Source: Hexactinellida sp. DTS-2022
Lineage: Eukaryota; Porifera; Hexactinellida
Length of the DNA: 64,000 nt
Assembly: GCA_028753945.1 (NCBI GenBank)
Contig: JAPNXP010000010.1
Span: 1,367,042-1,431,041, forward strand
Direction: 5' to 3'
Numbering within the stretch: position 1 is the stretch's first letter; the number at the start of each line of letters is the position of its first letter. The notes below the pieces were generated by a model. That model was not told the origin of the DNA. It saw only the letters and a program-made list of their open reading frames with translations, and searched no databases. Below are positions 1 to 64,000 of this stretch, one piece after another. The position numbers and the translations under genes were made by a program.

Positions 1-344
1 CTATATCATAAAAGCACATAAAAAACGTCCAAAGTTGCACTTTAATTTTCGTATTGTTGTCACATGTGCCACTTGTATACTATCACAAGTGTTACAATTA
101 AAAAAGTGGCTATATCTCTCAAAGGAATGATGGGAAAGCTACGAAAATTCGCATAAGTATAGTATAATGCATAGATTTGAAATTTGAATTCATAATTCGA
201 GTATTCACAATAACTTTGTAAATATTCGATGTCAAATGTATTTATAGTTAATGATCTAGTTAGTGAGTTTAACACTTGAAAAAATAATATTGAAATTTTT
301 GTGATAATTTCACTACGAACATAATCAATTCCACAAATCAATAA
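1..344. other. AT-rich stretch, nothing recognised
   Basis: No convincing coding frame, RNA gene or terminal repeats. A 93-codon open frame on the minus strand here has the low-complexity composition expected by chance in AT-rich DNA. Confidence 0.5.
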
Positions 345-870
345 ACTAAGCCGTGACCTTCGTTATATAAGGCCTTACTACTGAGTAGATTTTGCTGGAC
401 CAAGGATTACTTAAAAGCCATTGATTATTAGCTAACATATCTTTATCTGAATAGAAAGTATTAACAGACCTGAGAAATGCATTATAATTGTATAGGAAGT
501 TAGGAACATGATATCAAGGCACATAACACCCTTTAGAATTGTGACATATTACCATTTGATTACGTAATCGCTATTTTTCGTGGGAATTATCGTGTTTTTA
601 TAGCCTCCTTTTAACATAGTTATACGCGTTATAAATGTAAAAAATTGGAACATCAGGATGTCCATTATAAATGGAATGTTGACACATTCCTCGGATTCGA
701 GGGAAATGCATATTTCCTACATTGAGCATAACTCAAAAACTATCCATTTTATGTAAACTATGCTATTACTGATCTATCCGCAATTGATAACTTCCTATTC
801 GTTGATAATACATTTTCTAGGCCTAACTTCAATAATCTTTGAGATAATGAGATTATTAGCACTTATTCTC
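345..870 (-). repeat. Dispersed repeat R1, copy 1 (reverse)
   Basis: In reverse orientation this matches 16016-16571 and about 43570-44165. Shared blocks, in order, are CGTGACCTTCGTTATATAA near 352, a GTGACATATTACC block near 540, a block reading GTTGACACATTCCTCGG in this copy near 678, and an AACTTCCTATTCGTTGATAA block near 790. Copies are strongly diverged, so the family is old. R1 looks like a non-autonomous DNA element but I see no clean ends here; it runs straight into the A-unit array. Confidence 0.55.
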
Positions 871-1533
871 TATATGGTAATACACTCAGACCGCTGCATC
901 TCTGGTTTAACGCCATTCATTCATTATCTATTGATAATAAATTTTATTATTAGTTACTTATTTTAGCAATGTTATCCACGGTGAGTGAGTTAAGTCCTCA
1001 AATTCATTATATTATATTATTATATTTAATCCATTGTATAGTAATACTAAAATTAAATAGAAGCCAGCTGGAATTTATAAGTTAAATCAATATAATTATC
1101 GCGAGTTGAATCAATAGAGTAAGATTTAACAAGTTAAATCAATATAATTATTACAAGTTGAAACAATAGAATTAGATTCAATAAAATTATTACAAGTTGA
1201 AACAATAGAATTAGATTTAACAGTTTTACTGAATCTGAAGTGTGAGGAAACACAGGAGATTGGTACCCCAATTATGGCACAAACCTAGGCCAAATTGAAC
1301 ATTTGTGATTTGCCAAAAGGTGTAGAATTTAATTCTCTATCCGTACATGTAAATTTATCAAGCTCAATGTTAATTATTTAATGTTATGAGCCATAATTAG
1401 TTTAAATAGGTGTTAAAATTATTTGATCAAAAATCGTAACCCCAGGTGCAAATTAGACGGGCCATTCGCACCTACATGGAAAGTTTCAGCTCTGTATCTA
1501 TAGAGGTGTGTGCAGGGTACCGTCTATGGAGAA

Positions 1534-2060
1534 ATAATAATAATATCGATAAAGGCAGTGATTCCAATACTGGGCCACTATACTATAGTATAGTCGGCAC
1601 AGGAAAAATAAAGGCAGTGATTCCAATACTGGGCCACTATACTATAGTATAGTCGGCACAGTAATAATAATAATAATAATATCGATAAAGGCAATGATTC
1701 CAAAATTGGGCCACTATACTATAGTATAGTCGGCACAGTAATAACCAAAGCACTAAGACCAATACTGGGCCACTATACTATAGTATAGTCGGCACAGTAA
1801 TAATAATAAAAATAAAGGCAGGGATTCCAATACTGGGCCACTATAGTAAAGAATAGTCCCCACAGTAAAAAAAATAATAATAATAAAGGCAGTAAGATCA
1901 ATACTGGGCCACTATACTATAGTATAGTCGTCACAGTAATAAAGGCAGTGATTTCAATACTGGGCCACTATACTATAGTATAGTCGGCACAGTAATAATA
2001 ATATTAAAGGCATGCATTTCAATACTGGGCCACAATACTAGAGTATAGTCGGCACATTAA
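1534..2060 (+). repeat. Palindrome-module minisatellite, array 1
   Basis: About eight modules of 55-70 bp read AATACTGGGCCAC, TATACTATAGTATAG, TCGGCACAGTAATAA, separated by variable AATAA spacers and AAAGGCAGTGATTCC. The core ACTATACTATAGTATAGT is a perfect 18-bp palindrome. Variants such as the module near 1845 show point divergence. The array sits in the A-rich slot after CGTCTATGGAGAAA and is followed directly by hairpin H. Confidence 0.85.
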
Positions 2061-2071
2061 AAAAAAAAAAT

Positions 2072-2190
2072 AATCCAGAATTGCAGCCTGTGCCGCCGCA
2101 TGTTCTTTTGGTGGCACTATATTTTGTTGGTTGTTTATTGATAGTGCCTCCAAAGGAGCATGCTGTCGGCACAGGCTGCAATTTTGGATT
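2072..2190 (+). repeat. Foldback hairpin module H
   Basis: Near-perfect inverted repeat: AATCCAGAATTGCAGCCTGT on the left, ACAGGCTGCAATTTTGGATT on the right, about 50-bp arms around a short GTTGGTTGTTTATT loop. First of about eleven copies in the window. Confidence 0.8.
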
Positions 2191-2901
2191 TTTTGTCGCC
2201 AAGTCATCAACGCCTCAGGGTGTCAAAACCAGCTGTTAATTGGTCCGAGTCACAAGGAACGGTAGATAAATTTGAAGTTTGTTTCTATTTTAAACCATCT
2301 AGAGTTTAATGCCATTCATTCATTATGTATTGATAATAAATCATATTATTCGTAATTTATTTTAGCAATGTTATCCACAGTTGGTTGAGTTGAGTGAACA
2401 AATTCCTTATATTATATTATTGTATTTAATCCAATGTATAGTAATACTAGAATTAAATAGAAGCCAGCTGGAATTTATAAGCTGAATCAATATTATTATC
2501 GCAAGTTGAAACAATAGAGTAGGATTTAACAAGTTAAATCAATATAATTATTACAAGTTGAAACAATAGAATTAGATTTAACAGTTTTACTGAATCTCAA
2601 GTGTGAGGAAATAGTGGAGATTGGCACCCAAATTATGGCTGAAACTATGGACAAATTTAAAATTCGTATCCTTCCAAAAGGTGTAAAATTAAATTCTCTT
2701 TCCAAACATTTAAATTTGATCAATCTCATCATTATTAATTTAATGTATGAGCCTTTATAACCTTAATTAGGTGTTAAAATTATTTGATCAAAAATCGTAA
2801 CCCCAGGTGCAAATTAGACGATAACACCGCTTCTTCATGCCAAATTTCAGCCTAACAACTATAAAGCTCTGGCCAGGGCACCGTCTACGGAGAAAAAAAA
2901 A

Positions 2902-3020
2902 AATCCAAAATTGCAGCCTGTGCCGACGCATGTTCCTTTGGTGGCACTATATTTTGATGGTGGTTTATTGATAGTGCCTCCAAAGGAACATGCTGTCGGC
3001 GCAGGCTGCAATTTTGGATT
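2902..3020 (+). repeat. Foldback hairpin module H
   Basis: Same inverted repeat as at 2072, in the same slot of the next A unit. Arms contain GTGCCGACGCATGTTCCTTT and its reverse complement with few mismatches. Confidence 0.8.
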
Positions 3021-3746
3021 TTTTTTCGACAAGTCATCAACGCCCAAGGTGTGAAGAAACATTTGTTATTTGGTCCGAGTCACAAGGAACGGTAGATAAA
3101 TTTGAAGTTTGTTTCTATCATAAACCATCTTGAGTTTAAAGCCATTCATTCATTATGTATTTAAAATAAATTTTATTATTAGTTATTTATTTTAGCAATG
3201 TTATCCACGGTTAAGTAGAATTAAGTCAACAAATTCCTTATTTAATTTAATTTGTTTTAATTCATTAAATATTAATACTACAATTAAATAGAAGCCAGCT
3301 GGAATTTATAAGTTAAACAATATAATTATCGCGAGTTGAATCAATAGCGAAAGGTTTAACAAGTTAAAACAATATAATTGTTACAAGTTGAAACAATGGA
3401 ATTAGATTTCACAGTTTTACTGAAATTGAAGTGTGAGTAAACAAAGAAATTTCAACCCCCATTTATGGCAAAAATTAAACCCATAATTTAAAAATTTCTT
3501 CTCCCAACTGACGCAGAATTTTAAGATGAATCCAAATATGAAATAAAATATGGGGGTTTAGTAAAACATCTTTTTAGTTATGGACCAGACAAATTTTGAA
3601 AGGTGTCAGAGATGTGTCAAAAATTTCTAAATAAAAAATCGTAACCCCAGGTGCAAATTAGACGGTCTCATCGCACCTACATGCCAAGTTTAAGCCCATC
3701 AACTATAAAGCTCTGGCCAGGGCACCGTCTACGGAGAAAAAAAATA

Positions 3747-3864
3747 AATCCAAAATTGCAGCTGTGCCGACGCATGTTCCTTTGGTGGCACTATATTTTG
3801 TTGGTGGTTTATTGATAGTGCCTCCAAAGGAACGTGCTGTCGGCACAGGCTGCAATTTTGGATT
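3747..3864 (+). repeat. Foldback hairpin module H
   Basis: Same hairpin, same slot, third A unit; the arms differ by a one-base length change in GCAGC(C)TGTGCC. Confidence 0.8.
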
Positions 3865-4582
3865 TTTTTTCGCCAAGTCATCAACGCCAAGGTGTGAAGA
3901 AGCATCTGTTAATTGGTCCAAGTCACAAGGAACGGTAGATAAATTTGAAGTTTGTTTCTATCTTAAACCATCTTGAGTTTGATGCCATTCATTCATTATG
4001 TATTGATAATAAATTATATCATTAGTTATTTATATTAGCATTGTTATCCACGGTTGAGTTGAATTAAGTCAACAAATTCCTTATATTATATTATTTTATT
4101 TAATCCATTGTATGGTAAATTAAATAGAAGCCAGCTGCAATTTATAAGTTAAATCAATTTAATTATCGCAAGTTGAATCAATAGAGTAAGATTTAACAAG
4201 TTAAATCAATATAATTATTACAAGTTGAAACAATGGAATTTGATTTAACAGTTATACTGAAACTGAAGTGTGAGTAAACAAAGAAATTTCAACCCCCATT
4301 TATGGCAGAAATAAAACTCTTTATTGAAAGTTTTCTTCTCCCATCAGACGCAGAATTTTATGGTGAATCCAAATGTGAAATAAAATTTGGGGGTTTAGTA
4401 AAACATTTTTCTAGTTATGGACCAGACAAATTTTGAAAGGTGTTTATAATGTGTCCAAAATTTGTTAATAAAAAATCGTAACCCCAGGTGCAAATTAGAA
4501 GGACCTTCCACATCTACATGCCAAGTTTCAGCCCTCAATGTATAAAGGTGTGGCCAGGGCACCTGCTACGGAGAAAAAATAA

Positions 4583-4645
4583 TAATAAAGGCAGTGATTC
4601 CAATACTGGGCCACTATACTATAGTATAGTCGGCACAGTAATAAA
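4583..4645 (+). repeat. Single palindrome module
   Basis: One ACTATACTATAGTATAGT module lies between the GAGAAA slot and hairpin H, so both module types can share one slot, with the palindrome module always upstream. Confidence 0.75.
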
Positions 4646-4651
4646 AAATAA

Positions 4652-4770
4652 AATCCAAAATTGCAGCCTGTGCCGACGCATGTTCCTTTGGTGGCACTAT
4701 ATTTTTTTGTTGGTTTATTGATAGTGCCTCCAAAGGAACATGCTGTCGGCGCAGGCTGCAATTTTGGATT
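4652..4770 (+). repeat. Foldback hairpin module H
   Basis: Hairpin copy directly after a single palindrome module, in the A unit that begins near 3984. Confidence 0.8.
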
Positions 4771-5531
4771 TTTTTTCGCCAAGTCATCAACGCCCAAGGT
4801 GTGAAGAAGCATTTGTTATTTGGTCCGAGTCACAAGGAACGGTAGATAAATTTGAAGTTTGTTTCTATCATAAACCATCTAGAGTTTAATGCCATTCATT
4901 CATTATGTATTGATGATAAATTATATTATTAGTTAGTTATTTTAGCAATGTTATCCACGGTGATTTGAGTTTAGTCAACAAATTCCTTATATTATTTTAT
5001 TTATTTAATCCATTGGATAGTAATACTACAATTAAATAGAAGCCAGCTGGAATTTATAAGTTGAATCAATTTAATTATCGCAAGTTGAAACAATAGTGAA
5101 AGATTTAACAAGTTAAATCAATATAATTATTACAAGTTGAAACAATAGAATAAAATTCAATATAATTATTACAAGTTGAAAGAATAGAATTGGATTCAAC
5201 AGTTTTACTGAATCTCAAGTGTGAGGAAACGCAGGAGTTTGGCACCCCAATTATGGCACAAACCTAGGCTAAATTGAACATTTGTGAATTGCCAAAAGGT
5301 GTAGAAATTAATTCTCTATCCGTATGTGTAAATTTTATCAAGCTCAATATTAATTATTTCATGTTATGAGCCATAATTAGTTTAAATAGGTGTTAAAATT
5401 ATTTGATCAAAAATCGTAACCCCAGGTGCAAATTAGACGGTCATTTCGCAACTACATGCCAAGTTACAGCCCTCAATGTATACAGGTGTGGTCAAGGCAC
5501 CGTCTACGGAGAAAAAATAAAATAAAATAAA

Positions 5532-5650
5532 AATCCAAAATTGCACCCTGTGCCGAAGCATGTTCGTTTGGTGGCACTATATTTTGTTGGTTGTTTATTG
5601 ATAGTGCCTCCAAAGGAACATGCTGTCGGCGCAGGCTGCAATTTTGGATT
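5532..5650 (+). repeat. Foldback hairpin module H
   Basis: Hairpin copy in the slot of the A unit that begins near 4891. Confidence 0.8.
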
Positions 5651-6379
5651 TTTTTTAGCCAAGTCATCAACGCCCAAGGTGTGAAGAAGCATTTGTTAAT
5701 TGGTCCGAGTCACAAGGAACGGTAGATAAATTTGAAGTTTGTTTCTATCTTAAACCATCTTGAGTTTGATGCCATTCATTCATTATGTATTGATAATAAA
5801 TTATATTATTAGTTATTTATATTAGCATTGTTATCCACGGTTGAGTTGAATTAAGTCAACAAATTCCTTATATTATATTATTTTATTTAATCCATTGTAT
5901 GGTAAATTAAATAGAAGCCAGCTGCAATTTATAAGTTAAATCAATTTAATTATCGCAAGTTGAATCAATAGAGTAAGATTTAACAAGTTAAATCAATATA
6001 ATTATTACAAGTTGAAACAATGGAATTTGATTTAACAGTTATACTGAAACTGAAGTGTGAGTAAACAAAGAAATTTCAACCCCCATTTATGGCAGAAATA
6101 AAACTCTTTATTGAAAGTTTTCTTCTCCCATCAGACGCAGAATTTTATGGTGAATCCAAATGTGAAATACAATTTGAGGGTTTAGTAAAACATATTTTGT
6201 GTTATGGACCAGACAAATTTTGAAAGGTGTTAAAGATGTGTCAAAAATTTGTTAATCAAAAATCGTAACCCCAGGTGCAAATTAGACGGTCCCATTCCAC
6301 CTACATGCCAAGTTTCAGCCCATCAACTATAAAGCTCATGCCAGGGCACCGTCTACGGAGAAAAAAAAAATAATAAAAA

Positions 6380-6498
6380 AATCCAAAATTGCAGCCTGTG
6401 CCGATGCATGTTCCTTTGGTGGCACTATATTTTGTTGGTTGTTTATTGATAGTGCCTCCAAAAGAACATGCTGTCGGCGCAGGCTGCAATTTTGGATT
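6380..6498 (+). repeat. Foldback hairpin module H at an A-to-B switch
   Basis: Hairpin copy in the A unit starting near 5771. The sequence to its right is not the usual A continuation but the B-type continuation (CGCCATGTCATCATCACTAT), so this hairpin is the crossover point between the two unit types. Confidence 0.8.
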
Positions 6499-7195
6499 TT
6501 TTTTTCGCCATGTCATCATCACTATGAAGGTGTTAAATTATTTCAAAAAGGTGTTACAGAAGGCATCGACCCTTAGAGTGGTGGAAGTTTCCATTTAGTT
6601 CATATAATTTTAGAGATATTCAAGTTTGAGTAGAATATAATCGCTGATGACTCAGCATTTTTTATGTGAGTGTTGGGTCATCACCCAACATCAACTAACC
6701 CATTTTAAATATCGAATTAACAAAATTGTAAAAATACATTTTTTTGACGATGTCATCATCACCTCAAGGTGTCAAGATCCACTTGTATAGGTGGTACCTG
6801 CCATAAGGATCAATTGATAAATTGAAAAGTTTGTTTCTATCTTGTATCATCTCTGAGATTAATGAAATTTACCTAATTAGTATAAATATTTAATTAATAA
6901 ATTAATAATTTAACACCATTATTATGTACAGCAAAATAATAAAGTTCAATTATTTGCACTTATTATTAATTTAAATCGAATTTCACTATCATATTTGAAT
7001 TCAGCGCACTCGATAACCCCAATAATCCAATTGGAAAATTCTATAAGTTAAATACAAAAGGAATTAATTATAATAAATTACGTCAGTACATTAATTGTGC
7101 AAAAAGAATATTCTCGCCGAAATAAATATAATCACTTAATCTGTCGTTGTTGTGGAATGTAAAATCTTAACGGTTCTATCATAAACCATCTTTAG
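6499..7195 (+). repeat. B-unit segment inside the A array
   Basis: Reads like the left two-thirds of the B unit at 26075-27150: GAAGGTGTTAAATTATTTC, the GTTGGGTCATCACCCAAC inverted repeat near 6679, then CTCGATAACCCCAATAATCC. It changes back to an A unit at TAACGGTTCTATCATAAACC near 7170. The identical junction recurs near 27945. Confidence 0.8.
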
Positions 7196-7807
7196 TTAAA
7201 TGCCATTCATTCATTACTTATTGATAATAAATAAAATTATTAGTTATTTATTTTAGCAATGTTATCCACGGTGAGTTGAGTAAAGTCAACAAATTCCTTA
7301 TATAAATTAATTTAATTTAATCCATTGTATAGTAATGCTACAATTAAATAGAAGCCAGCTGGAATTTATAAGTTGAATCAATTTAATTATCTCAAGTTGA
7401 ATCAATAGAGTAAGATTTAACAAGTTAAATCAATATAATTATTACAAGTTGAAACAATGGAATTAGATTTAACAGTTATACTGAAACTGAAGTGTGAGTA
7501 AACAAAGAAATTTCAACCCCCATTTATGGCAGAAATTAAACATATTTTTGAAAATATTCCTCTCCCATCAGACGCAGAATTTTATGGTGAATCCAAATGT
7601 GAAATAAAATTTGGGGGTTTAGTAAAACATATTTTGAGTTATTGACCAGACAAATTTTGAAAGGTGTTAAAGATGTGTCAAAAATTCGTTAATCAAAAAT
7701 CGTAACCCCAGGTGCAAATTAGACGGTCCATACGCACCTACATGCCAAGTTTCAGCCCATCAACTATAAAGCTCTGGCCAGGGCACCGTCTACGGAGAAA
7801 AAAAAAA

Positions 7808-8702
7808 AAAATAATAATAAAGGCAGTGATTCCAATACTGGGCCACTATACTATAGTATAGTCGGCACAGTAAAAATAATAATAAAGGCAGTGATTCCAA
7901 TACTGGGCCACTATACTATAGTATAGTCGGCACAGTAATAATAAAGGCAGTGATTCCAATACTGGGCCACTATACTATAGTATAGTCGGCACAGTAAAAA
8001 TAATAATAAAGGCAGTAAGATTAGAACTGGGCCACTATACTATAGTATAGTCGGCACAGTAATAATAAAATAAATAATAAAGGCAGTGATTCCAATACTG
8101 GGCCACTATACTATAGTATAGTCGGCACAGTAATAATAATAATAAAAATAAAGGCAGTAAGATTAGAACTGGGCCACTATACTATAGTATAGTCGGCTCT
8201 GTAATAATAAAATAAATAATAAAGGAAGTGATTCCAATACTGGGCAACTATACTATAGTATAGTCGGCACAGTAATAAAGGCAGTGAGATTAGAACTGGG
8301 CCACTATACTATAGTATAGTCGGCACAGTAATAAAGGCAGTAAGATCAATACTGGGCCACTATACTATAGTATAGTCGGCACAGTAATAAAATAATAAAG
8401 GCAGTGATTTAATTACTGGGCCACTAAACTATAGTATAGTCGGCACAGTAATAAAGGCAGTAAGATCAATACTGGGCCACTATACTATAGTATAGTCGGC
8501 ACAGTAATAAAATAATAAAGGCAGTGATTTAATTACTGGGCTACTATACTATAGTATAGTCGGCACAGTAATAATAATATTAAAGCCAGTCATTTCAATA
8601 CTGGGCCACTATACTAAAGTATAGTCGGCACAGTAAAAAATAAAATAATAAAGGCAGTGATTTAATACTGGGCCACTATACTATAGTATAGTCGGTACAG
8701 TG
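7808..8702 (+). repeat. Palindrome-module minisatellite, array 2
   Basis: About fourteen modules of 55-70 bp with the core ACTATACTATAGTATAGT, separated by A/T-rich spacers of variable length. Two alternating flavours exist, AGTGATTCCAATACTGGGCC and AGTAAGATTAGAACTGGGCC. After the last module the A unit resumes internally at CTTTCTTCTCCCATCAGACG, not at H, so the array replaced or displaced part of the unit. Confidence 0.85.
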
Positions 8703-8984
8703 AAAACTTTCTTCTCCCATCAGACGCAGAATTTTATGGTGAAACCAATGGATGAAATAAAATTAGGGGTTTAGTATAACATCTTTTTAGTTATGGACCA
8801 GACAAATTTTGAAAGGTGTCAAAAATGTGTCCAAAATTTGTTAATCAAAAATCGTAACCCCAGGTGCAAATTAGACGGTTACTCTTCACCTACATGCCTA
8901 GTTTCAGCCCATCAACTACAAAGCTCTGGCCAGGGTACCAGCGTCTACGGAGGAAAATATAAAATTAAAATTAAAAACAGTGAT

Positions 8985-9140
8985 TTCAATACTGGGCCAC
9001 TATACTATAGTATAGTTGCCCAGTTATAATCTCACTGCCTTTATTACTGTGCAGACTATACTTTAGTATAGTGGCCCAGTATTAAAATCAGTGCTTTATT
9101 ACTGTGCCGACTATACTATAGTATAGTGGCCCAGTTCTAA
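8985..9140. repeat. Inverted junction of the array inside a palindrome
   Basis: Module 8991-9024 is left half plus left half: ACTGGGCCACTATACTA then TAGTATAGTTGCCCAGT, making a 34-bp near-perfect palindrome centred at 9007/9008. The next two modules, and all A-unit sequence after them to about 9610, are in reverse orientation. Confidence 0.8.
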
Positions 9141-9485
9141 TCTCAGTAGTGTTAAATCTAACTATATTGTTTCAACTAGCGATAATTATATTGATTTAAC
9201 TTGTGAATTCGAGCTGGTATCTATTTAATGGTAGTACATATTACTCAACAATGGATTAAAGCAAATTAAATTAAATAAGGAATTTGTTGACTTTACTCAA
9301 CTCACCGTGGATAACATTGCTAATATAATTAACTATTTATAGAATATATTATCTATACATTATTAATGAATAGCATTAAACTCAAGATGGTTTAAGATAG
9401 AAACAAATCAATCGTTCTTTGTCCGGTAACAACTTGATAAATGAGTCTAACGAAACACCTTGGGGCGTTCATTTAATGGCGAAAA

Positions 9486-9610
9486 AATCCAAAAATTTAG
9501 GCTGTGCCAACAGCATGTACATTTAGAGGCACTATCCATTCCTAGCCAGTAGTCACCAAAAGATAGTGCCTACAAAGGGAAATACGGAGGCACAGCTGCA
9601 ATTTTGGATT
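9486..9610 (-). repeat. Diverged hairpin H in the inverted arm
   Basis: Arms still pair (AGGCTGTGCC with GGCACAGCTGC, GAGGCACTAT with ATAGTGCCT) but carry many changes. This is the oldest-looking H copy besides that at 25350. Confidence 0.7.
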
Positions 9611-9620
9611 CTAAAGTATA

Positions 9621-10966
9621 ATGTATACATTTTTAATAAATGTGAATTACATCAGAAATGGCGCAATATAGAAACAAACTTACAAAATATCAATAGTTCC
9701 ATATGGCAAGTAATACCTTTACAAATTGGTTATAAATTATAATACCTTGAGGTGATGATGGATGGTCAAAGAAATATGTTTTTAGCATTTTGGAATTCGA
9801 TATTAGAGTGATGGTGACATGTTCAAAATCTAAAATTAAGCTATTCAGAGAGAATTGTTGTTATGGGAAGTAACATCAATACGCAACCAAAATCCAGTGT
9901 CTCTATAAGAAATTATGTTGGCTCAGCTGTAATTATATCAATTATTTGTGATAGTATTACGGAAAGTCAACATTTCATATTATAATCCTATTTCAATTAT
10001 TAGATTTATAAAATTTTCAGGATCCACCTCAAGAAGGAGCAGTGATACGAAAAATGTTCAAAACTTAAAGTAACAGATGGGAACCAAATTAAACTTTCTA
10101 TATAGTATACAGTCAATGTCAGTCATCAAAAGCTAGAAATTAAAACGAAAATATTTAGTCCCAATTATCCCCGAATGCAATATTATAGTTTCGGATTCGC
10201 TTCCTGAATCAGTTTCAGTCTCAGTTTTGAGTAGCATAATGAACCCATTTTACCTGATTCATTAAATTCATCATATCTTACACAGTACATAATATGGTAA
10301 CTTTTAGTAGAAATAAAATTAAAAATAGTATAGAAGTTTAAAGTTAGGTGCTGGTTTACCAATTTTGAGAAATCCTTGGTAACACAGAAATCCTATGATG
10401 TCATAACTCGAGAACCATGCGAGCGAATTCTCTGAAACATTTGTCTTTGTAACCAGTTACTAGCTTCCCATATCCCGAGTTTCAGACTAATCGGTTGATG
10501 GTGGTGAATTGACTGGTTGACTAGACGTGGAATACCCTATAACAACATACTTGTCATATTCCAACAAAGGGAGTCAATTTTCCCTGTACATTGGCCAACG
10601 CTCGTCTAGACAATCCCTCTACATACAAGTGGACAAGTGAATAATTATCACTAACCAAGACATTGCGTTATGTAGTTAATGCAGAATGCATGGAAAGATC
10701 TAATATAATGTCATTTATATTTATTAAGGTACATAATTCAAATTAATCACTTTGAAAAGAGAAAACATTGAATTTTATAGACTGTACAGGGAATCCCTGT
10801 ACGGTTGGCATATATGCATCAAATTGAAACACATCAGGTTTGCTCCAACTATAATGCATGGATTGTTGGCAGATCTATTAAGGTGAACAATCAAGTTATG
10901 ATACTACAGCTGGAATTTCTTAAATAAATGTACGATAGATCAAGGATTGATTGGAATGCACTAGTA
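9621..10966. other. No gene seen; one old shared repeat
   Basis: About 10395-10545 resembles 49300-49396 plus 49757-49840 (AACTCGAGAACC, then ACTAATCGGTTGATGGTGG and TGACTGGTTGACTAGACG), an old dispersed repeat. The rest shows no supportable feature. Confidence 0.45.
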
Positions 10967-11296
10967 CAGTACACCCTCGCTAATCCGAACCCCGCTAATC
11001 CGAACCCTCGCTAATCCGAACAGGAGAAACCAAATATTATTCAAATAAATGTGGTAAATACTCGTAAATTGCAATGGAAGTATAAAAAAATAAGTCTCAG
11101 GCAAGTTTTTAAGGAGTACACTAGATGTTTAGTGCGGATTAACAAGGTTTGTACAATTTTGGTTCGGATTATCGAGATTCTCATTCATAGATCCCCATAG
11201 AAAATGCATTACTTCACTAATCCGAACGAATTCACTAATCGGAACAGAAGATTTTGGAATCGGAACACCTCTGTTCGGATTAGCGATGGTGTACTG
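10967..11296. mobile_element. Tigger/pogo-type MITE
   Basis: 330 bp with terminal inverted repeats CAGTACACCCTCGCTAATCC and GGATTAGCGATGGTGTACTG, flanked by TA on both sides. The CTAATCCGAAC block is repeated three times at the left end and recurs inverted near the right end. Ends beginning CAGT with TA duplications are typical of pogo/Tigger elements of the Tc1-mariner group. No coding sequence. Confidence 0.85.
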
Positions 11297-11870
11297 TATA
11301 GAGCTGGTTAAGTCGCGGCACATTATATATTTAAAGATAAATTGGAATGTTACTCATTCCCAAGTCAATATCCAATTCTTCTACATTAAAAACGGTTTAT
11401 CTTGCTCAATTTGTACTACAAATAAAAATTGCAGGATAGAATTTATATTATTATTTATGGACGATACAGCTATCGGTTCAGCTGGATTTCAACACACATA
11501 GATTTCACTGGGTTTAGTCATTTATGAAATAAGATGTGAAAGGCACTGGAATTATTTATTCTTTTCAGAAATAATGTTCACTTCATTAAAAGCTCAAAAG
11601 GCTTGCTTAATGAATATATATATATATATGTCTTGTGCTTTGTTAGTTATTTCAGATGGTAATCGGGATACCTTTTGGCTTTTACCCATAACCATTTGAA
11701 CATCTGGAACAATATGTTGTACCAATTCTGAGTAGCTGAACGCGGACCGCGGTACATAAATAAATTATTGAGCCGAAGGTAGAGCGCGCTCCACTTTTTA
11801 GGAGTGAACTCCTATTTACTACAAACAATTTCTGAGAAAAAAAATAGTGGAACCCGGATTTAGTCCAGGG
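11297..11870. other. No gene seen
   Basis: AT-rich, with a short TA run near 11618. No coding frame or repeat ends recognised. Confidence 0.4.
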
Positions 11871-11877
11871 TTTCTCG

Positions 11878-14165
11878 CAGGGTTGGCAGGTTTTGTCCAT
11901 GTGGTAAAAACCATAGTGGTAAAAACCGTCCTGTCCAAAACCTCCTGACTGGTCAAAACTGGTAAAAACCTAATTGTTATACTCGTGCTGAGTCATGCAT
12001 ATTACTTGTATATTTAATAAGTTGTAACTTGTATATATGTATATAATAAATATGCTGAATAAATACTAGTTGAAATGATATAGATGAAAAATATGACAGT
12101 AAATTGATGTTTAATTAACCTTTATTCTTGTTCCCAATCTAATTCTTGACATCCTCTCAATTCTCTGTAACAAGCTACTAATTTGCTGGTTTTGTCGATT
12201 CACAATCTGTTCCTTAGTTGGGTTTGAATTAAACCAAAATTCGAGAAAATCCTTTCAATACTTGCTGAACTTGACGGTAAGATTAACAAATTGATAGCTA
12301 TATCGCAAAGCTCATGAGCTACTAAGTTTTTCGATGTTTTAATGGTCTTCCACCACGTTACCGGATCTAATGCATCTGTACATTCAAATATAGATGCGGG
12401 AAATGGTGCTGCCTTTGCCTGAAATTGATTAAGTTGCGGCAAAAGAGAAGCATTTAGTAGAATAAGCAAACCCCTCGCTTCTTCCTGTTGTTCACATGAA
12501 AGCCTCTGTCCCATGTACTTTGGATTGACCATGTTGGCTAGTAAGTGAGTAGGTGTAATTGCTTGTTTGAATCGTTGCTGAATTTTGCTTTGATGACATT
12601 TCAGCTCGTCTAACTGGAGTAATTTCATCCATTCTTCGCAGAGTCTGCAATATTAGACTTTTCTCCTTGTAACCTGTCCAAAGATATTGAAATCGGTTTA
12701 AGTTGGTCATAAAGATTTTTAGCCTCACGATAAAGGCCAACGTTGTTTATTAGGTTTACAATAGACAAGTCGATAACATCTCCATGTTGTGCCAGAATGT
12801 TTCAAAAGGAAAGGCCTATTTGTTAGGTATGTCTTGATACACTCCAATTGACTATTCCACAGTGTCACAACTGGTAATTGAGGCTTAAGAGATCCTTTTT
12901 GTGCCGATAGGAGGGATCCAGGATTGTGATGAATGCGAAAATATTTATTTATCTCTGTAATACGAGAAATAATTTGCGAAGGGGTGATATCCTTCCCCAA
13001 CAGGTTCAATAAATGAGAAGCACAGCCGTATACTGAAAGTGAGCTTTCAAGTAATTTCAAATTGGAGCGCATTGACTGCATTTTGGGTTCATTGTCAGTA
13101 ACGACAGCAACAACTTTACACCCAAATTTATCAGTTGCTTCTTTCGTCGCTTCGATAGCTAAAGAAGTACAATAGGTAGCAGTTTTCTTGTTTGATCCAG
13201 TGTCAACAGAATTCAGAAAATAAGATCTTTCTCCTGTATGCACATAATGGGCAATTACAGGGGAGTTGTGTATGTCACTCCACCCATCCTGTACTAGAGT
13301 AACATCCTTGCCTTCCAGAGCTGAAGCAGTCATGGTGGTTACTTCATTAAATATCTTGTCAAGAAGACCTCCAGCTAGACTTTTCCTTGTAGGCGGTGTA
13401 TAACCAGGTCTGAGCATAGAAATTGTCTCTTTGAATACGTCATTCTCAGCGAGGCTAAAAGGAAGATTACACGCATAGAATAAGCGAGCAATTTGATCGT
13501 CGAGAATTTCTTTCTGGTGAGAGTTGGTCTTTATTGTGAAGTCATTCAACTTCGGCTGGATGACATTATGACATAAACGTTTTTCAGGTGGCTTAGTTGA
13601 ATCACTACTGTTAATCGGTATTATAATTTCAGGAAGATCTCTAGGAAAATTATGTTGTTGTTCGCTTTGAGAACATTTTTCAAGATGAGTTCTAAGCCTT
13701 CCAGCCATGGCACTGATCATAGCACTACATTTTATACACTTAGCTCATATTTTTCCACCATCTTCAACTTTGATGTAAAATTTCCATACTGAATCAATGG
13801 CCCTTCCTCCTTGTGCCATTTCAAATTGGTCAATTTAAGTAAGTGAGTTATACAAATCTGCACGATAGTATTCAAATTATATAATATCACAAATGCTTTG
13901 GTAATTATCCCCCCTTATAAAGTACATATGTTATACGAATACTTTAGTACTAATTTATTAGTATTTAATTGGTTGAAGCCCGGTGAAACCACACATTTTA
14001 TGATTACTTTACTGTTCCATTGTAAACTAGTGTCAATAGTTATAACCAAATCGAAATAATATATCTTAGTTTTATACGTTTTCTTATTATTCAAGGATAT
14101 AGTATTGACCAGTATTTACCGGTAAAACCTGGTTTTTCCAACTGTCCGTCCAAAACCCAACCCTG
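11878..14165 (-). mobile_element. hAT DNA transposon, decayed
   Basis: About 2.29 kb. Ends CAGGGTTGGCAGGTTTTG and CAAAACCCAACCCTG; the flanks share TTTCTCG (11871-11877 and 14169-14175), a near-standard hAT target duplication if the right end carries three extra bases. GTCCAAAAC and GGTAAAAACC motifs recur near both ends. It encodes a BED-finger hAT transposase on the minus strand, now broken, and is non-functional by itself. Confidence 0.85.
12200..13819 (-). pseudogene. hAT transposase with BED zinc finger
   Basis: Start taken at the ATG at 13819, 33 codons upstream of the longest open block. The N-terminus is a BED finger: VWKF, then AKCIKC, then RLRTHLEKC. One in-frame TGA sits where the family usually has W just before AKCIKC. 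The RNase H-like core shows DGWSD, then VVTDNEP, then the CASHLLNLL block; the C-terminal hATC dimerisation region shows SSSASIERIFSNFG with the expected E. Two frame changes are visible, near 12797 and near 12645. Family function is cut-and-paste transposition in the nucleus; with these three lesions this copy should be inactive. Confidence 0.88.
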
Positions 14166-14175
14166 AACTTTCTCG

Positions 14176-15918
14176 ATTAATCAAGTTAAACAACGAATTT
14201 GCTGAATAATCATTTATCTGGGATCTCGTGGCCCAATAAACCGAATAAGCTGATACAAATCGGTTAATGCTACAGCAGAAAAGGGAATTGTCGATTGGTA
14301 CCGCGGTGAAGGCATTTAGGAATTCTTGAAAATTTCATAATTAGAAAAAATAAAAATTATTTTCCATTTTTTAATGAATTATATAACTTAGATAGTGAAT
14401 TAGTGATTACCAAATGAAAACAAAAGAATTCCAATTACTATGTACGTATATGCTTTCATTTTTGAAATATTTATTCTAATTCAAAGGTACAAGGACAACA
14501 TAAGTGTAATATCCTTATGAGGATGATATTTCATTGCAGCTCCGGTGGGGGGGGGGTCTCACCCGAAAAAGTGGGGGCAAGCCCCCCCGCCCCCCGTAGC
14601 GGCGCCACTGACTGTCATGTGGAAAAATAACAAGCGAACAGCAACAACTTTACATTATAGATATGGTTTATCAAAATAAAAAAAAATAGATATCTTATAT
14701 ATTAAATCACAATGATTTTTTTTTTTGTTTGTTTGTTCAGAATTGATTGAGGAACTGGTAAGAGCTACAGGCTTGAAATTTGGCAGGAGGGTGGGAAATA
14801 GTGTATCTAGAAACAAGTTCTAATATCTAAGAAAAATATTTACATCTTCCCTCTCAAAAGGTGACAAAAAACTTTAGCCTATTTAGCCTATTAAATTCGA
14901 GGGTTTTCCAGTATGGATTAGCAGCTAGCATTCAATTCGTATAAAAGGATTTTAGTGTCTCTATCAATTGTTAAGTGTGCATTATAGAATGCCTATCTGA
15001 GACTTTGATTTAATTGGTCGAGAGGAAGTTCATTCATCCAATCAGTCAATGTGTTCCGTGTGTCTACCCATACATTTCTATCATTCCATTGTGTCTATTT
15101 GATTATTACCAATCAATTCAATAACTTCTCCACAGCCCAAAGTTAGGGGTCCACAGAGTTGTACAGTTCCTTAGTGATATTTAATTAATTTTCTATTTGG
15201 AGTTGGTATATTATTATACACGAACATGCGTTAATATCTAGAAAATTGTCAGTTCTAATTAGCATAAATATTCAACAATCAGGCGCTGATTAGTATTTCC
15301 CAATTTATTTTTTAAGTCCTTATACGTATATACCTATGGCTAGGGCTCACGGATATATAGACGCTTAGGGGGGCACAGCCCTACTCTGAATCAATAGCAT
15401 TACTGTTATGTGGGTCACTAGCGGTAAACTAAATATTACCCATATGATTCCCCGTAATATAATCGACCTGTGTATAGGGCCTTTGACATTTTTTTATAGG
15501 CGACTAAATTCAGTTTGAGCTCAATCATACATTACTCAATTTGCATTAAGTCTATTGGAGTATGTATATAAATACAACCGGCATTGATTTGAAAAGGCAT
15601 GTGTTAGAATACAAGCGAGGGCCGCAGGCTCGAGTGCAAGTTGTAAGAACGCGCGTAGCGCGGACCAGCAGCTTGTATATAATAATTTTTCCATATAAAA
15701 TTTCCGGAAATTTGGCAATTTTTTAGAAATTTCCTAGGAAATTTTCCGACCTTACAACACTAGTTTGATTTACATCAATGATATAAATCAAATTAAAGAT
15801 AATTCCATAGAGTTTCAATAATAATTAATACAATTCTACGCATACATCCACTTCCTTAAGATATTAAAGTAGGACCTGTCTAGTTTAGGGGTTTAAGCCC
15901 ATTTATAATGATCTCTAT
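14176..15918. other. No gene; short low-complexity pieces
   Basis: 14540-14613 has a G run then C runs ending GTAGCGGCGCCACTG, like the right end of small hAT-type elements elsewhere, but I cannot place its left end. From about 14705 the block TTTGTTTGTTTGTTCAGAAT followed by TTGATTGAGGAACTGG resembles the start of the Helitron-like family at 52394. Nothing else is supportable. Confidence 0.35.
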
Positions 15919-15992
15919 AGTAGGGTTTTTTAAGGTTGAGACCTTGGTGCAACTCAGCGCGGCCTTGGTGTAACTCAACACTGCATCGGCCT
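15919..15992 (-). repeat. Partial copy of the 30562 MITE
   Basis: GTTTTTTAAGGTTGAGACC, then CCTTGGTGTAACTCAACACT, matches the reverse complement of about 30640-30715. Only one end is present and no target duplication is visible. Confidence 0.6.
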
Positions 15993-16015
15993 TTTTATGA
16001 GATAATTAACTCGTA

Positions 16016-16571
16016 TACCGTATATGGTATGAGCTTATAAACTCAAAAAATATTAAAGTTAGGCATACGTATAAAATGTACTATCTATGAATAGGAAGTC
16101 ACCTATAGCGGACAGATTAGCACTAGTCTAGTTTCATAACATTTATAGTTTTGGAGTTATGACTCATTTTAGGAAATATACTTTTGCCTCACAACCGAGG
16201 AATGTGTCAACATTCCATTTATAATTTCGATATATTTTATCTAACTAGATCTGGGTATCACTATGTACCAATGTTGAACATTTATAAAGCGTTTAACTGT
16301 GTTAAAAGCAGGCTTTAAAAACATGATAATTCGCGCGAAAATTGACGATTACACCATCAGATGATGACATATTACAATTTTGAAAGGAGCTATGTATACC
16401 TTGATATCATGTTCGGATGTTCCCATATAGTTACAAGTTATATTTCAGGTCTACCATTACTAATAATCGAGATAAAAAAGTACCCTCTATTTTACAATGG
16501 ACTTCGAACTCATCCATGGTCCAATTTTAAAAGTAGTGAATGGGCCTTATATAACGAAGGTCACGACTAAC
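16016..16571 (+). repeat. Dispersed repeat R1, copy 2
   Basis: Matches about 43640-44165 in the same orientation and 345-870 in reverse: GAGTTATGACTCATTTTAGG near 16150, AACCGAGGAATGTGTCAACA near 16192, TCAGATGATGACATATTACA near 16357, and ATATAACGAAGGTCACGAC at the right end. Confidence 0.65.
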
Positions 16572-16755
16572 CCTATATTTTTATTTATTTATATAAAATA
16601 AAAAACTCTCAATCAACTGATGATTTACAAATATCCCTCGGTTAATCGAGATTTTATCTCCCAATTAAGCGATGATTCTATAATTTAAAAAATCCGTTTC
16701 CCATCAGCTTGTGCCTATTAAGCGGCTTCTACTGTTGTATTGTCTTAATTAACAA

Positions 16756-16937
16756 CTAGCGCGCTTCGCTTGCTAGGTCGCTTCGCGGCAGAACAAAACC
16801 ACACACCAACCGCGTCGCGGTTGGTGTGTGGTTTATATACTCCTAATATTGATTATAAAGCGTAAATAGGCCTAAAATAGAAGAATTTAACAATTTGAAA
16901 TTTAGTGATTACGTCATCATGTGATAATGAGTAAGCA
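16756..16937 (-). mobile_element. Helitron-like copy, 3' end only
   Basis: Reverse-strand 3' end CGCGCTAG at 16756 is followed by T on its own strand. Behind it are the CGCTTCGCGG/CCGCGAAGCG stem and the palindrome ACCACACACCAACCGC with its complement. The body matches the 3' third of 52394-52894 and is cut off at about 16937 by the foldback element next to it. Confidence 0.6.
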
Positions 16938-16939
16938 TA

Positions 16940-17039
16940 CACGTTTTTTTTAATAAGGAACTCCAGGCTGAGAATTGGCAAAAAAATAAGAAACTTCAGC
17001 CTGAAGTGTGAATTAGGGTTCCTTATTTTTTAAAACGTG
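16940..17039. mobile_element. ~100-bp foldback MITE, TA flanks
   Basis: Ends CACGTTTTTTTTAATAAGGA and CCTTATTTTTTAAAACGTG, with TA on each side. Inside, CAGGCTGA pairs with TCAGCCTG. It lies between a truncated Helitron-like copy and the Harbinger element. Confidence 0.65.
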
Positions 17040-17383
17040 TATTGGTGATCAGGGGCCTTATTCACTAAACTTCTTAAACTTAAACTTAAGCGTAAACTTA
17101 AACTTAAACTCAAAGTTAATCTTAAACTTAAACTTAAACTTAACTTAAACTTAAACTTAACTTAAACTTGGAAACTAGTATAGAACTAAATATATAAACT
17201 ACGTCTATCAACATACAATAAACAACTATCAATTCTTTCTTTTATGGCACTCGCTTTTCTACTTGATCTCGATCTTTCACAAAGTTAGTCACGACAGAGA
17301 GTATCTCGTGATAAGCTCAACCCAATTGATGTTTATAATGATACAGAATACAGAATTTATCGCGCGTTAGATTTACTAAATAT

Positions 17384-18678
17384 ATGTTCGCTCAGCTGCA
17401 AGAAAAAGTTGTAACGTTCCTTCATCGATCAACTATTCGATCACATTCCATTCCAGCTCCCACACAATTAGCTGTCACATTACAATTTCTCGCCACCGGT
17501 TCATTTCAAACGGTTGTCGCAACTTCACATGGGATATCCCAGCCTTCTGTTTCCCGATGTATCCGTACAGTGACAGATGCACTATGTTTTTTTTCCCGAG
17601 ATTATATAGTTTTCCCAAATCAAACAGATCAATTACGAATACAGAAAAATTCTTGGAATTAAATGGCTTTCCACTTGTACTCGGATGTATTGACGGCACA
17701 CATGTACCTATTTTAGCACCTCCCTATAACGAAGATCTATTTGTCAACAGGAAAAACTTTCACTCCATCAATGTCCAAGCAATATGCGATACCGATTTAA
17801 AATTTATTGATATTGTCGCCAAATGGCCTGGGTGCACTCATGATGCCTTTATTTGGAGGCAGTCTGGTATCAATCGAAGGATTGCTAGTGGAGATATACC
17901 CACTGTCAAAGGATGGTTCCTCGGCGAAAGTGGGTATCCACCACGGCCTAACCTCCTTACACCAATAATTTCTCCAATCACGCCAGGGGAGAGGCGCTAT
18001 AATATAGCTTTTCTGAAATCTCGAAAAACTATTGAATGCGCTTTTGGGGTTTGGAAGAGTAGATGGCGATCTATGGACAAAACTGGAGGGACTCTCTGTT
18101 ACATCCCGGAGAGAGTTTGTCGATTAGTAGTAGCTACAATGGTGCTGCATAATGTTTGCATCGATCATAGGCAGTGTTTGCCAGAAAAGACCACCCCGGA
18201 AAAAACCGGTTTTTTCCACCCCGGAAAAGGGCAGTAAATTTGGAAAAACCCACTTATGACCATATATGGCAACAATATAGGCCCATTTATGGTCAGCTTC
18301 TATATGCAAGAGACAGATATTATAAAGAGATTCTACACTTCTAGTGCCAACGATTGTTAAATTTAGGACTTTTGAGAGTGGATCCCTAATGTTATACAAA
18401 GGTTAGTGGATTAACCACTAAATACACCGAAATACGTATATTAATTACGCGTAGGCCAGTCAATAGAAAAAGGCAGAAAAGTCCAGAAAAGGGCGGTTTT
18501 TTCCGGAAAAAACCGGTTTTTTCCACCTGCCCCGGTCTATTCTAGAAAAGGGCGGTTTTTTCCGAACACTGATCATAGGCTACAATGGCAGATAGATACA
18601 ATCGAGCAAGAAGATCCTATTGTAGAAGATACTATTGCAGAAGATAGTTATCCGGGTGGTATATACATCAACAACTAA
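17384..18678 (+). pseudogene. PIF/Harbinger DDE_Tnp_4 transposase
   Basis: N-terminal helix-turn-helix part reads SHGISQPSVSRCIRTVTDAL. The catalytic part shows GCIDGTH (first D), WPGCTHDAFIW, then GESGYPP and IECAFGVWKSRW (E). Most family members have GDSGYP, so the second catalytic aspartate is glutamate here. The frame changes once near 17590-17640, and coding similarity upstream of 17384 (a DVYNDTEYRIYRALDLL block) lies in yet another frame. The last exon is split by the MITE at 18172; across it the protein continues to a stop at 18678, ending DSYPGGIYINN. Nuclear cut-and-paste transposase; this copy is inactive by inspection. Confidence 0.88.
18172..18571. mobile_element. hAT-type MITE nested in Harbinger transposase
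   Basis: 400 bp with short ends CAGTGTT and AACACTG and a perfect 8-bp target duplication ATCATAGG (18164-18171 and 18572-18579). Both ends carry repeated GGAAAAAACCGGTTTTTTCC palindromes. Removing it restores the reading frame at CIDHR followed by LQWQ. Confidence 0.92.
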
Positions 18679-18716
18679 TGGAAGTATATAGTATAAACAT
18701 TAAGATTATAAATTAA

Positions 18717-19504
18717 TCATAGTTTGAAAATGATGAGGGTGCGAGGGTGCGGAGGAACAAAGGAGTGAAAATACCCGTGAGGATTAGGGGGAGGTGGTAG
18801 TGTGGAAGGAGCAGTTTGAAAAGGTGGTAAAGTAGGCTGTATTTGGCTAAAATTGTTGGAGAACATCCTATTTTGATTAGATACTACAGCTTCTAAGAGA
18901 TCCACCACTCGATCCAACTTGATATCTATACTTTTCAACACAACCAGCTTCTCCTGTTCACTTTGCAAAATAACATTCTTTACCGAGTGAGTTAAAGCAA
19001 CATCATCGTCGAAGAATTTTCTTTTTCGACGTGGTTTGATGTCTCTATCTGTTGCACTGCCGATGGACATCTCAGATTCACTCAATGGACTGATTGGCGA
19101 TAAAAGGGAAAGATCAATGCCTGATGCCACACAGACGAAAAGTTCCTTCCCCTTAATACTTTTCATCTTAAGCTCCATTTCAGATAAATTTCCTTCAGGG
19201 GACCCACCTCCTGTTTTACGGATGGAGGACAAATGTCGCTTATAATCGGCTTGTGTTTTGCCAAGATGTTAGACCACTTCTTAGATACATCATCTTTGGT
19301 CCTAACTGTTCCATGAGCCTGTGTAAGCTTTTGGGCGATATCTTCCCAGATGTTAACTTTCTCTTCACTGGTGAGAGAAGAACTTAGAGCACCGAAGAGA
19401 TTAGGCTTATTCTCTTGAACTATGTCAATTAGTAATGCTATCTCCTCGGCGGAAAATTCTTGGCACGAATTTTCAAAGACATCGGAAGTGACAGAATGCA
19501 ACAA
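18717..19504 (-). pseudogene. Harbinger accessory Myb/SANT-like protein
   Basis: The N-terminal block (MLHSVTSDVFENSCQEFSAE) leads into a trihelix/Myb-like DNA-binding region with WEDIAQKL and KKWSNILAK. A one-base loss in an A run near 19255 shifts the frame, and the second block continues with SIRKTGGGSPEG, a basic KPRRKRKFFDDD stretch and a C-terminal coiled segment (LVVLKSIDIKLDRVVDLLEA) with a proline-rich tail. In this family the partner binds the transposon ends and helps nuclear import of the transposase. Divergent orientation to the transposase is typical. Confidence 0.82.
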
Positions 19505-20039
19505 TTATTGTAAGTTGGGATAAAATTATTTACTCTTTAGCATCGAAAATTAATTATTTATAGATTTGCCATTTCAGGATTCAAATCTTGTCATCATGAC
19601 GAAGTATTGCGATTGATTGCAAAACAATAATATCGCAATATCCACGCAATTATACATGTATTATTAATAATCCTAGTCCAACCATGATTTTAAAATAATT
19701 ATGTAGAAGTCACTTCATTATATTCATATTTTAAGTGTATACTATGTTGGGAGATAGTACGAATTGTTACAAAGCTCTAAAATTATATTTATTGATGCCA
19801 TCATATCAAAAAGGAGCGAATAATCAAGTTAAGTCTGCTTCGGACTGGACTTAACTTTTGCTAAGTTTTTACAGTAAAACTAAGCATAAACTTAGTTTAA
19901 GTTTAAGTTTAAGCAAAAGCTAAGTTTAAGACGAAAACTTAAACTTAGTTTAAACTTAGTTTTGTAGCAAAAACTAAGTTTTTTCTTAGTTTAAGTTTAA
20001 GTTTAAGTTTAAGAAGTTTAGTGAATAACCCCCCAGGTG

Positions 20040-20827
20040 CATAGCCTACTATAAATACAGCTAGATATGCTAGCCTAAACTAACAAAATATAGTAGTCCG
20101 ATTTTGTAATTTTATTCTAAGCTAAACAATGCTTCCTATTGGCATAATTGCATTGTGTATGGGGTAATAAACCATTGCGAGTCCAATGGAACCACTTTTG
20201 AGAATCTCAGAATTGTGGTTAAGCTGTTTAGGCGCCATTTAACGATGACTGTAACAATTTATGGTGAAATGAAAAAATTCAAATACGTATCATAAATTTC
20301 ATTTTCTTCTTACTTTATAATAATTATATAACAGGAATACGAAAAAGGAATATATTTCATACCCCAAAGGCTACTAAATCACAAAATGGCGACATTCTAA
20401 AATTTAAAATAAATTATAAAGCAACCACATGCTAAAATACAAGTAGTATCCGAGTTACAACTTACTATTTTCGTCCATAAAACGTATTTCATTGCTGGTT
20501 TATATATATTCATTCTCATTATATATTCGGAAAATGTATTCTAAGTATATTTAGCAAATTATTTTCATTTTCTCGTAGTTCTTTAGACTCGAATTGTATA
20601 TTTGTATATTTGAGATGTCATCGTTAAATGGCGCCTAAACAGCTTAACCACAAATCTGAGATTCTCAAAAGTGGTTCCATTGGACTCGCAATGGTTGATT
20701 ACCCCATACACAATGCAAATTATGACAATAGGAAGCATAGTTTAGCTCAGAAAAAAATTACAAAATTGGACTACTATATTTTGCTAGTTTAGGCTAGCAT
20801 ATCTAGCTGTATTTATAGTAGGCTATG
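20040..20827. mobile_element. MITE with ~210-bp terminal inverted repeats
   Basis: Ends CATAGCCTACTATAAATACA and its complement; arms of about 210 bp pair closely, including GGCGCCATTTAACGATGAC. The central ~360 bp is AT-rich and non-coding. The TIR tip resembles that of the element at 44711 (CATGGCCTACTATA). It abuts the right end of the Harbinger element within 6 bp; no clear target duplication. Confidence 0.8.
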
Positions 20828-21391
20828 GTTGGGTGTTCACCCAACACAAACCAACCCATTCGAAATATCTAATTCACAAAATTGCAAAACACATTTTTTT
20901 GACCATGTCATCATCACCTCAAGGTGTTAAGACCCACTTGTATAGGTGGTAGTGGCATAAGGACCAATTGATTAATTGAAAGTTTGTTTCTATCTGCTAT
21001 CATTTCTGAGATTAATGAAATTTAGCTAATTAGTATAAATATTTAATTAACGTATTCATAATTTAACACTAATAATATGACAGCAAAATAAATTAAATCA
21101 AATTATTTGTAATAATTATTAATTTAAATTGAATTTCACTAATATTTGAATTCAGCGAACTCGAAACCCCCGATAATCTAATTGGAACCGTTTCTATAAG
21201 TTAAACATTGAGCGAATTAATTAGAATTAAATATTCCAATGTATCCATTGTGCAAGAATATTCTAGCAGGAATAAATATAATCATATAATCTGTTGCTGT
21301 TATGGAATGTAAAATCTTATTTTTCAATTAGAAAATAGAAGCCTATACGATTTCACAAGTGGAATCAATATGATTATTGCAAGTTTTAAAA
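20828..21391 (+). repeat. B unit, partial
   Basis: Begins in the GTTGGGTGTTCACCCAAC inverted repeat and runs through TCATCATCACCTCAAGGTG, CGATAATCTAATTGGA and GAAAATAGAAGCCTA to a short AAGTTTTAAAAAATCG slot filled by hairpin H. Confidence 0.75.
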
Positions 21392-21506
21392 AATCGAAAA
21401 TTGCAGCTGTGCCGACGCATGTTCCTTTGGTGCACTATATTTTGTTGGTGGTTTATTGATAGTGCCTCCAAGGAAAATGCTGTCGGCACAGCTGCAATTT
21501 TGGATT
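21392..21506 (+). repeat. Foldback hairpin module H
   Basis: Arms TTGCAGCTGTGCCGACGCAT and complement; slightly shortened, with single-base losses mirrored in both arms. Confidence 0.8.
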
Positions 21507-22584
21507 TTGTTCGCCATGTCATCATCACTATAAAGATGTTAAATTATTTCAGAGAGGTGTTTCGGAAGGCAACGACCCTTAGAGTGGTGGAAGATTCGTT
21601 TTAGTTCACTTCATTTCAAAGATATTCATGTTTCAGTATAATATAATAAGTGATGAGTCAGCATTTATATGTGTGTGTTGGGTGATCACCCAACACCAAC
21701 CAACCCATTCGAAATATAGAATTCATAAAATTGTGAAACACATTTTTTTACGATGTAATCAATACCTCAAGGTGTCAAGACACATTCGTAGAGTGCTACA
21801 TGTGGCATAAGGATCTATTGATAAATTGGAAGTTTGTCTCTACCTTGTATAATCTCTGAGATTAATGCTATTTATCAAATCAGTATAAATAATTATTACT
21901 TTATTAATAATTTAACACCATTATTATGTATAGCAAAATAAATGAAGTACAATTATTTGCAATTATTATTAATTTGAATTTAATTTCACTATCATATTTG
22001 AATTCAGCGCACTCGATAACCCCAATAATCAAATTGGACCGTCTCTATAAGTTAAACACAGAGCGAATTAATTAGAATTAAATATGTCATGTATCCATTG
22101 TGCAAAAATATTCTAAGCAGAAGGAAATATAATGACATAAACTGTCGTTGTTAAGGAATGTAAATCTTAGTTTTCAATTAAAAAATAGAAGTCTACTCGA
22201 TCTCACAAGTTGAATCAATATAATAATCACGAGTCGAAACAATAGAATTAGATTTAACACTTTCAATTGAACTGAAGTGTTAGTAAACAAAGGAAATTTG
22301 CAACTCTATTCTGGCACTAAAGAAACCCAATTTAAAAATTCGTGCACTGTGAAAAGGTGTAGAATTTAATTATCTATCGAATGCATATAAATTAGTTATT
22401 CGCGGACTATTTATTGTTCTTTTTCTAGCATTAAACAGGTGCAAAAATGTGGCCAAAAAAATGTGACAAAAAAACGTGACCCCAGGTGCACATTTGTAAC
22501 CCATGAGACACATATCCTGAAATTTGTGCTCTTAGTTAATTAAACTCTGTTCTGTGGAGAGGATACGCGATATACGGAAGGATA
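21507..22584 (+). repeat. B unit, near complete
   Basis: Same order of blocks as 26075-27150, ending CTGTGGAGAGGATACGCG before the palindrome-module slot. About 1.08 kb. Confidence 0.8.
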
Positions 22585-22684
22585 ATAACCAAGGCAGTAA
22601 GATTAGAACTGGGCCACTATAATATAGTATAGTTGGCACAGTAAAATAATATTAAAGGGAGTAAGATTAGAACTGGGCCACTAT

Positions 22685-22804
22685 CAGACCTGGGCAGCTG
22701 GGGCTGATTACTAGTGTGTGATTACGATTACGATTACGATTACAGGAAATGTTGTAATCGATTTCAATCGATTACGATTGTAATCGTAATCAGCCCCAAG
22801 CCTG
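22685..22804. mobile_element. 120-bp hAT-type MITE in a palindrome module
   Basis: Ends CAGACCTGGGCAGCTGGGGC and GCCCCAAGCCTG, perfect 8-bp duplication GCCACTAT (22677-22684, 22805-22812). The interior is a run of ATTACG/CGTAAT repeats forming a foldback. Confidence 0.9.
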
Positions 22805-22880
22805 GCCACTATACTATAGTATAGTCGGCACAGTAATAATAACCAAAGAACTAGGATTAGAACTGAGCCACTATACTATA

Positions 22881-23049
22881 CAGGGTTGCATACAGGTTTT
22901 TAGGTCAGGGGGGGGGGCAAATGGGGTTGGTTAAAGAAATAAGGGGGCGAAGGCCATCCAACTAAGGGGGTCCGGGGGCAGCCCAGGGGGGGGCAAAAGG
23001 AAACCCAGGGGGGGGCGAAAGCCCCCCCCCGCCCCTAAATGCAGCCCTG
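22881..23049. mobile_element. G/C-run MITE with 5-bp duplication
   Basis: 169 bp, ends CAGGGTTGCAT and ATGCAGCCCTG, with long G runs and one closing C run. Flanks share CTATA when aligned to the intact module ACTATACTATAGTATAG, so the duplication is 5 bp, unlike the 8 bp of its hAT-type neighbours. Confidence 0.8.
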
Positions 23050-23515
23050 CTATAGTATAGTTGGCACAGTAACAATAGTGTAAGGTTTAATAAGTTTGAT
23101 CAATATATTTATTACAAGTTGAAACAATGGAATTTGATTTAACAGTTTCACTGAATCTTAAGTGTGAGGAAACACAGGAGATTGGCACCTCAATTATGGC
23201 ATAAACTACACACAATTGAATATTTATGATATTCCAAAAGGTGTACAATTTAATTCTCTATCCAAATATGTAAATTTGATCAAGTTCACAAGGTATGATT
23301 TCATGTTAATTAAGAGCCATAATTAGTTTAAATAGGTGTTAAAATTATTTGATCAAAAATCGTAACCCCAGGTGCAAATTAAACGGTCGTTCTGCACCTA
23401 CATGCCAAGTTTCAGCCCTCTATGTATAAAGATGTGCCCAGGGCACCGTCTACGGAGAAATAATATTAAAGGCAGTGAGATTAGAACTCGGCCACTATAC
23501 TATAGTATAGTCGGC

Positions 23516-24281
23516 CATTGAGGGGGTGCACGGGGAAATTGTGTAGTGGAGAAGTTCCGATCTCACCTGAATAAGATTAAGTGTAATTGTCAATAAACTA
23601 AATAGGTCTTCGAAACTATAAATATATAGAATATCAAAGCAGATTTCATACGGTTATGAAAATATATCTAGTACCTATAACTAACGGCTTGTATTAATTA
23701 CCAATGACTTACGCTGATCTACAAGAAAATAGAGAATAAGGGCATACGTGTAAATTAGTCAAAATAAGTCAAATAATAGTATTATAAAGCTAAATAGAGG
23801 AAAATCAAAAAGCTAATTATAAACAGTAATGTCAAAACTTCCCAAATAAACTAAGTATTAACTATATTGACTTTTGAAAGGAATTGAGTTACTGTAATAA
23901 AAGACATTATTAAAAAGGTAATTCAGGTTGTCTGTAAGATTCCTGGGCCGGGTGGTTGGTTACATACTGTATAAAATGAGCAGTACAACTACTTGACTTC
24001 ATCTAGCATTGTAACTGAAACTAATGTTATCGAAAAGGAGTAATGATCCTGATTAGTTCCACCTTGAATAATATTTCAGAATAATTAAATATTTATAAAG
24101 TAAATTAATTATCAGACTTCTATGTGATGTCGTGGATAGTGTATACTGAAAGGAGCAATACTCTTCAGAGATAAATTAGTAATCTAATAATAGGGGTAGA
24201 AAACAATAAGCTTAGTACCGTATTACATCGAAAAGTAGCCAAGGCGATTATTGTTTTTTTCGCCATATTAGGACAAAATTA
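23516..24281. other. No gene seen
   Basis: Unique-looking AT-rich sequence; no coding frame, terminal repeats or RNA gene recognised. Confidence 0.4.
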
Positions 24282-24889
24282 GGGGCGCATGCTTTTGTCC
24301 GAATTTCTAGTATGCATTTGTCCGAAATTTTGGAGTATGCATTTGTCCGAATTTCTAGTATGCATTTGTCCGAAATTTTGGAGTATGCATTTGTCCGAAT
24401 TTGTTGTATGCATTTGTCCGACTGGAGTATGCATTTGTCCGAATTTTGTTGTATGCATTTGTCCGACAGAAGTAAGCATTTGTCATTGAGTTTTTATGGA
24501 TCATTGATAAAACACTCGCATTAATAAGTGTGATTTTATGGTTTATTGTTAAAACGCACGCATTTCTAAGTGCGTATATATGATTTCGGGGGAAAGCGCG
24601 CCCTTTTTAAGCGTGTGGGTATGGTGCCCTGGTGGAAAATCTCAGTGTCTACGTGATCATTGGGAAAACACCGACTTTCTAAGTGCCTTGTATTGATTAT
24701 TGATAAAACACTCGCATTTCTAAGTGTCTTAGTGACAAAATATCATATGAATGACAAATGCTTACATCAATGTAAATTCGGACAAATGCATACTCCAGTC
24801 GGACGAATGCATACGTCAGTCGGACAGATGCATACTTCAAAATTCGGACAAATGAATACTACAAAATTCGGACAAATGCAGCTTCCCCC
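24282..24889. mobile_element. Non-autonomous element with subterminal GCATTTGTCCGAA arrays
   Basis: 608 bp. The left subterminal region holds seven to eight direct repeats of TATGCATTTGTCCGAA in ~35- or ~25-bp units; the right holds five in inverse orientation (TTCGGACAAATGCATACT). Caps are GGGGCGCATGC and GCAGCTTCCCCC. The flanks share AAAATTA (24275-24281, 24890-24896). The middle has a second repeat, TGATAAAACACTCGCATT, two to three times. Superfamily unassigned. Small open frames here are repeat translations. Confidence 0.8.
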
Positions 24890-25816
24890 AAAATTATTAT
24901 GAATTTTGGAGATTTTAATACAATTTATTTATTATAATCGGTTGATAATCGTATTGAGGCTTATATTAGGTTAGCTACTACCTAATATAATCATTAATTA
25001 ACCATAGAGGAGACAATTAAATTCCAAAAAATTAGTCACGATGGAATTTCAAAAAGCTAGGATTAGTTATCGAACCCAATAATCTAGCAGAAGCCATGCC
25101 ATCAATAATGGCCCAGAAAGAGATGTTTTGAGGCTAATAGCGATATTGACGAACTTTGACTATATAGTAATACAACATTTAGTTGATAAATAATAAATAT
25201 ACATAAATTATAGGACCTAAATCTTCTGGATATTTTGTTGATATTAGGTGTTAGAAATCTAGCAATATTCAATGGATATCCATGGATATTCACAAAAAAT
25301 GGTCTGGATATGGATATGGATGCGATTTTTCATCTCCACGGCAAGCCTGAAAATTGCAGCCCAACGTATTTCCCTTTGGAGGCACTACATTTGGTGGTTG
25401 GGTACTAGTAGTGCCTCCAAAGGAAAATGCTGTCTGCACTCTATTCACCATAGGTGTAGTTTTTTGAACTTTTAGATTTGAATATTACGTCACACCCCCC
25501 CTAGCGTTGGAGAGTTTCGGCGCCCATGATTACACACACTACTTTACGCGCGCTTAAATTCATTCTGGGTTGTGATTCGCTAATGTCATCTGTTTGGGAA
25601 ATGATGTGATAATTATGTATGTTATTCTCATTACTTATTAGTTATTAATTATTAGTGAATAATATATGATATTGGCTCAATAATACTTAATTAAGGTAGC
25701 TCATTTCAGCTCCATTAAAAGGTTAGCTTGTTAGCTCAAATAAATTGAAACCCGTGGCTGATAAATTATACGCAATTATTTATTTCAGTATATTATATTG
25801 CAAAGTAATTTACTTA
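24890..25816. other. Mostly unassigned; degenerate hairpin H
   Basis: 25350-25445 keeps the H skeleton (AAATTGCAGCCC, TTTCCCTTTGGAGGCACTA, AGTGCCTCCAAAGGAAAATG) without the rest of an A or B unit. The remainder shows nothing supportable. Confidence 0.45.
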
Positions 25817-25921
25817 CCTGGATTTAATCTCTGCATAATAATGGTCTAAAGATGAGAATAAGACCTCTTCGCGGTCTTATTCTCACCATTAAACCATTAT
25901 TATGCAGAGGTTAAATCCAGG
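25817..25921. mobile_element. 105-bp foldback element
   Basis: CCTGGATTTAATCTCTGCAT pairs with ATGCAGAGGTTAAATCCAGG; inside, GAATAAGACC pairs with GGTCTTATTC around TCTTCGC. The stem is almost complete, of a size compatible with a MITE or a precursor-microRNA-like fold. Confidence 0.7.
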
Positions 25922-25955
25922 GTTGTAAAATATTTGATTTAATTGATAGTAATAA

Positions 25956-26074
25956 AATCCAAAATTGCAGCCTGTGCCGACGCATGTTCCTTTGGTGGCA
26001 CTATATCTTGTTGGTGGTTTATAGATAGTGCTTCCAAAGGAGCATGCTGTCAGCACAGGCTGCAATTTTGGATT
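25956..26074 (+). repeat. Foldback hairpin module H
   Basis: Standard H copy, isolated on its left side from any A/B unit and followed by a full B unit. Confidence 0.8.
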
Positions 26075-27150
26075 TTTTTTCGCCATGTCATCATCACTAT
26101 GAAGGTGTTAAATTATTTCAAAAAGGTGTTACAGAAGGCATTGACCCTTAGAGTAGTGGAAGTTTCCATTTAGTTCACATAATTTTAGAGATATTCAAGT
26201 TCGAGTGGAATATAATAGCTGATGACTCAGCATTTTTTATGTGAGTGTTGGGTCATCACCCAACATCAACTAACCCATTTTAAATATCGAATTAACAAAA
26301 TTGTAAAAACAAATTTTTTGATGATGTCATCATCACCTCAAGGTTTCAAGACCCATTTGTAGAGGTGTTACGTGGCATGGGATCAATTGATAAATTGGAA
26401 GTTTGTTTCTATCTTATTTGATTTCTGAGATTTATGATATTTAATTAATTAGTATAAATAATAATTAATATTATATATAATTTAACACCAATTTCAATGT
26501 CAACTTATATTTATTAAGTTTAATTATTTTGTAATAAATAATTAATTAATTAATTTGGCTATCAAATTTTAATTCCGCACACTCGATAACCCCTAATGAA
26601 CAAATTGGGAGCATCTATATAAGTCATATACAGACTGAATTAATTATAAATAATTACGTCAGTATATTAACAGTGCAAGAGTATTCTTGCAGAAGTAAAT
26701 ATATTCACATAATCTGTCGTTGTTATGGAATGTAAAATCTCGGTTTTCAATTGGAAAATAGAAGCCTACTCGATCTCACAAGTTGAATCAATATAATAAT
26801 AACGAGTTGAAACAATAGAATTAGATTTAACACTTTCAATTGAACTGAAGTGTTAGTAAACAAAGGAAACATGCAACTCAATTGTGGCACAAACTAAGTA
26901 CAATTTGAAAATTCGTGCACTGTGAAAAGATGTATAATTTAATTCTCTTTCGAATACAAATAAATTTAATTTTCGGGTACTATTTATTGTTCCTGTTTCA
27001 ATATTAAACAGGTGCAAAAATGTGTCCAAAAAAATGTAATAAAAAATCGTGACCCCAGGTGCACATCTGAAACCCATGAGACACCCATCCTAAAATTTGG
27101 GCTCTTAATTAATAAAACTCTGTTTTGTGGAGTGGCTACGGATAAAAAAA
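26075..27150 (+). repeat. Complete B unit (reference copy)
   Basis: Hairpin-to-hairpin unit of about 1.08 kb: CGCCATGTCATCATCACTAT, GACCCTTAGAGTAGTGGAAG, the GTTGGGTCATCACCCAAC inverted repeat, CGATAACCCC, GAAAATAGAAGCCTACTCG, ATCGTGACCCCAGGTGCAC, then GGAGTGGCTACGGATAAA. The last third is homologous to the A unit; the first two thirds are not. Confidence 0.8.
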
Positions 27151-27269
27151 AATCCAAAATTGCAGCCTGTGCCGACGCATGTTCCTTTGGTGGCACTATA
27201 TTTTGGTGGTGGTTTATTGATAGTGCCTCCAAAGGAACATGCTGTCGGCACTAGCTGCAATTTTGGATT
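27151..27269 (+). repeat. Foldback hairpin module H
   Basis: Standard H copy between the complete B unit and the next B segment. Confidence 0.8.
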
Positions 27270-28305
27270 TTTTTTTCGCCTAGTCATCATCACTATGAAG
27301 GTGTTAAATTATTTCAGAAAGGTGTTTCAGTATGCAACGACCCTTAGAGTGGTGGAAGTTTCCATTTAGCTCACTTCATTTGAGAGATATTCAAGTTTCA
27401 GTAGAATATAATCTGTGATGACTCAGCATTTTAAAGTGCGTGTTGGGTATTCGCCCAACTCCAACCAACCCATGCGAATTATTTAATTCACAAAATTGTA
27501 AAAATACATTTTTTTGACGATGTCATCATCACCTCAAGGTGTCAAGACCCACTTGTATAGGTGGTACCTGGCATAAGGACCAATTGATAAATTGAAAGTT
27601 TGTTTCTATCTTGTATCATCTCTGAGATTAATGAAATTTACCTAATTAGTATAAATATTTAATTAATAAATTAATAATTTAACACCATTATTATGTACAG
27701 CAAAATAAATAAAGTTCAATTATTTGCACTTATTATTAATTTAAATCGAATTTCACTATCATATTTGAATTCAGCGCACTCGATAACCCCAATAATCCAA
27801 TTGGAAAATTCTATAAGTTAAATACAAAAGGAATTAATTATAATAAATTACGTCAGTACATTAATTGTGCAAAAAGAATATTCTCGCCGAAAAAAATATA
27901 ATCACTTAATCTGTCGTTGTTGTGGAATGTAAAATCTTAACGGTTCTATCATAAACCATCTTTAGTTTAATGCCATTCATTCATTACTTATTGATAATAA
28001 ATTAAATTATTAGTTATTTATTTTAGCAATGTTATCCACGGTGAGTTGAGTAAAGTCAACAAATTCCTTATATAAATTAATTTAATTTAATCCATTGTAT
28101 AGTAATGCTACAATTAAATAGAAGCCAGCTGGAATTTATAAGTTGAATCAATATAATTATCGCAAGTTGAATCACTAGAGTAGGATTTAACAAGTTAAAT
28201 CAATATAATTATTACAAGTTGAAACAATGGAATTAGATTTAACACTTTTACTGAAATTGAAGTGTGAGTAAACAAAGAAATTTCAACCCCCATTTATGGC
28301 AGAAG
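27270..28305 (+). repeat. B/A chimeric segment, second copy
   Basis: Nearly identical to 6499-7530, including the same B-to-A switch at TAACGGTTCTATCATAAACC and the A unit beginning GCCATTCATTCATTACTTAT. The A part stops at CCCCCATTTATGGCAGAA, where a foreign segment begins. Confidence 0.85.
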
Positions 28306-28986
28306 TAGTAGTATCTGTAATGCTATTTTAAAATCTAAAGATAAAGAAGCCATAACAAAAAGTGAAATGTAATTGTCTGAATGAACTGAGAAACCTGTGA
28401 AGTTCTTAAAGTCATTAGATGATTTGTAGAGCGTGTCATTCTAGCATAGATAGTGAATATCCATGGTTTGTGCCATTCTAGCATGCGAGTCATTCTGGCA
28501 TACAACAGTGCTAAGAATAATATGATACATTTGAACTAATAACTTTCGTCAATCACTCTTACTTGAATTGTTTGCAATAGAACACAATCGAAAATCGATT
28601 TTGCACTTTGCTATACCTGTGTTGGTATGATACACTATTTATGGTTGATTAGTGCAGGGACTAATTAATTAACTGTGTCACAATCAGAAGTAAATGGGAA
28701 TTCGTGAACTGCTATCAGGTGTAGAAATTTAGTGTACGCCTAATGATTTGAATTTTCTACAGATCGGAGCAAAATTGGGAAGCTAGTAAAAATATCTGTT
28801 TTTCGAAACTGTGACGTCATAATCCCGTTATTTTGTTTCAAAAACCAATTTATCGTTGTCGCAGTACAAAATTACCCCTGTATACAATTTTCAGCTTTCT
28901 GGGACTCGTAGTCTTTCCAATTAATTACGGACAAACATCCAAACAAACAAACACACACACAACAATTCCGCTTTTAATATATAGAT
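28306..28986 (-). mobile_element. Probable Helitron-like insertion (different family)
   Basis: Interrupts repeat units. Read on the minus strand it starts TCTATATATTAAAAGCGGAA, then GTGTGTTTGTTTGTTTGG and GTTTGTCCG, a 5' end seen in many non-autonomous Helitrons. I could not fix a CTAG-type 3' end, so the assignment is tentative. Confidence 0.4.
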
Positions 28987-29592
28987 AGATTAGAAAATAG
29001 AAGCCTCGATCTCACAAGTTGAATCAATATAATTATGACAGGTTGAAACAATAGAATTAGATTTAACACTTTCAATTGAACAGACGTGTTAATAAACAAA
29101 GGAAATTTGCAACTCAATTGTGCCACAAACGAAGCCCAATTTGAAAATTCGTGCACTGTGAAAGGGCAGGGTTTTTTCTAGGGGGGGGGGGGGGCGGGGT
29201 TGGGGGCAATTCCCCCCCCCCCCCCCCTCCCGGTTTTCTGCTCCTATAGGATATTTCAGCATGCCCCCCCTTATACTTATAATCCTTTAAATTGATCCCC
29301 CTTTTAAACAATCCTAGAAAAATCCCTGAAGGGTGTAGAATAAAATTATCTATCGAATGCATATAAATTGAACATTTGCGCACTATTAATTGTTCCTTTT
29401 TTCTAACAATAAACAGGGTAAGAATTTGTCAAAAAATTTTTTAAATAAAAAATCGTGACCCCAGTCCCAGGTACACATCTGTAACCCATGAGACATCTGT
29501 CCTGAAAATTTCAGTACTTAGTTAATAAACTCTGTTCTGTGGAGAGGATACGGAAGGATAATATACCAAAGTAGTAAGATTAGAACAGTATA
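28987..29592 (+). repeat. B unit, right third
   Basis: GAAAATAGAAGCCTCGATCT to CTGTGGAGAGGATACGG, interrupted by a MITE at 29167. It ends in a palindrome-module remnant (AGTAAGATTAGAAC) split by the Tc1-type MITE. Confidence 0.75.
29167..29328. mobile_element. G/C-run MITE with 5-bp duplication
   Basis: 162 bp, ends CAGGGTTTTTTCTAG and CTAGAAAAATCCCTG, with G13-14 and C15-16 runs. Flanks share AAGGG; the intact target elsewhere reads GTGAAAAGGTGTAGAAT. Confidence 0.8.
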
Positions 29593-30072
29593 CAGTACCC
29601 GGACAAAAGTATTCGACCACCCAACATTTCCCATTGAAAATAGTACTATAGTATGCCTAATAATATTGTTCAATGTATTAAAACTGTATGACATATTGCT
29701 ATTTTGATTTCAGATTCGTATTCTAAGCATTTGACTTACCCATTGTAGATGCTTTCAAATTGAATACATATTATTTCGGTTGAAAATTATCATCGAATGG
29801 CAACATGTGCCACCTGTTACCAACTCTCCCATAGTGAAAATTTTGAAAATTGGTGCATAGTGGCACAGGATGATAATTTTTAACCAAATTTAGAGGGGAT
29901 TGAATTGAAATATTCCACAATTGATAATTCGAATGTGCAGAATACGAATTTGTAATCGAAATAGCAATATCTCATGTAATTTGAATATACTTTCTTCACA
30001 TTGTTAAACCTAAGATAGTACTATTTTCAATGGGTAAATGTTGGGTGGTCGAATACTTTTGTCCGGGTACTG
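29593..30072. mobile_element. Tc1/mariner-type MITE
   Basis: 480 bp, TIR of about 60 bp: CAGTACCCGGACAAAAGTAT, then CGACCACCCAAC, and complement at the right end; TA on both flanks. No coding frame. Inserted in a palindrome-module spacer. Confidence 0.88.
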
Positions 30073-30553
30073 TATAACTAACCAAGGCAGTACAGGAAAA
30101 TATGATGCGGGCGGTGGAGCTGAAACAAGATTACCAGTTACTGGCATTATGTGTATGTATACATCAATTTCATGCTTTTGTCCCGTAGTCACTTATTATT
30201 ATAAAAATAGTAATTTAGGTTATGATTTGCTCATTTCCAACCATTTTCATGAATTATTATTATTATTGTAAAATAAATACAAATGCTAGACACATTCTGC
30301 GCAAAAATGGCTTTAGATAAGACAACGAAATATACAACATTAGGTGTTCGCAAAAACAAAAACAAATACATAAGTAGCCCCTCCCCCCCAACCCCTGTAT
30401 CAATATATTAAATCTCGATTGTTGTGTGTTTGTTTGTGTGTTTGTCCGTCCGCATAGTATTAAAGTTATGGGGGAATAGAAACCACATTTATAATTGAGA
30501 TAGAGACTAAGTTCCAAATGTTATAATAGGTAAACAAATTATTTGGGAAGATT
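30073..30553. other. No gene seen
   Basis: The left edge contains ACCAAGGCAGTA, the continuation of the interrupted module. TTGTGTGTTTGTTTGTGTG near 30421 resembles a Helitron-like start. No coding region. Confidence 0.4.
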
Positions 30554-30561
30554 AGCTAATG

Positions 30562-30715
30562 CAAGGTTTTTTTAAGGGTCTTCTTGGTGGCAAAATGCCA
30601 CCAAGATTTTGGGAAGTTACACCACGATTCGGGTCGGCCGCAGCTGCTGCAGTGTTGAGTTACACCACGGCCGCTGCTGAATTACACCAAGGTCTCAACC
30701 TTAAAAAAAACCCTG
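30562..30715. mobile_element. 154-bp hAT-type MITE
   Basis: Ends CAAGGTTTTTTTAAGGGT and ACCTTAAAAAAAACCCTG, perfect 8-bp duplication AGCTAATG (30554-30561, 30716-30723). The interior holds TCTTGGTGGC/GCCACCAAGA and repeated TTACACCA motifs. A partial copy lies at 15919. Confidence 0.88.
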
Positions 30716-31167
30716 AGCTAATGGATGTGGACATCCCGGACCAAAGCACCAAATTTTTTCCACGTACAGACCATTGCACGTCGGATACATTATGACCTCC
30801 ATCATGCATTTTAAAAATGGTCACTTTAATATTATTCGGACAAAAGTCCGCATTCACGAACTGATGTCAAATGACTTTGTATAAGATTATTATTAGCATA
30901 GTCGTTATCAGAACAGTGTGCGCTGTCGATGATGGGTCACTCGGTAGGGTGGCTATCATTTTTGAGAATGGAGTGTTGAACATTCCACCGTTGTCAAGGA
31001 AACTTTTTTAATATAATATGGTCATGTGACCCCTCTAATTAACGGAAATTCCATGCTGATTACGAATATCCTATTCCTGATTGGATTAAGTATCACTTTA
31101 AAAGTTATATTACATTTGGTGGTTCCCAGGAGCACCAAAGAATCTGCTAGAGAAAAGAGTGGTAAAG

Positions 31168-31351
31168 CAAGGTTGAAACCTCTCGAACCGAATATCAGTA
31201 TTCATGAATAGTTGCCCTAACGAATATGAATACTGATATTCGGTTGAGTAACCGAATACGAATACTGATATCAGGTTGGCAATCAAATTTCAACTATTCG
31301 GCAAATAATATACGGTTCAACCAAATATATCAGTATTCGGTTTCAACCTTG
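31168..31351. mobile_element. MITE, short form (GAATACTGATAT family)
   Basis: 184 bp with ends CAAGGTTGAAACC and GGTTTCAACCTTG. The 8-bp flanks match at 7 of 8 (TGGTAAAG and AGGTAAAG). The interior is repeated CGAATACGAATACTGATATC-type sequence. A longer copy lies at 53943. Confidence 0.85.
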
Positions 31352-32198
31352 AGGTAAAGGTATTCGAAGAAAGGTTGCAAGTAAGAATAAGATCCCAAGA
31401 AATTGGGCTGATTTCTTACGTGATCCAACTAATAAACAAGAACTGTTTGCATTTCTTTCCAACAAGATTGCCAATGTGAATTGTCCCGGAGGCAAATAAA
31501 TAATCATCACGACAGGTGCCACAGCTATTCTTCGAGCATTTGATCGTTCTATACACGATGTGATCATGGGGAAGATGACACCAGACCGTTGATCCATTTA
31601 CAGAATGCCCTTCTCAATAGCTGTACTTATTACTAAGTGTCTAGTGCGGACAATTGACACGGATGTAGTATTGGTGATCCTTGTTGGAAAGTTACACCAC
31701 TTGATTACCATAAGCAAAGATGTGAACATTTGGGTTAGCTTTGGTACAGGAAAGAACTTCTACATACTATCATATCAATGCAATCTACGAAGAACTAGGA
31801 AGGGAGAAATCTCTGGCCCTTCCTGTTTTCCATTGTTTCACGGGATGTGATACTAAATCTGCATTCTATGGGAGAGACAAAAAGTCAGCATGGGATGCAT
31901 CGAACTGTTATCATGATGTGACAGTTGCCTTTACCTACATGGCAACATGGTTCAGCATTTCCAGCTGGTGGAATGCTGCACTTTATTCTTTATGATAAAG
32001 CAAGTAATTTGCAGTATGTGGATGAAGCAAGAAAAGAAATGTTTTGTCAGGAGAAAATAATGGAGAGAATACCGCTTACCCGGGCTGCACTACTACAACA
32101 ATCAAAACGAGTTGCATATCAGTCTGGAATTTGGTGCACTAGTGAGCAAATTGAACAACGGGTACCTACTCCAGAAGTTTGGGGCTGGACCAGAGATG

Positions 32199-32367
32199 CA
32201 GCGGTCCGGAAATTTCATGCACCGGACCCGACAACCATTATTTTCTTCTGGACAGTCAGGACCGGTCCAGACCGTATAATCAAAATATTGGATTGGAAAT
32301 AGCTGGTCCAGACCCCACTTGAAAATAAGCGGACCAAACCGACATGAGACCGGTCGGTCCGGTCTTG
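32199..32367. mobile_element. Probable MITE inside the FTGCDT remnant
   Basis: Interrupts the protein between WGWTRD and DDKTQSW. Ends CAGCGGTCCGG and CCGGTCTTG, with repeated GGACCGGTCC-like blocks. No clean 8-bp duplication, so the limits are approximate. Confidence 0.55.
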
Positions 32368-33038
32368 ATGATAAAACCCAATCATGGGTTCCTGTATGGA
32401 ACAGTTTACCTGTGGCTTCAAAGGCATGCAGTGAATTAGTAAATGTAGCTTCAAGAGTAAAAGTGACTGTGGCGGTAGATGCGCGTGCAGAAAAGCGCGT
32501 TGGAAATGCACAGAATTTTGTATTTTGTAGTTGTAACTGTGAGAAGCAATATTTTTAGTGACATGGTACGAACCATAATTTTAGTATACCATTACAGTCT
32601 TCACACAATTCTCACTTTATTACTTTTAATCTAACTTTTTAAGTGATATTTAATCCAAAATCGTCATTCATAATCAGCATGGAATTTTCGTTTATTAGGG
32701 GGGTCACATGACCATATTAGATTTAAAAAGTTTCCTTGACAACGGTGGAATGTTGAACATTCCATTCTCAAAAATGATAGCAACCCTATCGAGTGACCCA
32801 TCTTTCGACAGCGCACACTGTTCTGATAACGACTATGCATATAATAACCGTACACGAAGTCATTTGACATCAGTTCGAAAATGCAGACTTTTGTCCGATA
32901 ATATTAAAGTGACCATTTTGAAAATGCATGATGGAGGTCATAATGTAACCGGCGGAAGTGGATCCTACCAAAAATCGAGTGCCCAAGCATTGGTCTGTAC
33001 GTGGAAAAATTTGGTGCTTTGGTCCGGGATGTCCACAT

Positions 33039-33412
33039 CAGAGGCGGCGCCACGCTGGGGCAAGGTGGGGCAAATGCCCCACCTGGCCTTCGGCTTGCCC
33101 CACCACTGGTGGGGCAAGCATTATCAATAGCTTAGAATATATTTGGGCGCTTTTGAAGTTTTTTTCGCTCGTCTTCTTAATACGACGCTTTTTTAACCCA
33201 ATTTTGTAGCATGGATTACGTTTGAATGGTTTTCATGTTTGCAAGCCTATCGGACAGACGAATGGGGCTCATATTGTAGTAATAGTACTAGCACTATTGT
33301 GTGTCTACCGATATTTTTTGATAGTGGTTTTATGGTTAAAAATTTTGCCCCATCTCAAATGTCCTTTGCCCCGGCCAGCCCCATCGCTCATTTTGGTCTC
33401 GCGCCGCCACTG
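33039..33412. mobile_element. 374-bp hAT-type MITE
   Basis: Ends CAGAGGCGGCGCCA and GGCGCCGCCACTG restricted to the outer 12-13 bp, perfect duplication GTCCACAT (33031-33038, 33413-33420). GGGGCAAGG/CCTTGCCCC-like blocks recur. It splits the right arm of the 30716 element and so postdates it. Confidence 0.9.
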
Positions 33413-33439
33413 GTCCACATCCATCCAAAATACAGATTA

Positions 33440-33578
33440 CTTATATGGAGCTCAGTTACTGGTAACTGAACTGCCATATAAGGAAGTGTTTCAATTATAA
33501 AAGACCCATAAGCTCAGAAATGAAAATTAGACATAAATAAAAACCTCTTCAGTTACCAGTAACTCAGCTCCATATAAG
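33440..33578. mobile_element. 139-bp foldback MITE, TA flanks
   Basis: Ends CTTATATGGAGCTCAGTTAC and GTAACTCAGCTCCATATAAG, TA on each side, arms of about 30 bp. Confidence 0.75.
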
Positions 33579-33629
33579 TATTTTGTCCAAAATATTGGCT
33601 TAAGCTGCCCTACTAAATATGCTGATTTA

Positions 33630-34135
33630 GAATTTCGCATTTTAATATTTCTAATATGAATTTTTGTTGTTGTTGTTTACACAAATACCGTATTTCCTTG
33701 AATAGTAGCCCCCTTGAATAATCGCCCCCCCCAAAATAGGTCCTAATTATTTTTTGACACCGCCTAGAATAACCGTTGATATCAAATAATCGCCTCCCTA
33801 CAATTATTGACTCTCTCAAATGATTATATTCCACAAATATTCGCCATTCTCGATAATCATTACATTTCTTGGGCCTAAATGGGGCTTGAAATCAATAATC
33901 GCCCCGGCTACTATTCAAGGCAATACGGTAGGTAACAAATTAAAGAAAATTGAAAATCAACCTAGAAGTCAGCTTTCAACGGGTATTATAGGTAACCAAG
34001 TATGCTGAACATTAATTTCGCATTTTTAAATCTATAATATGAATATTTGTTGTTGTTTACACAAAATAGCTAAACAAATTAATTAAATTCAAAATCAAAA
34101 TAGAAGTCAGCTTTCAACGGGTATTATAAGTAAAC
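33630..34135 (+). repeat. Local tandem duplication
   Basis: 33638-33687 plus 33929-33992 matches 34018-34132 (ATATGAATTTTTGTTGTTG, TTTACACAAA, GAAGTCAGCTTTCAACGGGT). The first copy is split by the MITE at 33688, which therefore came after the duplication. Confidence 0.75.
33688..33928. mobile_element. Tigger/pogo-type MITE
   Basis: 241 bp with ends CCGTATTTCCTTGAATAGTA and TACTATTCAAGGCAATACGG, TA flanks. Repeated AATAATCGCCCC blocks. A degenerate relative is visible near 39592-39680. Confidence 0.8.
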
Positions 34136-34274
34136 GGAAATTATAAGTATATAACTATGACAAATTTTACTAACTATGTAATCAATTGTCTAGTGAGGAG
34201 CAAGGCTGCGTAGCGGCCGAAAACTTGAGGTGCATAGCACCGATCTGTCGCAGAGCGAACGAGACCGAAGGGCT

Positions 34275-34470
34275 CGTATACTAATAAAACACAAATATTT
34301 TTGATTTTTGGCCTCCGGCGACAAGTTTAGGTTACAACTCAAAATTTATGACTCCTCGCCAAGTTATGAGTCATTCTCACAATTTGAGAAGCGTGAAAAT
34401 TAATTTAATCGCACATAATTCGCACCCTCTACGAGATAAAATTCTGAAAATTTAACAGTAAGCGCGCTAG
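34275..34470 (+). mobile_element. Short diverged Helitron-like copy
   Basis: Starts TATACTAATAAAACACAAAT, keeps TTATGAGTCATTCTCACAAT and ATCGCACATAATTCGCACCC, ends AGTAAGCGCGCTAG. About 200 bp, with the palindromic 3' third lost. Confidence 0.5.
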
Positions 34471-34481
34471 AACGTATAGAA

Positions 34482-35853
34482 CAGTGGCGGAGCCAGGGGG
34501 GGGGGGGGGGGCAAGGGGGCCATGGCTCCCCCCGTAATATTTTGCTCATTAGTTACAATTATATCTATCTATCAAAATCATTGGAAACCCAGGGGAATAT
34601 GAGTCTAAAATTACCTGAAATATTGTTTAAATATAATATTAATTTTAGCAAATATTGTTGCTTTACTTATACTACAAGTGACTACTAAAAAATAATGTCG
34701 ATCTTCCTCTTAGTTTTGGCCATTTCGTTGATGATTTCCTTTCGCTCTATTTTTATTTCACGTCCATGGGCAGATATTCAGGGTTGCCGTGGGAAGGGAA
34801 TTTTCATTCCCATTCCCATCCCATTCCCACAGGATTTCTGTGGGAATTCCCATAGGATTCCCACATGTGGGAAATCCCATAGCATTTACAATTTTACACA
34901 GGATTCCTACGTATGGGAATTCGCCTATATAGTGTTCATGAATCATTATGGTTTGTCTACAACCATAATGTACACTATGCTTTATTGGTAATATGATCTA
35001 TATGAATGTGTGGAAATTCTATTAATAATCCTATGGGAATTCCCATAGGATTCCCACAGGATTCCCACATGTGGGAATTCCCATAGGATTCCCACAGGAT
35101 TCCCACATGTGGGAATTCCCATAGGTTTCCCACAGGATTCCCACATGTGGGAATTCCCATAGGCTAAAAAAATTTCCCATTCCCATCCCATATGGGAATT
35201 CTGTGGGAATTCCCACAGGATTCCCATACCCACGGCAACCCTGCAGATATTATTGCAAGATCAGATAATTTTTCTTATCCCATAGAATATTTACTAGTAA
35301 TCAGTACTCGAAAAAATTAAATTTTTATGGTGGCTAATTAAGCCACACCGGACTATTTCTGGTGACTAAATAATAAACAACGGCCGGTTTAACAAACCAC
35401 TGATGGCTTAACAAACTTCTGATGCCGTAAAACAGCAATAAATTAATAACAAATAATGCAACGAAAAAAATAATCTACACAAAGTCAAATAATCCACAAT
35501 TATGGTGGATTTGTTAAGCCACCAAATACAAAATTTGGTGGCTTAAGAAAGATTTTTGGTGGCGTTAGCCACCAAACCACCGAATTTGTCGGGCACTGCT
35601 AGTAATACTACTCTAGAAACTATAAAAAGAAGAATTAGACAGTTACTACTGTAAAATCGACAACAAACGATTCTCTTCGTTAAATGCATTGTATATAAAA
35701 TTATAAATATTACTAATCTGATTCTCATTGAATAATGGTCAATGATTGACCAATGCATTATTATTAAGTTTATACTAACTAATGCGACAAACTATAGTAG
35801 AATTTGGAACCACTATGCCCCCCCCCCGAATACAAAAGCTGGCTACGCCACTG
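34482..35853. mobile_element. 1.4-kb non-autonomous hAT-type element
   Basis: Ends CAGTGGCGGAGCCAGGGG and GCTGGCTACGCCACTG; flanks match at 6 of 8 (GTATAGAA, AGATAGAA). No transposase. Inside are a nested MITE (34779) and about 35330-35580 with repeated GTGGCTTAACAA/TTGTTAAGCCACC blocks. Confidence 0.7.
34779..35243. mobile_element. hAT-type MITE with GGGAATTCCCATAGG arrays
   Basis: 465 bp, ends CAGGGTTGCCGTGGG and CCCACGGCAACCCTG, perfect duplication CAGATATT (34771-34778, 35244-35251). The right half is a ~50-bp tandem repeat of ACATGTGGGAATTCCCATAG and GATTCCCACAGGATTCCC. Open frames rich in GNSHMWES here are repeat translations. Confidence 0.92.
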
Positions 35854-36150
35854 AGATAGAAACGAAAAAGTATATAAACGATAATTTGATGTATTATAAT
35901 GAATTGAACAGGGATTGACAGCTTACAGATAACAAAACTAATATATCTGGCAGGTGGTTGAAAATAAGGTCATGCTACCTGGTAATTATATGAAAGGGTA
36001 ATCCTTCATGAGAGAACGACTTCTAATACAACGACATCTTCATGCAGCTAATGCACAGGAAAAGTGAATAAAAAGTTGTAACACAAACGTGTGAGCGTTA
36101 TAATCTACTGAACATGAGAATAATCGGTCGTGTCAGATAAGGATTCACAC
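35854..36150. other. Downstream region of the GIGYF gene
   Basis: AT-rich, 297 bp between the hAT-type element and the GIGYF stop codon. No clear polyadenylation signal on the minus strand was identified. Confidence 0.4.
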
Positions 36151-39100
36151 TCAATCTTCAGAAATCTTCGAAGGTCTACCTTTCTTTTTGGTCGATTTGT
36201 TTGATTTTTTACTAATCTTTACCCAGTCATCATCAGCAGATTGAAGCTGTGTAGTCTTATATTTATATTTTTTTACTTTAGCTAAATCTTCGTAGATACG
36301 TTTGCACAGTGCATTTGTACGCTCAGAAGTCCCAAACATTTCAGAACCAAGCTGAGTTATTTCAAACAAGCCATTAAAATCCTGCAAAGCGGTAATCACT
36401 GTCGGAGGATCCATCCATTTGTTCAGAGACAAAATCTCCTTTTGTGCCCACTCGTAGCAAGCTGGACTGAGAAGAATCCCATCTGCAACAATTTCGCTCG
36501 GTAGAATCTTAGTAGAGGTGTTCTTGGGTTTTACATAAACTTCACTTTTAGACTTAATCAATGGTCTTTCTTTTGCTCTATCAGTCCCAATTATGGGTAC
36601 ACAAAGAACTGCATCAATTGGTTCTGTCACTTCCGAGTTAGAAACATCACAAACATCAGCTGTGAAGTTATCAGCATTTAGTTTATCCTTCTTGGTAACT
36701 CGTGACCATGTAGAGAAAACAACTGGCTGATCAGCTACCTGGGCTTCCTTGATGCGAATTCCCTCTGCTCTGGCTGCATCCTCTCTAGCAGTTTCTTTTT
36801 GTTCCTTCTCTATATCTAGGAAAGATGCAGTAACAGTGTCAGTTGGACTTGAAGCCCATGCAGGTCTTTTAGACAGTACTATAAATTCCTCATCTTCTCT
36901 GCATTGTTCTGTTCTCGATTGTTCTGTTAGGATTGCGTCAAACTTGACAACCGGGATACCATTGTGAGAGGGCGGGAGGAGGGGAAAAGTCTGTCTTCCT
37001 AAGCAGAATGAATCTAACTCATCCAATTTAGAACGATTAGAAGAATGTTTCGCTTTGCTAAAGGGTTGATTTTTCTGTGCTCTCTCTTCAGGTGTGGGAA
37101 TTGCTTGTGACACAGTCTGGCTAGAAGCAGAGAGTGGTACTTTTTTCGCTTTCGCTTTCTGCTTCTTCTCCAGACCTACTTTGGTCCAGCCAGATTTATC
37201 TTGTTGAGGGTCGATAATCGAAGATGTAGATTTAGACTTAACTTTATATTTATCCTGAGAAGGTCTAATCATTTCTTCTGAACTTGGAAAGCGGTATAGT
37301 GGTGTGTGCTCTTTCGAAGTTTTGAGTGTCGTATTGGACAGGGGAAGAGATGTTTGTACCTGAACAGTATCAACAACAGGAGAAACTTGAGTAGGTGCTT
37401 TGGTTAATTGTTCAGGTATTTTAGGAGGGCCACTTAACCACATGTTCGTCTTAGACGGTTGAGTTTTTTTCTGATCTGTATTACAGATAGAAGTAAATTT
37501 CGGTTCAGGAGAACTATGTTTATTAGTAATTTCCTGGCTTGATTCCAATGGTATGTGTTGAAATACCTCTTCAGGCGGTGAGGAGATAGTTACTATCTCT
37601 GAGTGCTCCTGTGGCGAACTGTCCGTTGAATAGACTTCAGTAGTATCAATAATAGATTGTTGGATTGTTTTCTCTCTCGAAAGTGTAAAAGGATCACATT
37701 TTTCAACTTCATCAAAGGTTTCAGTTTCTAGTGTTATTCCAGGAGTCTTTCTTGTTGACTTCTCATCCCTTGTTGCTAATCGATTGTCGAGTAATGTCTC
37801 CGGTAGAGCAATGGGGGCTTCTTTAATAATTTGAACTTCACCGAGAGATAATTCTTTGGAAATTAGCAGAAGGTCAGCTCCGCTAAAGAAAGGTTGTTCT
37901 GAATTGTCAGTGATGTTAAGCAGGTTAACTAGTTTAAAAGATTGAGTGTCACACTCTCTCCATATAGGAAGTGTAGTAGGAAAGAATCTACGTCCATACC
38001 AGCTGTCCATCAGATCAGAGTGGAATGGTCCTTGAATGTTCCCTTTCGGATCGACATAATACCAAAGGTGCCTCGGATCTTGCGGGCCAGGTTCTTTATT
38101 AGAACTGGACTCAACGTCAGAGTGTGAGCTACGAAGCATATGTGTTTGTTTAAATTTGTTATTTGAGTTTGTAAAAGTTATGAAATCGGATTTGTTTGCA
38201 TTGGGTATAAGGTCAGGTGTCTCCACATTACTTGGATTTAGGAAAGAGAATGAATGAGATTCTCGTTCCTTCTGTTGCGTAGAATTTTGATGATCTACTT
38301 TACTATTCTCTAACAAATCAGCACCTCTATTAAATTTGTGGTGGTTAGGATCTGGCCAACTCACCATCTTATCATCAAAGGTATTATTCTGATAATTTGA
38401 ATGGAAAGGGATTTCATGTTCCTGCTCGGGTTCAATTGAGTTTTGTGAAGAATTGTACTCTTTATCCCCACAAGTCTCGTCACCAGGAAAGTACTGCCAG
38501 TCCGGAACGGTCTCGAGGGGAGACTCTGAGAGTCCCTCTGACACAGACTCGCTGTGACTGCATTCGGATACGACTCTTCGACGAGGGTAACTTGAGGGAA
38601 GGTCCGTACTCTCGCTGGAAAATCTGGAGCGCCACACCTGGCCTCTGGAGAAACTAGGCCATTTCAGGTTCGACTCAAAACTATTCGTCAAACCTCCGCC
38701 GAAATCCAAGCCTCTGGCCCTACCTCGTCCTGACAAGCCTCGGGACTCAAATGTCTTTGGCTGAGATGTAGAAAGGAGGAAGTAGGAAGAAGGCATGTGA
38801 TCGCAATCATTGGGATCCGGAGTGTAGTAGGACTTGTCGAGCAGTTTCAGTGCTACACTTGTGTCCATTGAGAATATCTGAGGACGAGCCTGGAGGTCTT
38901 GGGGCGGTGGAGATGGAGGACCACCGATTGAGTTGATAATTTTGAAAATATTATCCCTCGTGTAGGACACTGGGGAATTCGTTGGTAAGCAGGGGATGGG
39001 AAATCGGTTGGAGTTGAACATTCTACAATTTGATGTGTTTCTAGTCCAAGAGGGCTCAAATCTTCGCTCATTATTTTTAGGCAAGTTTGCCAAGGTACGT

Positions 39101-39153
39101 GTAGCGCGGTATGGTACAGGGTTCCTAGGAGCATCATTGAAGAGTTGTTCCAT
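36151..39153 (-). CDS. GIGYF: GRB10-interacting GYF protein (GIGYF1/2-like)
   Basis: 1000 codons in one frame. GIGYF proteins are cytoplasmic translational repressors that recruit 4EHP/eIF4E2 and decay factors through a GYF domain binding proline-rich partners. Visible: a candidate eIF4E-family binding motif SYTRDNIF at residues 63-70 (Y-x4-I-F, I in place of the usual L); RG-rich GRGRARG at 142-148; VPDWQYFPGDE near 220; a GYF domain about 362-415 beginning LWYYVDPKGNIQGPF with LPIWRECD; a charged helical stretch about 775-805; and a conserved C-terminal region near 896-965 (EWAQKEILSLNKWMDPPT onward) as in animal GIGYF. Vertebrate proteins are about 1,000-1,300 aa. The start is the first ATG of the frame; a further 5' exon is possible. 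No introns or lesions seen. Confidence 0.9.
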   Translation of the reverse strand: MEQLFNDAPRNPVPYRATRTLANLPKNNERRFEPSWTRNTSNCRMFNSNRFPIPCLPTNSPVSYTRDNIFKIINSIGGPPSPPPQDLQARPQIFSMDTSVALKLLDKSYYTPDPNDCDHMPSSYFLLSTSQPKTFESRGLSGRGRARGLDFGGGLTNSFESNLKWPSFSRGQVWRSRFSSESTDLPSSYPRRRVVSECSHSESVSEGLSESPLETVPDWQYFPGDETCGDKEYNSSQNSIEPEQEHEIPFHSNYQNNTFDDKMVSWPDPNHHKFNRGADLLENSKVDHQNSTQQKERESHSFSFLNPSNVETPDLIPNANKSDFITFTNSNNKFKQTHMLRSSHSDVESSSNKEPGPQDPRHLWYYVDPKGNIQGPFHSDLMDSWYGRRFFPTTLPIWRECDTQSFKLVNLLNITDNSEQPFFSGADLLLISKELSLGEVQIIKEAPIALPETLLDNRLATRDEKSTRKTPGITLETETFDEVEKCDPFTLSREKTIQQSIIDTTEVYSTDSSPQEHSEIVTISSPPEEVFQHIPLESSQEITNKHSSPEPKFTSICNTDQKKTQPSKTNMWLSGPPKIPEQLTKAPTQVSPVVDTVQVQTSLPLSNTTLKTSKEHTPLYRFPSSEEMIRPSQDKYKVKSKSTSSIIDPQQDKSGWTKVGLEKKQKAKAKKVPLSASSQTVSQAIPTPEERAQKNQPFSKAKHSSNRSKLDELDSFCLGRQTFPLLPPSHNGIPVVKFDAILTEQSRTEQCREDEEFIVLSKRPAWASSPTDTVTASFLDIEKEQKETAREDAARAEGIRIKEAQVADQPVVFSTWSRVTKKDKLNADNFTADVCDVSNSEVTEPIDAVLCVPIIGTDRAKERPLIKSKSEVYVKPKNTSTKILPSEIVADGILLSPACYEWAQKEILSLNKWMDPPTVITALQDFNGLFEITQLGSEMFGTSERTNALCKRIYEDLAKVKKYKYKTTQLQSADDDWVKISKKSNKSTKKKGRPSKISED

Positions 39154-39312
39154 TTGGTTGCTAATAATAATTTAATAAAAGAAGATAAACTGTCATAGTA
39201 AATCGTACTACACATATGATATTTTTGTAACAAATACCTCATTCCATAGGGTATCCCGACACACGTATAAAAAACTCCCATGAAAAATATCCCCACCATG
39301 GAAATTCGTACA
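39154..39312. other. Upstream of GIGYF
   Basis: About 160 bp before the next element. It would hold the 5' UTR and promoter or the end of an intron; no motif is clear enough to call. Confidence 0.35.
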
Positions 39313-39592
39313 ATAGTTTGGGGGGGACAAAATCCCCCCTATTATAATTCTTTATTTATATATTTTGTTGCTGATACTATACTATTTATATAGAAATCAC
39401 ATATGCAGTGACATTGGTTATTAGAGTACGTATATCAACGAACCTCCTACCGTGAAGCAGAGTAGTGTCATTATAAAACGCCACTTACATATGTGCATTG
39501 TATGAGCAATGGAAGGTGAACAAAATTCATCGTGGGGGGCATAATTTAACGGGGAGCGGTTTTTCATGCAACAGTCCTATCCCCCCCAAACA
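39313..39592. mobile_element. Possible MITE with GTTTGGGGGGG ends
   Basis: GTTTGGGGGGGACA near 39316 and TATCCCCCCCAAAC near 39579 form short inverted ends, with a second pair of C/G-rich blocks just inside. No certain target duplication. Confidence 0.4.
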
Positions 39593-39979
39593 TACCGTAG
39601 TGATTCGAATTGTAGCTCCTACTCGAATAATCGCCCCTCACCTACTGAATTTTTAATCCCTTAGGGGGAGATTATTCTTGTAAATACACATAGTCGTGAC
39701 CTACGTTATATAAGGCCTGTTTCGACGTATTTTGAGTACCGTCGTATTTTGAGTACTTTTCAGTACCGAAACCATGGATAACCAATTTATCGACGTATTT
39801 TGAGACTGGCGTATTTTGAGTATTTTTTTCTATTCTATCTATTCTATTTTCTATTACAAATTATGCTGTGATATTTTGAGGCGCTCTGATAGACTGAGAC
39901 GCTACTACAGTGTATGCCGGTTATAAGCACATTGTCGGGAACTGCACTTGATGTGCTTATAACCGACATGTTCTTATAA

Positions 39980-40121
39980 CCAAGGGCGTAGCCAGGCCAA
40001 AATCTAGGGGGGGGGGCAAATGTACAACCAGCGAGCGTAGCGTGCGACTTAAAGGGGGTCTGGGAGTGAAAATGGCTGAGCTAGGGGGGGGGGGCAACTG
40101 CCCCCCCTCCCTACGCCCATG
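39980..40121. mobile_element. 142-bp hAT-type MITE
   Basis: Ends CAAGGGCGTAG and CTACGCCCATG, perfect duplication CTTATAAC (39972-39979, 40122-40129), long G and C runs inside. Inserted in the Tigger-type MITE. Confidence 0.88.
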
Positions 40122-40156
40122 CTTATAACCGACATAAATTATACAGGGTATATGGC

Positions 40157-40351
40157 CAGGGGCGCCCGCAGGCATACGCACTACACTCACGTGCGTATAG
40201 TAAATTTTATATGTTAATTAATTTTAACACACTTTTGTGCTAAGATTTTTTGAAATTAGTCACAAGACTCATGAGTTTGGAAATTGGATACAGAAACTGC
40301 CTGAAAAAACATATTGTGCGTACATTATTTTTTAACCTGCGGGCGCCCCTG
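40157..40351. mobile_element. 195-bp hAT-type MITE
   Basis: Ends CAGGGGCGCCCGCAGG and CCTGCGGGCGCCCCTG, perfect duplication TATATGGC (40149-40156, 40352-40359). Second insertion in the same Tigger-type MITE. Confidence 0.92.
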
Positions 40352-40989
40352 TATATGGCAACCGTTTTCCAACATAGTGTGCTTATATCCGATATGTTCT
40401 TATAACCGGTGTGCTTATATCCGACATCTACTGTATAAATGCAATTTCCTACTCATTTTACAATTTATCGTTATTATTTTAGATAATATTTCTTTCTGCT
40501 CCAGGTATCTTTCAAAGTATTGTAATATACTATTCCATACGGTCTGAACATGTTTACTGCTAATACGATCCGATCAGATTAAATAAATGTGGAATACTAA
40601 ACCCAAGTCAAAACTAAACATAACTATACATATATCATATATGCTTATACAATACTATAACAAGGTTTGCAATGCGAAATCAGCAGAAATGTATTACAAA
40701 AATACACTATATTAATGATACAATTTACAAAAGCATATACAAAATTAATGGCTAGAGGGAAGAATTATTAGTCAGCATGTAAATACACACACTCACAACT
40801 TAGACAGGACACATACAATACAACAGCTACACTATACCAGTACCGCTATAACCTAGCTGATAGTTATTACTCTCCTAACCCTAAGCTGGTGGTGAATTCC
40901 AGATAGCAGGTACTCATATATAGCGTAGCTATTGTAATTATAATACTAAACTATATAAACGGACACTCTCAGCTGAAATAATTTATTAA

Positions 40990-41753
40990 TTACAACTCAA
41001 CTGATATTATTTGTGTTTCGTCCCGGCTTGGACTCGTCAGTTGCGTTGCCTTTCCCGCAATACACTTTAGATGGTTGAGTGTTGGTGTAGTGTTCTGTCG
41101 CGTTTTCGCCACTGGGGACATGCCGTTGCAGGTCGCGTTTCCATTATCTGGGCTCGCCATGATAGGGATTGCGTTGCCTGAATAGCCTCGGGCAGAGGTC
41201 CCCACAGGCTTCGATGTACCTTGTCTTTGAGCGCTTTCGAAAATAGGAGGAGTTATTCAGAAGAGTGCAGTGTGTAGTATACTTTATTGACTGTTCCGAT
41301 GAATGAAGAATTGGGGTATAATTCGAGTGGTGATTCGCGTATGCTTTCAAATTTATAGAATTGGTTGTCGAGGCGAATTAGTGAGTAAAAGTGATTTGAG
41401 AGATGGATCGAGAGGCCGGCTAACTCGTACCGCAATAGTTTGTTTTTGTGATTGATGGTAAAGTGTGTATTGATGTCAGGTAGTAGTAGACTAGACTTAG
41501 GAAATGTCCAATTTCAATGGTGAGAAGTGGAGGGATAGAATCAAATTGGCTGGAGCTTATTTCAAACTTATCGGTCTGACTACAACCACATTTATTGCAT
41601 TTTGATGGGAGTAGTTTGGCACATATTGAATGCTCGATGTTAGTGATAACAGAACCGATTATTCCAAGCATACAGTTCCAGGTGAATGTGCTATGACATT
41701 GATGGCAGTAGAAGGTGGATGTGTATTTGTCGTTGCAGAGGTTAAGACTTTGT
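40990..41753 (-). pseudogene. Protease-like region of the Ginger-like element, C-terminal part
   Basis: Minus-strand similarity blocks: a zinc-ribbon-like pair of CxxC motifs (FYCHQCHSTF, then LLPSKCNKCGCSQ), then IPPLLTIEIGHF, then YELAGLSIHLSNHFYSLIR with the H expected of a ubiquitin-hydrolase-like catalytic box, then a low-similarity tail. It follows the Cys-box block at 41760. It is broken into several blocks; I treat it as a fossil part of the element, not a host gene. Confidence 0.6.
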
Positions 41754-41759
41754 AGGTAT

Positions 41760-42508
41760 TTAATAAAAGTCGTATTGTTCCATCAGGTCAGAGTATGTAG
41801 TCTGCATTCCAATCGCTTTAGCAATGAAGTCTCTGAGCTTATCGAAATTAAACTCATTGACAAGGGTCTTAAGTTCATGGAATTTCGCATCAGATGGTGT
41901 AGACCCGAGTATTCCGCAAGATTCAATTATCTTCTCCTTAAACAGACTTAATATGGCGATGATATTGTCGAGGGGGCAGGTGTTAGTTTGTGCAATGTTA
42001 TTATATTCCCCTTGCCATGTTGGTAAATGAAAGTCATCTCGCGTTAACACTCTATTTCCCGAGTTTGTCTTAGGAGGTGATTCTAGAGTGATTTGAATCA
42101 CTTCTTCGGGGAAAATCAACAACATCACCACTGGTAGAAGGACAGCGAAGGGGTAGTCTCGTTCCCATTTATCCCGTGGTATGTTGGCACCAAATTCAGC
42201 TTCGGCATATTCGTCATACCATAAGGCAACGCTATGTCCTATTTGCTGCTTGAACTCGGAGCTTATTTCGGGTCTTAAACTGTATTCAAAAAGAATATCC
42301 AATGACCTTAATGTTAATGTTAAAGCTTTTGTTGCGAGTTTTCTATGAAGTGGTGTAATGTACGTGCATGTTTGTAGAGCTGAAATGACCTCTGATTTGA
42401 GCGAATTGAGTTTTTCTGATAGTATTTCTGGTGTCATTATACTCTGTTCATCCATATCTCCGAATGTTTCTTCAGTTGCGCCCAAACAAAGCTCATCGAT
42501 TACTTCTC
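41760..42508 (-). pseudogene. Protease-like region of the Ginger-like element, Cys-box block
   Basis: Open block of about 249 codons after an AG splice-acceptor-like site at 42509. It contains DELCLGATEETFGDMD, a helical middle, and NIAQTNTCPLDNIIAILSLF, which resembles the catalytic Cys segment of USP-like and related cysteine peptidases. Known Ginger proteins sometimes carry a cysteine protease domain, classically OTU-like; this one looks more USP-like with the downstream His box. Assignment is from motif recognition only. Confidence 0.55.
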
Positions 42509-42997
42509 CTAAGTTATCAAATGACAAACAATTAGGTTAAGTTCTACCCAAATTTAAACGGTTTTCGAATTGCAAATGGTTTGCATTCGCATGAGACGCT
42601 CTCCTGGTGTCTATATATGTTTTAAGGAACTAAATTCTCCCGTTATAACGAAATGCTTGAGACCCCGTCTCGGTTTCAATTCGTATTTAGTCGAGTAAAT
42701 CGATTACTTGCATCAAATAATCACATATGTTGCTGGAAATTTTATATTCAAAATGAGCATACTCGATTACCCCAGTGGAGTGTTATCTTTTGTTCGATTA
42801 TTTACTATCATTATTTCAGATTGGTACCCGAGTTTTATAATGCGAAACAAAGTGTGACACACAGAGAGACAGGCAGACAGAAATGAGACATATATTAATA
42901 AATAATAATATACATCAATTATAGTAACTTATCCGGGAATATCTCAGGAATATTAGTTTGCATTATATTAAGTGCTGATCAAGATTATTCTACTCAC

Positions 42998-43054
42998 CAG
43001 ATTGTATGTTGACATATTTAGGTTTTCTCGCTGTTGATCTCCTATGTCCATAAG
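42998..43054 (-). other. Putative small exon of the Ginger-like gene
   Basis: 57 bp between an acceptor-like CCACCAG and a donor-like CTG/GTGAGT on the minus strand, coding a basic stretch RRSTARKPKYVNIQ in the frame expected between the flanking exons. Confidence 0.45.
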
Positions 43055-43167
43055 CTGGTGGTTTAACCTATCGAAGTTATATATATTCATACATAAGTAT
43101 ACAAGAGGACGTATTTGACCCTGCTAATAATAGTTTACTGAATAAGTAATCAACAACTTTAACTTAC

Positions 43168-43381
43168 TTTGATATCTTTCTGCCGATACTTTCGTGACAA
43201 GTGAATTGGAATCTTTGTCGTTTTGTCACTAGCAGGATTTTTCTGTGTAACTAGATGGCTAGGAGTTACTTCGGAAACCGTATATGGACCAATAAACTTT
43301 TGTTCGTTTTTCGTCCCAGGTAGTTTCTTTGATTTCTTGATGTTCTGAACAAGAATCAAATCACCTTCCTCAAACTCAGAT
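43168..43381 (-). pseudogene. Integrase C-terminal GPY/F domain
   Basis: Exon-like block between acceptor ATAG and donor GTAAGT. It encodes GDLILVQNIKKSKKL and FIGPYTVSEVTPSHLV, the GPY/F module found at the C-terminus of Gypsy-type and Ginger integrases, which binds DNA next to the catalytic core. Part of the 39718-45822 element. Confidence 0.7.
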
Positions 43382-43569
43382 CTATTTCACAATGTAATAT
43401 AATCAATTACGTAATAACAGAATAATTAATGTTATTATTTACAATAGTAGTAGAAAGTATATTTCAATAACATCCGGGTTTATTTCCAATTTAAGTAAGC
43501 AAATCACATAACAAATATCACTACCTATTACGCTTGACTTTGCGATCGAAAATATTAGGCGATCGAAAA

Positions 43570-44190
43570 TAATAGGTAACTTCCTATTCATCGATAATAC
43601 ATTTTATATGCCAAACTTCAATAATTTTTGAGATAGTGAGATAATTAACACTTAATTCATTATTAGGTAATGACTCACTATCTCAAAAATTATTGAAGTT
43701 AGGCATATAAAATGTATTATCGATGAATAGGAAGTTACCTATTCCGGACAGATAGTACCAGTCTAGTTTACATAACATTCATAGTTTTTGAGTTATGGCA
43801 CATTTTAGGAAATATACATTTTCCATGGCAACCGAGGAATGTGTCAATATTCCATTTATAATTTCGATATATTTTATTCTACTACTTCTGGGTAGACCCA
43901 TGTTCCAATTTTAAACATTTATAACGCGTTTAACTAAGTTAAAAGTATGCTAGAAAAACAAGATAATTCGCAACCAAAATAACCATAACGTCATCAGATG
44001 ATGACATATCACAATTCTGGAGGGTGCTATGTATACCTGGATACCATATTCCTATATAGTTATAATACACTTTTCAGCTCTATCATTGCTAATTATTCGA
44101 ATAAAGATCAATTCTCCATTTTGAAAATTAGAAACTGGCCTCTTTGTTTTATGGCCTTCTCGGCGACATATATAGCCGTATATTAAGTAG
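43570..44190 (+). repeat. Dispersed repeat R1, copy 3, with added palindrome
   Basis: The left end is a ~165-bp inverted repeat: AATAGGTAACTTCCTATTCA with the mirrored arm ending near 43742, around a short loop. The rest matches 16060-16571. It ends AGTAGGCCATG near 44196, a tip shared with the MITE at 44711. Nested in the Ginger-like element. Confidence 0.65.
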
Positions 44191-44579
44191 GCCATGCATG
44201 ATGTTATTCTGCGCTGACATTCTTTCACTAGTACGATTATCTTCAATCTGATCGATCCATTCTTCTTCAAAGTCAGGTAATTGAAAAGGACATAGTGTTT
44301 CCATTGGATAATCATTCGTCTAGAAACGTAAATAATAACTGCAATTAAACTTTCTATGGATCCAGTCTGGAATTGACGTTAAAATATTAATTTTAAAATG
44401 TGTAATAATAGAACATAAATTAGTACCTACCGTTTCTTCATCATCAAAAAAATGATTTTGTTGACCTTGAGTATCCTCATGAGATCCAGATATCAAGTTC
44501 AGAAGGGGGAATGGATCGCACTCTAAAAATACTAAAAATACTGGCAATAGTTTTAAATAATTGATCACAATTGCTTACA

Positions 44580-45100
44580 TAAATTTCAACGTCTTTGTAT
44601 AATCCCATCCATGTACTTAGATCGAATAGCATGAATAGTGGTTCGCATTCCAGCATGGGTTACATCATGGTAGTACTGAATAATCTCCAAAACTTCAGAT
44701 TGAGTTGGTACATGGCCTACTATATTATACGGCTTGATAAGTCAAGTATTTGCCATTTTATTTCCAGGCCAGTGTTTACTTTCTAATTGCTCGTAAAATA
44801 AATTACCTATTGTCATGGAATAAACTAAATATATGGGTATGCATATTTGATTACGTCATTGTGGTTAAATCCGATGAGAAATTATTCTCAAAAGTATTTT
44901 AGATGTTTCCAGCGTATTTGAAAACCTAAGTTTAGTTTATTACATGACAATAGGTAATTTATTTTACGAGCAATTAGAAAGTAAACACTGGCCTGGAAAT
45001 AAAATGGCAAATACTTGACTTATCTAGCCGTATTATATAGTAGGCCATGGTTGGTACTTGGAGGAATGTTTCTCTTCAGTTAGAATCGCGAACACACTGA
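44580..45100 (-). pseudogene. Integrase zinc-binding block (HHCC-like)
   Basis: Minus-strand block LEIIQYYHDVTHAGM followed by RTTIHAIRSKY, the H...H part of the integrase N-terminal zinc domain, split by the MITE at 44711. Acidic exon-like blocks between 44200 and 44560 (GSHEDTQGQQNHFFDDEE) follow it. The catalytic DDE core expected between here and 43381 was not recognised. Confidence 0.55.
44711..45049. mobile_element. 339-bp MITE with ~120-bp TIRs
   Basis: Ends CATGGCCTACTATATTATAC and GTATTATATAGTAGGCCATG; arms pair over about 120 bp with few mismatches. The flanks share GTTGGTA (7 bp). It sits inside the integrase zinc block. TIR tip resembles 20040-20827. Confidence 0.88.
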
Positions 45101-45419
45101 AAAAATAATGAATATGAGATAACTAATTTTTCAGATCATCAGAATTTCAAACCCAATTCTTGTGTTCAGATCAAAAATACTTATTTTTTAATTAATTAAC
45201 TCGTAATTCATTTATTTATTAATTAATAAGGGAACACAAACATGCATAAATGTTTGGAAGGGTTCGTTAAAATGTAACATTACGCCAACAAGTTAGGGGG
45301 TGACTAGTAAAGTGTGATAACTAAGGCTTGTGCAAAAAGCGTGACAAAAGAGAGGATTTTACGCATTACGCGGAACGGTTGCAACCATAAACAACTTTAC
45401 AACGTAAAGAACAGCTAAC

Positions 45420-45559
45420 CTTGAATAGTTTGTCTCCTTCTTCAACTCTATACACACGCACTTACGAATGAAATTATTCCTCCTTTGCTTCTTCAACTCT
45501 GAAGGGATAGTTTTCTTCTTCAGATATTCACGGATTTGTTCGAGTTCGACTGTATCCAT
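45420..45559 (-). pseudogene. N-terminal exon of the Ginger-like gene
   Basis: Starts MDTVELEQIREYLKKK and continues SELKKQRRNNFIRKCVC to a donor-like AAG/GTTAGC. Short helical N-termini of this kind precede the zinc domain in retroelement and Ginger integrases. ATG near the right TIR, correct orientation for the blocks downstream. Confidence 0.55.
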
Positions 45560-45822
45560 TATTTCAAATTGGGTTTGACAGGTAATTTCCTAAGCAAATA
45601 CAAAGTCAGTTAGTTAGTAAACACTTGAAAAAGTTGTTTAAATACCATTCGAATTAATAAATGATGTCATTGTTATGGAGTATTTACTTTGCAATAAACA
45701 CGGAAGTTAATTGTACATACTCAAAATACGACAGTATCAAAATACGTCGATAAATTGGTTATCCATGGTTTGGATAATGAAAAGTACTCAAAATACGACG
45801 GTACTCAAAATACGTCGAAACA

Positions 45823-45979
45823 GGCCTATGCACCAACTTTGTGAAACTGGACCATGGATTAATTAACATGTGTAGTGTATCGGAGGTCAAACATACCACA
45901 AACCACAAATTTCTGATACATACGTATATCAATTGTATAATGATGTTGGAATGAGTGATAATCGAGGAATTATCCAGGA
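45823..45979. repeat. R1 fragment flanking the Ginger-like element
   Basis: GGCCTATGCACCAACTTTGT and AACTGGACCATGGATTAA continue the R1 end at 39690-39713 (GTCGTGACCTACGTTATATA), showing that the Ginger-like element split an R1 copy. Confidence 0.55.
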
Positions 45980-45987
45980 GCGCGAGA

Positions 45988-48660
45988 GTCCAGGCTTGGA
46001 CCGGGTCAAGATTTCAAGACCCGGTGACCCGGTAAGCTCAGACCCGGTGACCCGGTTGACCCGGTAAGCTCAGACCCGGTAAGTTCTGATTCGATGACCC
46101 GGTTTATTGTGACCCGCTATAACCCCTTTTCTAGGAAATCCTTGTTTAATTGTTAAGGCCCCGCGTCCCCTTCGATAGGCTGCTTGACCCCTAACAAATA
46201 TTTTCTGTTTAATATTGATTAATCTTATTTAAACCTTATGCAATATTGGTTTTGATAAATGAATTTAATCATATATGATTTGAAATTGAATAATGAAAAG
46301 AATAACTGATAAATATTACTACTATAGAGGAAGATTTAAATAATTGATTCTAATGTAATGATTATGAAGTAGGTAATAGTATTTTCTTTTTTAATGCTTC
46401 ATTAAGAAGAACTAATCCTTCCACCGTTTCCGGGTTCAATCTTCCACGATCCTTCTTCGTAACGCGACCAGCTGAACTAAAGTGGCGTTCCGATTCTGCC
46501 GAACTTGCTTGAATCACTAAAAATGACTGTGATAGGTAACTGAGGATTGGGAGTTTGCAACTCTGTTCGCCCCACCACTTTATAGGATCAAAGATTTCTT
46601 CCACATATTTGATACAAGTGATATTTGCATACCTTGTTAATTCCGTTTTTAAATTCGTTTCGTTCCAATCTGTACAATTATTAATAGAAACCGCTGTACC
46701 ACCCCTCCTAAAGGATAAAAGGGGATCTACTTTTGAACATTTAGGAGGTGGTGGTAGAAGAGGTTCATCCATCTGACTTTCCGCAATTTGGAATTGTAGG
46801 GGAGGAATTTGTTTTTCTTTAAATACAAGCATAATACCTTCTCTTGCACTTTGAAGCAAATTGACGCGATCACGTTTGTTCTTCACAAATATAAATGATT
46901 TTAGTGTAGGATCTAGGTAAGTTGCAATAAAATGTATTGAATTCAAAGATGTCCACACCTTTTGGATAATTTCTTCAGTCATTATTCGTTTTAGAACACG
47001 TGTTATTGGATCATCATCTGTTTCTATTTCCCAAGCATTTTGAAGAGCATAATAGGAAGGTGCCACATTCTGAATGGAAGCGATAGATCCAAATTCAAGA
47101 ATATCGAATATACGATTAAGTTTTTCAAAAAACTTTGTAACAATTGTCAACAAAGCCAAGTCTATTCCTGCAATAATGTAACTCTTATTCTTCTCTGTCA
47201 AAATTTCTGATAACTTTGAGTGTGACTGCAACATTGAGTTAAACATAGAGTGAAGACTTCTCCATGGCCTAGTTTTCCCACCTTTTTTTAGTGCTATAGG
47301 TAGTTCGGATTGAATTCCAGTTGATTTTTTGCAAAGGTAACTGCCTTATTAACGCTATCGTAAAGCTGGTCGAGTTCATCAATTTCCAACATAGCTCGTT
47401 CCCATCCAGTTTTAATTGCGGTATTAATTCTGTGGCAGGCGCAATCTAACCTAATCTTTTGTGCAGTAGCAGCTACTATATTTGCTCCCTTGTCAGTTGT
47501 AACAGGAGTATTACTTTGGTCACAATTTATTTCCGTTAATATTTGATCTAGTTCGAACTCAATATTTTCAGATGTTTTTGTTTTTGGAAAAACTTTGCAA
47601 GCATACATAGCACGTTTGAGGGACCATAATTCTTTATCAATGCCACTGTCATGGCCCATTTCCTGTGAAATCCAGAAAAAAGAAACATCTAGGTAACTTC
47701 TTTGCATAATGTTATCAGTCCAAAGGTCTGTTGTGAAAGCAACTGCATCCCTCTGAATTGGATCTTGGAGTTTAGAGCTAATAGCTTGTTTTATAATAAT
47801 GATCTGTGCGACAGTAGACTTTGATATAGTCTTTCGTCCTGGAATTAATTCAGAAGCAGTCACATTTCCATATTTTGCACCAATTCTGATCATTTCTTGT
47901 GAAAAATGGATGAATCGTGGATTTTCAATTGTATTAAAAGACAAAAATGACCCAGCAACGAAATTTCTACTCACTTCTAAAATAGTTTGACTATCCTGCT
48001 TAGACAGAAGTTGAGTTTTTCTTTGAAGAACTGATGTAATTTTAACTTGTGAAGACGATGCTACATCTGGAGAACAATTTCGTATATGATCTTTTAGATT
48101 CTTTGTTCCATAATCAATAACTTTACCGCAATCTGTTTTAGTTTTATAAAGAATGCATTTGTAACAATAGTTGCAACACGCTACTCCAAAAACTATGTCT
48201 CCATTATCATTCACTACATCTGAGAAACATTTCCAACAATAACTTAAGTTTGGACGCGTGGAAGATTTTAATTTTAGGGAATAAATTTCGTCTTTGACCT
48301 TCTTGCTAATGTCAGTACAATTCATCATTTAAATATAGCAAATACATACTATAACTGTACTAGCTGTATATTTAAGGATACAGTGACCAGCGATACCAAA
48401 GAAGTTTCAATTGAAGTACTATGTCTCATAAATATTAAACGCCTTACTATATTAGATGAATCTTTCTAAGTTTTAGAATTATCCAAACAAATAAAATTTA
48501 ATTAGCATTACTATGATGTACCGGGTCAAATCAAAATTAAGTGACCCGGTTGACCCGGTGACCCAGTCTAAGCCTGACCCGGTGGTGACCCGGAATTTTA
48601 GCGAATATTGTGACCCGGTTGACCCGGAGACCCGGTGACCCGGTGACCCGGTCCAAGCCT
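45988..48660 (-). mobile_element. hAT transposon, nearly intact coding
   Basis: 2.67 kb. Inner ends CAGGCTTGGACCGGGTCA and GTGACCCGGTCCAAGCCT; the flanks share GCGCGAGA (45980-45987, 48661-48668). Both termini are packed with GACCCGGT repeats (about six left, about ten right), probable transposase-binding sites. One transposase gene on minus fills the interior. Confidence 0.9.
46362..48328 (-). pseudogene. hAT transposase, one frameshift
   Basis: Two open blocks (48328-47294 and 47246-46362) cover an entire hAT transposase. N-terminal BED finger: YCWKCF, ACCNYCYKC, NLKDHIRNC. Catalytic core: FTTDLWTD (first D), VTTDKGANIVAA (second D), CACHRINTA. C-terminal hATC: QASSAESERHFSSAGR with the expected E, ending DRGRLNPETVEGLVLLNE. 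The blocks differ by a single base in an A run near 47329 (TFAK, then KSTGIQSELPIALKKGGKTR in the other frame). That is the only lesion I see; a homopolymer sequencing error is a fair alternative. Confidence 0.9.
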
Positions 48661-48668
48661 GCGCGAGA

Positions 48669-49388
48669 CGCTCCTTTTGGAGTATGATTTTTGGAAATTG
48701 GAATTTAGGAGCGCGAAAATTTGGAATCCTCTCCTATACGGTAACAATAATTTGTGATTTAGGCGAATGAAATTGCATCAGACCAGGATTAGGAGCGTGT
48801 TTACAAATGGCTGTATAATACACTGGTCATAATAATTATTTAAATATGAAATATTTATCAATATGATAGAAATAGAGTAAGGTTCTAGCAAGTATTCTAT
48901 TTTTATAAAGAACATTAACAAGTTGTAGTATCACATAAATAGCGTTTAGAGGACAAAAATGTGAATAACTCAATGGGAAGATATGGAAACCATATTGAAA
49001 TTTTCTACACAATGACTTAAGACTACATAGAATAAATTACCAAAAAATAAAAGAGATCCGAAAATAAACATTTTTGTTACGTCATGGTTCCGGTTCTACT
49101 TCTGGTATTGGTTTCAGTTCTAATTTTCACTAATAAAAACAACTGGTAACTTAATATATCCATCTGATTTGAATTCTCCATATATAAAAACATAAGTATA
49201 GCAATTTTTAAAAGAATTGGATAATTATATCATAAGTTATACGAGTTTGAAGTGAGATGGTGCTTCAACATTTTGAAAAATGTTTGGATAATCAACAAAA
49301 AAATGAAAATCTGTGACGTCATAAATGAAAAACCACTCAACCGATTAGTCTAAAATTTTGAGGAAAGTATAGACTTGCTTGTAGCTTG
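48669..49388. other. No gene seen
   Basis: 49080-49388 resembles the old repeat near 10395. Otherwise no coding region or terminal repeats. Confidence 0.4.
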
Positions 49389-49396
49389 CTACACAC

Positions 49397-49756
49397 CAGG
49401 CATGGGGCCAAGCCCCAAAGGGCTTAAGCCCATTTTTGAGAGGGCTTAAATCCGGACTTAAGTCCTCCTTTAATAAAAGGGCTTAAGTCCGGACTTGGAC
49501 TTAAGCCTTTTATAGATGAGCTTCAAGCCCTTTTTCAAGCTCTTTTCAAGGCACTTATTCAATAAAATACGGTATGGATTTCTAAATAGTTAGAGTAAAA
49601 GACTTAAGTCCGGACTTAAGCCCTTTATTAAGGGCTTGAGCTTGGACTTAAGCCCTTTTTCAAAAAGGGCTTAGAAAAAGGGCTTGGGCTTAAACCCTTC
49701 TGATTAGGGATGGGCTTGGACTTAAGCCTTTTTGAAAGGGCTTGACCCCATGTCTG
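49397..49756. mobile_element. hAT-type MITE with GGACTTAAGCC repeats
   Basis: 360 bp, ends CAGGCATGGGGCCAAGCCC and GGGCTTGACCCCATGTCTG, perfect duplication CTACACAC (49389-49396, 49757-49764). Both halves are arrays of AAGTCCGGACTTAAGCCC palindromes. Confidence 0.92.
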
Positions 49757-49764
49757 CTACACAC

Positions 49765-50356
49765 CAATTTACAGACAAATCGATTGATAGTGGTGAAATG
49801 ACTGGTCGACTTGACATGGAATTCCCCATTAGCTTCTATTCATGACTAGCTCTTGTTCTGTCCCCGGATGACCATGTTCCTGTTTTCAAGATGCCTCAAA
49901 GTCCACCAAACCTGAATTATGCCTGGACATGCGTCTTCGTCGCGAGGATATTGGTGACCTGAAGGTGGTCTATGTATATGTTGCAGTCCAAACGCGGTTC
50001 GACTAGTCCAAATGCGTTTCCAATCTTATTTATTTATCATGGGTAGTTATTAAGTTGAAACCTTTTGAAAGAAGGTGTTTTGGTAAAAAGTTAACTGCTT
50101 CTTTGTGAATTGTCTATTATCCGAACATATTTAACCGGTCCCAACGAGTTCGGATAATCGAAGTTGTACTGCATAAACACTAGGTATCTCAGCTTTTTTT
50201 TAGATATGAAATTAATGGAAATGGTTATTAAAAATATCTTATCTCACACCCCCAGATTTTTCGATTTTAAGATAAATTCTACGCCCATGTTTAAAGGAAT
50301 ACGTTTGAACGATAATTTCTCTAGACCTTGACTTTTAATGACGAGCGATTTCTATT
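49765..50356. other. No gene seen
   Basis: GTTCGGATAATCGAAGTTGT near 50150 looks like one end of an old Tigger-type element; no partner end is certain. Confidence 0.35.
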
Positions 50357-51519
50357 TTGACTCGTGTAGTTTTTTGGTTAGATGCTTGGCAAACTTTACC
50401 AGAAAAAATTGGCAAACTGAGTAAACAAACATACACCAGTTTTAGACATGCTAGTATTGCCTTACCACAAAATACCAACCATTTGTCTCAAACATGGGCT
50501 TTAACTATGTGTTGTCCTCCTTCTACAGACGGTCCCTTGGAACACCATTTCGGTCTATACCGTATGATGTCTGGTTCTAATTATCACATCTCCTATCTTC
50601 AAATCCTTGAACCGAGTATCGACTTGAACTTTCTAGCATATTAATTTATTAAAAACATATTTACTGACCAACAAGACACTTCCTTTCAATCTATTCAGTC
50701 ATTAGTTAAGTAATTTTCTTCTCCGTATAGCGTATTCCACTACTGATGGTGAGTTCAATTTGGAGCCATTTCTTGATGAGATAAATGATCTATCAACAAT
50801 TGATTGTGGTTCACAGATGCTTCAATCATTAGTCTTTATTGTAGGCTATTCTGTCCATCAGTACCTGAAACAAACAAAACCGTGTCATGTCGATCTACAT
50901 ATGCTAACAGTTGATAAAGAATTTCTCATTGATTTAGACCTGGACTCTCAGTATAAACTTCTGCAGCTAACGGACCGTGGCGGACTTAAATATCCATCTG
51001 AGCCAGTTTTAAATTCCATATTTGTTATATGGAAGACCTTTAGTGCCATCGAAAACAATAAAGAGCTGATGGCGAAGCTTGTAAGTGGACTTTCTAGAAA
51101 AATAATATTTGAACTCGCGTTGTTGTATTTGGAAGATAATGATCATTGTGATCCAAGTATTTGGAAGTCTACTTGTATTAGCTGCAGGCACGTAGCTACG
51201 GGGGAGCAAGGGGGGGCGACCGCCCCCCCAAAAGTACTCCTCGCCCCCCCTCCCAAGAGAATTAGGAAGTGTTCGTTATAGTAAATAGAGTGATTCGTCC
51301 CCCACTTGCCCCCCCGACTCCCTGCACTTGCCCCCCCAACATAAAACTTGCCCCCCTGAATTACATACTCTAGCTACGTGCCTGATTAGCTGTGGTGTGT
51401 TTAGTTGGAACATCTTATCGAAGCTAGTCTTTACCGCAGCGAATTGCTTTCTTGGAATAAAAGTTAAGAATTATAACTCGCTGGTTCTTCCAAAAAGTAA
51501 ATTTAAGAAATTCTCTTAA
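50357..51519 (+). pseudogene. P-element/THAP-like transposase, C-terminal part
   Basis: First block has ALTMCCPPSTDGPLEHHFGL then YRMMSGSNYHISYLQILE. The second (from 50760) has FIVGYSVHQYLKQTKPC, LLQLTDRGGLKYPSEPVLNS and a cysteine pair that continues, after the MITE at 51185, as CGVFSWNILSKLVF to a stop at 51519. The PLE..FG.YR.MSG and RGGL..PS signatures are typical of transposase C-termini in animal P-like/THAP-type elements. The frame is broken between the blocks and no N-terminus or TIRs were found. Family assignment is tentative. Confidence 0.55.
51185..51384. mobile_element. 200-bp hAT-type MITE in the P-like remnant
   Basis: Ends CAGGCACGTAGCTACGGGGG and TAGCTACGTGCCTG, perfect duplication ATTAGCTG (51177-51184, 51385-51392). 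C/G runs inside. Without it the reading frame runs STCISC into GVFSWN. Confidence 0.93.
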
Positions 51520-52393
51520 TTATGTGTCTACTTATTTTATTTACCATGATTTGTATTACTCTGTTTATTCTTATTTCTATTATGTAGTTAAGTGTGTCGT
51601 GTCACGTGTGTCACTGCTAGAGCCAGAGAGAGGAAGAGGAGAGAGGAAAGAAAGCAAATAATTTTGTAGTATTTACTGTAGTATTAATATTAGAAATTGT
51701 ACTGTTTGTGTTTATTATTACTATTAAATTATGAAAATCCAATCACCCTTCTTATTACAGCTAATTCTAATTTCTTGCTAGCAGGGCTGAGTTATGTACG
51801 ACCTAGAGACGTGTAAAGAACTTAGTAGTTCAATATACTGAATATTAAAAATTTATTAAAATTTGCCAATCTTGTCGTGCATCCCTGGTACATCTACTGT
51901 CAGGCCATATATAGAGTAGGCCATGGATTAGAATAGAGCATTTTCCTATTTAAATACAAAACTAATGTATAATTTAGTTATGGAAGTGTATATTTATTAT
52001 TGATTTAGTAAAAATATACATATATTTCTTCATTTTTCTTTTTGAGCAACAGTTGAGGCAATTAATGTCAAATTATTATGAACAAAGAAGAATGATTCCC
52101 ACTCCTGTAAGGCATAGCTAATATCAAATATAAATCATGGTAGATCAAATGTTCGATAGAAGTAAGTTTATGAAGTAATTAGTGAAAATCAAATCAAATA
52201 CAATACTTAAGACACCTTTCTAAGTTGCTTGAAGTTCGGTCTTAAATCTTAGTGAATATGACTTAAGATAGAACTTAAGACTTAAGCACTAAGATCGATC
52301 TTAAGTTCGATCTTAGGTTCTTAGAGAATACGGCTGCAGTATACGTGTATTTCTTGAATGTTAATATGATCTAAACGAATTTTAATCGTTCTA
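51520..52393. other. No gene; possible MITE end
   Basis: 51630-51655 is a GA-rich run. 52215-52333 has repeated ACTTAAGA/TCTTAAGTT motifs ending TTCTTAGAGAATACGG, like one end of a Harbinger-type MITE whose other end I cannot place. ATATATAGAGTAGGCCATGG near 51906 matches the tip of the element at 44711. Confidence 0.35.
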
Positions 52394-52894
52394 TCTATAC
52401 TATTAAAACACAAGCCTGGGTGGGTATATATATATATTTGTTTGTATGTTCCGAGTTGATTGAAGAAAGTGGATGGTTCAAAATCTGATTTTTTGCATAT
52501 AGGGGTAACTTTTGGCACCCGTCAACAAGTTGTGGTTTCCACTCAAAATTTCTCACACCTCGACAAGTTATGACGTCATTGTCACATTTCGAGACCCTGA
52601 AAATTCACTTAATCGCACAGAATTCGCGTCCTCTAAGAGATAAAAATCTGAAAATTTAATAGAACATGGACATTAATGATGCGGACGCGTTGGTCACATC
52701 AGATTGCCGATATGCTTACTCATTATCGCATGATGACGTAATCACAAAAATTTCACATTGTTAATTTGACTATTTTAGGCCTATTTACGCTTTATAATCA
52801 ATATTAGGAGTATATAAACCACACACCAACCGCTTCGCGGTTGGTGTGTGGTTGTGTTCTGCCGCGAAGCGACATAGCAAGCGAAGCGCGCTAG
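52394..52894 (+). mobile_element. Helitron-like non-autonomous element (reference copy)
   Basis: 501 bp from TCTATACTATTAAAACAC to GCGAAGCGCGCTAG, preceded by A and followed by T with no duplication, as Helitrons insert. Near the 3' end is a perfect 33-bp palindrome (CCACACACCAACCGC arms around TTCGCGG) and a CGCTTCGCGG/CCGCGAAGCG stem. Body markers: TTATGACGTCATTGTCACAT, ATCGCACAGAATTCGCG, CGCATGATGACGTAATCAC. No coding region. Confidence 0.65.
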
Positions 52895-53027
52895 TAGGTG
52901 ATTAATTCAAACAATTATTACCGCTAGATTTATAAAGTAAATATCCCTGAAAATCAGGTTTATAGTTTCGCAGTTATTCCAAAAATAAGTTCTAAGGGGC
53001 ATGAAGTAGGTGAATTCACCCTAAATA

Positions 53028-53468
53028 CAGTCAAACCTCCAAGATCCGGACACCTCCTTCAACCGGGCAACATTTTTGTATAAATTCAAAATTAAGTCGC
53101 CTTTTTTTGATTATTAGCCCCTAATTTAGTTTATTTTTGCAGATTTGAATGTCAAACATTTACTAAAAGTAACCACCATTATCTGGGCAGTAAATATTGG
53201 TTTGGATTTGGCCATTAGGAAATTTTGCTACATTATATACGATTCATTTTCGAAATTTATGAACTCCTTGGGTAAAGTTCTACCAAGTTTCGATCATCGG
53301 GGGATGCGCATCAGGCTAGAGTCCCCCTCGACAATAGTTTTGGAGACATCAGACCATAAACACTAGTTGATTATGCAATAAACTTTATGGTAATTTCCGA
53401 GATCCGGGAAAATTCTAAGATTCGGGCACCCTCCGGACGAGGCTGCCCGGAAAGGGGAGGTTCGACTG
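53028..53468. mobile_element. Tigger/pogo-type MITE
   Basis: 441 bp, ends CAGTCAAACCTCCAAGATCC and GGGGAGGTTCGACTG, TA on both flanks; GATCCGGGAAA and GATTCGGGCACC blocks repeat near the right end. No transposase. Confidence 0.85.
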
Positions 53469-53662
53469 TACTCAAATCATCTATATAATCTCAAGTTATT
53501 GTATAGAATATTTCAATGGTAATTGTCATCCATGGTCCAGTAATTCACTAGAGTACCATTGCCTTAGTATATAAATTGCTATGGTCAGCCATAATACATA
53601 ATTGGCTTAATTCAACGATGAGACATTATTTGAAGGTGGTAAAATATGTACGGCACTCAAAC

Positions 53663-53922
53663 AGGGATTTACCAGGAATTTCTATGGCCAAAAAATCTTC
53701 TCGGAGACCCGGGGGGGGGCATCCGCCATCCGGGGCAAAAGCCCCGGGTTAAACATTATGCCCCGGGATGGCCAGATCCTGCGACTGCCTCTGCAGAGAT
53801 CTGGCACCAAATTAGGTGCCAACCCGGCACCTAAATGGAATAAGATTGCAAGCACTTTTGCACCACAACCGATGCCTGGCTGGAACCTAAAAGTGCCGAC
53901 CAGGCACCTAGATAAACCCCTG
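53663..53922. mobile_element. Probable hAT-like MITE
   Basis: Ends CAGGGATTTACCAGG and CCTAGATAAACCCCTG, with internal GCCCCGGG and GGTGCCAACCCGGCACC inverted repeats. No target duplication found, so the limits are approximate. Confidence 0.5.
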
Positions 53923-54658
53923 GCGTGTGTATATATATTTATCAAGGTTGAAAGTTGAAACCGCTCGAACCGAATATCAGTATTCATGAATATTTGTCCT
54001 ACCGAATATGAATACTGATTACCGGTTGGGTAACCGAATACGAATACTGATAATATTCGGTTACGTCAACTGAATACGAATACTGATAATATTCGGTTAC
54101 GTCAACTGAATACGAATACTGATAATATTCGGTTACGTCAACTGAATACGAATACTGATAATATTCGGTCGGGACACCGAATGCCGAAAAATAATATCAG
54201 GTTGGCAAACGAATACTGATATCAGGTTGGCAACATAATATCAACTATTCGGCAAATAAAATTCGATTCAACCAAATATATCAGTATTCGGTTTCAATCT
54301 TGATATTATTTATATATTTGTTTGTATGTTATGAGTTGATTGAAGAAACTGGACGGTTTCCAAATCTAATTATTGGCGCCCGAAAACAAGTTTAGGCTTC
54401 CATTAAAAATTTCTCTCCTCGCCAAATTATGACGTCATTGTCACATTTGAGAAGCGTAAAAATTCACTTAATCGCACATAATTCGCACCCTCTAAGAGAT
54501 AAAAATCTGAAAATTAATAGAACATGGACATTAATGATGCGGACATGGTGGTCACACTAGATTAGTAATATGCTCACTCATTACCGTATGATGACGTAAT
54601 CATTAAAATTTATTTTGTAAAATTATACTATTTTAAGCCTATTTACGCTTTATAATTA
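53923..54658 (+). mobile_element. Helitron-like copy, 5' part (split)
   Basis: Body matches 52430-52800 (TTTGTTTGTATGTTATGAGT, TATGACGTCATTGTCACAT, GATGACGTAATCA), interrupted by the MITE at 53943 and cut at 54659 by the MULE-like element. Its 3' part continues at 56321-56404. Confidence 0.6.
53943..54302. mobile_element. MITE, long form with internal tandem repeats
   Basis: 360 bp; outer ends CAAGGTTGAAAG and TTTCAATCTTG. Same family as 31168-31351 but with four to five tandem copies of a 38-bp unit (ACTGAATACGAATACTGATA, then ATATTCGGTTACGTCA). Flanks ATATTTAT and ATATTATT match at 6 of 8. Confidence 0.8.
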
Positions 54659-54981
54659 ATGGAATACAGACATCTCGGTACAAGACAGTTCGGTACAGTG
54701 GATACACAATGTTATTTTTATATAATGTACATGGACTGTTACTATATATATAGTATTTTTCTAAACTTTTATTGGTATGGAATCTATAGATTATTTTTTA
54801 AGATATATCATATGACTAGTATTACGAACAAAATATATGGGTAACGTTGTGTAAAATATGTAGAAAAAACTAAATTATCTGGCGTCGTTCATATCAATCC
54901 TATGGGCCACACCTTGTAGGAGTTCGATGTGGCTGCCTAGTGCCTATGAAAGTAGCTTAGGAATAAATTTTTAGATTTTTT

Positions 54982-55200
54982 CTACCAGCCCATGTTCACG
55001 TTTAAGTGCACAACAAAACGCCAAATATTAGAGTGATGGCAATCATGGCATCCAACGGTAGAGTTATAGGAACTATGTAATGCTTCAACTCAGTTATTAG
55101 TTCTTGGAATCCCCTCAATTACTTCATGATGTTGGTTCCATATCTCAATAGGAAACAATGGTTCTTGATGAAAACCACCATGAAGTATTCGCACAATGTA
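54982..55200 (-). pseudogene. MULE transposase C-terminal fragment
   Basis: Minus-strand frame reads LFPIEIWNQHHEVIEGIPRT then NN, one in-frame TGA, VEALHSSYNSTVGC and HHSNIWRFVVHL. The order IPRTNN.VE.LH....VGC.H..IW.F matches the C-terminal region of animal MULE-type transposases. The catalytic core is absent. Confidence 0.65.
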
Positions 55201-55384
55201 TGTATGTTCAAAATATACAACAAGGCCTTGTAATAATATTGTAGTGAGAAGGTGTTCGATCGCAGCTACAAAAATCTAACGGTGCTACAAATGATAGTTC
55301 TGGTAAATAACGGATTTTTTTTCGTCATTATATATCGCTTGCAGGCCTTCAGTCTGAAACTTACGTCATAAGCTAAGAGTGAGG

Positions 55385-55628
55385 TAAAAACAGCATTTAA
55401 CAATTGTGCTCTGCCAGACTTGCTGAAAACTATTGATGACGGCTTTATCAAAATCAATGATTATGTGTCAGATGAGAATCTATACAAAGATCGTGTATTT
55501 TTTCCCATATTCTTAAGTAAACAGCTTCCGTCTTATTTGGGAGTCAAACAAACAAGCAGGGTACAAGTTCATACAACATTTATTGATAGAAGCCCGTATA
55601 TGTTAAACTCATTTCCATTCCAATTAAA
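55385..55628 (+). other. Open stretch, unrecognised
   Basis: Frame containing DLLKTIDDGFIKINDYVSDE and FFPIFLSKQLPSYLG reads like protein but matches nothing I recognise. It lies inside the MULE-like element and is truncated by the Helitron-like copy. Confidence 0.3.
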
Positions 55629-56148
55629 TCTATACTAATAAAACACAAGCCTGGGTGTGTGGGTGGGTATATATATATACATGTATATATTTGTTTGTAT
55701 GTTACGAATTGATTGAAGAAAGTGGACGGTTTCCAAATGAGATTTTTGGCATATAGGGGTAACTTTTGGCACCCGACAACAAGTTGAGGTTTCCACTCAA
55801 AATTTCTCACACCTCGACAAGTTATGACGTCATTGTCACATTTCGAGACCCTGAAAATTCACTTAATCGCACATAATTCGCGCCCTCTAAGAGATAAAAT
55901 CTGAAAATTTAATAGAACATGGACATTAATGATGCGGACACGTTGGTCACACCAGATCACCAATATGCTTACTCATTATCGCATGATGACGTAATCACAA
56001 AAATTTCACATTTTTTAATTTGACTATTTAGGCCTATTTACGTTTTATAATCAATATTAGGAGTATATAAAACCACACACCAACCGCGAAGCGGTTGGTG
56101 TGTGGTTGTGTTCTGCCGCGAAGCGACCTAGCAAGCGAAGCGCGCTAG
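55629..56148 (+). mobile_element. Helitron-like element
   Basis: 520 bp, TCTATACTAATAAAACACAA to GCGAAGCGCGCTAG, preceded by A and followed by T. Very close to 52394-52894 apart from an expanded TATATA/TGTATATA run near 55666. Confidence 0.68.
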
Positions 56149-56320
56149 TGTGGCATAAAAATACAAAATATTTACAATTGCGGCTAAGGTGATTATATAC
56201 AACAGCTCATTTTTGCCAGTTAGTACCAAATAGAAACAATTCTCATATAAGCGAAGTGGAATGTAATATGTACCGAACTGTCTTGTACCGAGATGTCCGT
56301 ATCCCATAATTCATGTTAGA

Positions 56321-56404
56321 ACTATGAACCAGACATCCAACCGCGAAGCGGTAAGTGTGTGGTTGTGTTCTGCCGCGAAGGGACCTAGTAAGCGAAGCGC
56401 GCTA
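56321..56404 (+). mobile_element. Helitron-like copy, 3' part (split)
   Basis: CATCCAACCGCGAAGCGG, then TGTGTGGTTGTGTTCTGCCG and GCGAAGCGCGCTA, the 3' end of the copy begun at 53923. Confidence 0.6.
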
Positions 56405-56424
56405 TTTTAAAGTACTTATAGAAA

Positions 56425-56782
56425 GGCCATATAAAATAAATAACTTGTTTATCATCCGGATTTTTTCAGAAAATACGGACGGCGGACGGGATTTTATTTC
56501 TATTTTTTATTTCCGTTAATATGCAAAAAACATTACCCTATGCCAAACAATAAATATTAATAATTTAATTTAATTATAAAATCACATGACAATGCCCAAA
56601 TAATGAAAGTAATGCCCTAAATACAAGACTAATTAAAAATTGCTAAATTAGGAGTACTTTACACAAGTTTATAGTTAATATCTGTACGATAATGTTCATA
56701 AAATAATAATAAAATATATCGGGCGGGGAGTAAATATTGGGACGGACGGGGATGATAAACAAGTTATTTATTTTATATGGCC
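56425..56782. mobile_element. 358-bp MITE
   Basis: Ends GGCCATATAAAATAAATAAC and GTTATTTATTTTATATGGCC, arms of about 33 bp through TTGTTTATCATCC, with GGACGG motifs just inside on both sides. Target duplication unclear. Its right arm supplies AATAAA on the minus strand about 150 bp past the NEK11 stop. Confidence 0.75.
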
Positions 56783-56919
56783 TAAATTATAGTATTTACT
56801 CGAGATTTGAGAGTATAACAGAATAAAGTTATGGCTCTTAAGATAATAAGGGATTCATGCAGATACATTTTTCGCTGAATAATAAAATTTAACAAAATAC
56901 ACCCTGTCCTGGTTCAGGT

Positions 56920-58836
56920 TCAAATAATTTGTCGCTCAAAGAACACTAGCTGATCGACTAGAAAACAACCATTTCGTTTGTTGGTTATCTTTGAGAGTTG
57001 TATTTGTACGAGACCTTCGTCCTCCATCCTTCCATTTCCATTCACGTCTAAGCCAAACCTTGCTACTTTCAAGAACTCATAAACAATATTAAATAGCTCA
57101 GCCCCTAGTGTACTTAGACATTCGTTTCTCAGCATTCTTACTCTATCTTGTAATGTGACCGCCTGTTGGGAAACGGACAACAAATGCTCTTTGTCATAAC
57201 TCATTTCACAATTATCTTGTAATGCATTTTCAAGATAATATAGCATACATTCATATTCATCTTCAGAATTGATATGTTCACCTGTACCACTGCTAATACA
57301 GTCCATTTCGTTCTCGCTATACTCTTCAAAGTCCTCATCCTGTAGATAGTGACTCTCAGCTAAGACAGGGTCATCTGGGATGTAAGGTGTGGCTGAGTTG
57401 AAGGAACCTGCACGTGTTTGAGTGTTGTTATGCTCAAGTGTTAAAGTGTAAGTATTATTTGTATGGCAAGTGGTTTGGTTGACCAAGAAAGAAGGGAAAT
57501 AAGTAACATCAGAGGTCATATCCGAAGAAGACATCCAAGAAGGATTCGTTGTAGATTTACATTTCTCTATCTCGAAAAGTCTAAGATTCTCTTTGAACTG
57601 AGCTTCAGCTAGTTTGCGTTTCTCAATTGCATCTGCATCCGCGCGCTCTCTCTTCCGACTCATCATTTTCTCTTTGGGTGTAAGAGTAAGAAGAATTGGA
57701 TCGGTATCAACTGATGTGAAAGTTAATATGCCATGAGTAGCTTGATCTATCTTACTCTCTTCAGAACTAAGATTTGCAGGTGAAGACATCTGGGTGAAGA
57801 GATAAGGTTTCTTTGTACTGCCTGTTGTGGATTGAGATATGTTTCGCTGTAAGAGAGATTTTCCCCGCATTGACTCAATGTGTATTCTGAAAAATGACAT
57901 TTGCAGAATGTCATGAGCCGTGGGACGGAGCTTAGGATCTTTCTCCAACATCTTCTTCGAAAGATTGCGAACCTCAATTGAAAAATTTTCTGACAGTTGT
58001 GGTGGCTCCTCTTCAACAATTCTGTACAAGAGAGCCATGATAGACCTACCATTGTAAGGCCTCTCCAGCATCAGCAATTCATAGAAAATACAGCCAAGTG
58101 ACCAGATGTCGGACTTAAAGTTATATCCTTCTTGCTTCAGTACCTCTGGACTCATGTAGTATGGTGTTCCTGCGAAAGTGTTAGCGTATTCGTTATAACT
58201 CTTCATCATGCGACTAATACCAAAGTCTCCGAGCTTTACTTTGTTGCGCCTTAAAAAAACATTTCGTGTTTTAAGGTCACGATGAATGATCTTTCGATGA
58301 TGTATGTATTTCAGAGCAATGGTTAACTGTACAAACCAGTCCAAAACAATTACAGTATCTATCTTTTGTTGCGATTGCTGCTTCTGTTTGATGAACATAG
58401 CCAGGTCTCCTCCTTCGCAGTATTCAGTAACAATACAGAACATTGAATCTTCAACGAAGCTGTCGTAGAAAGATATTATATAAGGACAATTTAGTTTAGA
58501 TAAGACACGAGCTTCTTTCACTGCGTCAATAGTTTCATCCAACATTATATCATCGATAGAGATGAATTTAATTACTTTAACTCTATCTGAGGAGTCAGCT
58601 ATAGTTTCTTTAGTATCCTCGATACGATAGACACTGCCAAATTGTCCGGTACCTAATTTGTTAAGAAGATTGTAATTGACTCCCCAAGTCTGTTTCATGT
58701 GAGCAGGAGTATCAAAAAACAAGCCTTGAGACTGCGATTGGACCCAATCATTGATTGCCTCTTCGTCTGCAACCGTATTGCGACATATATCAAGTATACC
58801 TTTTGATTGAAGCAGATCGTAGTTGGATAGTGTCAT
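56920..58836 (-). CDS. NEK11: NIMA-related Ser/Thr kinase, NEK11-like
   Basis: 638 aa from the ATG at 58836. The frame is open 32 codons further upstream, but a splice-acceptor-like TTTGTAG lies 4 bp before this ATG. Kinase domain about 55-316: glycine loop LGTGQFGSVY (61-70), VKVIKF with K90, IIHRDLKTRNVFL (D187), GDFGISR (204-206), GTPYYMSPE (SPE 229-231). A basic coiled region about 383-420 (TPKEKMMSRKRERADAD), an acidic PDDPVLAESHYLQDEDFEEY block, and a C-terminal LGAELFNIVYEFLKVARF plus CFLVDQLVFFE segment all match the layout of vertebrate NEK11 (about 645 aa). NEK11 acts in the G2/M DNA-damage response. No introns or lesions seen. Confidence 0.92.
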   Translation of the reverse strand: MTLSNYDLLQSKGILDICRNTVADEEAINDWVQSQSQGLFFDTPAHMKQTWGVNYNLLNKLGTGQFGSVYRIEDTKETIADSSDRVKVIKFISIDDIMLDETIDAVKEARVLSKLNCPYIISFYDSFVEDSMFCIVTEYCEGGDLAMFIKQKQQSQQKIDTVIVLDWFVQLTIALKYIHHRKIIHRDLKTRNVFLRRNKVKLGDFGISRMMKSYNEYANTFAGTPYYMSPEVLKQEGYNFKSDIWSLGCIFYELLMLERPYNGRSIMALLYRIVEEEPPQLSENFSIEVRNLSKKMLEKDPKLRPTAHDILQMSFFRIHIESMRGKSLLQRNISQSTTGSTKKPYLFTQMSSPANLSSEESKIDQATHGILTFTSVDTDPILLTLTPKEKMMSRKRERADADAIEKRKLAEAQFKENLRLFEIEKCKSTTNPSWMSSSDMTSDVTYFPSFLVNQTTCHTNNTYTLTLEHNNTQTRAGSFNSATPYIPDDPVLAESHYLQDEDFEEYSENEMDCISSGTGEHINSEDEYECMLYYLENALQDNCEMSYDKEHLLSVSQQAVTLQDRVRMLRNECLSTLGAELFNIVYEFLKVARFGLDVNGNGRMEDEGLVQIQLSKITNKRNGCFLVDQLVFFERQII

Positions 58837-58998
58837 TAGGCTACAAACAAGCGAATTCAAACAAATACAGTGAACAAGTTTCAATTCAATGAAAAAAACG
58901 GATTTTACCATAAAATAAGTAGCCGGATACATCGGTTGTATAGTGAAGCTTAGAGCTACTAGCTAGTATGGATTCCTATAGGAGCAATTAGTCTATAC

Positions 58999-59190
58999 CA
59001 GCGTTTCTCAACCGGGCCTCGTGGCCCCCTTGGGGGGCCACGAGGCCTTCGCCGGGGGGCCACGAGTAAAATAATAGAACGCAAAATACGTTAAAACGAA
59101 ATCTACATTTTTTTTATTGAAGGTAGGGGGCCACGGGTACTGAGGGTCTCGGTAGGGGGGCCACGGACCATTAAAGGTTGAGAACCACTG
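58999..59190. mobile_element. 192-bp hAT-type MITE upstream of NEK11
   Basis: Ends CAGCGTTTCTCAACCGGG and GGTTGAGAACCACTG, classic hAT ends, with perfect duplication GTCTATAC (58991-58998, 59191-59198). GGGGGCCACGAGG-type blocks repeat inside. About 160 bp upstream of the NEK11 start codon. Confidence 0.95.
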
Positions 59191-59202
59191 GTCTATACTA
59201 AC

Positions 59203-59395
59203 GCGCTACGCTGGCTCGGTCGCATTGCGACGTGTGGCACCCTCATAACACGCTTCGCGGTTTTTGCGTGTTGAACTCGGCACTTCGTGCCTAGCGAAGG
59301 AGAAAATTATCAATTTTTAAAATAAAAGTATTTGTAAATTTTACACAATCATGACGTCATATTTTGGCAATGAGTAAGCATATTTGCAATTTTTT
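59203..59395 (-). mobile_element. Helitron-like 3' fragment, variant family
   Basis: ACGCGCTACGCTGGCTCG then CGCATTGCGACG and ACACGCTTCGCGG hairpin, followed by TGACGTCATATTTTGGCAAT; reads as the reversed 3' third of a related family. Confidence 0.4.
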
Positions 59396-59845
59396 GGTGA
59401 AGGATATATTGGTACTATTATTGTACATCGGTACTATTAAAAAACAAGGGTGGGTGTGTGCATGTGTGTATGGTATATATTTGTTTGTATGTTCAGAGTT
59501 GATTGAAGAAACTGGAGGGTTTCCAAATTTTATTTTTGGCATATAGGGGTAACCTTTAGCCCCCGCCAACAAGTTGAGGTTTCCACTCGAAATTTCTCAC
59601 ACCTCGACAAGTTATGACGCCATTGTCACATTTCGAGAACCCTGAAAACTCACTTAATCGCACATAATTCGCACCCTTTAGGAGAGAAAAATCTGAAATT
59701 TTAATAGAACATTTACATTGATGATGCGGACACGTTGGTCACCCCTAATTGGAAATATGCTTATTCATTATCTCATGATGACGTAATCACTAAATTACAC
59801 TTTGTAAATTGGCCTATTTTAGGCTTATTTACGTTTTATAATTAA

Positions 59846-60530
59846 CTAGCGCGCTTCGCTTGATAAGTCGCTTGGCGCCAGAACCAGGGCCGGCGGAAGA
59901 GGGGCGGTTGGGGCGGCCTGGGCCGCCCCACTTTTTCTGTGATTTGTATGGTACTTTGAAATTTCGCGGGCGTGGTTCGTAATACTATTATACAAGGCTG
60001 CCCCACATCTCACAAGGCCGCCCCACCTCTCACGAGCTTCCGCCGGGCCTGGCCAGAACACAACGACACACCACCCACTTCTCGGTTGGTGTGTGGTTTA
60101 TATACTCCTAATATTGATTATAAAGCGTGAATAGGCCTAAAATGTCAAATTTAACAATGTGAAATTTTAATGATTACGTCATCATGCAATAATGAGTTAG
60201 CATAGTGGCGATCTGGTGTGACCAACGTGTCCGCATCGTTAATGTACATGTTCAATTAAATTTTCAAATTTTTATCTCTTAGAGGACACAAATTATGTGC
60301 GATTAAGTGAATTTTCAGGGTTCTCGAAATGTGACAATGACGTCATAAATTGTCGAGGTGTGAGAAATTTTGAGTGGAAACCTCACCTTGTTGGCGGGTG
60401 CCAAAGTTACCCCTATATGCCAAAAATCACATTTGGAAACAGTCCACTTTCTTCAATCAAATCGTAACATACAAATAAATATATACACATATACATATAT
60501 ACCCAGCCTTGTGTTTAACTTAATAGTATA
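59846..60530 (-). mobile_element. Nested reverse Helitron-like copy
   Basis: Reverse CTAG end at 59846 (CTAGCGCGCTTCGCTTG, T next on its own strand) to TATACTATTAAG near 60530. Contains the MITE at 59885 next to its 3' end. Confidence 0.62.
59885..60051. mobile_element. 167-bp hAT-type MITE
   Basis: Ends CAGGGCCGGCGGAAG and CTTCCGCCGGGCCTG, perfect duplication GCCAGAAC (59877-59884, 60052-60059). GGGCGGCCTGGGCCGCCCC inverted repeat inside. Confidence 0.93.
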
Positions 60531-60560
60531 CGTAGATGTTAGAAGTATGTATACCACACA

Positions 60561-60800
60561 CAGGGCCGTAGCCACTGGTCAGGCCACTTTTGGTTGATTA
60601 ATTTCCCAATATGGCACCACTCAGTCAGGTTGGACAGAATAACCTGACCACTCGGTCAGGTTGGTAAGATTAACCCGACCACTCTGTCCTGTTGGCCAGA
60701 TTAACCATACAACTCAGTAAGGTTGGTCAGATTAACCTAACCACTCTGTCAGGTTGGTCAAATTAACCTGACCATTTTGATTTTGGTGGCTACGGCCCTG
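60561..60800. mobile_element. 240-bp MITE with internal tandem repeats, 5-bp duplication
   Basis: Ends CAGGGCCGTAGCCAC and GTGGCTACGGCCCTG. Interior: about five units of ~33 bp, AACCTGACCACTCGGTCAGG plus TTGGTCAGATT. Aligned to the intact target ACCACACACCAACC, the flanks overlap by ACACA, a 5-bp duplication. Confidence 0.85.
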
Positions 60801-60933
60801 ACACACCAACCGCTTCGCGGTTGGTGTGTGGTTGTGATCTGCTGCGAAGCGACCTAGCAAGCGAAGCGCGCTAGTATTGTATTAAATTTCATGTTTCTAT
60901 ATCTCATGGAGTGCGAGTTAAAAGAAAATATCC

Positions 60934-61165
60934 CGCTTCGTTTGTTACGTCGCTTCGCGGCAGAACACAACCACACACCATCCGCAACGCGGTTGATGTT
61001 GGTTTTTACTTCTAACATTAATTATATAACGTAAATAGGCTAAAATAATCAATTTTGACAATGTAAATTTTAATAATTACGTCATCATGTGGTAATGCGT
61101 AAGCATATTGATAATCTGGTGTGACCAACAAGTCAGAATCATTAGGTAATACGGTACTCAATTTT
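60934..61165 (-). mobile_element. Helitron-like 3' fragment
   Basis: Reverse copy, GCTTCGTTTGTTACGTCGCT to the AATTACGTCATCATGTGG block and GGTGTGACCAACAAGTC; the terminal CTAG is mutated and the 5' half is missing. Confidence 0.5.
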
Positions 61166-61191
61166 CGACACCCGATGACCCCAAATTATTA

Positions 61192-61701
61192 CAGTAGAAC
61201 CCCGCGTATCGGGGCACCCCTCGTATCGGGGCAGTCGGTTGGGAATTTGTTTTTTTCCCATTAAAAATAACCCTGCGTATCGGGGCGCCATTCACTTATC
61301 GTGGCACTCCACCGAAAGATTATTTCTCTTGAGTAACATGCTTTTTACTTTTGAGCAGCTTAGTATTTTTTGTAATGGCCGCTAAGCGTCACCCACTCAC
61401 GCTAGAGACTCGTGCTGAGGTAATCGGGGAGTTTTTAAAAAAAAGATTCCGTGAATATCATAGATTTGTGACTCCTAGTGTAGGTAAAGTATAATGTGAA
61501 ATTGTAATGTGTAATACTGCTTAAATATCAGCCTTAACTCGAGGTTTTGACTATATGTGTATGATTTGTTGTGTTGGTGCTAACTTAATTGTTTTAACCA
61601 AACATATTGAGTTCTCTTAGAACCACGCATATCGGGGCACTCCCTCGTATCGGGGCGCTGAGCGCTTGGACGGAGGTGCCACGATACGCGGGGTTCCACT
61701 T
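61192..61701. mobile_element. Tigger-type element keeping a transposase start
   Basis: 510 bp, ends CAGTAGAACCCCGCGTATCG and CGATACGCGGGGTTCCACTT (last base differs), TA flanks; ATCGGGGCAC/GTATCGGGGC repeat at both ends. It contains a 39-codon transposase N-terminal remnant. Confidence 0.88.
61375..61494 (+). pseudogene. CENP-B-like N-terminus of a Tigger transposase
   Basis: MAAKRHPLTLETRAEVIGEF followed by a short basic tail and stop at 61494. The KR..LTLE.R.EVI pattern matches the first helix-turn-helix of pogo/Tigger/CENP-B proteins, which binds the TIRs. The rest of the transposase is deleted, so this is an internally deleted derivative of a full element. Confidence 0.65.
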
Positions 61702-61785
61702 TATTGCGTTTTTGAACAGTAGTAATTAGGTATCAAATAACAGTACACGTATTATCACAATTTTCTAAAATGAAAATATAAATTA

Positions 61786-62147
61786 CAGTCAATTCCCGTT
61801 ATAACCAAGTCGGATATAACGAAGTACCTGCTTATAACGAAGTCATTCAATGGTCCCGAAATCTTATATCTTATTACATAATTAAAACTTCGGTTACAAC
61901 AAAATGGATATAACGAAATTCCGCTTATAACGAAGTCTTTTTAATCCCATATAGCATTCTAAGCTATTGATTTTACTCCTGTTATAACAACTCCGGTTAT
62001 AACGAAATCCGTTTATAATGATTTCGGTTACAACGAAATTCAACTTGTAATGAACTCTTTTAATCTCGAACTGCGGTTATACAAAACTCCGCTTATAACG
62101 AAATGAAACAAAGGTCCCGAGCACTTCGTTATAACGGGAGTTGACTG
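61786..62147. mobile_element. Tigger-type MITE with TTATAACGAA repeats
   Basis: 362 bp, ends CAGTCAATTCCCGTTATAAC and GTTATAACGGGAGTTGACTG, TA flanks. The interior is mostly diverged ~20-bp repeats of CGGTTATAACGAAATCCGCT. Confidence 0.9.
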
Positions 62148-62299
62148 TAGTTATTCTTAGTCAAAGTTATGCATAAGTTATAATAGTGTCTCCATACTAA
62201 CTTCCGGGAAGTACACTAATTTACTATAATATGCGCAAGTTCATATAGTGCTAATTTTACTCAACTCTATTAGTGCTAGCAACTAATCGATTTAAATAT

Positions 62300-64000
62300 T
62301 TTTAATGTGCTTCTTCTAGTAAAAACGTTATATGTATAGTAGGGTCCTACTATAGTTTTTAAAATACTATAAGATGCACAGTTGTTCTAAAATCGTTCTG
62401 TCGGACTTCCGGCCGGAACTCGCTTAACTAGACTATTAGGAATTGAAAATTCAAATTTTTATAGAATATAAGAATTTCCTGGAGATGTGCACCTCGAAGC
62501 CCGTTTTCTCAATTTCGTTTTCGTTCGTCAGAAAAAACTAATCCCTTACACAAAATACGATTTTATAGAATAAATTTTTTCACCATGTTACGTACCTAGA
62601 TCGGTTATTATCTTAGTATTGCTTCTTCTCGCCACTGGGAATCTAAAACAAAAAAGATCTTTCAAATCTGTAAAAAAGTGTTGAAAAAGTGTTGGGAAGT
62701 ATACTGCAACCTTAAATCGAAATTTGTGTTCTTATCCAGTTACTCTTTTATAATTAGAATTATCAATTGAATATATAGAGGTTGTATTCTCCTAAGGAAG
62801 TTCTTTCTATTTATCAATTAAAATGAATAGGTCGCTAACCAACTCGAGGTTTTATAACGATTATTTACATAAATCAGTCATCTTCTCCATATTGAAATTA
62901 CTCTATAGTATACTGATACAATAGAACATATTATATAAGCCTACTATACTGCTTGATAATGACTGTTATTTGATTGATTGTAGTGAATATGTGTTCATAC
63001 AAGTGCAATTAAAACACTTGGTTATTTTACTGATGATGATGATGTCAATTCAATTATTAAAAAACCCCTCACAGACGGGATGGGAGTGTGCTCCTTCTGA
63101 TTACACTTCCCCAATGTTTAATTTAACTAGAATTTCAATTTTTCAAATTCCATTTCATCTTAGTGTAATACAATTTAATTAATGTTTGAATTGTGAAGAC
63201 TTCAAATGTTTAATTAAATTAATTAAAGATTAATTATACAAATAGAAATTATGAATACTTGCTAGTTAGTATTTACGTTACTATTTAGAATAATAGAATT
63301 GACATCATCATCAACTTGTAAAATATTCCAACTTCCAAGTGTTTTAATTGCACTTGTATGAAACACATATTCACTTACAAACCCAATCAATAACAGTCAT
63401 TATCTAGCAAATAGTAGGCTTATGTAATATGTTCTATTGTATTCAGTATACTATAGAGTAATTACAATATGGAGAAGATCGTTGATTTATGTAAATAATC
63501 GTTTATTAATAAAACGTAGAATTGATTAGCGACCTAATAATTTTAATAGATATATAGAAAGAACATCCTTAAGAGAATACAACCTCTATAATTTCAATAG
63601 ATAATTCGAATTATTAAAGAGTCACTGGACCAGAACACAAATTTCGATATAATTGACAAACAAAAGCGAAATTGGGAAATCGGGCTTCGAGGTGATCATC
63701 TCCAGGAAATTCTATATCTCCTGACCAAATGTGAAATCTCTATCCCTAATGGTTTTGTCAGACCATCGCGTACGGCCGGAAGTCCGACAGAGGTAAATTC
63801 AATAGTGTGCACTTATAGTATAAAACTATAGTAGGACCCTACTATAACGTTTTTTACTAGAAGAAGCACACTAAAAATAGTAACGTAAATACTACACGTA
63901 TTCCTATTTCTATTAGTAATTATTAATCTTTAAATAATTAACATTTGAAGTCTTCACAATTCAAACATGAATTAAATTTTATTAAACTAAGATGAAATGT
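62300..64000. repeat. Large compound inverted repeat running off the window
   Basis: Arm P (62300-63060) pairs with 63295-63890: GTGCTTCTTCTAGTAAAAAC, GTCGGACTTCCGGCCGG, ATATTATATAAGCCTACTAT, GTGCAATTAAAACACTTGG and their complements. The spacer block Q (about 63150-63290, GAATTGTGAAGACTTCAAAT) recurs inverted at about 63875-64000. Order is therefore P, Q, P-reverse, Q-reverse. Arms are roughly 80% alike and AT-rich; no coding region. Confidence 0.75.

Follow-up and report, generated by a model that had tools for sequence, protein, structure and literature searches.

Does a single transposon gene of this sponge join a Gypsy-like integrase to a cysteine protease of the USP type, and what would such a protease do for a transposon? 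This question was raised by a preliminary description of positions 40990-43381 of the window (the whole stretch of 64,000 nt of DNA that was analysed), which placed an integrase GPY/F domain upstream of a USP-like protease in one gene. The locus is probably an inactivated transposon of the cut-and-paste class and of Ginger1 type, the product of which would combine a Gypsy-like integrase (H2C2, DDE and GPY/F) with a C-terminal cysteine isopeptidase of the USP fold and of presumed activity.

Structure and state of the transposon copy

The genome analysed comprised 112.4 Mb in 18 contigs. An exon for a GYF domain and a kinase resembling NEK, presumably GIGYF and NEK, were also found and suggest that the genome is that of an animal. 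The interval described at first, 40990-43381, covers the 3′ part of the transposon gene together with some non-coding sequence, while the real unit extends from 39718 to 45822 and contains the following features:

39718-45822, minus strand: whole transposon copy, 6105 bp, TGT at the start and ACA at the end, with target site duplication (TSD) and inverted repeats
45717-45822, minus strand: 5′ terminal inverted repeat (TIR) in gene orientation, about 105 bp
39718-39823, minus strand: 3′ terminal inverted repeat, pairing with the 5′ repeat
39714-39717, unstranded: TSD GGCC on the low side, 4 bp
45823-45826, unstranded: TSD GGCC on the high side, 4 bp
45437-45562, minus strand: N-terminal exon piece MDTVELEQIREYLKKKTIPSEL..., 5′ of the zinc finger; tblastn against the N-terminus of L072, 43%, E 2.8e-7
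44613-44711, minus strand: partial H2C2 integrase zinc finger; tblastn E 1e-8; Pfam PF17921 1.3e-4, below its cut-off
44711-45049, unstranded: nested palindromic (MITE-like) insert, arms of 119 nt, 97%
43571-43743, unstranded: nested palindromic insert, arms of 70 nt, 99%

The alignment of 45717-45827 with the reverse complement of 39713-39823 covered 111 bp at 95.5%, the TSD lying inside this span, and the outermost 45 bp are perfect. As compared with the pieces of the intron-bearing relative L072 and with the intact close copy L010, the window copy retains the N-terminal exon and H2C2 in part, and the GPY/F exon and the C-terminal region of 432 residues in addition, the latter in its entire length. 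The DDE core, which follows H2C2 in relatives, gave no rve match in the window (tblastn, E 0.01). The copy is complete in its ends but dead, the DDE core being gone and the protease region being spread over three frames; in other copies of the same genome the region is intact in frame. Upstream of GPY/F, rve was detected in 9 of the 11 close-copy loci tested: nearly whole in six (L040, L042, L043, L044, L046 and L048), in two pieces in L041 and partial in L047 and L051. Within the stretches compared, L045 and L049 were without an rve match.

Reading frames and splicing

The coding pieces of the 3′ part of the gene were delimited as follows:

43168-43386, minus strand: GPY/F exon, donor GT at 43167; the open frame starts at 43386, which need not be the exon start
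42998-43067, minus strand: short basic linker exon VKPPAYGHRRSTARKPKYVNIQSG, acceptor before 43067 by open-frame test
41763-42508, minus strand: exon with a helical linker region and the first part of the USP-like domain including the Cys box (predicted fold), 96% to L010
41501-41770, minus strand: second frame piece with two CxxC pairs, a predicted zinc finger, 96.7% to L010 residues 261-350
41256-41504, minus strand: third frame piece with the His box and the C-terminus, 96.4% to L010 residues 350-432

From 43386 to 43168 of the minus strand, the GPY/F block translates as '...KFIGPYTVSEVTPSHLVTQKNPASDKTTKIPIHLSRKYRQKDIK'. The splice joins of the window copy are predicted from GT/AG dinucleotides and open frames. 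Of the sites proposed in the preliminary description, the donors at 43168 and at 42998 are canonical GT/AG sites, as is the acceptor in front of 42508, whereas the acceptor proposed at 43054 had to be replaced: it led to 17 stops in the open-frame test, and the acceptor before 43067 to an open frame of 1035 nt with zero stops.

The Cys box, CxxC and His box that had been recognized are all present, with two CxxC pairs, but they lie in three successive frames of a broken copy (42536-41763, 41770-41501 and 41504-41256). The Cys codon of the Cys box NTCPLDNIIAI is located at 41978-41976 and the His codon of the His box LSNHFYSLIR at 41393-41391, and the third residue of the triad is Glu in the window copy. 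In L010 the same region is a single open frame of 432 aa, which stops at the equivalent of 41256, so that 40990-41255 lies outside the protein as read in L010.

Linkage of the integrase and the USP-like domain in relatives

The GPY/F block is real, with at least 150 matches in the genome and 99% identity to the best non-self match. With the 258-aa block of the window 136 genome matches were obtained (best non-self E 2.6e-165), and 127 with a distant member as query; when the list of 136 was combined with part of the list of 127, 141 clusters remained, and in some cases several clusters are pieces of a single copy. On the level of sequence comparison the protease-region block was confirmed as more than chance, given 136 genome-wide matches and, between families, amino-acid changes that are far rarer than synonymous ones.

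Uninterrupted open reading frames leading from the integrase through GPY/F to the USP-like domain are present in L069 (885 aa), L070 (922 aa) and L071 (792 aa), and because these are single ORFs the fusion is independent of guessed introns. Pfam detected rve above the cut-off in three of the three and H2C2 in two, the frame of L071 opening at the end of the H2C2 finger. While H2C2 and rve were assigned by Pfam, GPY/F in L069 and L070 is a motif identified by eye; the DD35E spacing was read directly in L069. The intron-bearing relative L072 matched H2C2 at 3.1e-7 and rve at 2.4e-8. A tree of 15 domains contained two supported groups, one including the single-ORF members and the other the window family together with relatives at least some of which have introns.

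Occupancy of the C-terminal slot

For the analysis of pairing, 150 listed GPY/F matches were compared with the 136 USP-like places and with 150 listed OTU matches (PF02338), and a pair was counted on the same strand and up to 4 kb downstream. Among the 150 GPY/F matches listed, at least 36 were paired with a USP-like domain and at least 49 with OTU, none with both and 65 with neither, and a control with shifted positions gave a mean of 0.79 pairs and a maximum of 5 for either domain. These slot counts are lower bounds because the GPY/F and OTU matches are the best-scoring candidates listed. GPY/F matches of at least 57% identity (39 among those listed) were followed by a USP-like domain in 27 cases and by OTU in none, the other 111 in 9 and 49 cases, respectively. 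Among the OTU matches listed, none was located within 4 kb of the 36 GPY/F matches with a USP-like domain, and none of the 150 GPY/F matches listed was followed within 4 kb by any of the 17 C48 matches of the genome. One OTU neighbour, L097, was read and consists of a GPY/F ORF without Pfam match and an OTU domain above the cut-off. Additionally, 22 rve matches were chosen by eye as apparently near; the pairing count was taken from the whole list alone. Sister elements of the same genome are thus shown to fill the slot with OTU instead of the USP-like domain.

The broken frames and introns of the window copy by itself would also suit a fragment of a host USP-like gene lying by chance next to an integrase relic. 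This explanation is refuted by the single ORFs, by the pairing counts, in which at least 36 among the 150 GPY/F matches listed stand against a shifted mean of 0.79 for either domain, and by the inverted repeats and the TSD that enclose both domains, and its probability is negligible. The linkage of the two domains, proposed from one locus, is hence found again elsewhere in the genome, in the three ORFs as well as in the pairs.

Predicted USP fold of the protease region

Sequence searches did not place the domain directly. In a single-sequence search, Pfam UCH (PF00443) matched one of 20 members at E 0.15, and none of the 61 PF00443 matches in the genome overlapped any of the 136 USP-like places. 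Sequence searches against the PDB gave no significant family, and hmmsearch of the domain profile against PDB sequences gave no USP; weak Pfam matches below the cut-off were scattered over Josephin, MCM_OB and zinc-ribbon. Due to the fact that single-sequence Pfam does not give UCH/C19, the term USP-like is based here on fold prediction, on motif conservation and on a profile match of moderate strength.

The profile of the domain was aligned by hhalign with a small USP reference alignment (one host USP, Ubp8 and USP2) at E 3e-5, a probability of 73% and a score of 44.9, compared with 26.9 for the best of 200 column shuffles and 20.6 for the reversed control. The aligned span, residues 276-410, comprises the CxxC fingers, an IPPLL strand, the His box and W/Y-x-Y-D, and within it H387 and D402 are matched to the catalytic His and Asp of USPs. 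The Cys box is outside this span, and the equivalence of the Cys was assigned by fold order and motif, not by hhalign.

AlphaFold2 models were obtained for two divergent members, namely for L010 (432 aa; pLDDT 77.9 on average and, in blocks of ten, mostly 75-96 across residues 171-432) and for the domain of L070 (317 aa, mean pLDDT 84.1, ten-residue means 74-97 over 41-310). In Foldseek searches against the PDB, the best 50 of 247 matches (E <= 0.001) of the L010 model and the best 50 of 233 (E <= 0.001) of the L070 model were all USP-fold, with best E values of 2.2e-9 and 4.5e-9 and a probability of 1.00 in both cases. The query-normalised TM-scores to USPs were moderate, 0.28-0.38 for the L010 model with its extra N-terminal part and 0.34-0.50 for the L070 model, and the rmsd was high (6.7-23 A among the matches listed). 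A fold search in a viral structure library returned viral ubiquitin hydrolases as its top seven matches.

A USP fold of the domain is supported by the predicted structure, the moderate profile match and motif conservation. Thereby the USP-like reading was upheld, and a placement in a non-protease family, named beforehand as the outcome that would speak against it, was not obtained from profile and fold comparison. It is highly improbable that the domain belongs to another papain-like family (C48/Ulp1, OTU, Josephin or VTD) and merely resembles USPs: weak Josephin matches exist at the His box (E 0.014-0.045), but the best 50 matches of each model are USP-fold, the order is Cys-finger-His with four finger Cys between, and the comparison with C48 and OTU profiles suggested in the preliminary description gave 17 C48 and 150 listed OTU matches in the genome, none of which overlaps the 136 places.

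Active-site conservation and substrate

Conservation was scored in A2, an alignment of 15 rows from which L012, L013, L085, L089 and L090 were excluded as truncated, broken or near-duplicate. Cys185, Trp172 and the four finger Cys are conserved in 15/15 rows, His387 in 14/14 and Asp402 in 13/14, the exception being L035 with Glu, and 13 of the 14 other rows share 24-46% identity with L010. Phe388 directly follows the catalytic His in all 14 rows that reach this site. Among the excluded rows, L085 has Tyr at Asn189, L013 has Leu at Phe388 and L090 has Leu after the His, just before its frame goes astray; L012, L085 and L089 end earlier. Outside the alignment, L011 has Ser for one finger Cys and the frame of L086 ends before the His box. 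The oxyanion-hole Asn of USPs, located at Cys minus five and invariant in the three-USP alignment, is absent, Ala180 taking this position in L010; the invariant Asn189 and the near-invariant Asn183 are candidates for its role.

That the canonical Asn is not kept at its usual place would fit a pseudoprotease, i.e. a USP fold without enzyme activity kept in the transposome as a structural module or as one that binds ubiquitin or a ubiquitin-like protein. An example of such a fold is PAN2, a pseudo-ubiquitin hydrolase that stands at rank 43 within the best 50 of 233 fold matches of the L070 model. A pseudoprotease is considered unlikely, since Cys, His and Asp are kept in A2 at the frequencies given above across families most of which share less than half of their residues.

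Retroelement polyproteins are processed by proteases, and by analogy the domain could, as was also considered in the preliminary description, process the transposon's own protein, here by a cut between the integrase and the C-terminal part, instead of ubiquitin conjugates. Such self-processing appears very improbable: the protease forms the very end of a single transposase, so that a cut would free no further protein behind it, all four cysteines of the finger are kept in every row of A2, and the alternative occupant of the slot, OTU, is a ubiquitin-cutting fold.

A putatively active isopeptidase is the reading retained here, and its substrate was considered from two features, the Phe after the His and a stretch preceding the catalytic His that has about four residues fewer than that of the host USP compared. 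According to PMC8983731, the catalytic His is followed by Tyr in USPs specific for ubiquitin and by Phe in every USPL1 orthologue, the exchange of Phe for Tyr in USPL1 weakens SUMO2 binding, and blocking loops are also missing from USPL1. The domain thus resembles the SUMO-specific USPL1 (PDB 7P99 and 7ZJU) in its Phe and its short pre-His loop. Both features are hints pointing away from a standard ubiquitin USP, and a non-ubiquitin tag as substrate is tentatively suggested by these residues, at rather less than even probability.

USPL1 is among the Foldseek best 50 at ranks 4, 10, 15 and 16 for the L010 model and at ranks 21 and 36 for the L070 model, 7P99 being at ranks 4 and 21, respectively. 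Fold scores are not clearly in favour of USPL1 (C98) over ubiquitin USPs, and PF15499 (USPL1) had zero matches in the genome at E 10. A kinship with USPL1 by fold was rejected and is not claimed because the second (L070) model places ubiquitin USPs higher.

Selection and mobility

Eleven pairs of USP-like members were tested for selection. The eight between-family pairs gave pN of 0.21-0.39 and pS of 0.67-0.79, synonymous change being near saturation, and the three close pairs gave dN/dS of 0.47, 0.47 and 0.62. As judged from these substitution rates, the USP-like members are shown to be under selection as proteins, by which catalysis is not thereby proven.

Both ends were seen in four elements. 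Besides the window copy, these were a C4 copy of 6102 bp with perfect repeats of 42 bp and the TSD GCAC, a C10 copy of 3572 bp with the TSD CCCT and terminal repeats of about 160-205 bp, which are repetitive internally and perfect over their outer 23 bp, and its sister, a C11 copy with CCCC on both flanks. The TSD is 4 bp long and GC-rich in all four. The 5′ ends read TGTTG in the C4 family and TGTTT in the window and C10/C11 families (two of three). C1, C4 and C17 copies are 99.2-100% identical across the stretches compared (0.5-3.7 kb), and C10 and C11 copies are 99.8% identical over 614 and 1155 bp; because of this near-identity, some copies probably moved recently. In an alignment-based scan of viral contigs for relatives outside this genome, 31 pattern matches were found and none was confirmed.

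Comparison with known systems

In PMC2836005, Ginger1 comprises 16 families (Table 1) with a C-terminal OTU, Ulp1 (one with PHD) or neither, and is said to have 'either OTU or Ulp1 but not both'; its TIRs are 40-270 bp, its TSD is 4 bp (CCGG/CCGT), its 5′ end TGTNR and its length 2.6-7 kb, and it has 0-4 introns, nearly all GT-AG. Common to Ginger1, as described there, and to the sponge elements are the Gypsy-like order H2C2 - DDE - GPY/F and the C-terminal slot for a cysteine isopeptidase. The relatives L069 and L070 possess all three integrase parts and L072 possesses H2C2 and rve, with the window copy lacking the DDE core; L069 reads SYPVPSTKDQKRMIRKKAANY before the zinc finger, which by eye resembles the Ginger1 YPYY motif. 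TIR length (about 105 bp in the window, 42 bp in C4), the TSD size of 4 bp, element length and the predicted GT-AG introns agree with that description. In contrast to the Ginger1 elements it describes, the slot holds a USP-fold domain and not OTU, Ulp1 or nothing, the TSDs are GGCC, GCAC, CCCT and CCCC instead of CCGG/CCGT, and the window and C10/C11 families start with TGTTT instead of TGTNR. Since one family published there has neither OTU nor Ulp1, these domains are common and not defining for Ginger1.

The domain is like the USP family (peptidase C19) in its predicted fold, in the order Cys - CxxC/CxxC finger - His - Asp, in W/Y-x-Y-D after the His box and in its profile match to the small USP alignment. 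It is unlike this family in being beyond the reach of Pfam UCH, in having Phe for Tyr after the His, in the shortened pre-His stretch and in having no Asn at Cys minus five. The Trichomonas protein XP_001314237.1, described in PMC2836005 as transposase_11 plus peptidase C19, likewise has a C19-type domain on a DNA transposase, in another transposase family and another lineage; it was compared by this description. The VTD deubiquitinases of Helitrons, as presented in PMC9741609, are also spread by transposons, beside or instead of OTU, but have an Asp-x-His active site and are carried by rolling-circle transposons. In the titles and abstract openings of the open-access literature searched, no Ginger element with a USP-like domain was found. 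New here, relative to these sources, is that the Ginger1 plan and slot appear unchanged while the protease fold would be USP; for a USP joined to a transposase there is a precedent in the Trichomonas protein.

Proposed function and significance

The USP-like domain would be catalytically active and would remove ubiquitin or a ubiquitin-like tag, the likeliest target being perhaps the transposase itself or host proteins present at the DNA that is cut or targeted. Removal of the tag may shield the complex from degradation or may steer repair. For Ginger1 OTU and Ulp1, PMC2836005 suggests a possible action on downstream DNA-repair factors, and PMC9741609 suggests that Helitron deubiquitinases protect transposition proteins from degradation; by analogy, either role would fit the USP-like domain. 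A possible, though clearly less favoured, account is that the USP-fold enzyme replaced the ubiquitin protease of the transposase and acts on SUMO or another ubiquitin-like tag, with a specificity like that of USPL1 which had arisen, or been acquired, independently; Ginger1 transposition would then generally require deconjugation where the element inserts, and any of three unrelated protease folds, OTU, Ulp1 or USP, could provide it.

With this domain the USP fold would gain a divergent branch that is missed by the Pfam sequence profile. Moreover, one slot of a transposase superfamily is occupied by OTU or Ulp1 in the elements published and by a USP-fold domain here. That isopeptidase folds without relation to each other were recruited to it is an argument that removal of ubiquitin or ubiquitin-like tags matters for cut-and-paste transposition itself. 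Since this genome contains sister elements with OTU and with the USP-like domain, and some of those with the USP-like domain have recent copies that are nearly identical, this question may be tested in one host.

Other genes and transposons in the window

Besides the Ginger copy, the window contains the following features:
12725-13744 (-), ORF with DUF659 (Pfam, 2.5e-18)
17380-18237 (+), ORF of a DDE_Tnp_4 nuclease (Pfam, 4.1e-30)
18717-19268 (-), ORF on the strand opposite to the nuclease, no Pfam match
36151-39171 (-), long exon with a GYF domain
within 46362-48328 (-), hAT dimerisation domain (Pfam PF05699, 3e-16)
47294-48328 (-), ORF upstream of the dimerisation domain, no Pfam match
56920-58962 (-), protein kinase

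The GYF-domain exon, which is GIGYF-like, and the kinase, apparently NEK-like, are probable host genes. The nuclease is Harbinger/PIF-like. Remains of a hAT transposon (46362-48328, minus strand) were observed shortly upstream of the Ginger copy; DUF659 is a domain found in hAT-like transposons.

Repeat structure and placement of the USP-like transposons

In the near-identical elements on contigs C1, C4 and C17 of the same genome, a unit of about 21 bp forms a tandem array in the 3′ part (L022/L023, from about 3230 to the end), and self-matches of this array blur the alignment of the copies there. Terminal repeats were also located in the short single-ORF element L069:
108-312 and 3516-3679, terminal repeats
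Internal repeats (TTTTGACAAAAATGGTCC), some direct and others inverted, make up these terminal repeats, and therefore similarity alone can misplace the element ends.

Two further copies of the USP-like domain, each in an open frame of 972 aa, diverge (32%) from the single-ORF integrase protein L070:
G000:C1:754721-755515, USP-like domain
C17:124950-125744, USP-like domain

Moreover, a match to the USP-like transposons at C7:241321-241554 lies amid same-strand matches to the UCH profile PF00443 (G000:C7:238559-243996). These surrounding matches are probably exons of a host gene, and the transposon match among them would reflect an insertion, or possibly an exchange of exons.
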